Source: Coriobacteriia bacterium (lineage in GTDB: Bacteria > Actinomycetota > Coriobacteriia > Anaerosomatales > PALSA-660). From it: a stretch of 44,831 bases of DNA. The notes under the pieces are model-generated. The model was not told the origin of the DNA, did no database searches, and worked only from the letters and a program-made list of their open reading frames with translations. Below are positions 1 to 44,831 of this stretch, in pieces (positions within the stretch are counted from its first letter, which is position 1; each line of letters starts with the position of its first letter). The stretch lies in NCBI GenBank assembly GCA_025361885.1, contig JANYJF010000069.1, positions 1-44,831 on the forward strand, written 5' to 3'. A program made the position numbers and the translations under genes.

Positions 1-1423
1 CGGCGCCCAGGAAGTCGAAGCGCTCGCCGTAGTCCTTCATCATCTGCGTGAAGGCGCTCAGCATGTAGCGGCGCTTGAAGCCGTCCTCGAGCGCGAGGAC
101 TTCGCGCATCTTGTGGCTGTAGAAGGTCATGTAGCACAGGCCGAGTGCTCGGGTAACGTCGTCGAGCGACATCTCGTACGGCTCGATGATGGGCGTGACC
201 AAGTTGTACAAGGAGTAGTCGAACACCCGGATGCGGTCCTTCATCTTCCCATGGATGGGAGTGAAGGGCATCGGGGTCAGCACAGGAAACACGGCGATGT
301 CGGGGTCGAGGTCCAGCGCGGCGTCGATCGTGGCGCGGACCGAGTCCCAGGTCTCTGTCGGGAACCCGATCATGAAGGACGCCTCACTCATGATCTCGGC
401 AGCCCGCAGAAGGTCGACAGCCCGCTTGTTCATCCCGATGTCGGAGCCCTTGTTGAGGCTGGCGAGCAGGTCGTCGTCGCCGCTCTCAGCGCCCAAGTAG
501 CAGTGGATGATGCCGGCCTTGCGGTACTTGGGCAGGATGTACTCGTCGCGGATGATGTCCTCGACGCGCGTCTCGATGAGAAGGGAGACGCCCAGGTCGG
601 CCTCGATCAGCAGGTCGAGGAGTTGTTCCCACCGACGCCTGTCCTTTGTGGGATATGCGTCGATGAGCGTTATGAACTCGATCTTGTACTCGTCGACCAG
701 GTGTCGCATCTCAGCGACGACCTTGAGCGGATCCCGGCCGCGCCAGTCCCCGCGCCAGAAGAGGCGTTGACTGCAGAAAGCGCACCCCATATCGCAACCG
801 CGCGACGTGAGCACTGACGCCATCCGGCCCCACGGCTCGATATTGTAGTGATAGTCGTCCCAGTCCAGCAGGTGCCAGGCGGGATCGAGAGTGTCGAGGT
901 CGGTGATGTGGGGCTGCCGGGGATTGGCGACGACCTCATCGCCCACCCGGTAGACGACGCCCCTCACCTCGTCGCCTGTGCCATCAGGGAGTGCCGCGAG
1001 CAGCTCCTGGAGCGTCCGCTCGGACTCGCCTCTCAGGATGAAGTCGACTCGGTTGTCATCATCACCAAGGATCTCGTCGTACATGAACGAGGGGTGAGGT
1101 CCTCCGAGGAGCGTGACGATGTTCGAGTCCACCTGTTTGGCGATCTTCAGGACCTCCAGCGCCGCCGGGACCGTCGCGGTGCTGATGGCTCCAGTGACCG
1201 GCAGGTAGTCGAGCGTCATGACGAGGTCCGGCCGGTAGCGCTCGATCTCCGAGCGGACGTCTTCGAACGAGTGCTTCGCGTTCATCGCGTCGTAGATACG
1301 GGCCTCATGGCCGGCGTCGATGGCGGCACCCGCAAGGTAGGCGAGGTGCAGCGGAGGCCACGTACCGATCACCTGGACCCCCCAGCAGTCGTACGGCGGG
1401 GTCATGAAGAGCACTCTGGCCAT
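1..1423 (-). CDS. B12-binding-domain radical SAM protein (3' end cut by window edge)
   Basis: About 474 codons are visible; the C-terminus runs off the left edge. Residues 1-130 look like a cobalamin-binding-like Rossmann domain (MARVLFMTPPYDCWG, then a GGPHPSF segment). The radical SAM core follows, with the [4Fe-4S] motif C210-DMG-C214-AF-C217. This is the BchE/methylthiotransferase-like architecture, whose members carry out methylations, cyclisations or C-C bond chemistry using SAM and often cobalamin. The substrate cannot be read from the sequence. The ATG at 1423 has GGAG nine bases upstream. On the minus strand a TAGACT (1469-1464) could be a -10 box, but no good -35 is seen. No partner gene is adjacent; the helicase upstream lies behind its own terminator. 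Confidence 0.8.
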   Translation of the reverse strand, partial: MARVLFMTPPYDCWGVQVIGTWPPLHLAYLAGAAIDAGHEARIYDAMNAKHSFEDVRSEIERYRPDLVMTLDYLPVTGAISTATVPAALEVLKIAKQVDSNIVTLLGGPHPSFMYDEILGDDDNRVDFILRGESERTLQELLAALPDGTGDEVRGVVYRVGDEVVANPRQPHITDLDTLDPAWHLLDWDDYHYNIEPWGRMASVLTSRGCDMGCAFCSQRLFWRGDWRGRDPLKVVAEMRHLVDEYKIEFITLIDAYPTKDRRRWEQLLDLLIEADLGVSLLIETRVEDIIRDEYILPKYRKAGIIHCYLGAESGDDDLLASLNKGSDIGMNKRAVDLLRAAEIMSEASFMIGFPTETWDSVRATIDAALDLDPDIAVFPVLTPMPFTPIHGKMKDRIRVFDYSLYNLVTPIIEPYEMSLDDVTRALGLCYMTFYSHKMREVLALEDGFKRRYMLSAFTQMMKDYGERFDFLGA

Positions 1424-1550
1424 CGCGTACCGCTCCAATGACGTGTCTTTGGCGGGTCGTGCGAGTCTACTCTCTCCGGGTGAAGGCGGCCACGAGCCCA
1501 GTGATCATCGGGGTCGTGACCGACGACGGGGAGCGCCGCGGAGCGCAGGT

Positions 1551-1601
1551 GCACCCATGAAGGGCCCCGGGACGCGAGTCACCGGGGCCCTTCATGGGTG
1601 C
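1551..1601 (-). terminator. Perfect 20-bp hairpin after the DEAD-box helicase
   Basis: Arms 1551-1570 and 1582-1601 are exact reverse complements. The 11-base loop can fold further (GAC-GCGA-GTC plus one bulged A), giving about 23 bp capped by a GNRA-type loop as read on the plus strand. It lies 8 bases past the helicase stop. No U tract follows on the minus strand, so it is a U-less terminator or an mRNA 3'-end stabiliser. Confidence 0.7.
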
Positions 1602-1608
1602 TGGGCGT

Positions 1609-2862
1609 CTAGCGGTTGCCCGAGCGCCCGTTACCGCCGCGGCGGTTGCCGCGCTGCCCCGAGCCGGCTGTCGGGCGCTTGGACTGTCCCTGGATCTTCA
1701 CGGCCACCGCGGGTCGCTGGGGATCCGGCACGATGCGATGGTCGCGGTAGTGGAAGCCGGGCAGGTCCTCGCACACGATGACCGACCCGATGGTCTTCTC
1801 GATGTCCCGGAGCTGCTCGTGGTCTTCGGGAGCAAGCAGGGAGAACGCGATCCCGCTCTTGCCCGCGCGTGCTGTACGGCCGATGCGATGGACGTAGTCC
1901 TCGGGCACGTTGGGGAGGTCGTAGTTGATGACGTGGCTGATTCCCTCCACGTCGATTCCGCGCGAGACGATGTCGGTCGCCACGAGCACCTTGCAGTGCC
2001 CGCGCTTGAACTCGTCGAGGGCCCTGACGCGCTGGGACTGGCTGCGGTTGCCGTGGATGGCCGCGGAGCGGATGCCGGCGGCGCCGAGCGTCGCGGCGAC
2101 GCGGTCGGCCCGGTGCTTGGTGCGCGTGAAGACGAGGACGCGCTCGAGCCCCTGCTGCTTGATGATTGTGGTGAGCAGGTCGTTCTTCTGCGTGCCGGCC
2201 ACAGGGAAGACCGACTGCTCGATAGCCTCGATGGGGCGGTTCGGCGGCGCCACGTCGATGCGCTGCGGCGCCCTCAGTGTGTCGCCGATGATCTTGAGGA
2301 CATCGGGCGTCATGGTCGCCGAGAACAGCAGCGTCTGACGGTCCTTGGGAAGCAGCGCGATGATGCGGCGAACATCGGGCCAGAAGCCCTGGTCGAGCAT
2401 GCGGTCCGCCTCGTCGAGGATGAGCACCTCGACGTGGCTGAGGTCGACGTCGCGTTGGCCGGCGAGGTCGAGCAGGCGACCGGGGGTCGCCACGAGCATG
2501 TCGAGGCCGCGACGGATCGCCTTGCGCTGCGGCTCGTAGCCGACACCGCCGTAGACGGCGCCGACGCGGTGACGGGTGTGCCGACCTACGGCGGTGGCGA
2601 CTTCCACGATCTGCAGGCACAGCTCCCGAGTCGGGGTGACCACGAGGGCGCGGGGTCCGCCCGGCTTAGCCGAGATGTTCTGGAGGGTCGGGAGCACGAA
2701 CGCCGCCGTCTTGCCCGTGCCGGTCTGCGCGCAACCGACCACATCGCAGCCGCTCAGCACGAGCGGGATGGCCCCGGACTGGATCGGGGTCGGGGCGGTA
2801 TAGCCCATGGACGCCACGGCCTGAAGCAGGCGTGGTTCGAGACCAAGATTGTCAAAACTCAA
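1609..2862 (-). CDS. DEAD-box ATP-dependent RNA helicase (RhlE/DeaD type)
   Basis: The 417-aa protein has every helicase motif in order: Q motif (GYTAPTPIQ, about 20-28), motif I AQTGTGKT (45-52), PTREL, TPGR, DEAD (150-153), SAT (181-183), [10 protein letters not shown] and [11 protein letters not shown] short basic Arg/Gly/Asn-rich tail closes it, typical of RNA-binding tails in RhlE-like proteins. Such enzymes unwind short RNA duplexes in ribosome assembly, mRNA decay and cold adaptation. I chose the TTG start at 2862 because AAGGAG lies 7 bases before it and the protein then opens MSFDNLGL, as in relatives. An ATG further upstream (2931) would add 23 unconserved residues and overlap a strong hairpin. 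The leader is long and structured (see 2898-2935). Confidence 0.93.
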
Positions 2863-2897
2863 GAGTGCTCTCCTTCGCGGCGCGCATGTCTGGCGCG

Positions 2898-2935
2898 CCA
2901 TGTGGCAGACGCGGAGCGATCCGTCAGCCACATGG
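2898..2935 (-). promoter_or_regulatory. Stable hairpin in the 5' leader of the helicase mRNA
   Basis: CCATGTGGC (2898-2906) is exactly complementary to GCCACATGG (2927-2935). Inside, after an A/A mismatch, GAC and GGA pair with GTC and TCC around a four-base loop, leaving a two-base bulge. The structure ends 36 bases before the TTG start in the transcribed leader. A leader structure could make expression temperature-sensitive or allow the helicase to regulate itself; that is inference. A DNA-binding dyad is the alternative. Confidence 0.45.
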
Positions 2936-3062
2936 AAGTGAGCGAAGGATGACCGAGCCTTGGGTGTTCGCGGCCGCGGAGGGCGGCGCGAGGCGTTGGT
3001 GCAGCATACGGGGTTTCGGCCGGTTTGGCCAATCCGCCGGACCCGGCGGCGCTGATCCGGCT

Positions 3063-3092
3063 TTGCCGTCGCGGCACGGCGTGTGCTAGTAT
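3063..3092 (+). promoter_or_regulatory. Candidate sigma70-type promoter of rpmE
   Basis: TTGCCG (3063-3068) and TAGTAT (3087-3092) are separated by 18 bases. Transcription would start near 3099, leaving a leader of about 55 bases before rpmE. It lies in the divergent gap between the helicase and rpmE. The call rests on hexamer similarity and spacing only. Confidence 0.5.
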
Positions 3093-3155
3093 TCCTCGCC
3101 TGACTTCAAGCGCCCGGTCGGAAACCGTGCGCGTCCCAACTGGAGGTATACGCTC

Positions 3156-3590
3156 ATGCGCTCTGGAATCCACCCGGACTATGTAGAGTCCAAGGTTCGC
3201 TGCTCCTGCGGCGCGACGTTCACCACCCGCTCCACCAAGCCCGAGCTCAACGTCGAGCTCTGCTCCGAGTGCCACCCGTTCTACACGGGCAAGCAGAAGT
3301 TCGTCGACACCGGCGGACGAGTGCAGCGCTTCTCGAACAAGTTCGGCAACGCGGCCGAGTCCGTGGCCGCCAAGGAGAAGTCCGAGAAGGAAGCTCGCGT
3401 GAAGGCAGCCGAGGAGGCCGCCCTGGCCGCCCGCTCGGTGCGTGCCGAGAAGGACGCGAAGAAGGCCGAGCGCTCCGCCCGTGCCGAGGTCAAGTCCGCC
3501 GTCAAGTCCGGTGCCGCTGACGCGAGTGGTGAGACCGCCGTCGCCGACGAGCCCGCCACCGACGCCTCCACCGAGGAGACCGCCGAGTAG
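3156..3590 (+). CDS. rpmE: 50S ribosomal protein L31 with long charged C-terminal tail
   Basis: The first 70 or so residues are a normal zinc-type L31: MRSGIHPDY at the start, CSC near residue 16 and CSEC near 37 as the four zinc ligands, then [11 protein letters not shown]31 sits on the 50S central protuberance and bridges the subunits. The protein continues for about 70 more residues, rich in Ala, Lys and Glu and then Asp/Glu/Thr/Ala, predicted helical then acidic. Typical L31 is 65-85 aa, so 144 aa is about twice normal. GGAGG stands 9 bases before the ATG. Because the cysteines are intact, this is the zinc-containing (C+) paralogue. A hairpin terminator follows, so it is probably a single-gene unit. 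Confidence 0.93.
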
Positions 3591-3622
3591 GCGAGGTCCC
3601 CGAGGTCGCAGTTGCTATGATG

Positions 3623-3650
3623 GAGGGGCGGGCACTCGTGCCCGCCCCTC
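3623..3650 (+). terminator. Hairpin terminator after rpmE
   Basis: A 12-bp GC-rich stem (3623-3634 with 3639-3650) and a four-base loop, followed by TCCTTTC. It lies between rpmE and thyX. Confidence 0.75.
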
Positions 3651-3686
3651 TCCTTTCACCCGGCCCGCCGCAGGAAGGCCCATGGC

Positions 3687-4367
3687 ATGGACGTCAGACT
3701 CCTGAATCACACTCCTGAACCGGAACGGGCGATCGCCGCCGCCGCGCGCCTGTGCTACGCGCCGGTCGGCGCGGCCGACCTGCTCGAGACCATGACCGAG
3801 AAGTCCGTGCACAGCGTGCTCAAGACTGTCATCAGCTCCGGCCACACCTCCACGCTCGAGCACGCGAGCTACACGTTCGCGATCGACGGTGTCTCTCGGG
3901 CGATGACGCACCAGCTGGTCCGCCACCGCCTCGCGAGCTACAACCAGCAGTCCCAGCGGTACGTCTCGTATGACGATCCCGCGTTCATCGTGCCGCCGGA
4001 GGTCTACGCCGACCCCGAGGCCAGGGAGCTGTTCCTCAACGCTTGTGGCGAGGCGTTCCTAGCGTACCGGGCGCTGCTCGACTCGGGCGTTGCCCCGGAG
4101 GATGCGCGCTACCTGCTCCCGAACGCGATGGAGACGAAGATCGTCGTGACCATGAACGTCAGGGAGCTGCTGCACTTCTTCGAGCTGCGCATCTGCAAGC
4201 GCGCGCAGTGGGAGATCCGCGAAGTCGCCCTCAAGATGCTCGAGCTCGCCGAGCCGACAGCCCCGTACATCTTCGTGGACGCCGGCGCGGCCTGCCGTCG
4301 CGGACCGTGTCCCGAAGGCAAGATGACGTGCGGCGACCCCTACCCGAAGGCACCCAGACGTGACTGA
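3687..4367 (+). CDS. thyX: FAD-dependent thymidylate synthase ThyX
   Basis: Makes dTMP from dUMP using methylenetetrahydrofolate and reduced FAD; it is unrelated to ThyA. The diagnostic motif RHRLASYNQQSQR is at residues 79-91, and the dUMP/flavin-binding segments around SGHTSTLEHASYTF and KRAQWEIR are present. Length 226 aa is usual. AGGAAGG lies 8 bases before the ATG. Its stop overlaps the GTG start of the next gene by 8 bases, so the two are translationally linked. It is common in anaerobes and actinobacteria. Together with the dCMP deaminase and Upp downstream it gives a pyrimidine-nucleotide theme to this part of the window. Confidence 0.97.
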   Translation: MDVRLLNHTPEPERAIAAAARLCYAPVGAADLLETMTEKSVHSVLKTVISSGHTSTLEHASYTFAIDGVSRAMTHQLVRHRLASYNQQSQRYVSYDDPAFIVPPEVYADPEARELFLNACGEAFLAYRALLDSGVAPEDARYLLPNAMETKIVVTMNVRELLHFFELRICKRAQWEIREVALKMLELAEPTAPYIFVDAGAACRRGPCPEGKMTCGDPYPKAPRRD

Positions 4368-5343
4368 CACATCGGCGGCGACGCCTCTCAAGCACACGCA
4401 TATCGGCGGCCAGGCCCTCCTCGAGGGCGTCATGATGCGCGGCAAGCTCAACTGGGCGGTGGCCGTTCGCAAGCCCGACGGCGAGATCCATGTGGAGTCG
4501 CACGACCTCGTCTCGACGGTGGGAAAGAAGTCGTGGCTGCGCTGGCCGGTCATCCGCGGTGTGTGGGCCATGTACGAGACCCTCGCCCTTGCCATGAAGG
4601 CGTTCGCCATCTCGGCGTCCTTCGCGGGCGAGACCGAGGAGGAGCAGCTGTCGTCCAAGGAGATCGGCTGGACGATGGTGATCGGCGTCTTCCTGGCGGT
4701 CGGCGTGTTCATCGTGCTGCCGGCGCTGCTCACCAACGGGCTGGGCTATCTCGGGACGCACGGCGTGCCTGTGCTCGCGTGGCTCGGGCCGAAGGGCCAC
4801 TCGGTGTGGTGGAACCTCGTGGACGGACTTATCCGCGTGCTCATCTTCTTCGCGTACATATGGGGGATCGGACGGATGTCCGACATCCAGCGCGTGTTCT
4901 CCTATCATGGCGCCGAGCACAAGACGATCCACGCATACGAGCATGGTCTGCCGCTCGACTCGGAGCACATCCAGCGCTTCGAGACGCTGCACATGCGCTG
5001 CGGCACGTCGTTCCTGCTGATGGTCATGGTCGTGGCGATAGTCGTGTTCTCGCTCGTGCCTTCGCCCAACCTGTGGTGGCGCATCGGCAGCCGTATCCTG
5101 CTGCTGCCGCTCGTGGCCGGCCTCGCGTACGAGATAACCGTCAAGTGGGCGGGTAACCACTCCGAGAACCCGGTGGTCAAGACGCTGCTGTGGCCCGGTA
5201 TGCAGCTGCAGCGCCTCACCACGGCTGAGCCGGACGACTCGATGGTCGAGGTCGCGGTGGCCGCGATGCAGCCCGTCATCGATTGCGAAGAGGCCGCGGA
5301 GGCGGCGTCAGCGGTCGCGGCGGACCCCGAGCAGCTGACCTGA
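4360..5343 (+). CDS. DUF1385 (YqhQ-like) membrane protein
   Basis: 327 aa with the DUF1385 signatures GGQALLEGVMMRG near the N-terminus and YHGAEHKTIHAYE near residue 185. Hydrophobic segments lie at about residues 105-130, 148-168, 218-237 and 242-260, so it is an integral membrane protein. The C-terminus is a soluble acidic, Ala-rich tail. The biochemical function is not established. Genes of this family sit next to rpmE, prfA and prmC in many Gram-positive genomes, and that is the case here. GTG start, overlapping thyX by 8 bases. The conserved His/Glu residues hint at metal binding or catalysis, but that is speculation. Confidence 0.88.
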   Translation: MTDTSAATPLKHTHIGGQALLEGVMMRGKLNWAVAVRKPDGEIHVESHDLVSTVGKKSWLRWPVIRGVWAMYETLALAMKAFAISASFAGETEEEQLSSKEIGWTMVIGVFLAVGVFIVLPALLTNGLGYLGTHGVPVLAWLGPKGHSVWWNLVDGLIRVLIFFAYIWGIGRMSDIQRVFSYHGAEHKTIHAYEHGLPLDSEHIQRFETLHMRCGTSFLLMVMVVAIVVFSLVPSPNLWWRIGSRILLLPLVAGLAYEITVKWAGNHSENPVVKTLLWPGMQLQRLTTAEPDDSMVEVAVAAMQPVIDCEEAAEAASAVAADPEQLT

Positions 5344-5411
5344 CCGGACTCGATCGGCGGACGACCGTGTCCGGACGTGATCGTGTGCGCGGTGAAGGAG
5401 CTGTCTGTGCG

Positions 5412-6164
5412 ATGGAGATGACGCCGGAGCGGATGGAGCGATACGACCGGCAGCTCGGGCTGCCGGGCTTCGGGAGCCGTGGGCAGCAGCTGCTCGCGGA
5501 GGCCTCGGTCCTGGTCATCGGTGCCGGAGGGCTCGGGTCTCCGGCCATCCGCTACCTCGCCGGAGCGGGTATCGGCCGTATCGGCATCGTCGACAGCGAC
5601 ACCGTCGACCTGTCCAACCTCCACCGTCAGACGCTCTACACGATGGCGGACGTGGGAGAGTCGAAGGCGGTCGCGGCGGCGGCGGTCGTGCGCGCGGTGA
5701 ACCCGGACACGCTCGCTGTGCCTGTGATCGCGTGCGTCGACGAGGTGAGCGCCCCCGACATCGTGGCGGGCTGGGACATCGTCTTGGACGCATCGGACAC
5801 GTTCCAGACGCGCTACGTGGTCTCCGATGCCTGCTGGCGAGCGGGCGTTCCAGTGGTGGAGGCCGGGATCGGTGGCTACTTCGGACAGGTGATGACGATC
5901 GTGCCCGGGCCTGACGCCGCGTGCTACCGCTGCGTCTTCCCCGAGGCCCCGGCGCCCGACCCGTCCGGCCGCCGTCCCCCGGTGCTCGGCCCGGTGGCCG
6001 GTGTGATCGGATGCATGCAGGCCATAGAAGCGATCAAGCTCGCGATCGGCTACGGGGACACGCTCGCGGGGCGTCTGATGTTCGGCGACTTCTCGACCTT
6101 CGACCTGTCCGTCGGCGAGGTGCCGAAGCGCCCCGGCTGCACTCTGTGCGGCGACCCGGGCTGA
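5412..6164 (+). CDS. moeB: MoeB/ThiF-family E1-like adenylyltransferase
   Basis: 250 aa. It adenylates the C-terminal glycine of a ubiquitin-like sulfur carrier (MoaD or ThiS), feeding molybdopterin or thiazole synthesis. The ATP-binding GAGGLGSP is at 37-44, followed by D61 and DSDTVDLSNLHRQ. Two zinc-ligand pairs are seen: C171/C174 (CYRC) and C243/C246 (CTLC). No rhodanese domain is attached. The start is set at ATG 5412, with GAAGGAG 11 bases upstream; the longer open frame before it is a GC-rich read-through. MoeB, ThiF or a cysteine-biosynthesis E1 cannot be separated by sequence alone, and no sulfur-carrier gene lies in the window. Confidence 0.85.
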   Translation: MEMTPERMERYDRQLGLPGFGSRGQQLLAEASVLVIGAGGLGSPAIRYLAGAGIGRIGIVDSDTVDLSNLHRQTLYTMADVGESKAVAAAAVVRAVNPDTLAVPVIACVDEVSAPDIVAGWDIVLDASDTFQTRYVVSDACWRAGVPVVEAGIGGYFGQVMTIVPGPDAACYRCVFPEAPAPDPSGRRPPVLGPVAGVIGCMQAIEAIKLAIGYGDTLAGRLMFGDFSTFDLSVGEVPKRPGCTLCGDPG

Positions 6165-6225
6165 CAGGTCACCATGCTAGACTGACCGTCGCACCCGCAT
6201 CCCACACCTAAGGACCTGACCGATC

Positions 6226-7299
6226 ATGCTCATGCGAGAGAAGCTCCAGCAGATACTCGGCTCCTACGATGAGCTCACCGCGCGGCTTGCCGACACGGCC
6301 GTCATGGGTGACCAGAAGGAGTACACGCGCCTGGCGCGGGAGCAGTCCAAGCAGGCGCCGCTGGCCGACAAGGTCCGTGAGTACCTCGATGTGCTCGACG
6401 GTATCGACTCCGCCCGGGAGATGGTGCGCGAGGAGCCCGACGCCGACATGCGCGACTTCGCGCTCGCGGAGGCCCGTGAGCTCGAGAGCAAGATCGAGCC
6501 TCTCGAGGACTCCATCAAGGTCATGATGCTGCCGGGCGATCCCAACGACGACCGCGACATCATCGTGGAGATCCGCGCGGGCGCCGGTGGTGACGAGGCA
6601 GCGCTGTTCGCCGGTGACCTCTACCGCATGTACACCCGCTACGCCGATCTGCAGAAGTGGAAGCACGAGGACATCGACGTGAGCGAGTCGGAGACGGGCG
6701 GCTACAAGGAAGTCTCGTTCCGCATCAAGGGGCGTCGTGTCTACGCGAAGATGAAGTTCGAGTCGGGAGTGCACCGCGTGCAGCGTGTGCCGGCGACTGA
6801 ATCCCAGGGTCGTATCCACACGTCGACGGCGACCGTGGCGGTCCTTCCCGAGGCGGACGAGGTGGAGATCACCGTCAACCCCGGCGACCTGCGCATCGAC
6901 GTGTACCGCTCGAGCGGTCCCGGCGGCCAGTCGGTCAACACCACGGACTCCGCGGTGCGCATCACCCACCTGCCGACGGGCACGGTGGTGCAGTCGCAGA
7001 ACCAGAAGTCGCAGCTCCAGAACAAGGAGGCGGCGATGCGGGTGCTTCGCGCCCGCCTCTACGAGGTCGAGCTCGAGCGGCAGCAGGCGGAACTCGGCGC
7101 CCAGCGCCGCAGCCAGATCGGCAGCGGCGACCGTGCCGAGAAGATCCGCACGTACAACTACCCACAGGACCGGATCACCGATCATCGCATCGGGCTGACG
7201 GTGCACAACATCCCGGCGGTCATGGCGGGCGAGGTCGACGCGCTCGTCGAGGGACTTGCGGCGGCCGAGCGGGCCGAGCGGCTCAAGGCGGTCGTGTAG
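6226..7299 (+). CDS. prfA: Peptide chain release factor 1
   Basis: Reads UAA and UAG and triggers peptidyl-tRNA hydrolysis. The GGQ loop is at 233-235 in [15 protein letters not shown]. The stop-codon reader is the RF1-type PAT tripeptide at 189-191, in [14 protein letters not shown], which separates it from RF2 (SPF). The 357-aa length is standard. A second ATG lies two codons in (ATGCTCATG); AAGGAC lies about 10 bases before the first. The glutamine of GGQ is the residue methylated by PrmC, encoded immediately downstream. Confidence 0.97.
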
Positions 7300-7303
7300 G
7301 GAT

Positions 7304-8173
7304 ATGGCGGCCGATCGCGTCTGGACGGTGCGCGAGTCGCTGGACTGGACGGTCGGGTACTTCGAGCGAGCGTGTGTCGAGAACCCGCGCCGCTCGGCCG
7401 AGTGGCTGCTGTCCGCGGCGACCGGACTGTCCCGCATCGAGCTGTACGCCCATTTCGACCAGCCCCTGACACCCGCCGAGCGCGCCACGTTCCGCGCGAG
7501 CATCGAGCGCCGCGCCAAGGGTGAGCCTCTTCAGTATGTGACAGGCGAGGTCGCGTTCCGGCATCTCGTGCTCAAAGTCGAGAGCGGCGTGTTCATCCCC
7601 CGTCCGGAGACCGAGGTCCTGGTCGACGAAGCGCTCAAGGCGCTGCCGCGGGGCGGCGTGGCGATCGACCTGTGCACCGGCTCCGGCGCCGTCGCGGTCT
7701 GCCTGGCCTTCGAGCGGCCCGACGTGACCGTCTTCGCGACGGAGATCTCACCGGCCAGCGCGGCCGTCGCGCGCGCCAACGCCGAGCGTGCCGGCGTCGC
7801 TGACCGCGTGACTATCCTGACCGGCGACCTGTTCGCACCGCTGGCAGCCGAGCTGAAGGGCAGCGTCGATGTCATCGTCGCCAATCCGCCCTACATCCCG
7901 AGCGGCGATATGCCCGCCCTGCCCGCCGAAGTGGCCGCCTTCGAGCCGCATCTCGCGCTCGACGGAGGTCCCGACGGACTGGCCGTCGCACGCCGCATCA
8001 TCGATGACGCGTGCGCATGGCTGAGACCCGGCGGTGTTCTTCTGATGGAACTGGACACCGATCGCGTGAAAAGTGCTGTGAGGATCATGGCCTCGTGGTA
8101 TGAAGACTGTGAGGTCCGACCGGACCTGACCGGCCGCGACAGGCTCGCTGCCGGACGGACACGAAGGGTGTGA
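7304..8173 (+). CDS. prmC: Release factor glutamine N5-methyltransferase
   Basis: 289 aa. Uses SAM to methylate the GGQ glutamine of RF1 and RF2. An N-terminal helical domain (about 1-80) precedes a Rossmann methyltransferase domain with the SAM motif DLCTGSGAVAV (122-132) and the substrate motif NPPY (194-197). The ATG at 7304 is 4 bases after the prfA stop; AGGG just before it is a weak ribosome site, so translation is probably coupled to prfA. It overlaps the next gene's possible GTG start by 4 bases. The pairing with prfA is the classical arrangement. Confidence 0.95.
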   Translation: MAADRVWTVRESLDWTVGYFERACVENPRRSAEWLLSAATGLSRIELYAHFDQPLTPAERATFRASIERRAKGEPLQYVTGEVAFRHLVLKVESGVFIPRPETEVLVDEALKALPRGGVAIDLCTGSGAVAVCLAFERPDVTVFATEISPASAAVARANAERAGVADRVTILTGDLFAPLAAELKGSVDVIVANPPYIPSGDMPALPAEVAAFEPHLALDGGPDGLAVARRIIDDACAWLRPGGVLLMELDTDRVKSAVRIMASWYEDCEVRPDLTGRDRLAAGRTRRV

Positions 8174-8178
8174 TCGCG

Positions 8179-8823
8179 ATGAGCAAGGTCATCCACATCG
8201 ATCCGGAGGCTCCTTCCGCAGAGGCGATAAACCTCGCGGCGACGGTGCTTCGAGACGGCGGGATCGTCGTCTTCCCCACGGAGACCGTATATGGCATCGG
8301 CGCCGCGGCGACATCGTGCATCGGTCCGCAGGAGATCATCGACATCAAGATGCGCTCCAAGAGCAAGCCTCTGCCCTGGCTGGTCGAGACCGAGGACGCG
8401 CTCGACACCTACGGTGTCGACGTTCCCGAGTACGCTCACAACCTTGCGAGGGCGTTCTGGCCCGGCGCCATCACACTGGTGGTCAACGCTTCCGACAAGG
8501 TCGGTCGCGACTTCCGCGACGAGCGCAACACCGTGGCGCTTCGCTGCCCGGACCACGAGGTCGTGCAGGAGCTCATCCGCGCGTCCGGCGGCCCCATCAT
8601 CACCACGAGCGCCAACACTTCGGGCAATCCGGCTCCCAGCAGGTTCGAGGAGCTCGAGCCGCGCATCATCGCTGCCGCGGACCTCACGCTCGACGGCGGC
8701 GAGACACACCACGGGGTCCATTCGACGATCGTGGACTGCACGGGTCCCGAACCGGTGATCAAGCGGCAGGGGGCGATCCCCGACGAGGACGTCTTAGCAG
8801 CCGCGAAGGGCCTGGGTAACTAG
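8179..8823 (+). CDS. tsaC: L-threonylcarbamoyladenylate synthase (TsaC/Sua5/YrdC)
   Basis: 214 aa. Makes threonylcarbamoyl-AMP from Thr, bicarbonate and ATP, the first step of t6A37 tRNA modification. The YrdC signature FPTETVYG is at 32-39, followed by the K-R-S-K-type segment (KMRSKSKPLPWLV) and TTSANTSG. The Sua5 C-terminal domain is absent, so it is the short form. A GTG at 8170 would overlap prmC by 4 bases and add three residues. I prefer ATG 8179 because GAAGGG (8163-8168) is 10 bases away from it and only 1 base from the GTG. A hairpin terminator follows. Confidence 0.94.
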   Translation: MSKVIHIDPEAPSAEAINLAATVLRDGGIVVFPTETVYGIGAAATSCIGPQEIIDIKMRSKSKPLPWLVETEDALDTYGVDVPEYAHNLARAFWPGAITLVVNASDKVGRDFRDERNTVALRCPDHEVVQELIRASGGPIITTSANTSGNPAPSRFEELEPRIIAAADLTLDGGETHHGVHSTIVDCTGPEPVIKRQGAIPDEDVLAAAKGLGN

Positions 8824-8829
8824 CACCGG

Positions 8830-8856
8830 CAACGGCCCGCCCCCGGCGGGCCGTTG
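8830..8856 (+). terminator. Hairpin terminator after tsaC
   Basis: A perfect 12-bp stem (8830-8841 with 8845-8856) with a three-base CCC loop, 6 bases past the tsaC stop. No U tract. Confidence 0.7.
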
Positions 8857-8859
8857 CGA

Positions 8860-8865
8860 TACAAT
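8860..8865 (+). promoter_or_regulatory. Possible -10 box (TACAAT) ahead of rpiB
   Basis: TACAAT sits directly after the tsaC terminator, 40 bases before rpiB. No recognisable -35 lies at the right distance. The 12-mer TTGCGATACAAT that contains it occurs again at 21945-21956 before the polysaccharide operon. Confidence 0.35.
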
Positions 8866-8904
8866 CTCGGAGGTCTTCGTCCACCTGCGGATCGAGGGGT
8901 CGGC

Positions 8905-9354
8905 ATGCGTCTACACATCGGCTCTGATCACGCGGGGTTCGCGCTCAAGGAGCGCGTCAAGGAACACCTCATCGCCGAGGGCCACGCCGTCACCGACGTC
9001 GGCACGCACTCTGAGGAGGCGGTCGACTATCCGGCATACGCGCTGCAGGTGGGCCGCGCCGTGGCGACGGGCCAAGCGGATCTCGGCGTGCTGGTCTGCG
9101 GTTCCGGGCTCGGCATGGAGATCGCGGCCAACAAGGTGCACGGTGTTCGCGCCGTGCAGGTCATCGACCCCGAGTTCGCCCGGATGGCCCGGTCGCACAA
9201 CAACGCGAATGTGATCACGCTCGCGGGACGCTACACCGACGAGCCCACCGCGTTCGAGATCGTGGACACGTTCCTGGCCACGCCGTTCGAAGGCGGGCGC
9301 CATGAGCGCCGGGTCGAGGGCATCAGCGACATCGAGAACGGCGGCGGCCGCTAG
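8905..9354 (+). CDS. rpiB: Ribose-5-phosphate isomerase B
   Basis: 149 aa. Interconverts ribose 5-phosphate and ribulose 5-phosphate in the pentose phosphate pathway. SDHAG is at 7-11, the catalytic base Cys65 lies in [13 protein letters not shown], and His98 is in SHNNANV; these match E. coli RpiB Cys66 and His99. The ATG at 8905 with GAGGGG upstream begins at [11 protein letters not shown], as in the family; the longer frame adds only unconserved residues. glyA follows after 70 bases. LacAB-type isomerases are a distant alternative, but a single gene with this motif set is RpiB-like. Confidence 0.94.
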
Positions 9355-9424
9355 TCGCATCGGCGGGTATCGCACGGCAGCACATGAGACGACGAACGAC
9401 AGGGGAAGGGGCTGTAAGAAGCAC

Positions 9425-10672
<1,248 letters not shown>

Positions 10673-10728
10673 CGCGTTCGCGATCCGTGTCACGCCCGAG
10701 CGACCCCAGACGACCAAGAAAGGCGAGG

Positions 10729-11376
10729 ATGAGCATGGACCAGGTCCCGGCCAACGTCGTGTTGATGGAGCACCCGCTCATCCAGCACAAGCTGTCGATC
10801 CTCCGCGATGTGAGGACGGGCTCCAAGGTGTTCCGGGAGCTCGTCAAGGAATTGGCCATGCTCATGGCGTTCGAGTCGACGCGCGACTTCCAGCTGGCGG
10901 AGACCACGGTCACAACGCCCATCACCGAGACCACGACGTGGGTGTTGGCGGGCAAGAAGGTCGCCGTCATCCCGATCCTGCGCGCAGGTCTCGGAATGGT
11001 GGAGGGCATCCTGGAGCTGCTCCCCGCAGCTCGTGTCGGTCACATCGGACTGTACCGGGATCCTGAGACGCTCAAGCCCGTCGAGTACTATTGCAAGCTT
11101 CCCGCGGATATCGGGGAGCGCGACGTCATGATCGTCGATCCGATGCTGGCCACCGGCGGTTCCGCCGCTGCGGCCATCGAGTTCCTCAAGGCGCGCGGCG
11201 CCCGTAACATCCGGCTGCTCGTGCTGATCGCCGCGCCCGAGGGCATCAAGGCCGTGGCTGCGGCGGCGCCGGACGTCAAGATCTACGCCTGTGCCATGGA
11301 CAGCCATCTCAACGACCACGGGTACATCGTGCCTGGCCTGGGCGACGCTGGCGATCGGCTGTTCGGCACCAAGTAG
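10729..11376 (+). CDS. upp: Uracil phosphoribosyltransferase
   Basis: About 215 aa. Salvages uracil with PRPP to UMP. The core opens [15 protein letters not shown] as in the family. The PRPP loop is [12 protein letters not shown], and the uracil-binding end is DAGDRLFGT. Two start codons lie in tandem, ATG 10729 and ATG 10735, with AAAGG and GAGG sites serving one or the other. The GTG at 10687 is unlikely. The gene order upp-comEB-wecA-atp is widespread in Gram-positive anaerobes. Confidence 0.95.
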
Positions 11377-11437
11377 CCGCCATGGCTCGCAGCGTGCTGC
11401 TGGTGGCACGACCGACGACGAACGCAGGTGAAGAGAC

Positions 11438-11905
11438 ATCGAGACCACACGCCCGTCATGGGACGAGTATTTCATGGCCATCGCGACACAAGTCGCGGGA
11501 CGCTCCACGTGTCTGCGCCGTCACACCGGCGCCGTGCTCGTCAAGGACCGCCGGATCCTGGCCAGCGGGTACAACGGGACTCCCCGCGGGTTGAAGCATT
11601 GCGCCGAGGTGGGATGCCTGCGCGAACAGCGCGGCATCGCGTCCGGCACCCATCACGAGCTGTGCCGGGGCATCCACGCCGAGCAGAACGCCGTCATCCA
11701 AGCAGCGCTGCACGGGATCGCCATCGAAGGCTCGACCATCTACACCACCCACGAGCCATGCTCGCTATGCGCCAAGATCCTCATCAACGCCGGCGTCACC
11801 GACATCGTGTACGGAGAGCCCTATCCCGACCCGCTCTCCGCCGAACTGCTGGGCGAGGCGGGCATCGTACCGCGCAGGGTCCCTCCGGCCCCCGCGGAGG
11901 CGTGA
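11438..11905 (+). CDS. comEB: dCMP/deoxycytidylate deaminase (ComEB-type), probable ATC start
   Basis: 155 aa if begun at ATC 11438. Deaminates dCMP to dUMP, supplying ThyX. Zinc site: HAEQNAVI supplies His and the catalytic Glu, and PCSLC the two Cys. The first ATG in frame (11474) would cut off the conserved N-terminal segment RPSWDEYF, which is encoded in frame just before it. No ATG, GTG or TTG exists between the in-frame stop at 11429 and that segment. The only plausible initiator is ATC 11438, with AGGTGA about 7 bases upstream. Either a rare AUC start is used, translation begins at 11474 on a shortened protein, or the base at 11440 is a sequencing error or mutation of ATG. Confidence 0.85.
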
Positions 11906-11912
11906 GGGGCCT

Positions 11913-12986
11913 GTGAGCATCCAGCACTTCGGGTTCCTGATGGCGATCGCGGCGGTGGTCACATTGGCCGCAACGCCCCTGGTCCGATCCTGGACCACGC
12001 GATGGGGGCTGTTGGACCTGCCGGGCGGCCGCAAAGTGCACGAGCACGCCATCTCGCGTCTTGGTGGGATCGCCATCTTCGCGGGTATCGCCACGGCATT
12101 GCTGGCCCAGTTCCTCGGCGAGGCGTTCGGCGGTTGGTGGCCCGTGCTGCACGAGGGCGGATTGCCGTTGGCCGGCGCCATGGCGGGCGGCGTGGTGATC
12201 TTCGTGGTGGGCGTTCTCGACGATATCTACGTCATCAGCCCGGGATGGAAGCTGGCTGGTCAGATCCTGGCTGCTTCTCTGCCAATAGCAGCAGGCCTGC
12301 GCGTCGAGTTCGTGGGCGATCCCTTCTCGGGAGGCCTGTTCATGCTCGGCCTGCTGAGCTACCCGGTGACGCTACTGTGGATCGTGGGCTTCGCCAACGT
12401 GATCAATCTCATCGACGGGCTGGACGGGTTGGCCGCGGGCATCTCCGCGATCGCGGCCGCCTCGTTCCTCATTCTCGCGCGCGAGAACAACCAGCTCGTG
12501 GCGGCGGCCCTCGCAGCGGTCCTGATCGGTGCGTGCGTGGGGTTCCTGCGCTACAACTTCAACCCCGCGTCGATCATCATGGGCGACTCCGGTGCGATGC
12601 TGCTCGGCTTCGCGCTGGCCACCATGTCGCTGTCCGGCGTCATGAAGTCGACAGCGGCGATCACTCTGGTCGTGCCGCTGCTGATCATCGGGGTCCCGGT
12701 CTTCGACACGTTCTCCGCGATCATCAGGCGGACCCGATTCGGCCGTCCCATCCAGGAGGCTGACGATGGGCACATCCATCACAGGCTGCTCGGCCGCGGG
12801 TTCAACCAGCGTCAGACCGTGCTGATCATCTACGCGTGGTCGGGGGCTCTGGCGGCGGGGGGCTATGCGATGCGTTTCGTGCCGTCGCTCGTGAAGTGGG
12901 TCGTCTTCGCGGTGCTGGCCGCGCTCTCGGGCGTCATGGCCAAATGGCTCGGCCTGTTCGACGCCGCTCACACGCACGGCGACTAG
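11913..12986 (+). CDS. wecA: WecA/TagO-type undecaprenyl-phosphate sugar-1-phosphate transferase
   Basis: 357 aa polytopic membrane enzyme of the MraY/WecA family. It transfers a HexNAc-1-phosphate, usually GlcNAc, from UDP to undecaprenyl phosphate, the first step of many cell-wall polysaccharides. Signatures seen: RKVHEHAISRLGG, VGVLDD (metal-binding Asp pair), NVINLIDGLDGLA, NFNPASIIMGDSGAMLLG and the C-terminal HIHHRLLGRGF, which marks WecA/TagO rather than MraY. About ten hydrophobic segments. GTG start at 11913, 7 bases after the deaminase stop, with GAGGGG upstream. It may initiate the polymer built by the 22-36 kb locus, although it is not contiguous with it. Confidence 0.92.
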   Translation: MSIQHFGFLMAIAAVVTLAATPLVRSWTTRWGLLDLPGGRKVHEHAISRLGGIAIFAGIATALLAQFLGEAFGGWWPVLHEGGLPLAGAMAGGVVIFVVGVLDDIYVISPGWKLAGQILAASLPIAAGLRVEFVGDPFSGGLFMLGLLSYPVTLLWIVGFANVINLIDGLDGLAAGISAIAAASFLILARENNQLVAAALAAVLIGACVGFLRYNFNPASIIMGDSGAMLLGFALATMSLSGVMKSTAAITLVVPLLIIGVPVFDTFSAIIRRTRFGRPIQEADDGHIHHRLLGRGFNQRQTVLIIYAWSGALAAGGYAMRFVPSLVKWVVFAVLAALSGVMAKWLGLFDAAHTHGD

Positions 12987-13013
12987 GCGCGACTGTTATA
13001 TATTCGCGATTGC

Positions 13014-13042
13014 TTGCCCCACCTCCTGCCTTGTTATAGGAT
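13014..13042 (+). promoter_or_regulatory. Candidate promoter of the ATP synthase operon
   Basis: TTGCCC (13014-13019), 17 bases, TAGGAT (13037-13042). It lies in the 86-base gap before atpI. This local region is AT-richer than its surroundings (TTATATATTCG just upstream). The spacing is ideal but the hexamers are only partial matches. Confidence 0.4.
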
Positions 13043-13072
13043 TGGCACGCTTCCGGGGGCCCCTAGGGCCGC

Positions 13073-13468
13073 GTGTCAGCTGTCATGGGACCCGGGACTC
13101 TCTCAAGGGGCATCGCGAAGGGATCCGGGAAACTGAGCGCCTCCAACGCAATCGGCACCGCTGGTGCCGTACTCGCAAACCCGATCGTTGCCGGATTGCT
13201 GGGGCTGGGCCTGGGTATCGGCCTTCTCCTGTTCTCCAGGGCCAGCGCGCGCATGATGACGCCCGAGGACCCGGAGATCGGCTTCGCCCGCGTCGCAGTC
13301 GCGCTCGTCATCCGCATGGGGATCGCGGTCGTCACGCTCCTGAGCTACTACCTGTGGATCCGCCCCGGGCTCGTCCCCTTCGGGGTCGGCTTGGTCATCG
13401 GCTTCTTCGTAATGATCGTCGTCGAGCTGTTCACGCTCGGCCGGCGGTCCGCCCCGACGGTCCGATAG
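13073..13468 (+). CDS. atpI: AtpI-like small membrane protein (ATP synthase subunit I family)
   Basis: 131 aa with three hydrophobic segments at about residues 36-55, 71-95 and 101-123, the last two being the pair typical of the AtpI superfamily. AtpI proteins assist c-ring assembly or magnesium uptake and are encoded first in many atp operons. Sequence conservation is low, so the call rests on topology and on position 16 bases before atpB. GTG 13073 is used as the start (AGGG 4 bases upstream); ATG 13085 is equally possible and would remove four residues. Confidence 0.65.
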   Translation: MSAVMGPGTLSRGIAKGSGKLSASNAIGTAGAVLANPIVAGLLGLGLGIGLLLFSRASARMMTPEDPEIGFARVAVALVIRMGIAVVTLLSYYLWIRPGLVPFGVGLVIGFFVMIVVELFTLGRRSAPTVR

Positions 13469-13484
13469 GGAGGTTGATAGGCAG

Positions 13485-14240
13485 GTGTCAGGTCTCGGCG
13501 AGAAGGTGAACGAGCTGCTCTTCGAGCTCGGATCACACAAGATCCCAGGGTTGCCGCTCACGAACTACATGTTCTTCCTGCTCATCGCATTCGTCCTGAC
13601 TCTCGTCTTCTTCCTCGTCGCGAGCCGCCGGCTCAGCATGGTGCCGAAGGGCATCGGTAACGTCGCCGAGATGGGCCTGGAGTTCATCCGCGACAACGTC
13701 GTCGTGGACGTGATGGGACCCGAGGGGAAGGGGTTCCTGCCCTTCATCGGGACGATCTTCTTCTTCATCCTGTTCAACAACCTGATCGGGCTCATCCCCG
13801 GATTCAAGCCGGGCACTGGCACCATGGGCACGACGGTGACGTGGGCCCTCGTGGTCTTCATCGTGTATAACGCCATCGGGATCCGGAAGCATGGCGCTTG
13901 GGGCTATCTCAAGAGCTTCTATCCTCCCGGCGTGGTCTGGCCACTGGCCGTGTTCGTGATGATCCTCGAGCTCATCAGTCACTTCATCCGCCCGCTGACA
14001 CTGTCCGTGCGACTGTTCGCCAACATGTTCGCCGGCCATGTGATCCTGGGCATCTTCTCTATCTTCACCGTGCTGTTGTTCCAAGCGCCCGGCGTCGCCA
14101 AGGTCATGGGCCTCCTGCCGATCGCCATGCAGATCGTCATGTACGCCTTCGAGCTGTTTGTGGCGTTCATCCAAGCCTACGTCTTCGCGATCCTGACGGC
14201 GGTCTACATCGGCGGGGCTCTCCACGCCGGCGAGCACTAG
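13485..14240 (+). CDS. atpB: F0F1 ATP synthase subunit a
   Basis: 251 aa, polytopic. Forms the proton half-channels against the c-ring. The essential arginine is R176 in LSVRLFANMFAGH, equivalent to E. coli aR210. The ELISHFIRPLTLS block precedes it and a final helix (AFIQAYVFAILTAVYIGGA) closes the protein. GTG start; AGGGAGG lies 11 bases upstream. A 99-base gap to atpE contains a small hairpin (14255-14270). Confidence 0.95.
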   Translation: MSGLGEKVNELLFELGSHKIPGLPLTNYMFFLLIAFVLTLVFFLVASRRLSMVPKGIGNVAEMGLEFIRDNVVVDVMGPEGKGFLPFIGTIFFFILFNNLIGLIPGFKPGTGTMGTTVTWALVVFIVYNAIGIRKHGAWGYLKSFYPPGVVWPLAVFVMILELISHFIRPLTLSVRLFANMFAGHVILGIFSIFTVLLFQAPGVAKVMGLLPIAMQIVMYAFELFVAFIQAYVFAILTAVYIGGALHAGEH

Positions 14241-14254
14241 TCACTGGGTTCAAC

Positions 14255-14270
14255 CGGCCCGTTAGGGCCG
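14255..14270 (+). promoter_or_regulatory. Small hairpin between atpB and atpE
   Basis: CGGCCC-GTTA-GGGCCG, six perfect pairs in the 99-base atpB-atpE gap. Together with the strong AAAGGAGG site of atpE, it may help raise c-subunit output over neighbouring subunits by protecting or cleaving the mRNA. The role is inferred. Confidence 0.35.
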
Positions 14271-14273
14271 TGA

Positions 14274-14573
<300 letters not shown>

Positions 14574-14608
14574 TCGACGTTTTGCGACCACTCAGGAGGG
14601 TGTGACAC

Positions 14609-15118
14609 ATGGAAGTCATTCTGCCGGCAAAGACGATGATCTATGAGGTCATCGTGTCGCTGGTGTCCTTCCTCGTGCTGTTCGGTGTTCTGGCGAAGTT
14701 CGCGTTCCCGCCTATCACGAAGATGCTGGACAAGCGCTCGGAGACGATCCGCGAGTCGCTCGAGGCATCAGAGGCGACGCGCATCGAGGCTGAGCGCTTG
14801 CTCGAGGAGTACAAGACACAGATGATCGAGGCGCGCCACGAGGCCGCCAAGGTCATCGAACAGGGCCGCAAGATCTCCGAGACCATGAAGAACGAGATCA
14901 TGGCGAAGGCCAACGAGGATGCCCAGGCGCTGCTCGTGAAGGCGCGCGAGGGTATCGAGGCCGAGAAGAAAGCCGCCATCGCCGAGCTCCAGAGCTCTGT
15001 GGCCGACCTGTCGGTCGCGGTGGCAGGCAAGCTGATCGGCGAGACCCTGAGCGCCAAGGACCACGCCAAGCTGATCGAGCGGTACGTGGCCGAGGTTGGA
15101 GCGCTCAATGAGAACTAG
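14609..15118 (+). CDS. atpF: F0F1 ATP synthase subunit b
   Basis: 169 aa. One N-terminal membrane helix (about 10-30) followed by a long charged helix rich in Glu, Lys and Ala, typical of the peripheral stalk dimer. AGGAGG lies 9 bases before the ATG. Its last 11 bases overlap atpH, coupling the two stalk subunits. Confidence 0.94.
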   Translation: MEVILPAKTMIYEVIVSLVSFLVLFGVLAKFAFPPITKMLDKRSETIRESLEASEATRIEAERLLEEYKTQMIEARHEAAKVIEQGRKISETMKNEIMAKANEDAQALLVKAREGIEAEKKAAIAELQSSVADLSVAVAGKLIGETLSAKDHAKLIERYVAEVGALNEN

Positions 15119-15656
15119 CGACGTCGCGGCGGGCTACGCGCGCGCGCTGTTCGAGCTCGCATCTCTCGCCGATTCTGTGGACGCCACGGAGGCGAGCATG
15201 ATCGAGGTCGCCCGCGCGGTGCGCGGTCATCTCGACCTACGCGCGGCCTTGGCCGACTCCTCGGTCGCATCGGATGCGAAGCGTGACATCCTACGCCAGA
15301 TCTTCGGCGAGTCCGTGACGCCCGAGGCCCTCGCGATCGTCACCACGCTGGTCTCTCGTGACCTGACCGACTCGCTGTCGGAAGTCGCGCGGATCTTCGG
15401 CGAGATCGCCGAGCGCGAACGGGGCATCGTCGTGGCCGAGGTCACGACCGCCATACCGCTCGATGAGGCCCTGCGCACCAAGCTGTCTGAGAAACTGTCA
15501 GCCTCCCTCGGCCGACCCGTCACCCTGCACGAGCAGGTCGACGCGTCGATCCTGGGCGGCATCGTCATCAAGGTCGCCGGCCGGGTGCTCGACGGATCGA
15601 TCTCGTCGCAGCTCGCCGAGGTCCGCGCGACCCTGAGTGCTTCGGGAGGTGAGTAA
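15108..15656 (+). CDS. atpH: F0F1 ATP synthase subunit delta
   Basis: 182 aa. OSCP/delta family: an N-terminal helical bundle ([15 protein letters not shown]) binds the top of the alpha3-beta3 head, and the C-terminal domain ([21 protein letters not shown]) meets subunit b. ATG 15108 is chosen, with GGAG 7 bases upstream inside the end of atpF. A TTG at 15096 would add four residues. Confidence 0.94.
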
Positions 15657-15661
15657 TCAAG

Positions 15662-17233
15662 ATGGCGGACATAACAGCTAGCAGGATCGACGAGGTCCTC
15701 AAGTCACAGCTGGCGTCCTTCAAGTCGTCCGTCGAGGTACGCGAGGTCGGCAGCGTCATAAGCATCGGCGACGGCATCGCCCATGTCGACGGGCTCAAGG
15801 GTGCCATGGCAGGCGAGCTCCTCGAGTTCGTGGGCGAGGGCGGCCACACGGTCATGGGCATGGCACTCAACTTGGACGAGCATGACGTCGGCGCCGTTCT
15901 CTTGGGCGAGACGTCGCTCATCAAGGAGAACGACACTGTCCGCACCACGGGACGCATCGTGGAAGTCCCGTCCGGCAAGGCGATGCTCGGTCGTGTCGTC
16001 AACCCGCTCGGTGTCCCGATCGACGGAGCCGGGCCGATCGTGGCCGACGGCTATCGTCCCGTCGAGTTCAAGGCACCGGGCGTCATCTCGCGCAAACCGG
16101 TCCACGAGCCGATGCAGACGGGCATCATGGCCATCGACGCCATGATCCCGATCGGCCGCGGCCAGCGCGAACTGATCATCGGCGATCGCCAGACGGGCAA
16201 GACCGCGGTGGCGATCGACACGATCATCAACCAGAAGGGCCAGGACGTCATCTGCATCTACATCGCGATCGGGCAGAAAGCCTCGACCGTCGCGGGTGTC
16301 GTTCGCAGCCTGGAGGATCACGGCGCCATGGAGTACTCGATCGTGGTCTCCGCGACGGCCTCCGACCCGGCTCCGCTGCAGTACATTGCGCCGCTCGCGG
16401 GCGTGGCAATGGGCGAGTACTTCATGTACACCGGCGCGAACGGCGCACCGGCGTCCAAGACGAACCCCGGCCGCCACGTCCTCTGCATCTTCGACGACCT
16501 CTCCAAGCAGGCCGTCGCATATCGCCAGATGTCACTCACGCTGCGGCGCCCGCCGGGCCGCGAGGCGTACCCCGGCGACGTGTTCTACCTGCACAGCCGC
16601 TTGCTGGAGCGTGCGGTCAAGATGAATGACGAGGAAGGCGCCGGTTCCCTCACGGCTCTGCCGATCATCGAGACCCAGGCCGGTGACGTGTCGGCCTACA
16701 TCCCGACCAATGTCATCTCCATCACGGACGGCCAGATCTTCCTGCAGACCGACCTGTTCTTCCAGGGTATCCGCCCCGCTATCAACGTCGGCATCTCGGT
16801 GTCTCGCGTCGGCGGTAACGCACAGATCAAGGCTATGAAGCAGGTCGCCGGAACGATGCGCCTCGACCTTGCGAACTACCGTTCGCTGGCGGCCTTCGCG
16901 CAGTTCGGCTCGGACCTCGACAAGTCCACGCAGTACACACTCAACCGAGGCGCCCGCCTCGTCGAGCTCACGAAGCAGGGCCGTTACGCGCCGTTCTCGG
17001 TCGACAAGCAGGTCATGGCGATCTTCGCCGGCACCAACGGCTTCCTCGATACGCTCCCAGTCTCCGCCGTGCTGCGCTATCGCGACGAGTTCCTGGCCTT
17101 CATGGAGAGCGTGCACCCGGAGGTCGGCGTCAAGATCGCCGTCGAGAAGGTTATCTCCGATGAGATCAAGGCCTCTCTTGTCGCCGCGCTCAAGGAGTTC
17201 TCGAGCTCGTTCGACGTGGAGGCTCAGGGCTAG
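15662..17233 (+). CDS. atpA: F0F1 ATP synthase subunit alpha
   Basis: 523 aa. Non-catalytic nucleotide-binding subunit of F1. P-loop GDRQTGKT at 174-181. The N-terminal beta barrel ([17 protein letters not shown]) and the C-terminal helical domain are intact, and the length is normal. GGAGGTGAG stands shortly before the ATG. It is followed by atpG after only two bases. Confidence 0.97.
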
Positions 17234-17235
17234 CC

Positions 17236-19559
<2,324 letters not shown>

Positions 19560-19575
19560 GGGGCGAAGACGACAG

Positions 19576-19992
19576 ATGGCACGTACCCTCCTGTGCGAGA
19601 TAGTCACACCAGAGCGGATCATGTATTCCGGCGAGGCCGAGATGCTCATCGTCCCGGCACTGGACGGCGAGCTCGGCGTGCTGCCGCTGCACGCGCCGAT
19701 GGTCGCGGCACTTCGCGAGGGTGAGGTCCGCGTCAAGCACGGCGATGACTCGGTGGAGTGGTTCGCCGTCTCCGGCGGCTACCTGCAGGTCCATGAGGAC
19801 AAGGCCATCGTGCTGGCCGACGAGGCCGTGGCTTCGTCCCAGATAGAGGTCGATCACCTGCGTGAGTCGATGCGCCTGATTGAGGCGAGGCTCGAAGAGC
19901 TCCGCGGCGCCGCGACCTCCGACGAGGTCGACCAGCTGCACCGCGACTTGGCGTGGCAGGCCATGCAGGTCAAGGTGGCGTCCAGGCACTAG
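19576..19992 (+). CDS. atpC: F0F1 ATP synthase subunit epsilon
   Basis: 138 aa. N-terminal beta sandwich (TPERIMYSGEAEMLIVPALDGELGVLPLHAP) and C-terminal helical hairpin, which in the family can inhibit ATP hydrolysis. It is the last gene of the operon; a 16-bp hairpin follows. Confidence 0.93.
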   Translation: MARTLLCEIVTPERIMYSGEAEMLIVPALDGELGVLPLHAPMVAALREGEVRVKHGDDSVEWFAVSGGYLQVHEDKAIVLADEAVASSQIEVDHLRESMRLIEARLEELRGAATSDEVDQLHRDLAWQAMQVKVASRH

Positions 19993-20023
19993 GGCGATGC
20001 ACCCTGCACCATATGTGTTCCGC

Positions 20024-20060
20024 CGTGGGCGGCGGCGCGGTCGACGCGCCGCCGCCCACG
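20024..20060 (+). terminator. Strong hairpin ending the atp operon
   Basis: A perfect 16-bp stem (20024-20039 with 20045-20060), nearly all G and C, with a five-base loop and no U tract. Confidence 0.75.
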
Positions 20061-20131
20061 CTGCACCGGCGGGCGGTTGGGACGGCCTCGGTCGACCACG
20101 GGCGTCCGGACCCGCGGCCCGTTACCGTTGT

Positions 20132-20155
20132 GCAACGCGCAGCCCGGCGCGTTGC
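20132..20155 (+). promoter_or_regulatory. Second hairpin in the atpC-murA gap
   Basis: GCAACGCGC (20132-20140) pairs exactly with GCGCGTTGC (20147-20155) around a six-base loop, about 100 bases before murA. The 259-base gap 19993-20251 otherwise holds only the atp terminator and GC-rich sequence; no ORF or convincing promoter is seen. It may be a leader element of murA or an added terminator. Confidence 0.35.
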
Positions 20156-20251
20156 CCCGCCGCCGCCGCCGCTGTACCGTCTTCGTTGGGCAGCGCGGCC
20201 ATCCCGCGCTGATCCACACCGATCCGCTCCCACGCAAGGACGCTATCGCAT

Positions 20252-21529
20252 ATGCAGTCGATCGTCGTCATGGGCGGACGCCCGCTCACAGGATCCGTAC
20301 GAGTCGGCGGCGCCAAGAACTCGGCGCTCAAGCTGATGGCGGCGTCGCTGCTCGCCGCCGGCGTCACGACCATCCGCAACGTCCCGGACATCAGCGACGT
20401 CGCGCTCATGGCCGAGGTGCTGGCCGGGCTCGGAGCGGTCGTGGTGCGAACGGACCACGCGCTCACCATCGATGCCACCACGCTCTCCTCGCACGAGGCG
20501 CCCTATGAGTTGGTCGCCAAGATGCGCGCCTCCACCAGCGTGCTCGGCTCGCTGGTCGGCCGCCTTCGCCGCGCTAAGGTCGCGATGCCGGGCGGCTGCG
20601 CCATCGGCTCGCGCAAGGTCGATATGCACATCCGTGGCCTGCAGGATATGGGCGTGCGCATCGAGATCGGCCACGGCTACATATCCGCCGAGGGTCGCCC
20701 TCACGGCGCCAACGTCATCCTGGATTTCCCGTCGGTGGGCGCCACAGAGAATCTGCTGATGGCCGCGACCACTGCGAGCGGCGTCACCACCATCGAGAAC
20801 GCTGCCCGCGAACCGGAGATCGGCGACCTTGCGGCGTTCCTGTCCGAGATGGGCGCGCGAATCGACGGCGCCGGCTCGACCACCATCACCATCGAAGGCG
20901 TCGACGAGCTCCACCCGGTCGACCACGCCGTCATCGGTGACCGGATCGAAGCTGGCACCTACCTTGTCGCCGGAGCGATGTGTGGTGGGCCCGTCACGGT
21001 CAGCGGCTTCGACCCGTCACACATCGAGATGGTGCTCACCAAGCTGGCGGCCGCGGGGGCCCACCTCGAGACGGGACCCGACAGCGTCACTGTCAGCCTC
21101 ACGGGTGGCGTTCGACCGGTGGACCTTGCGACACTGCCGTATCCTGGCTTCCCGACCGATATGCAAGCGCAGTTCATGGCGCTGCTCTCCGTGGCCGACG
21201 GCAACTCGGTGATCACGGAGAACGTATTCGAGAATCGCTTCATGTTCGCCGACGAGATCGCGCGGATGGGCGCCGACGTCCGCATCGAGGGACATCACGC
21301 TCTCATCCGCGGCGTGCCGCAGCTCTCGGGCGCGCCCGTCCGCAGTCCGGACCTCCGAGGCGGCGCCGCCCTCGTGCTTGCCGGGCTCGTCGCGGACGGA
21401 TCGACCGTGGTCACGGACATACACCACATAGACCGCGGCTACGAGGGGTTCGTCGAACGCCTCCGCTCGCTCGGCGCCGACGTGACGCGCTCCGGCTGTG
21501 ACGACGGCATCCCACAGGAAGGGGACTGA
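20252..21529 (+). CDS. murA: UDP-N-acetylglucosamine 1-carboxyvinyltransferase
   Basis: 425 aa. Transfers enolpyruvate from PEP to UDP-GlcNAc, the first committed step of peptidoglycan. The EPSP-synthase fold opens [20 protein letters not shown]. The active-site loop has Cys116 in [10 protein letters not shown], corresponding to Cys115 of E. coli, so the enzyme should be of the fosfomycin-sensitive class, unlike mycobacterial Asp variants. ATG 20252 has no strong ribosome site; ATG 20270 (MGGRPLTG) is an alternative. fabZ begins 4 bases after its stop. Confidence 0.95.
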
Positions 21530-21532
21530 GAC

Positions 21533-21958
21533 ATGGAGCTCGACCGCGCCGGTATCGAGGCGATCATTCCGCACCGCGCTCCGTTCCTTCTCGTCGATCG
21601 CATCGAGGCGTTCGTGCCGGGCGAGTCCGCGGTCGGGTACCTCGACGTGAGCGAGGACATGTTCTGGGTCCCCGGGCACTTTCCTGACTACGCGGTGATG
21701 CCCGGCGTGCTCATCGTCGAGGCGTGCGCGCAGGTCGGCGCCGTGGCGCTCCTGTCGCTGCCGGAGAACCAGGGCCGGATCGCTTTCTTCGCCGGTATCG
21801 ACGGCGTCAGGTTCAAGCGGCAGGTGCGCCCCGGCGATGTCCTGCGCATGGAATGTACGATCACCAAGCGTCGCGGTCCCATCGGTTTCGGGGATGCTAA
21901 GGCGTGGGTGGGCGACGAGCTGGCCTGCCTTGGCCAGCTGATGTTTGCGATACAATGA
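21533..21958 (+). CDS. fabZ: 3-hydroxyacyl-[ACP] dehydratase FabZ
   Basis: 141 aa hot-dog-fold dehydratase of fatty-acid elongation. Catalytic motif GHFPDYAVMPGVLIVEA supplies the His and Glu; the N-terminal PHRAPFLLVDRI is a family hallmark. Coupled to murA (AGGAAGGGG upstream, gap of three bases). A possible -10 box of the next operon overlaps its last codons (21951-21956). Confidence 0.94.
   Translation: MELDRAGIEAIIPHRAPFLLVDRIEAFVPGESAVGYLDVSEDMFWVPGHFPDYAVMPGVLIVEACAQVGAVALLSLPENQGRIAFFAGIDGVRFKRQVRPGDVLRMECTITKRRGPIGFGDAKAWVGDELACLGQLMFAIQ
21951..21956 (+). promoter_or_regulatory. Possible -10 box of the polysaccharide operon
   Basis: TACAAT at the end of fabZ. A TTGGCC at 21930-21935 is 15 bases away, short for a -35. 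It is part of the repeated 12-mer TTGCGATACAAT (also 8854-8865). It would give a leader of roughly 95 bases carrying the structure at 21976-22035. Confidence 0.35.
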
Positions 21959-21975
21959 CCGGGATACTGAGCGTG

Positions 21976-22035
21976 AGGCCCGCGTTCCGTTGCGACGGCT
22001 CCCCGAGGGAGTCCTGAGCGTCGACGGGCGGGCCT
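21976..22035 (+). promoter_or_regulatory. Structured leader before wbpA, terminator-like
   Basis: AGGCCCGC (21976-21983) pairs exactly with GCGGGCCT (22028-22035), and TTTCC begins at 22035. Inside, CTCCC-CGA-GGGAG (21999-22011) forms a second stem. It could be the fabZ terminator or an attenuator controlling the sugar operon; the stem ends 21 bases before the wbpA GTG. Confidence 0.45.
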
Positions 22036-22056
22036 TTCCATTGAGGAGGACAGCTG

Positions 22057-23358
22057 GTGACCAATTCGCTGGAGGACCGTTTCGCTGACGGCACGGCGGT
22101 GCTCGGGGTCGTGGGACTGGGCTATGTCGGCCTTCCCCTCGCGGTCGAGATGGCGAAAGCCGGGCACCGCGTCGTCGGACTCGACGTTTCGGGCGAGAAG
22201 GTCGCTTTGATCAACGCGGGCACGAGCTATATCCCGGACGTCCCGATCGAGGAGCTCGCGAGCCTCGTCACCGCCGGGTTCATCTCCGCGTCAACCGACT
22301 TCGCGCGCGCCTGCGAGTGCGATGCCATCGCGATCTGCGTTCCGACACCGCTCGACGCCATGAAGGAGCCGGACACCTCGTACATGGAGGCGGCCGCGGC
22401 CTCGATCGTGGAGCATCTCCGCCCAGGCACACTCGTCACCCTCGAATCCACGACCTACCCGGGAACCACCGAGGAGGTCATCCAGCCGATCCTCGAGTCG
22501 GGAGGGCTGAAGGTGGGGGAGACGCTGTACCTCGCGTTCTCTCCCGAGCGCGTCGACCCGGGTAACCCGATCTACCAGACGCGCAACACCCCCAAGGTCG
22601 TCGGCGGCGTCACCGCCGAGTGCACGGCCACGGCCGTGGCGATGTACTCGCGCTTCATCGACACGGTCGTGCCGGTGTCGACCACGCGCGCCGCGGAGAT
22701 GACGAAGCTGCTCGAGAACATCTTCAGGTGCGTGAACATCGCTCTCATGAACGAGTTACTCCAGGTGTCGGAGCGCATGGGGATCAACATCTGGGAGGTC
22801 GTCGAGGCCGCGAAGACGAAGCCCTTCGGGTTCATGCCGTTCTACCCGGGTCCCGGCCTGGGCGGGCACTGCATCCCGATCGATCCGTTCTACCTGTCGT
22901 GGAAGGCGCGGCAGTACGACCTGCACACCGAGTTCATCGAGCTCGCGGGCAAGACCAACGAGGCGATGCCGTACTACGTCGTGAGCCGCCTGATGGATGC
23001 GCTCAACACGAAGCGCAAGTCGCTCGCCGGCGCGCGGGTCCTCGTGCTCGGCGTCGCCTACAAAGGAGACATCGACGACACCCGGGAGTCTCCGGCGATC
23101 AAGATCATCGAGCTGCTGCTCGACAAGGAAGCGGACGTCGTCTACCACGACCCATACGTGCCACGGTTCCCGGTGAGCGACACGGTGCTCGCGAGCATCG
23201 ATCTCACCGACGAGGCGCTTGCCGGAGCCGACGTCGTCCTGATCCTGACGGACCACTCCAACGTGGATTACGCGGCCGTGGCGGAGCATGCGGACCTCGT
23301 CCTCGACACACGCAATGCACTCAAGGGGCATCCCAGCGACAAGGTGGTGCTCTTGTGA
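22057..23358 (+). CDS. wbpA: UDP-N-acetylglucosamine 6-dehydrogenase (WbpA-like)
   Basis: 433 aa, UDP-glucose/GDP-mannose dehydrogenase family. It oxidises C6 of a UDP-HexNAc to the uronic acid with two NAD+. The Rossmann motif GLGYVGLPLA is near residue 18; catalytic Cys272 lies in GPGLGGHCIPIDPFYLSW. The length and C-terminal UDP-binding domain are complete. GTG start with GAGGAGG 7 bases upstream. WecC (UDP-ManNAc dehydrogenase) is the alternative. The four genes that follow are exactly the WbpB/D/E/I set, which makes UDP-GlcNAc the likely substrate. The next gene overlaps by 4 bases. Confidence 0.88.
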   Translation: MTNSLEDRFADGTAVLGVVGLGYVGLPLAVEMAKAGHRVVGLDVSGEKVALINAGTSYIPDVPIEELASLVTAGFISASTDFARACECDAIAICVPTPLDAMKEPDTSYMEAAAASIVEHLRPGTLVTLESTTYPGTTEEVIQPILESGGLKVGETLYLAFSPERVDPGNPIYQTRNTPKVVGGVTAECTATAVAMYSRFIDTVVPVSTTRAAEMTKLLENIFRCVNIALMNELLQVSERMGINIWEVVEAAKTKPFGFMPFYPGPGLGGHCIPIDPFYLSWKARQYDLHTEFIELAGKTNEAMPYYVVSRLMDALNTKRKSLAGARVLVLGVAYKGDIDDTRESPAIKIIELLLDKEADVVYHDPYVPRFPVSDTVLASIDLTDEALAGADVVLILTDHSNVDYAAVAEHADLVLDTRNALKGHPSDKVVLL

Positions 23359-24380
23359 CGGTCAAGCCCGTCAGAGTCGGAGTCGTCGGGTTCGGTTACT
23401 GGGGCCCCAACCTGGTTCGCAACCTCGACAAGCTCGGCGACGCGGAACTCGTGGCGGCGTGCGACATGTCGGAGGTCAACCTCGCCAAGCTGTCCGCACT
23501 GTACCCGGGCGTCGCGACCACCACCGACCTCGACGAGCTGCTGTCCGGTCACGCTCTCGACGCCGTGGTCGTGGCGACATCCGCGCCCTCGCACTTCGCC
23601 ATCGCGAAGAAGGTCATCGAGGCGGGGATGCACTGCTTCGTCGAGAAGCCGCTGACTTTGCGGTCCGCCGACGCAGAGGAACTCGTGCGGCTCGCCGACG
23701 AGCGCGGCGTCGTGCTCATGGTCGGTCACCTGATGGAATACCACTCGGCCATCAACTGGATCCGCGACTACATCGCCTCCGGCGAACTCGGCGACGTCCT
23801 GTACCTGTATGCGCAGCGTCTCAACCTGGGCAAGGTGCGCACCGAGGAGAACGCGTTCTGGTCGCTCGCTCCGCACGATGTCTCCATCGTGCTCTATCTG
23901 ATAGGCGAGACGCCGGACCGCGTGTCGGCCAACGGCGTCGCCGTGCTGCACGGCGGAGTGCACGACACGGTCTTCGCCAACCTGCACTTCCCGAGTGGGA
24001 AGATGGCCAACATCCACGTGAGTTGGCTCGACCCGCACAAGGTACGCAGGTTCACGATCGTCGGGACGCGCAAGATGCTCGTCTTCGACGACATGGAAGC
24101 GACCGAGAAAATCTGGATCTACGACAAGGGTGTCGAGCCAGCCGAGGCACTCGGCTACGGCGAGGACCTGCGCCTGCGTTTCGGCGATATCACGGTGCCG
24201 TTCATCCCGATGCTCGAGCCCCTCGCGCTCGAGGTACAACACTTCCTGGACTGCTGCGCTGACGGATCGACGCCACGTAGCGACGGGCGTGATGGCCTTC
24301 GGGTCGTCCGCGTGCTCGAGGCGGTCGACCAGTCGATGGCGGCGGGCGGCGCGCCCGTGCAAACGATCGTGGAGGTGTAG
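23355..24380 (+). CDS. wbpB: Gfo/Idh/MocA oxidoreductase, probable WbpB (UDP-GlcNAcA 3-dehydrogenase)
   Basis: 341 aa. NAD-binding motif GVVGFGYWGPNLVRN at 8-22, the family motif EKPL near residue 98, and a C-terminal GFO/IDH substrate domain. In the WbpABDEI pathway this enzyme oxidises C3 of UDP-GlcNAcA to the 3-keto sugar. In characterised relatives the NADH is reoxidised with 2-oxoglutarate. The GTG start overlaps the wbpA stop (GTGA). Function is assigned from context; the fold itself covers many sugar oxidoreductases. Confidence 0.78.
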   Translation: MTVKPVRVGVVGFGYWGPNLVRNLDKLGDAELVAACDMSEVNLAKLSALYPGVATTTDLDELLSGHALDAVVVATSAPSHFAIAKKVIEAGMHCFVEKPLTLRSADAEELVRLADERGVVLMVGHLMEYHSAINWIRDYIASGELGDVLYLYAQRLNLGKVRTEENAFWSLAPHDVSIVLYLIGETPDRVSANGVAVLHGGVHDTVFANLHFPSGKMANIHVSWLDPHKVRRFTIVGTRKMLVFDDMEATEKIWIYDKGVEPAEALGYGEDLRLRFGDITVPFIPMLEPLALEVQHFLDCCADGSTPRSDGRDGLRVVRVLEAVDQSMAAGGAPVQTIVEV

Positions 24381-24384
24381 GACG

Positions 24385-25185
24385 TTGGCATCAGGGATCC
24401 TCGTCCATCCGGGCGCCAAGATAGGCTACAGGTTCGCTCCGGCGCCGTTCTCGGTGATCGACGATGGCGCCGTTCTCGGTGACGACGTCACGGTGGGTTC
24501 GTTCGTGCACATCGGTGTGGGCGCTCACATCGGCGCCGGCACGGTCATCGGCGACAACGTGACGATCTGTGCCGACGCCAAGATCGGCGCCAAGTGCCTC
24601 GTGTCCGACTTCGCGGTGATCGGCCGCAGGCCCCGACTGGCCCCGACCTCCACCGCCAAGCCCGGCGAGCTCAAGGGTGTGGTGCTGGGCGAGGGGTGCT
24701 CGATCGGCAGCCACACTGTGGTGATGGCGGGCTCGACGTTCGGGGCGGGCTGTGTCGTTGGCGACAACGCGGGAGTCCGCGAGCGCTGCACCATCGGCGA
24801 GAACGTCGTGATCGGCCGCAGCGTGACCGTCGAGAACGACACCGAGATCGGGTCGCGCACCAAGATCCAGTCCGGCGCCTACATCACGGCGTACGTCGTG
24901 ATCGAACAGGACTGCTTCATCGCCCCGATGGTCGTGACGACCAACGACAACTACATGGGCCGCACGGCCGAGCGCTTCAAGCACCTCAAGGGATGCACCA
25001 TCCGCCGAGGCGCGCGCGTGGGCGGTGGCTCGCACATCCTGCCGGGCATCGAGATAGGCGCCGACGCATTCGTGGCGACCGGCTCCGTGGTCACCCGCGA
25101 CGTTCCCGCAGGCAAGCTCGTGATGGGCGTCCCGGCCAAAGTGGTCCGCGACGTCCTGCCCGAGCAGCTGCTCGACAACCAATAG
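24385..25185 (+). CDS. wbpD: Left-handed beta-helix N-acetyltransferase, probable WbpD
   Basis: 266 aa composed largely of hexapeptide repeats (runs such as IGAGTVIGDNVTICADAKIG), ending with the CoA-binding edge seen in sugar O/N-acetyltransferases (GIEIGADAFVATGSVVTRD, then VMGVPAKVVRD). It is predicted to acetylate the 3-amino group made by WbpE. The start is TTG 24385: GGAGGTG lies 7 bases before it and no other start fits the gap after wbpB. It is longer than Pseudomonas WbpD (about 190 aa), with extra repeat coils and a small non-repeat insert around residues 82-95. Confidence 0.75.
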   Translation: MASGILVHPGAKIGYRFAPAPFSVIDDGAVLGDDVTVGSFVHIGVGAHIGAGTVIGDNVTICADAKIGAKCLVSDFAVIGRRPRLAPTSTAKPGELKGVVLGEGCSIGSHTVVMAGSTFGAGCVVGDNAGVRERCTIGENVVIGRSVTVENDTEIGSRTKIQSGAYITAYVVIEQDCFIAPMVVTTNDNYMGRTAERFKHLKGCTIRRGARVGGGSHILPGIEIGADAFVATGSVVTRDVPAGKLVMGVPAKVVRDVLPEQLLDNQ

Positions 25186-25234
25186 TCACCAGGCCGGCGA
25201 CCGTGGCCGCGACACATATGCTAAGGAGACCGAC

Positions 25235-26341
25235 ATGGGCATCCCCCTGCTGGACCTGCAAGCACAATACCTCTCGCTGAAGCCTGAGCTCGACGCCGCC
25301 GTTCTCGGGACCATGGCTTCCGCCGGCTTCATCGGAGGGCCGAAGGTCAAGGAGATCGAAGCGTCCATCGCGGCGTACTGCGGCACCAAGCACGCCGTGG
25401 CGTGCGGCAACGGGACCGACGCGCTGTTCCTGATCCTGGCCGCCATGGGCATCGGGAAGGGCGACGAGGTCATCACCACGCCCTTCACCTTCTTCGCGAC
25501 CGCCGAGGCCATCGCCCACGTGGGCGCCATCCCCGTGTTCGTGGACATCGAGCCAGGCACATACAACATCGACGTGACGAAGATCGAGGGAGCGATCACT
25601 CCTCGCACGAAGGCGATCATGCCGGTGCACATCTTCGGGCAGGTCGTCGACATGGACGCGATCAACGAGATCGCAGCGCGGCACGATATCGAGGTCATCG
25701 AGGATGCATGCCAGGCGATTGGCGCAACCTACAAGGGCAGGCGCGCCGGCTCCCTCGCCAAGGCCGCGGCATTCAGCTTCTTCCCGAGCAAGAACCTCGG
25801 CTGCGCGGGCGACGGCGGCATGGTCACCACCGATGACGACGCCATCGCTGCGACTGTCCGCAAGCTCGCCAACCACGGCTCGTCGAGGAAGTACTTCCAC
25901 GACGCGATGGGCGTGAACAGCCGGCTCGATGCCATCCAGGCGGCGATCCTGCTCGTGAAGCTTCCGCATCTCGACGAGTGGAACGCGCAGCGCCGCGCCG
26001 GCGCCGCCGTGTACGACGAGCTGCTGGGCGGCACCGGCCTCGAGCTGCCCGTGGCGCGCAGCTACGGTGAGTGCGTCTACCACCTCTACATCGTCAAGAC
26101 GCCGAAGGCCGCCGCGGTCATGGACGCGATGAAGGCCGAGGGCATCGGCACCGCGCTGTACTACCCGCTCGCGTTGCACGAGCAGGAGGTCTTCGCATCT
26201 CGCGAAGACATCCCCAAGCGTGCGCTGCCCGTCGCGGAGTCGTGTGACGCCTCGACGTTCGCGCTGCCGTGCTTCCCCGGGATCACCCGGCAGCAGCAGG
26301 AGACGGTCGTCCGCGTGGTCAAGGAGGCGCTGGCCCGCTAG
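25235..26341 (+). CDS. wbpE: DegT/DnrJ/EryC1 aminotransferase, probable WbpE
   Basis: 368 aa PLP-dependent sugar aminotransferase. Opens MGIPLLDLQAQY; the PLP lysine is K186 in FFPSKNLGCAGDGG; the DACQ segment (EVIEDACQAIGA) binds the pyridine ring. In the proposed pathway it uses glutamate to aminate C3 of the 3-keto sugar, yielding the 2-oxoglutarate needed by WbpB. AAGGAG lies 7 bases before the ATG. The 49-base gap from wbpD shows no terminator. Confidence 0.85.
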   Translation: MGIPLLDLQAQYLSLKPELDAAVLGTMASAGFIGGPKVKEIEASIAAYCGTKHAVACGNGTDALFLILAAMGIGKGDEVITTPFTFFATAEAIAHVGAIPVFVDIEPGTYNIDVTKIEGAITPRTKAIMPVHIFGQVVDMDAINEIAARHDIEVIEDACQAIGATYKGRRAGSLAKAAAFSFFPSKNLGCAGDGGMVTTDDDAIAATVRKLANHGSSRKYFHDAMGVNSRLDAIQAAILLVKLPHLDEWNAQRRAGAAVYDELLGGTGLELPVARSYGECVYHLYIVKTPKAAAVMDAMKAEGIGTALYYPLALHEQEVFASREDIPKRALPVAESCDASTFALPCFPGITRQQQETVVRVVKEALAR

Positions 26342-26351
26342 CGGGTCGCCC

Positions 26352-27449
26352 ATGAAGGTACTCTCGATAGTCGGGGCGCGTCCCCAGTTCATCAAGGCGG
26401 CGTCCCTGTCCCGCGCCATCCGCGAGCGCCATACCGAGGTACTGGTCCACACCGGCCAGCACTACGACCGCGCCATGTCGGACGTGTTCTTCGAGGAGTT
26501 CGGCATCCCCGCACCCGATGTGAACCTCGGCATCGGGAGCGGATCCCACGGGTGGCAGACCGCGGAGATGCTCGGTCCTATCGAGGACGTCATCCAAGCC
26601 GAGAAGCCCGACTGGGTCCTTGTGTACGGAGACACGAACACCACGCTCGCCGGAGCGCTCGCCGCAGCCAAGCTCGGCGTGCCGGTCGCGCATGTGGAAG
26701 CCGGGCTACGCTCGTTCAACCGCACGATGCCCGAGGAGATCAACCGCGTGGTGGTCGATCACCTCTCGAGCCTGCTGTTCTGCCCGACGAGCACCGCCGT
26801 CGCGAACCTGGCGGCAGAGGGGATCACCTGCGGAGTCGAGCTCGTCGGAGATGTCATGCTCGACACGGCACGCTTCTTCGCTGAGGCCCACAGCCCGGAA
26901 GGCGACATGGGACGCGGCGTCCTCTCCGAGTTCGGTGTCGAGCCCGGCGATTACTTCCTGGCAACGGTGCACCGTGCCGGCAACAGCGACGATCCCGCCA
27001 AGCTCTCGGCGATCGTGCGGGCGTTCGGGAGCGCGGGCAAGCCGGTCGTGTGGGCCGTGCATCCCCGCACCGCGCGCAACCTGGCGGCCTTCGGGCTCGA
27101 GGAGCTGGTGCGCGAGCAGGGAGCCGCGATCATCGCGGTCGACCCCGTCTCGTACGGAACGACTGTGGCTCTGCTCCGCGACGCGGCCGCGCTGCTGACG
27201 GACTCGGGTGGCATGCAGAAGGAGGCCTACTTCCTGAGCGTGCCGTGCGTGACGCTGCGCGACGAGACCGAGTGGGTGGAGACCGTCGAGCTGGGATGGA
27301 ACGTGCTCACCGGCGCCGACACCGCTCGGATCGTGGCCGCCGCGGCCGCGCCCCCGCGCGGCGCGACCCACCCGGACGTGTACGGCGACGGCCACGCGGC
27401 CGCCAAGATCGTCGCCTCCCTCGAGTCTCACGCCGGGGCCCGCCCGTGA
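26352..27449 (+). CDS. wbpI: Non-hydrolysing UDP-sugar 2-epimerase, probable WbpI
   Basis: 365 aa, GT-B-like epimerase fold. The N-terminal signature is GARPQFIKAA, as in WbpI-type UDP-GlcNAc3NAcA 2-epimerases, and not GTRPEAIKMAP of WecB/MnaA. Other family blocks: VHTGQHYD, VYGDTNTTLAGALAA, HVEAGLRS, EEINRVVVDH and TDSGGMQKEA. It would convert UDP-GlcNAc3NAcA into UDP-ManNAc3NAcA and complete the pathway. Start ATG 26352, 10 bases after the aminotransferase stop. A plain UDP-GlcNAc 2-epimerase role is the alternative. Confidence 0.82.
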   Translation: MKVLSIVGARPQFIKAASLSRAIRERHTEVLVHTGQHYDRAMSDVFFEEFGIPAPDVNLGIGSGSHGWQTAEMLGPIEDVIQAEKPDWVLVYGDTNTTLAGALAAAKLGVPVAHVEAGLRSFNRTMPEEINRVVVDHLSSLLFCPTSTAVANLAAEGITCGVELVGDVMLDTARFFAEAHSPEGDMGRGVLSEFGVEPGDYFLATVHRAGNSDDPAKLSAIVRAFGSAGKPVVWAVHPRTARNLAAFGLEELVREQGAAIIAVDPVSYGTTVALLRDAAALLTDSGGMQKEAYFLSVPCVTLRDETEWVETVELGWNVLTGADTARIVAAAAAPPRGATHPDVYGDGHAAAKIVASLESHAGARP

Positions 27450-28480
27450 GGGGCGCCGACGCTCGCAGGCCACGCCTGTGGATCGACATGACGAACTCGC
27501 CGCACGTGCTCGTCCTTCGCCCGATCATCGAGGAGTTCCGGCGGCGCGGATGGGACGTGGACGTGACGGCCCGCGAGTTCGCGCAGACGCTCCCGCTGCT
27601 GGAGCGCTTTGGCATCCCGTACACGCTCATCGGTCACCACCGGGGCCGCAGGATGCTCGCGAAAGCATGGGGACTCGTCGCCCGCTCGGCCGCGATGGTG
27701 CGGTTCGGGGCGGGACGCGGATACGACCTGGCGATGTCCCACGCGAGCAACGACCTCCCGGTGGCATCCGCGTTGCTCCACATCCCCCACGTGACCATGT
27801 TCGACTACGAGTTCGCCACCCTGTCGCACTCGATCAACGTGCGGTTCTCGAAGCGGGCGCTCGTGCCGGACGCGATCACAGTCGACGCACTCAGGCGCTT
27901 CGGCGGCAACGAGACCAAGGTGCTGCGCTACCCGGGCTTGAAAGAGGAGTACTATCTCGCCGACTTCGAGCCGGACCCGGCGGTGCTCGAGGAGTTGGAG
28001 TTGGACCAGGAAAAGGTGATCGTCGTTCTGCGGACGCCGCCGAGCATGGCCGCGTATCACCGGATGGAGAACCCGATCTTCGACGACGTGCTCGGCGTCA
28101 TCGCCCGACGGGACGACGTGCAGGCCGTCGTGCTCGTGAGGACCGAGGACCAGCGCGCGGGTATCGAGGGTTTCGGTTCGGCAAACATCATCGTTCCGCG
28201 GGATGTGGTCGACGCGCAGAGCCTTGTATACTATGCCGATGTCGTCGTGAGCGGCGGCGGCACCCTGAATCGGGAGGCGGTCGCGCTCGGGACACCCGCG
28301 TGGACGGTGTTCCAAGGCGTGATGGGCGCGGTGGACACACAGCTCATGGCCGAGGGCCGGCTCGGCCGACTCGAGTCAGCCGATCAGCTGCGACTCATCA
28401 AGAAGGCCCGGGTCGGCGCCGTGGTGCGCAGAGACGTCGGGGTGCTCGTGGACATGATATCGACGGCCCGAAGGGCCTGA
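27446..28480 (+). CDS. DUF354 protein, predicted GT-B glycosyltransferase
   Basis: 344 aa. The DUF354 signature LWIDMTNSPHVLVLRPII opens the protein; the C-terminal half has VVSGGGTLNREAVALGTPAW, resembling the UDP-sugar-binding half of GT-B enzymes such as MurG and the epimerases. DUF354 genes recur beside uronic-acid amino-sugar genes, and a role in transferring or processing that sugar is often proposed but not proven. GTG start overlapping wbpI by 4 bases (GTGA). No membrane segment is seen. Confidence 0.8.
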   Translation: MRGADARRPRLWIDMTNSPHVLVLRPIIEEFRRRGWDVDVTAREFAQTLPLLERFGIPYTLIGHHRGRRMLAKAWGLVARSAAMVRFGAGRGYDLAMSHASNDLPVASALLHIPHVTMFDYEFATLSHSINVRFSKRALVPDAITVDALRRFGGNETKVLRYPGLKEEYYLADFEPDPAVLEELELDQEKVIVVLRTPPSMAAYHRMENPIFDDVLGVIARRDDVQAVVLVRTEDQRAGIEGFGSANIIVPRDVVDAQSLVYYADVVVSGGGTLNREAVALGTPAWTVFQGVMGAVDTQLMAEGRLGRLESADQLRLIKKARVGAVVRRDVGVLVDMISTARRA

Positions 28481-28507
28481 CGAAGGCTACAGGACGGGAC
28501 TCCGCGG

Positions 28508-30025
28508 ATGACGCGTCACACGGACGAAGACAACGGATCGTACGAACCCGGTCGCATCAAGCGCTCACAGCGCTCCGAGCGGCCTGTTCGCTCGCGCCCC
28601 GTCAACGCCGCCCCGCAAGGCCGCCGCGTCCGTTCCGCGCCCGCGGCGGTGGAGTCGCCGGCCCAGGCCGCCCGCAGGCGCAAGCAGTCCGGCCGGTTCG
28701 CGGACCCGCGCAAGCGCAGGATGCGCCGCCGTAGGATCACATCGATCGTCCTGGCCGCCCTCCTGCTCCTTGTCGTGGGCGGTGGCGTAGCGGCCTACGC
28801 GTTCATCCGCAGCACCGGCGACGCGATCCGGCCTCCGCAGACACAGATCGACCAGATCGCGAAGGTCATGGACAAGCCGAAGGCGCCCGGCCAGCCATTC
28901 TACATGGTCATCATGGGTGAGGACACGCGCCCCGGCGAGATCCAAGCGCGCTCCGACACGCTCATGGTCGCCCATGTGGACCCGCTGACGAAGAAGATCG
29001 CGATGATGTCCATCCCGCGTGACTCGCGCGTGACCATCCCCGGCCGCGGCCTCGACAAGATCAACTCCGCGGCACAGATCGGCGGCCCGGTGCTCACGAT
29101 CAAGACGGTCAAACTCCTCACGGGCCTGCCCATCACGCACTACGTGGTCGTCGACTTCAACGGGTTCAAGAGCATCGTCGACGCCATGGGCGGGGTCGTG
29201 CTCGACGTCCCGTTCCGCATCAACGACGCGCAGGCCGCCAACCACATCCGGAGCGCGCAGGTCATCGAGAAGGGCGTCCAGCGCCTCGACGGCGCCCACG
29301 CGCTGACGTTCGTGCGAGCGCGGCACCAGTTCCCGAGCCAGGACATCCAGCGCATCGCGAACCAGCAGTACTTCCTCAAAGAGATGGTCAAGCAGGCCAA
29401 GACACAGGCGACCAACCCGTTCAAGACCTTCGCTATCGTCAATGCGTTCGCGCGCGCGGTCAAGACAGACATGACGGTGCAGGACCTTGCCGGCTTGGCC
29501 GTCGACTTCAAGGGCATGGCCGAGAGCGATATGCAGACGGTCACGATGCCCGGGCCTGACAAGACCATCAACGGCATCTCCTACATCATCCCGGACCTCA
29601 CGGCGATGAAGGAGATCGTGCGCAAGATGGAGGCGGGCCTCCCGATCGATCCGAAGGCCAGCACCACAGCCGCGTCGACCGCAGCCGCGACCACCGTCGC
29701 TCCGGCCACGGTCCAGGTAGCGGTGCGCAACGGAGCGGGCGTCTCCGGCCTTAGCAAGGGGGCCGCGGACCTGCTGCTCAAGGCTGGCTTCAAGATCCCT
29801 GAGACGGGCAACATGAGCCAGTTCGTCTATCCCAAGACCATCGTCGTGTACAAGACCGACGCGAACAAGGCAAAGGCCGTCGCGGTCGCTCAGGCGCTCG
29901 GTCAGGGAGACTTGGTCGTCTCTCGCGGCATGTACTCATTCGTCACCGACGTGCTCGTCGTGGTGGGCAAGGACTGGGACGCGAAGAAGGCGCCCGGCGC
30001 GGCAGCCTCCACGCGCCGCCCGTAG
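28508..30025 (+). CDS. LytR-CpsA-Psr family cell-wall glycopolymer transferase
   Basis: 505 aa. A basic cytoplasmic N-terminus (about 1-76), one membrane helix at 77-100, an extracellular LCP domain (about 130-290: SDTLMVAHVD, SIPRDSRV, GLDKINSAA, GGVVLDVP, LDGAHALTFVRAR, QDIQRIANQQ), an Ala/Thr linker (about 378-400) and a LytR_C domain (VQVAVRNGAGVSGLSKGAADLLLKAGF). LCP enzymes move undecaprenyl-linked polymers onto peptidoglycan MurNAc. Its place after the ManNAc3NAcA genes suggests it attaches the polymer containing that sugar. The unusually long arginine-rich N-terminus might contact cytoplasmic partners or lipid head groups. Confidence 0.93.
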   Translation: MTRHTDEDNGSYEPGRIKRSQRSERPVRSRPVNAAPQGRRVRSAPAAVESPAQAARRRKQSGRFADPRKRRMRRRRITSIVLAALLLLVVGGGVAAYAFIRSTGDAIRPPQTQIDQIAKVMDKPKAPGQPFYMVIMGEDTRPGEIQARSDTLMVAHVDPLTKKIAMMSIPRDSRVTIPGRGLDKINSAAQIGGPVLTIKTVKLLTGLPITHYVVVDFNGFKSIVDAMGGVVLDVPFRINDAQAANHIRSAQVIEKGVQRLDGAHALTFVRARHQFPSQDIQRIANQQYFLKEMVKQAKTQATNPFKTFAIVNAFARAVKTDMTVQDLAGLAVDFKGMAESDMQTVTMPGPDKTINGISYIIPDLTAMKEIVRKMEAGLPIDPKASTTAASTAAATTVAPATVQVAVRNGAGVSGLSKGAADLLLKAGFKIPETGNMSQFVYPKTIVVYKTDANKAKAVAVAQALGQGDLVVSRGMYSFVTDVLVVVGKDWDAKKAPGAAASTRRP

Positions 30026-30145
30026 ACGCTCCAGCCGCCTGCCGGGGAGCGGTGCACGAAGCCGCGTTTGCGCGATACTGGAGCCGCGCGATCAGTTCGA
30101 TCAAGCGCAGCGACCGCTGGAGCCACGCCACATCGGGAGGGTCGA

Positions 30146-31261
30146 GTGACCGATCGTCGAGAGCCGCCCGCGCTGCTCCTACTGTCGAACATGTATCCCG
30201 GCCCGACCGACCTTGTCTTCGGCAGCTTCGTGGCCAAGCAGGTCGCTGCCCTGCGGGCGGGCGGCGTGACCGTACGCGTCGTCGCATCGCCGCGGGGGAG
30301 GGCGGGCGCCCTGTGTCTTCTCGCCCGATACACCAGCCTTGCTGCGAGGACCAAGATCGCGGCACTCTTCCATCGCGACTTCGATGTCATCGTGGCCCAC
30401 TTCCTGTATCCCACCGCCTGGCTCGCCCGGATCGCGTCGATGCTGTCCGGGCGTCCGTACGTCGTGGTGGCGCATGGTCTCGATGTCGCGTCGGTACAGA
30501 GGCGTGGTCTTCTCGCGAGGATGTCGCTCGCCGCCACGCGTCGTGCGTCTCTCGTCGTCGTGGTCTCCCGGGCGCTCGAGACGCACGTCCGCTCGGAGCT
30601 CGATCTGCCGGAATCGGTGCCGACCGTGGTGATCAACATGGGTGTGGACCGGGTCGTATTCAACCCAGCGGCGGATGACGGCGCCCGCTCGTCACTCGGT
30701 TGGGCCGACGGCGAGAGAGTCGCGCTGTTCGCCGGCAACCTGATCGAGCGCAAGGGCGTCGACGTGCTGGTGGACGCTTTCGCCCGGCTTCGCGCCGAGG
30801 GAACCTGTGACCGGCTGGTGATCGCTGGTGCCGGTCCGCAGCGCGATCCGCTCGGAGAGCGGGCGAGCGTACTGGGCGTGTCGCAGGCTGTGGAGTTCGA
30901 GGGACCGGTCGAGGCGGGCAGACTCGCGCACCTGATGGCCGCGGTCGACGTGTTCGTGCTCCCGAGCCGCGCCGAGCCGCTCGGTGTGGTGCTGCTCGAA
31001 GCGATGGCGTGCGGGACCCCTGTGGTGGCGAGTCGCGTGGGGGGCATCCCCGAGATCGTCGGGGACAGATGCGGCGTGCTCGTCGAGCCGGACGACGCGG
31101 AAGCGCTGGCCGCCGGCATCGCGACGGTGCTGTCCCGTGGGAAGGAACAGTACTCGGACGCGTGCCTGGAGGCCGCGGCCGCCAACGACCTGAACGCCAA
31201 CGCCGCGCGCCTGATCAAGGCGATATCAGAAGCAACAAGGGAACATGAGGTGATCCGATGA
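30146..31261 (+). CDS. Glycosyltransferase family 4 protein
   Basis: 371 aa GT-B enzyme. The N-terminal acceptor domain begins PALLLLSNMYPGPTDLVFGSF. The C-terminal Glycos_transf_1 domain has GNLIERKGVDVLVDAF and the E-x7-E motif in EPLGVVLLEAMACGTPVVAS, so it is a retaining transferase using a nucleotide sugar. Start GTG 30146 with GGGAGGG just upstream; the longer frame is unconserved. The substrate is unknown; position suggests it extends the lipid-linked polymer. Its TGA overlaps the next ATG. Confidence 0.87.
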   Translation: MTDRREPPALLLLSNMYPGPTDLVFGSFVAKQVAALRAGGVTVRVVASPRGRAGALCLLARYTSLAARTKIAALFHRDFDVIVAHFLYPTAWLARIASMLSGRPYVVVAHGLDVASVQRRGLLARMSLAATRRASLVVVVSRALETHVRSELDLPESVPTVVINMGVDRVVFNPAADDGARSSLGWADGERVALFAGNLIERKGVDVLVDAFARLRAEGTCDRLVIAGAGPQRDPLGERASVLGVSQAVEFEGPVEAGRLAHLMAAVDVFVLPSRAEPLGVVLLEAMACGTPVVASRVGGIPEIVGDRCGVLVEPDDAEALAAGIATVLSRGKEQYSDACLEAAAANDLNANAARLIKAISEATREHEVIR

Positions 31262-32079
31262 CGGACGACGCGCGCATGACGGCCGTGAACGCGGCTTCCG
31301 GCCGCTTGGCGGAGCTGACCGGGGACGTCGTTCCCTCGGCACTGGTGGTGCTGGGTTCTGGTCTGTCGGGCGTCGTCGACGCCATGGAGGTGTCCGGGGA
31401 GCTGCCCTTCGGTGAGCTGCCCGGCTTCGCGGCATCGGCGGTGGCGGGTCACACCGGCACGTTCGTGTTCGGTCACATGGGCGCGACGCCGGTGCTCGTG
31501 ATGATGGGCCGCCTGCACCTCTATGAGGGCCATCCTGTCGACCAGGTCGTGCTGCCCGTGCGCGCCGCGGCCGTGCTCGGCTGCAAGGTCCTGATCGTCA
31601 CCAACGCGGCCGGTGGCATCACTGCCGACCTGCACGTGGGGCAGACGATGCTCATCGCGGACCACATCAACCTGCTCGGCGTGAACCCGCTGACCGGATC
31701 GAACCTGGACGCGCTCGGTACGCGCTTCCCGCCCATGGCGGGTGCGTACAGTGCCCGGATCAACATGCTCGCCGTCGCCGCTGCGGAGGAGCTCGGGATG
31801 GACCTCGCGGAAGGCGTGTACGCGGCCGTTCCCGGTCCCAACTATGAGACGGCGGCGGAAGTGCGCGCGCTTCGTACATTGGGCGCCGACGCGGTCGGCA
31901 TGTCGACCGTGCCCGAGGTCATCGCCGGCGTGCACGCCGGCATGGAGGTGGCGGGCTTCTCTCTCATCGCCAACGTGGCCGCGGACGTCGGGCACGGGCA
32001 CGCTGACGTGCTCGCGGCTGTCGGTTCGGGAACGCCCCTCTTGACTTCGCTGCTCGCTGCTATACTGGGCCGGTTGTAG
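31258..32079 (+). CDS. punA: Trimeric purine nucleoside phosphorylase
   Basis: 273 aa of the PNP/MTAP family. Phosphate loop GSGLSG; VTNAAGGI; GPNYETAAEVRALRTLGADAVGMSTVPEVI. Y196-E197 corresponds to Phe200-Glu201 of mammalian PNP, and N239 (FSLIAN) to Asn243, with H248 in place of His257. That Glu/Asn pair favours 6-oxopurines (inosine, guanosine) over adenosine or methylthioadenosine. ATG start overlapping the previous stop (ATGA), with GAGG 7 bases before. The partners are AhcY and MtnA, so the natural substrate may include methylthioinosine; that part is inference. Confidence 0.9.
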   Translation: MTDDARMTAVNAASGRLAELTGDVVPSALVVLGSGLSGVVDAMEVSGELPFGELPGFAASAVAGHTGTFVFGHMGATPVLVMMGRLHLYEGHPVDQVVLPVRAAAVLGCKVLIVTNAAGGITADLHVGQTMLIADHINLLGVNPLTGSNLDALGTRFPPMAGAYSARINMLAVAAAEELGMDLAEGVYAAVPGPNYETAAEVRALRTLGADAVGMSTVPEVIAGVHAGMEVAGFSLIANVAADVGHGHADVLAAVGSGTPLLTSLLAAILGRL

Positions 32080-32091
32080 CGTCACTCGTAA

Positions 32092-33366
<1,275 letters not shown>

Positions 33367-33418
33367 GGGCGCGTCGCGCCGCTATCCGTGACTCGGGACC
33401 GAGGGGCTGAGACGCCAC

Positions 33419-34822
33419 ATGGCAGATGACGTCCGCACCCGGCGTTCGGTCGCGGAGACCGTGGCGCTGTGCGCGCTGGTCCTGCTCGTGCTGGTCGTCC
33501 CGATCGTCGGGGGCCGGCTGACGCTGGGCCGCCTGCCGCTCGACGCCGTCACCATCGCGCTCCCGCTGGCGTTGGTGGCCGCATATCCGTTCCTCCGCAG
33601 GCTCGGCACGCGTCGCGTGCCGAGCCTGCTGTTCGAGGTCCCGGCGCTCGTGTTCCTCGCCATCGCCGTTGTTAGCGGCGTGTTCGCCCAGGACCGCGCC
33701 GGTGCCGCGATGGCGTTGGCGCGGTACGCCGCCTACTTCGCGCTCGCCGGGGCGGTCTCGGCCGTGTGCGTGCGACCGGCGAACCGGCGCATCCTGTCGT
33801 GGGCGGTCGCCGGCGCCACGGCCGTCACAGTCGGCCAGGCCGCGGTGCAGTACTTGAGGCCTGGTCAGGCGGTGGCGTCGTTCGGCTTTTCGGACGCGGT
33901 CGCGGCGCGCGTGATCGGCTCGTTCGGCAACCCCAACGGGTACGCGGAGTACCTCGTGGTCGCCCTCGCGATCGCGGTGTCGCTCGCGCTCACCGAGCGT
34001 GGAGCGAGGCGATGGATCGCGTGGGTGATCGTGGCCGGGGGCCTCGTCGCCTTCGCATTGACGTACACGCGCGGCAGCTGGCTGGCCCTGCTCGTCGGTG
34101 TGCTGGTGGCCTCGGCCGTCGTCGACATTCGGTGGTCCGTCGCATTCGCCGCCGCGGGGGCCGCGTTGCTGGCCGTCGTGCCCGGAGGCATCGCGCGGCT
34201 CACGTCGATCTTCGCGGCGAAGGGCGGAGCGTCGGTGCGGCTGCCCCTGTGGCACATGGCGTTGGACATGATCGAGTTGCACCCGATCGCTGGCGTGGGG
34301 CTCGGAGGGTATCTCAGGGCGTTGACGGCGCAGGTCTCGGCGACTCCCGCGATCCTGCCTCGTGGCGCCGAAGGGGTGTTCACGGCCCACGACTCCTACC
34401 TGATGGTCATGGCTGAGACCGGCGTTCCCGGTGGCCTCGCGTTCGTGTGGCTGGTCACGCGGGTCGTCCGGTCGTGCGGGATGTACGCCGCGCGCCTGGT
34501 CCGAGGATCGATGGACTGGCTGCGGCATGCGGCATTCACCGCAGGAATCATCGCGTTCGCGGCCAACGCGGTCACCGACAACACGTTCCAGAACCCTCGC
34601 GGTGCCACGCTGTTCTGGGTGCTCGCCGGGCTGATGGCGGCCAACGGCGCGCTCGCCGCCGCCGCCCCAGCCGTGGAGTCCGGCGGACGGTTACCGTGGA
34701 TGTGGCGCCTGCCCGCGACACACGGGCGCGTGCTCGTCGACTCGCCGGTCGGCGCCTTCGTCTTCGGCCCCGGTGTCTCCGACGCACCGGATCTCGAGCC
34801 GTGGGCCGGCGTGTCCCGATGA
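33419..34822 (+). CDS. O-antigen ligase/Wzy-like membrane protein (copy 1)
   Basis: 467 aa with about 11-12 hydrophobic segments and a large extracytoplasmic loop carrying the Wzy_C/O-antigen-ligase pattern: LTYTRGSWLALL, then a loop with PLWHMALDMIELHPIAGVGLGGYL and HDSYLMVMAETGVPGGLAF. Such proteins polymerise or ligate lipid-linked glycans outside the membrane. The C-terminal cytoplasmic tail ends with FVFGPG and DLEPW. A paralogue follows at once with a 4-base overlap. GAGGGG lies 12 bases before the ATG. Confidence 0.82.
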   Translation: MADDVRTRRSVAETVALCALVLLVLVVPIVGGRLTLGRLPLDAVTIALPLALVAAYPFLRRLGTRRVPSLLFEVPALVFLAIAVVSGVFAQDRAGAAMALARYAAYFALAGAVSAVCVRPANRRILSWAVAGATAVTVGQAAVQYLRPGQAVASFGFSDAVAARVIGSFGNPNGYAEYLVVALAIAVSLALTERGARRWIAWVIVAGGLVAFALTYTRGSWLALLVGVLVASAVVDIRWSVAFAAAGAALLAVVPGGIARLTSIFAAKGGASVRLPLWHMALDMIELHPIAGVGLGGYLRALTAQVSATPAILPRGAEGVFTAHDSYLMVMAETGVPGGLAFVWLVTRVVRSCGMYAARLVRGSMDWLRHAAFTAGIIAFAANAVTDNTFQNPRGATLFWVLAGLMAANGALAAAAPAVESGGRLPWMWRLPATHGRVLVDSPVGAFVFGPGVSDAPDLEPWAGVSR

Positions 34823-36204
34823 CGGCCACCGGGAGTCCCAGCGGCGCGGAGCCGAGGTCCACGGTCGAGAAATTGGCGCTGGCGGCGTTGCTTGCCGTTG
34901 TGGTGCTGGTGCCCTTCACCCCCGTGGATATGCATCTGGCCGGACTTCGGATAGCCGACGGCGGAACCATACTGCTGCCGCTGTGCGCCCTCGCCTCGTA
35001 CCCGTTCCTGCGCAGGCTCGGTGTCGAGCGGCTGCCGTCCCTGGCGATCGAGTCGCCCATGGCGGTGTTCATGCTGGTCTCACTCGTCGGGATCGTCTTC
35101 GCTCAAACGAGAGTGACGGCGGCGCTCGCCTGGGTCCGCTACGCGCTCTACTTCGATCTCGCGTTCGTCGTCGCCGCGCTGACGCGTCGCGGAGCGAACC
35201 GGAGGGTCGTGATGTGGGCATTCGCTGGAAGCGCGAGCCTCGCCGCGCTGCTTGCGCTGCTGCAGCCTCTTCGCAGCGCGGCCCCCGATCGCGTCTTCGC
35301 GGTGGCCGGCGGTCCGGCGGTGCGCGTGTTCTCGACCTTCGTGAATCCGAACTTCTACTCCGAGTATCTCGTGCTCGCGTTCGCCGCTTGCATTGCGATG
35401 GCCATGGCCGAACGCGGTCGCGGGCGGGTGGTCGCCGGCGCCGCAGCTCTCCTGCAGTTCGTGGCCCTGATGCTCACGTACACGCGAGGCAGTTGGCTGG
35501 CGCTGGTACTTGGAACCGCCGTGGGCGCGGCGCTCTCCGACCCCCGCTGGCTGTGGGCCGTGGGCGGCGTGGCCGCCGGCGCGCTGGCCGTTCCCGCCTT
35601 GCGCGATCGGCTCTCCGGGTTGGTGGCCGGCGGCGGCAGCGCGGGACAGCGGTTGACCGTATGGGCCCACGCATTCGACCTCATCCGCGCCTTCCCCGTG
35701 ATCGGCGTCGGGCTCGGCGGGTATCTGAACGCGCTCGTGCGACTGACCGGCAGGGTGGCGTCCGATTCCGGCGGCGACATCCTGGGCGCGCACGACTCGT
35801 ATCTGCAGCTGACGGCCGAGGCCGGCCTGCTCGGAGGTCTCGCCTTCGTGTGGACCGCGGTCGCGGCGTGCGCGGCCGGCGTGCGCTACACGCTCGCTCC
35901 CGGCGGCGGTCCGGCCACAGCCGAGACTGTCGCGCAGGCCCGCCACGTGAACGCCGCGCTGACCGTCGGTGTGATCGCCTTCGCTGTCAACGCTCTCGTG
36001 AGCAACTCATTCCAGCACCCGCAGGCGGCCGCGTTCTTCTGGGTCGTCGTGGGGCTGCAGGCGGGCAACGGTGAGGTGCTGCGGCGCCTGTCCGGGCTCC
36101 GCCCCGTGACCGGTGGGCCGCTCGGCCGAATCCTGTTCGGACCCGGCGCGGCCCAGTCATCCTTGCTCGAACTCGAACCGTGGCAGACCACACTAGGAGC
36201 GTGA
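34819..36204 (+). CDS. O-antigen ligase/Wzy-like membrane protein (copy 2)
   Basis: 461 aa paralogue of the preceding gene with the same order of blocks: SYPFLRRLGVERLPSL, NPNFYSEYLVLAFA, LTYTRGSWLALVLG, FPVIGVGLGGYLNAL, HDSYLQLTAEAGLLGGLAFVW, SNSFQHPQAAAFFW and the tail ILFGPG with LELEPWQ. Start ATG 34819 overlaps copy 1 by 4 bases; the longer open frame is read-through in copy 1. The two may act as separate polymerase and ligase, or on different polymers. It ends three bases before mtnA. Confidence 0.82.
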   Translation: MTATGSPSGAEPRSTVEKLALAALLAVVVLVPFTPVDMHLAGLRIADGGTILLPLCALASYPFLRRLGVERLPSLAIESPMAVFMLVSLVGIVFAQTRVTAALAWVRYALYFDLAFVVAALTRRGANRRVVMWAFAGSASLAALLALLQPLRSAAPDRVFAVAGGPAVRVFSTFVNPNFYSEYLVLAFAACIAMAMAERGRGRVVAGAAALLQFVALMLTYTRGSWLALVLGTAVGAALSDPRWLWAVGGVAAGALAVPALRDRLSGLVAGGGSAGQRLTVWAHAFDLIRAFPVIGVGLGGYLNALVRLTGRVASDSGGDILGAHDSYLQLTAEAGLLGGLAFVWTAVAACAAGVRYTLAPGGGPATAETVAQARHVNAALTVGVIAFAVNALVSNSFQHPQAAAFFWVVVGLQAGNGEVLRRLSGLRPVTGGPLGRILFGPGAAQSSLLELEPWQTTLGA

Positions 36205-36207
36205 CCG

Positions 36208-37443
36208 ATGGCCGTCGAAGACATCGCCCGAACCATCTGGTGGGACGACGAGCAGCGCCGCGTGATGCTGATCGACCAGTCCCGTCTTCCCCTCGTGGGC
36301 GATCTGCTCGTGTGCAGCACCGCTGACGGAGTTTGCACGGCCATCACCGGCATGGCGGTGCGCGGAGCTCCCGCGCTGGGTGTCGCCGCCGCGTTGGCGA
36401 TCGCTCTGTGGGCCGCCAACGAGTCGGACGAGATCACGGGGACCGACGAGTTCATGGCCGAGCTGGACGCGGTGGCCGCCAAGATCACCGCCACCCGGCC
36501 CACCGCCGTCAACCTCTTCTGGGGCGCAGAGCGCATGCGCGCCCTGGCCCGCGCCAATGCGAACCTGCCGCTGCCAGAGCTGCGCGAGTCGCTCGTGGCC
36601 GAGGCCGTGTCGATGGAGAGCGAGGACGAGGAGCGTAACCGCGCCATCGGGCGCTTCGGTGCCGAGTTGCTGCCCGATGAGCCCTCCGTCCTGACCCACT
36701 GCAACGCCGGCTCGCTCGCCACCGTGTTCTATGGCACCGCGCTCGGGGTCATCTTCGCGGCGCAGGAGGCCGGCAAGAAGCCCCAGGTGTGGGTCGACGA
36801 GACGCGCCCGGTCCTGCAGGGCGCGCGCCTCACAGCGTGGGAGCTGCGCATGGCCGGCATCCCGTTCCACCTCATCACCGACAACATGGCCGCGTCGGTC
36901 ATGCGCAGCGGGTGGGTGGACGCGGTGATCGTCGGCGCGGACCGTATCGCGGCCAATGGCGACGTCGCGAACAAGATCGGGACGTACGGGCTGGCCGTCC
37001 TGTGCCACGAGCACGGCATCCCGTTCTACGTGGCTGCCCCGACCTCGACCGTCGACCTCACGCTCGAGAGCGGGGAGGGCATCGTCATAGAGGAGAGAGA
37101 CCCGCGCGAAGTGCTCGGCGTGACGTTCTCGGGTGTGTTCGAGCCCCGCTCGCCCGAGGAGGCGCGCGCCTGGGACCTGCTCACCCAGGAGGGCTCCTAC
37201 GCGGTGCCGTTCACGAAGGGTCACGCGATGGAGATCGCCCGCAAAGGAGCCGCCTATCAGGTGGACGGCTGGGTGCGAGTGGCGCCCCCCGGCGTCGAGG
37301 TCTACAATCCGGCCTTCGACGTCACGCCGGCCAAGTACGTGACCGCGATCATCACCGAGCGCGGTGTGGCGCGCCCCGACTATATGGGGTCGCTCGCGGA
37401 CATGTGCGCCGGTTCCGGCGCCATCGACGAGATCGGCGCGTAG
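36208..37443 (+). CDS. mtnA: S-methyl-5-thioribose-1-phosphate isomerase with an insertion
   Basis: 411 aa. Isomerises methylthioribose-1-phosphate to methylthioribulose-1-phosphate. Catalytic Cys165 (THCNAG) and Asp245 (GADRIAANGD) keep the 80-residue spacing of characterised MtnA; RGAPALG and NPAFDVTPA are also present. Typical MtnA is about 350 aa. Here roughly 45-50 extra residues (about 303-355) sit between EERDPREV and RVAPPGVEVYNP; they contain FTKGHAMEIARKGAAYQVDGW. AGGAG lies 8-9 bases before the ATG, just inside the Wzy-like gene's end. It takes the product expected from a PNP/MTAP acting on a methylthio-nucleoside. Confidence 0.93.
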   Translation: MAVEDIARTIWWDDEQRRVMLIDQSRLPLVGDLLVCSTADGVCTAITGMAVRGAPALGVAAALAIALWAANESDEITGTDEFMAELDAVAAKITATRPTAVNLFWGAERMRALARANANLPLPELRESLVAEAVSMESEDEERNRAIGRFGAELLPDEPSVLTHCNAGSLATVFYGTALGVIFAAQEAGKKPQVWVDETRPVLQGARLTAWELRMAGIPFHLITDNMAASVMRSGWVDAVIVGADRIAANGDVANKIGTYGLAVLCHEHGIPFYVAAPTSTVDLTLESGEGIVIEERDPREVLGVTFSGVFEPRSPEEARAWDLLTQEGSYAVPFTKGHAMEIARKGAAYQVDGWVRVAPPGVEVYNPAFDVTPAKYVTAIITERGVARPDYMGSLADMCAGSGAIDEIGA

Positions 37444-37486
37444 CGGTTCGGACCCGCGCGGCCGGCGCGCTTCGAAAGGAGGGCCC

Positions 37487-37728
37487 GTGCCCATCTCAAC
37501 GACCCGATACACGAGTTCCTGACGTTCCCTGCGGTCATCGCCCTGCTGCTTGCGGTCGTTCTCAAACCCGTTCCGATCCCGGCGGCGGTCATGGACTGGT
37601 TGGCAGTGCCGGCGAAGATGACGGTGCCTCTCGTGGTGATCTCGGTGGAGTTGACGCTCGAGTGGTCGGCGGTCAGGCAAAGGATCGGCGCGCTCGCGAC
37701 GTCCGCCGCGACCATCCCTGTAGCGTAG
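37487..37728 (+). pseudogene. Remnant of an AEC-family (auxin efflux carrier/malate permease) transporter
   Basis: A strong ribosome site (AAAGGAGG) stands 3 bases before GTG 37487, but that frame stops after 11 codons. The frame two bases on (from 37489) reads HLNDPIHEFLTFPAVIALLL, then a TFP/LLL/KPVPIPAAV/PLVVISVELTL series typical of the C-terminal half of AEC permeases, up to TAG at 37726. Some 200 N-terminal residues and the last helices are missing. It looks like a gene that lost its middle by deletion, leaving its translation start and a C-terminal piece joined out of frame. The remaining sequence up to comF (37729-37809) shows nothing further. Confidence 0.6.
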
Positions 37729-37809
37729 GCACTGATACGGTAACCGGCCCGGCCCGCGCTCGGACCGCCCGTCGCGCCGCGACGCGAGCGGACGAAGGGG
37801 GTCCGGAAG

Positions 37810-38490
37810 ATGCTCGAAGCGCTCGCGGAGCTGCTGTTCCCGACACGTTGCGCCGGCTGCGACCTCCCGGGCGGGCTGCTGTGCGCGGCGTGCGCAGAGA
37901 GGCTGCCTCTCATCGATCCCGCGACCGCGTGTCCCCGCTGCGGCGCTCCCACGGTCTCGGCATGCTGTGTCGAGTGTGCGGACGTGCCGTTCACCTTCAC
38001 CGCCGCACGGTGTGCGGGCGTGCTCGAACCGCCCCTGTCGCGGATGGTGGCGCTTCACAAGGATGCCGGCGAGCGCCGGCTGGCGCCGGCCCTCGCCTCA
38101 CTCGCGCTCGACGTGCTCTCAGGCTGGCTCGAGTGGCCGGATGCGGTCTGCGGCGTGCCCGCGTCGCCGGCGGCGGTGCTCCATCGCGGGTTCGACCACG
38201 GCGCCAGTCTGGCGGCGAGCCTCGGAGGCCTGGCCGGCATCCCCGCGATCGAGCCGCTGCGCTGCCGGCCGCGCCTGGACCAGCGCGCCCTGACCCGGGA
38301 GCAGCGGCGCGCCAACGCCGCGCGGTCGATCGTGCCCCATGCGGGGGTGCACGTCCCAGCGCGGGTCCTGCTCCTCGATGACGTCTTCACTACCGGCGCC
38401 ACGCTCGACGCGGCCGCCTCCGCGCTGCTGTCCGCGGGGGCCGTCGAGGTCCGTGTCGTGGCCGTCGCGAGAGCCTGCGGCGGAGGGTGA
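37810..38490 (+). CDS. comF: ComF-family phosphoribosyltransferase-like protein
   Basis: 226 aa. N-terminal zinc ribbons (C14-x2-C17, then CAAC, CPRC and CVEC pairs) and a PRTase domain with the PRPP motif LLLDDVFTTGATL near residue 190. ComF proteins take part in DNA uptake for transformation; the reaction is uncertain. It stands alone here without other com genes. GAAGGGGG lies upstream of the ATG. Nothing suggests decay. Confidence 0.9.
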   Translation: MLEALAELLFPTRCAGCDLPGGLLCAACAERLPLIDPATACPRCGAPTVSACCVECADVPFTFTAARCAGVLEPPLSRMVALHKDAGERRLAPALASLALDVLSGWLEWPDAVCGVPASPAAVLHRGFDHGASLAASLGGLAGIPAIEPLRCRPRLDQRALTREQRRANAARSIVPHAGVHVPARVLLLDDVFTTGATLDAAASALLSAGAVEVRVVAVARACGGG

Positions 38491-38782
38491 GCATGGTACA
38501 CTTCTGGATGCTTCCATCCGGGTCTGTGGTTGCGGGCGCGCAAGCGCCCTAGTCCATGGTAGACGCGGCCGAAAGGACCCACGTAAGCCGGCGATCTCGT
38601 ATCGTCGCGCGAGCATGGCGCGTCTTAGGGGTAAGTCGTACCGTCCGTTTGGGTCGCATCCCGCGGCCCCGGGCGAGAGGGCCGGTAGTGAGATCACATC
38701 AAGCGGAAGCCCCTGTATGCGAGTGTGGGGCCAAAGACCAGGTCAGCCGGGTGGAAGCACTAGATCTTCTTCGGAGGTCCGC
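38491..38782 (+). other. 292-base GC-rich structured leader or unidentified ncRNA
   Basis: No convincing ORF on either strand. Several good stems: GGATG-CTTC-CATCC (38506-38519), GGGCGC-GCAA-GCGCCC with a GNRA loop (38534-38549), an enclosing GGGTC/GACCC pair, CGGCCC/GGGCCG near 38664-38682, and GCCCC/GGGGC near 38709-38731. A TACACT at 38497-38502 could be a -10 box starting a transcript near 38509. It ends at the ribosome site of the ABC binding-protein gene, so it may be a riboswitch-like leader. I could not match it to a known class. Confidence 0.4.
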
Positions 38783-39637
38783 GTGAGGGTTTCGCGAGTC
38801 ACAGCGTCACTGCTCGTCACGGCGCTCATCGCGAGCGCCGTCGTGCTCTCCGGGTGTGCGGGCAACGTCGGCACAGCACCGATGACGCCCAAGGTCGCTC
38901 CGCCGGTCATCGCGAAGGCGGGGGAGCTCACGGTCGCCGTCGACCTGTCGTATCCGCCGTTCGCCTCCAAGATGGGCGAAGACAAGGTCGGCTGGGACGT
39001 GGACGTGGCTGCGGCCATCGCCGACCGCCTCGGTCTCAAACTCGTGCTCGTCGACGCCAGGCCCGACGCGGCCGCCAAGCTCCTGGCTGCCAAGAAGGCC
39101 GACATGGTGCTAGGCGACCTGTCCGTCGCCCGCGCGCTCGACCTCGACGTGGCGTTCGCTGGCTCGTACGCTTCGGACGCCCCCGCGGTGTTCTCATCGA
39201 AGGGGGTCACGGTCAGCCCGGATGCTCTTGGCGGGAAGCGGATAGCCACACAGAAGGGGTCCGAGGCGTACTGGCTGCTGGCCGACACGTATGGCGAACA
39301 GGCCCTCATGCTGTACCCGGATCTTCGCGAGGCCATGAGCGCCCTCGCGGGTGGCCAGGCGGACGTCGTGGCAGGTGATGCCATCGTGGGTGGGTACATG
39401 CTCCGCGACTTTCCGAAGATCGCCTTCGCCGGACAACTCGCGCAGGCGAGTCCTTTGGGCGTGGGCGTCTCGAAGGGCGCTCCCAAGCTCGAAGTGGCGG
39501 TACGTCGCGCTCTCGACGAGATGTCGGCCCAGGGCATCCTGGCCACATTGCGCAGGAAGTGGGTGGGCGACCTTCCTCAGCTCAAGTCCCCTGGTGCCGA
39601 GTCCTCCTCGACCGCCGACGCGACCGGCTCGCCGTAA
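38783..39637 (+). CDS. Lipoprotein amino-acid-binding protein (ABC transporter, family 3), first copy
   Basis: 284 aa. Signal peptide and lipobox LSG-C25, so it is anchored outside the membrane. The SBP_bac_3 fold opens GELTVAVDLSYPPFASK and continues with GWDVDVAAAIADRLGLKLVLVD. It is divergent: the usual Arg/Asp residues binding the amino-acid backbone are not clear, and after LGDLSVARALDLDVAFAGSY the typical acidic hinge is weak. GTG start with GGAGG 5 bases before. It precedes a second, more typical binding protein by 150 bases. Confidence 0.82.
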   Translation: MRVSRVTASLLVTALIASAVVLSGCAGNVGTAPMTPKVAPPVIAKAGELTVAVDLSYPPFASKMGEDKVGWDVDVAAAIADRLGLKLVLVDARPDAAAKLLAAKKADMVLGDLSVARALDLDVAFAGSYASDAPAVFSSKGVTVSPDALGGKRIATQKGSEAYWLLADTYGEQALMLYPDLREAMSALAGGQADVVAGDAIVGGYMLRDFPKIAFAGQLAQASPLGVGVSKGAPKLEVAVRRALDEMSAQGILATLRRKWVGDLPQLKSPGAESSSTADATGSP

Positions 39638-39683
39638 GGCCGGCTCGAAGCAGCGCAGCCGAAGTCGACGCATGCCTCTCGTA

Positions 39684-39699
39684 ATGCACCAGCGTGCAT
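39684..39699 (+). promoter_or_regulatory. Palindromic operator-like site before the second binding protein
   Basis: ATGCAC-CAGC-GTGCAT, a perfect 6-bp dyad in the 150-base gap 39638-39787. As RNA it also sits within a longer hairpin: CGTAA and TGCACCA pair with TGGTGTA and TTACG (39680-39717). It could be a repressor site or a leader stem; no promoter with both hexamers is evident. Confidence 0.35.
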
Positions 39700-39787
39700 C
39701 GTTGGTGTATCGTTACGCCCAGATGGGAGTCATGGTATCCGTTGGGTGGACGGAGCCTTGGAAGCAGACCTGTTACGAGGAGGAAGC

Positions 39788-40618
39788 ATGTCGAAGCACA
39801 GTAAGTGGATCGCGCTGGCACTCGCAGTCGCGATGCTCGGGACCGCGGGCCTCATCGCCGGTTGTTCGAGCAGCACGGCCAGCACGCCCGGCACGACCGG
39901 CACCACGCCCGCGAAGGCGACGGTCAAGACCGTCACGGCCGGCACGCTCGTCGCCGGCTCCGACACGGCGTTCCCGCCGTTCGAGTCCATGAACGGCAAC
40001 ACGGCCGAGGGCTTCGACGTTGATGTCGTGGCGGCCGTCGCCAAGGAGATGGGCCTCAAGAGCGAGTTCAAGTCCTACAAGTTCGACACTCTGATCCCGA
40101 CACTGATCGCCGGCGGCAAGTTCGACATCATCGCGTCGGGCATGACCATCAATGCTGACCGCAAGAAGCAGATCGACTTCTCCAGTCCCTACATCGACTC
40201 CAACCAGTCGATCTCGGTGACGAACGCTTCCACCGTCAAGGCCGCCGCGGACCTCGCCGGCAAGAAGATCGGCGTCCAGTCCGGCACGACCGGTCAGCAG
40301 TGGGCCAAGGAGAACATCCCCACCGCCGTCCTCGTCCCGTTCGATGACACCCTGTCCGCCTTCGCGGCGCTGCAGGCCGGCAAGGTTGACGCGGTCGTCA
40401 ACGACCTGCCCGTGTCCGCGGCCGTCGTCAAGGACGCGACCCGCGGTCTCAAGATCGTCCAGGAGATCCCGACCGGCGAGCAGTACGGTTTCGGCGTCAG
40501 CAAGGCCAATCCCGACCTGCTGAAGGCCGTCGACGGCGCGCTGGCCAAGATCAAGTCCTCTGGTGAGTACGACACCATCTACAAGAAGTGGTTCGGCGTC
40601 GCCCCGAGCAGCAAGTAG
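39788..40618 (+). CDS. Polar amino-acid-binding lipoprotein (ABC transporter, family 3), second copy
   Basis: 276 aa. Lipobox IAG-C26, a Thr/Ser-rich tether, then a standard SBP_bac_3 domain: GTLVAGSDTAFPPFESM, GFDVDVVAAVAKEMGL, FDIIASGMTINADRKKQIDFSSPYI, KIGVQSGTTG, VDAVVNDLPVSA and YGFGVSK. The Arg after NAD and the Asp of NDLPV are positions that bind the amino-acid carboxylate and amine in glutamine/arginine binders. AGGAGG lies 5 bases before the ATG. A terminator-like hairpin separates it from the permease, which would make the binding protein more abundant than the membrane parts. Confidence 0.93.
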   Translation: MSKHSKWIALALAVAMLGTAGLIAGCSSSTASTPGTTGTTPAKATVKTVTAGTLVAGSDTAFPPFESMNGNTAEGFDVDVVAAVAKEMGLKSEFKSYKFDTLIPTLIAGGKFDIIASGMTINADRKKQIDFSSPYIDSNQSISVTNASTVKAAADLAGKKIGVQSGTTGQQWAKENIPTAVLVPFDDTLSAFAALQAGKVDAVVNDLPVSAAVVKDATRGLKIVQEIPTGEQYGFGVSKANPDLLKAVDGALAKIKSSGEYDTIYKKWFGVAPSSK

Positions 40619-40665
40619 CTCCCGGCTATACCAAAGTGTTGCCAGCGTGATACAAAGTACGTTGC

Positions 40666-40692
40666 GAGGCCCCCGGCCCGTCCGGGGGCCTC
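40666..40692 (+). terminator. Hairpin between binding protein and permease
   Basis: A perfect 11-bp stem (40666-40676 with 40682-40692), loop CCCGT, no U tract. Probably partial termination or 3'-end protection of the abundant binding-protein mRNA. Confidence 0.6.
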
Positions 40693-40710
40693 TGACGTCC
40701 GAAGGGGAAG

Positions 40711-42048
40711 ATGCGTACGATGCGACGCTCGCGAGGACTCCAACGCCTTGGCGCGCTACTCTGCCTGATGGCTGTCGTGGCACTTGTGGTACCTCTGGCC
40801 GCGCTCGGGATCGGGGCCGCAGGCACGACCATGACCATCGACCAGACCACGGGTGGTCTGGAAACGCGTTTCACGTACGAGACAGCCACTGCCCCCGGTG
40901 AGACCGTGCTCGGTATCGACTTCGCCTTCCCGGAGGGGACGGACACCGCCAAGGCTACCGCTGACGCCGTCACGCTGGTGGGGCTGCAGCGCAGCAACGT
41001 CACGGTCGAGACCCAGGCGAAGGGGACCTCGGTCAAGGTCATCTTCAGCCCATCCGTGGAGCCCAGCAGCACCCTCCGCGTCGTCCTCCATGATGTCCTC
41101 ACGACGTATGCTGGCGGGAAGCAGACCGTCTCCGGCACGTACACCACGCAGACGGGCACCCACAAGCTGCCTCCGATGACCTTCACCCAGGGGGCGCCGA
41201 CCGTCTCGCAGCGCATCGGCTTCTGGCTCAATCGCCAGCCGCTGGTCAAGACGTGGAACAGCGTGCCCATCCTCAATGCCTTCTTCAACCCACAGCTGAT
41301 CGCGATCAGCATCCCGATCCTGTTCTGGGGCTGGCTGCTGTCGATCGCACTCATCGGGGTCGCATACCCGGTCGCCATCCCGATCGGTCTGGCGACGGCG
41401 TTCCTCAAGATGTCAAAACTCGCACCGGTCCGCTGGATAGCCAGCGCGTATATCAACGTCATCCGCGGCACGCCGCTCTTCCTGCAGATCTACATCGCGT
41501 TCTTCGGTCTGCCGCTCGTGGGCATCCGCCTGCCCGACTTCCCGCTGGGCGTCATCGTGCTCGCTGTCAACAGCGGTGCATACCTGGCTGAGATCTTCCG
41601 AGCCGGCATCCAGTCGATCAACAAGGGTCAGTTCGAAGCGGCATCCTCCCTGGGCATGACCTACGCACAGGCGATGGCCTACGTCATCATCCCGCAGACG
41701 GTCAGGCGCGTTCTGCCTACCATGACCTCCGAGTTCATCCTTCTGTTCAAGGACACTGCACTGCTCTCGGCCGTCGGTATCTTCGAGTTGATGATGAATG
41801 CGAAGAACAGCGCAGCTAACACCGGAAACGTCACCGCCTACACAGTGGCGGCCGTCTACTACCTGATGATCACCATCCCGCTCATCAACTGGGTCGGGAA
41901 GCTGGAGCAACGGCTGGCGCTCTCCGAAGGCGCATCTGGCTCCCCGGGGACCAAGACCAGGAAGTCGGGCGCCCTCGAGGGAATGGCCCGCATGGCCGCA
42001 CCTGTGACGGCCGACGCCGGAACACCCGACGACACGGACGGGAGGTAG
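40711..42048 (+). CDS. Amino-acid ABC transporter permease with extracytoplasmic N-terminal domain
   Basis: 445 aa, about twice a normal GlnP/HisM permease. Residues 15-37 form a membrane or signal helix. About 38-165 are a Thr/Val-rich, helix-poor segment (for example [19 protein letters not shown]) that looks like a beta-sandwich outside the membrane. The permease core starts near 195: [17 protein letters not shown], and the EAA loop [20 protein letters not shown] near 309 that docks on the ATPase. The C-terminal tail (after about 410) is cytoplasmic and low-complexity. ATG 40711 has GAAGGGG upstream. It is followed by glnQ after 4 bases. Confidence 0.9.
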
Positions 42049-42052
42049 CGAC

Positions 42053-42787
42053 ATGGCCGACCCCATCGTCCGCATCCAGAATCTCAAGAAGGCCTTCGGC
42101 GACAACGTCGTGCTCAAAGACATCGACATGGACGTCCAGAAGGGCGAGGTCGTAGTCATCCTGGGCCCGTCGGGCTCGGGTAAGTCGACGATGCTGCGCT
42201 GCATCAACAGGCTCGAGGAGCCGACCGGCGGCCACATCTGGTTCGAGGACATCGAGATCACCAGCCCCAAGACGAACATCAACGAGATCCGCGAGCGGAT
42301 CGGCATGGTGTTCCAAAGCTTCAACCTGTTCCCTCACCTGACCGCCAAGGACAACGTGATGCTCGCACAGCGGCGAGTGCTCAAGCGCTCGAAGGACGAG
42401 GCGGAGCGGATCGCCGAGGAGCAGCTCAGGAAGGTGGGCCTCGGTGACAGGATCGACTACTTCCCCGCGCAGCTCTCTGGCGGACAGCAGCAGCGCGTGG
42501 CCATCGCCAGAGCCCTTGCAATGGACCCGCACGTCATGTTGTTCGACGAGGTCACCTCGGCCCTCGACCCCGAGCTGGTCCGTGGCGTCCTGGACGTCAT
42601 GAAGCAGCTCGCGGCCGGCGGCATGACCATGCTCGTGGTGACGCATGAGATGGGATTCGCGCGCGAAGTGGCGACCCGTGCCGTCTTCATGGAAGGCGGC
42701 GTCATCGTGGAGCAGGGGACGCCTCAGGAGGTATTCGACCACCCGAAGTCCGAACGCACACAGGACTTCCTCGGCCACATCAGGTAG
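42053..42787 (+). CDS. glnQ: Amino-acid ABC transporter ATP-binding protein (GlnQ-type)
   Basis: 244 aa. Walker [10 protein letters not shown] at 38-46, Q-loop [11 protein letters not shown], signature LSGGQ at 141-145, Walker B VMLFDE with D165/E166, H-loop VVTHEM. The polar amino-acid uptake (PAAT) family pattern is clear. It powers the permease next to it. GGGAGG lies just before the ATG. A terminator follows. Confidence 0.96.
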
Positions 42788-42804
42788 GCGCACGCGCGAT
42801 GGAT

Positions 42805-42837
42805 ACGGCCGCCCGACGCATCGCGCCGGGCGGCCGT
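42805..42837 (+). terminator. Hairpin terminator after glnQ
   Basis: A perfect 11-bp stem (42805-42815 with 42827-42837), 11-base loop, no U tract. Confidence 0.65.
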
Positions 42838-42902
42838 CGCCCGTCCGACGCACTCGGGTATGTTCAAGACATGGAACGTTGACTATGAAGGAGGCGGACG
42901 AG

Positions 42903-43457
42903 ATGGACATGGTCGTCAAGGGCCGTCACATGGAGGTGACTCCCGAGCTTCGCGCGTACGCGGAAGAGAAGGTCGGGAAGCTCAGCAAGATCCTCGAGAG
43001 CATGATCATGAGCGTGGAGGTGGAGTTGTATCACGAGCGCAACCGCTCGATCGACAAGAACCAGGTGGCGGAGGTCACCGTGTACACGAAGGGGCCCGTC
43101 ATCCGCGCTCGCGAAGCCGCGACCGATACGAAGGCCGCGATCGACCTGGTGAGCGAGAAGCTCGAGACGCAGGCCCGCAAGCTCAAGGGCAGGCTGAGGG
43201 ACAAGCACTCCGGGAAGGGAGCGCTCGCACCCGTCGCAGCATCGCCGGGACTCGACTCCGGAGACGAGGAGAACGATCACACCATCGTCAAGTCGAAGAA
43301 GCTCGATCTCAAGCCCATGACCACGGAAGAGGCGATGCTCCAGCTGGAGCTGCTGGGGCACGACTTCCTGCTGTTCTCCTCGGCGGAGACGGACCTTGTC
43401 AGCGTCCTGTACCGACGACGCGACGGCGACTACGGACTCCTCGAGCCCATGGGGTAG
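42903..43457 (+). CDS. hpf: Long-form ribosome hibernation promoting factor
   Basis: 184 aa. N-terminal HPF/RaiA domain (about 1-105: MDMVVKGRHMEVTPELRAYAEEK) binds the 30S decoding site; after a linker the C-terminal domain (about 135-184: MTTEEAMLQLELLGHDFLLF, YRRRDGDYGLLEP) dimerises ribosomes into 100S particles. ATG 42903 has AAGGAGG 8 bases upstream; an in-frame ATG at 42885 overlaps that site and is unlikely. It is a one-gene unit between two hairpins. The raiA RNA motif was not recognised upstream. Confidence 0.95.
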   Translation: MDMVVKGRHMEVTPELRAYAEEKVGKLSKILESMIMSVEVELYHERNRSIDKNQVAEVTVYTKGPVIRAREAATDTKAAIDLVSEKLETQARKLKGRLRDKHSGKGALAPVAASPGLDSGDEENDHTIVKSKKLDLKPMTTEEAMLQLELLGHDFLLFSSAETDLVSVLYRRRDGDYGLLEPMG

Positions 43458-43476
43458 AGATCTCGATGGCCGTGCG

Positions 43477-43514
43477 AAGAAGGGAGCGGACCCTGACGGG
43501 TCCGCTCCCTTCTT
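43477..43514 (+). terminator. Strong hairpin terminator after hpf
   Basis: A perfect 17-bp stem (43477-43493 with 43498-43514), TGAC loop, followed by TCCTGCC. Confidence 0.8.
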
Positions 43515-43597
43515 TCCTGCCATGGTCGAGGGTTTGCGTCCGTTCGGCGTCTCCTTGTAGACGCCCATGCTTGGGGAGGTGACCCTCTGTCTGACGT

Positions 43598-43631
43598 GGC
43601 GACCTGGGGGATGCGGCGACCTGGGGCATGC
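43598..43631 (+). repeat. Two tandem 17-bp repeats
   Basis: GGCGACCTGGGGGATGC (43598-43614) and GGCGACCTGGGGCATGC (43615-43631) differ at one base. They could be a protein-binding array or a slipped-strand duplication; no third copy is seen. Confidence 0.7.
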
Positions 43632-43841
43632 CGGCGTGCCTTCCGAGGGGAGTGGATGCCATGTATGACACACCGCACGATCGGGGCGACGAATTCGGGC
43701 CGCGGGTCGGGCTCGTCGCAATGCCCGCCGATCATGAACGACTTCCACCAGGTCGACCGGCTGCTTCCCGCACGCCTCCAGCGTCGCGCGAGCGACCTGT
43801 CCAATGCGCGCCCGCCATCGGCATCGTGACCTCCGTCACCA

Positions 43842-43871
43842 TTGACACGCTTCGAGAGTGCAGCCTAGACT
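43842..43871 (+). promoter_or_regulatory. Near-consensus sigma70 promoter
   Basis: TTGACA (43842-43847), 18 bases, TAGACT (43866-43871). Transcription would start about 43878, about 94 bases before the GTG at 43972. It is the best promoter match I saw in the window. Confidence 0.6.
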
Positions 43872-43971
43872 CAGGCCACGGTCGAGTGGCAGCCGCTTCC
43901 GGCGATTTGGGCGGCGCTCGCAGGCTCGCAGAATAGTCGCAGTCGCACTGCATCGGCCCCAGGGGGCAAGC

Positions 43972-44634
43972 GTGGACCAAGTCATCACTCCCGCGACCAT
44001 CATCGAGATAGAGCAGGCACTCAGCGAGGTCGCTGAGATCAAGGCCGCTCGCATCGTCTCCTCCGCTGAGGGTGTCATCCAGGAGATCCATGTTCTGGCG
44101 CTGCCCTCGAAGACGCCCAAGCAGCTGGTGCGCGACATCGAGTCGACCATAATGGCGCGCTTCGGCATCCCGGTCGATCATCGCAAGGTCTCGATCGCGC
44201 AGCTGGGCGCCGAGTCGATGCCCACGGTGGCTGAACCCGTCCACGAGCGCGCGAAGATCCAGGCGGTCAACACCGAGGTCTCCGGCGTCAACGCGATCGT
44301 GACCGTGACGCTCGGTTTCGAAGACGAGGTCTACATCGGTCGCGCGGAGGGGCCAGCCAGCCAGACCGGTCGTCTTCGCCTCATAGCGCAGGCGACGCTC
44401 AATGCGGTGGAGCAGTACGCGCACGGGGCGTATGGTTTCGCGCTCGAAGACGTGTCCATCGTGCAGCTGGGCCACGAGCGTGTGGCAGTGTGCTGCGTGA
44501 TGCTCGTGACGCCGCTGGGGGAGCAGGCCTTCGCCGGCTCGGCCCTGGATAGACAGAACGACAGAGACTCGATCGTGAGGGCAACACTGGACGCCATAGA
44601 CCGGCGCCTTGGCTTCTTCACAACCACATAAGGC
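43972..44634 (+). CDS. Conserved-looking protein of unknown function with two related halves
   Basis: About 219 aa (the stop falls at about 44629-44631), no signal peptide or membrane helix, no motif I can name. The first half has a helix-strand series ending VRDIESTIMARFGIPVDHRK and VSIAQLG. The second half repeats the plan, ending AHGAYGF and VSIVQLG, so an internal duplication of an alpha/beta domain is likely. GTG start with AGGGGG 5-6 bases upstream and a good promoter about 100 bases away. A signal-peptide-bearing small ORF follows after about 137 bases and may be co-transcribed. I know of no experimental function. Confidence 0.75.
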
Positions 44635-44768
44635 TTGGACCGACACCGTGACTCGCAACACGAACACTGTCACCCATCACTTGAGCGGAGCGGACAGCGT
44701 TCTTCCATTGCTAGCGGGATGGGAGAAGACCGAATCTTCCCTGTATTTCACCCTCAGGAGGTCTTCTC

Positions 44769-44831
44769 ATGAAGCGTATCATCCTGCTCGTCGCATCCCT
44801 GTCCGCGCTCGTGCTTTCCGGCGGAGCGTGG
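44769..44831 (+). CDS. Start of a small secreted or membrane protein (cut by right edge)
   Basis: Only 21 codons are visible: MKRIILLVASLSALVLSGGA then W. Two basic residues and a hydrophobic stretch make a signal peptide or membrane anchor. AGGAGG lies 8-9 bases before the ATG, which supports real translation. The lipobox is incomplete as seen (LSGG, no Cys). The 130-base gap before it holds GTGAC/GTCAC arms near 44648-44673 and a GGGA-AAGA/TCTT-CCC stem near 44720-44741, but no clear promoter. Confidence 0.65.
   Translation, partial: MKRIILLVASLSALVLSGGAW

Follow-up and report, generated by a model that had tools for sequence, protein, structure and literature searches.

A full-length raiA (ModT) RNA precedes an amino-acid-type binding-protein gene in a Coriobacteriia bacterium

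To our knowledge, raiA RNA is among the few large and widespread bacterial RNAs having a solved structure but no known activity. In a published survey, comFC was found upstream of raiA RNA at a frequency of 74% and hpf/raiA downstream of it at a frequency of 66%, both being common rather than defining neighbours (PMC11706538). According to that work, the RNA is abundant and stable in C. difficile and C. acetobutylicum, and its loss, which affects sporulation in both species and, in C. difficile, also the growth transition and cyclic di-GMP, can be rescued from another locus (PMC11706538). Read-through long isoforms of raiA RNA have been described in clostridia, and raiA terminators have been proposed to be ancestral and to have been lost in individual bacteria (PMC11706538). 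The work on the two clostridia treats raiA RNA as trans-acting and not as a cis riboswitch (PMC11706538; PMC11477304). A raiA motif located upstream of periplasmic-binding-protein genes has also been reported (Weinberg 2017, as cited in PMC11477304).

Here we describe a raiA RNA lying before an amino-acid-type binding-protein gene (SBP1) in a stretch of Coriobacteriia DNA of 44,831 nucleotides, analysed as a whole and hereafter referred to as the window, and we compare the locus with those of its relatives.

Identity and fold of the RNA

The Rfam scan of the whole window retrieved a single family above cut-off, RF03072 (raiA RNA, renamed ModT), the model of which was matched over its entire length (1–209 of 209) at positions 38513–38755 of the plus strand, with a score of 158 bits against a cut-off of 101.3, i.e., 57 bits above it, and an E value of 1e-39. 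Since the outermost helix reaches past the Rfam match, the RNA was placed, with ends lengthened by P1 pairing, at 38510–38758 (+); it is present in single copy in the genome of the window. The structured stretch is a full-length raiA (ModT) RNA with an intact, covarying fold including both pseudoknots, and the window copy is an ordinary member of the family. A previous sequence-only reading had described the stretch as an unidentified structured RNA, possibly a new riboswitch. Structured it is, as indicated by the covariance model score and by the covariation reported below, but the significant match to a known class, an outcome which that reading had itself named as contrary to its proposal, leaves it neither unidentified nor new. 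The same reading had not been able to fit the stretch to the glycine, lysine, SAM, T-box, glutamine, c-di-GMP or ydaO classes, in agreement with raiA being the only Rfam family matched.

As had also been noted, the interval between the comFC stop (38490) and the GTG start of the binding-protein gene (38783) is structured and non-coding. A 76-aa frame (38556–38786) is the only listed plus-strand ORF starting within it and ending by the SBP1 start; the SBP1 reading frame happens to stay open upstream to nt 38339, and antisense frames also overlap the stretch. The folding energy was unexceptional (z = −1.37, with 16 of 200 shuffles folding equally well); energy-based folding was therefore dropped as a proof of structure, which here depends on the Rfam family match and covariation.

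The published helices and pseudoknots were placed on the window by means of the Rfam alignment and of the text on the cryo-EM structure (PMC11751092), and covariation was evaluated in 66 of the 90 class-level loci, after removal of near-copies. The known fold maps to 67 pairs, counting those of both pseudoknots, and each of them is a standard pair in the window. Across the 66 relatives, 94.4% of the cells are paired, versus 32–45% in slid-partner controls, and both-sided changes occur at 41 of the 67 pairs. None of 500 shuffles matched the real alignment on any of five covariation measures, so that the covariation analysis suggested by the sequence-only reading gave a positive outcome.

Helices P1 and P3–P8 all form in the window (all positions refer to the plus strand), together with P2, here termed optional because C. 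difficile ModT is without it (PMC11706538). P1a (38510–38521 with 38747–38758) and P1b (38524–38526 with 38744–38746), considered jointly, are 95.0% paired among relatives, with 12 of 15 pairs changing on both sides, and are continued by P1c (38527–38531 with 38736–38740), mapped from the known fold. P2 (38534–38549) corresponds to the GNRA-capped six-pair hairpin already recognised by eye (38534–38539 with 38544–38549, loop GCAA); it is 95.6% paired, with both-sided changes at 5 of its 6 pairs, and in the alignment its loop is of the GNRA, UUCG or other kinds. Pseudoknot pk-1 joins 38561–38567 (AGACGCG) to 38619–38625 (CGCGTCT), with 7 of 7 pairs formed in the window and 97.0% of cells paired in relatives; three of the seven pairs change on both sides, A-U being replaced by G-C in 26 of 66 loci and C-G by U-A in 23 of 66. 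Both pairs of pk-2 (38616–38617 with 38732–38733) form in the window (95.5% paired in relatives), and one of the two changes on both sides. P4 (38579–38583 with 38724–38728), enclosing P5, pk-L, P6, P7 and P8, is 99.7% paired and shows little covariation because it is nearly invariant. In the P6-P7-P8 domain (38637–38719), made of P6 (38637–38641 with 38715–38719), P7 (38642–38646 with 38671–38675) and P8 (38679–38682 with 38709–38712), pairing reaches 98–100% and both-sided changes occur at 9 of 14 pairs. The weak point of the fold is P5, with 64.4% of cells paired, a helix that aligned poorly across the class and is thus weakly tested.

An additional enclosing pair proposed earlier, GGGTC with GACCC (38520–38524 with 38576–38580), did not find support in the 66 relatives: the letters can pair, but none of the five pairs changes on both sides, and one-sided changes lack the corresponding change in the partner. 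In the accepted fold these bases are located within P1, P3a or P4, or between them.

Genes around the RNA in the window and in relatives

The gene order in the window is mtnA-like, comFC, RNA, SBP1, SBP2, permease, ATPase and hpf, with the genes from comFC onwards all on the plus strand. The comFC-like gene (37810–38490), whose position is conserved, carries DZR_2 and Pribosyltran domains, both slightly under the Pfam cut-offs. SBP1 (38783–39637; SBP_bac_3, PF00497, E 8.4e-21) is the first gene after the RNA and encodes an amino-acid-type binding lipoprotein, with a lipoprotein signal peptide starting from nt 38783 and closest solved sequences that are mostly amino-acid binding proteins. It is followed by the genes of an amino-acid-type ABC transporter, namely SBP2 (39788–40618; PF00497), a permease (40711–42048; PF00528) and an ATPase (42053–42787; PF00005). 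Beyond this operon, 4.1 kb downstream of the RNA, lies its namesake gene hpf/raiA (42903–43457; PF02482 and PF16321), coding for the ribosome hibernation factor. The window therefore displays comFC upstream, a feature of the raiA family, and does not display hpf directly downstream. In the interval between the mtnA-like gene and comFC, which is longer in many relatives, a short frame (37444–37725) matches part of a membrane transport protein below the cut-off (PF03547, E 0.0047) and probably represents what is left of a larger gene. Downstream of hpf, a 257-aa frame (43858–44631) had no Pfam match.

raiA RNA was detected in 89 of the 99 relatives searched, in every case above the cut-off, for 90 loci, and in the wider phylum in 137 of 396 genomes (135 above cut-off); for the wider-phylum sample, 60 of the 117 newly found genomes were hand-picked to spread over families. 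At all 61 loci of the window's order SBP1 was the first recognised downstream gene. Elsewhere in the class a binding protein came first at 29 of 33 loci (22 of SBP1 type and 7 of SBP2 type), hpf at 2 and no recognised gene at 2, and in the other classes of the phylum a binding protein came first at 0 of 56 loci, hpf at 42 and no recognised gene at 14, these last counts (2 of 33 and 14 of 56) being inflated since the classifier recognises only genes resembling those of the window and requires a ribosome site. Indeed, hpf was found by tblastn in one genome scored as having none (G115), and at the two class-level loci scored in this way a binding-protein gene lies 236 and 250 nt away.

Same-strand comFC lies upstream of the RNA at 59 of the 61 loci of the order, the other two having less than 1 kb of flank; like comFC, the mtnA-like gene and hpf are conserved neighbours across the order. 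SBP1 still adjoins the RNA where comFC is inverted or displaced and where the transporter is absent; in particular, at 18 of the 20 loci from families f18, f19 and f22, SBP1 is present and the fetched flank shows no permease. Other genes take this place elsewhere: secA is found 39 and 42 nt after the RNA in 2 of 3 loci of family f68, and a membrane-protein gene replaces SBP1 in 2 of 2 loci of family f21, 30 and 35 nt after the RNA, while f20 loci lacking SBP1 have their next binding protein 86–301 nt away. The fetched flanks of the f68 loci L163 and L164 contain no hpf match, secA having been recognised by Pfam scan of the L163 protein; the f21 loci L057 and L042 encode a membrane-like protein of 175–179 aa, the L057 copy of which had no Pfam match. 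In family f39 (L139–L143) the RNA seems to stand alone, with hpf located upstream of comFC and an mtnA-like gene downstream of the RNA, both on the opposite strand. One metagenome bin (G047) has two raiA RNA loci, L034 and L045, both before SBP1, and could be either a mixed bin or a case of true duplication.

The binding-protein tree was built on 136 of 157 sequences (those shorter than 150 aa were dropped) with a quick search and midpoint rooting. One fully supported clade, apart from SBP2 of the transporter, gathers 83 of the 89 RNA-adjacent binding proteins; the other 6, all from family f20, are placed among the transporter proteins.

No RNA match was obtained in 10 of the 99 relatives. In three of them (G027, G043 and G067) SBP1 is located at the very start of a contig, in one case with 41 nt of the RNA retained, so that the absence looks like an assembly end; in the other seven SBP1 is absent or represented by a weak paralogue. 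Loss of the RNA with SBP1 being kept was accordingly rejected. In G039 and G077 comFC is present with no RNA match in the fetched stretch; the search gave no comFC match in G012, G019, G022 and G068, and only a short piece of comFC in G045.

Transcription signals and the relation of the RNA to SBP1

The RNA is preceded by an extended −10 element, TG-G-TACACT (TGGTACACT; 38494–38502, +), combining the TACACT at 38497–38502, previously indicated as a possible −10, with a TG at 38494–38495. Its general form, TGnTAnnnT, is present in 79 of 90 relatives within the 40 nt preceding the RNA, 16–21 nt from the Rfam start, versus a mean of 2.5 and a maximum of 8 in shuffled sequences. Among the remaining 11, a plain TATAAT-like box is found in the same place in 10 and no box in 1. 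With a stricter extended −10 pattern, 55 of the 61 loci of the window's order were retrieved (0.56 in shuffles). The earlier suggestion of an independent RNA with its own −10 thus holds, and the RNA start is predicted at about nt 38509–38510.

On the other side, the Rfam 3' end and the SBP1 start are separated by a median of 31 nt (quartiles 30–34, n = 61, window's order), and SBP1 and SBP2 by a median of 160 nt (quartiles 135–195, n = 57). No terminator-like site was found in the window between 38300 and 39900. Intrinsic terminators require a T-rich tail after the stem. Such a tail directly follows P1 in 3 of 61 loci of the window's order, in 7 of 29 of the rest of the class and in 22 of 56 of the other classes. 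The extended −10 is absent from all 61 RNA–SBP1 gaps, leading us to reject a separate SBP1 promoter, and after SBP1 it occurs at 1 of 61 loci, versus 1.7 in shuffles. Since neither a terminator nor an inner promoter was found and SBP1 starts about 25–30 nt after P1, the sequence indicates that the RNA promoter most likely also serves SBP1 in the window's lineage. The absent terminator is in accordance with the terminator loss proposed for individual bacteria (PMC11706538).

The stretch ends, as observed in the sequence-only reading, at the ribosome binding site of SBP1 (GGAGG, 38773–38777, +). In the window this site is predicted to be mostly paired (0.11 unpaired), and the segment 38767–38783 can pair. 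Among relatives, the median unpaired value was 0.34 for SBP1 (n = 61) versus 0.40 for SBP2 (n = 57), with p 0.15, and the sequence of the RNA–SBP1 gap shows no conservation. The ribosome-site hairpin, occurring in the window and not common to relatives, was rejected as an expression platform; neither a terminator, nor conserved masking, nor a conserved gap, as expected for a riboswitch platform, was found.

Taken together, the locus probably carries a raiA RNA of the published trans-acting kind, here constituting the 5' part of a longer transcript shared with SBP1. The dedicated extended −10 promoter would transcribe the RNA from a predicted start corresponding to the first base of helix P1, so that the whole RNA, from end to end, would fold into a closed unit. 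With no terminator following, transcription would proceed into SBP1 and perhaps into the operon beyond. By analogy with clostridia, trimming or pausing at P1 may then yield a stable structured RNA acting in trans, a role demonstrated only in Bacillota, and SBP1 may be a promoter-sharing gene occupying the place held elsewhere by hpf, secA or a membrane-protein gene. This reading is favoured by the clostridial rescue from another locus, by the read-through isoforms and the proposed terminator loss, and by the finding that other genes fill the place of SBP1 in families without it. Against it count the very faithful adjacency of RNA and SBP1, surviving the absence of the transporter as a mere passenger need not, and the Rfam typing of RF03072 as cis-regulatory/riboswitch.

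Because of this faithful and narrow adjacency, some weight is kept by a cis-acting leader, unlikely as we judge it, in which the raiA fold of Coriobacteriia would control SBP1 directly, either as a riboswitch or bound by a protein, for instance with P1 held beside the ribosome site. SBP1 is co-oriented with the RNA at a narrow distance (quartiles 30–34 nt), its single orthologous clade is kept beside the RNA, also at the f18, f19 and f22 loci with no permease in the fetched flank (18 of 20), and the extended −10 is lacking in 61 of 61 gaps; yet the gap is unconserved and without a terminator, the ribosome site is not more strongly paired than that of SBP2, different genes stand at similar distances in other families, and complementation in trans has been obtained in clostridia (PMC11706538). 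It is quite unlikely that, in the ancestor of the class, SBP1 simply came to lie between the RNA and hpf and that it uses the RNA promoter with no functional tie: the conservation of comFC, mtnA-like and hpf neighbours over the order and the variation of the downstream gene between classes would agree with such a history, but SBP1 stayed by the RNA despite comFC inversion or displacement and transporter absence. The unremarkable folding energy alone (z −1.37) might suggest a new RNA class, or GC-rich DNA folding by chance; both are refuted by the strong covariation and by an Rfam match that is full-length and exceeds the cut-off by 57 bits. Also quite unlikely, finally, is the proposal that RNA and SBP1 form one functional unit in Coriobacteriia, with an obligate 5' leader sensing or answering an amino-acid-related signal and setting SBP1 output in cis; if true, the ligand of SBP1 would point towards whatever ligand or partner raiA RNA has throughout bacteria.

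Comparison with described raiA loci

In our literature search no published link between the raiA motif and Coriobacteriia was found, and a general link with periplasmic-binding-protein genes is in print (PMC11477304). The RNA family, its fold and this link are thus already known, and the comparative addition is modest. The raiA–periplasmic-binding-protein arrangement is apparently the same as that of the window, the passage of PMC11477304 describing it without spacing, orthology or class-wide extent. What the locus adds is a lineage pattern, i.e., a class mostly devoid of the T-rich tail and having one orthologous binding-protein gene at a narrow distance from the RNA, which extends to families where no nearby transporter permease was found. 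This pattern represents a specific, testable hint on transcript processing and on a possible amino-acid link.

When compared with the RF03072 family, the window shares helices P1–P8, both pseudoknots, the optional P2, comFC upstream and a promoter element before the RNA, whereas it differs in having an amino-acid-type binding protein downstream instead of hpf, which is 4.1 kb off, and in the absence of a T-rich tail after P1. In C. difficile ModT, which is without the P2 present in the window, two termination sites give forms of 215 and 260 nt (PMC11706538), whereas none was seen in the window, where the start codon follows about 25 nt on. The two loci nevertheless have in common the same RNA family, an RNA promoter of its own and a downstream gene other than hpf (PMC11706538), as well as a comFC-like gene upstream (PMC11477304).
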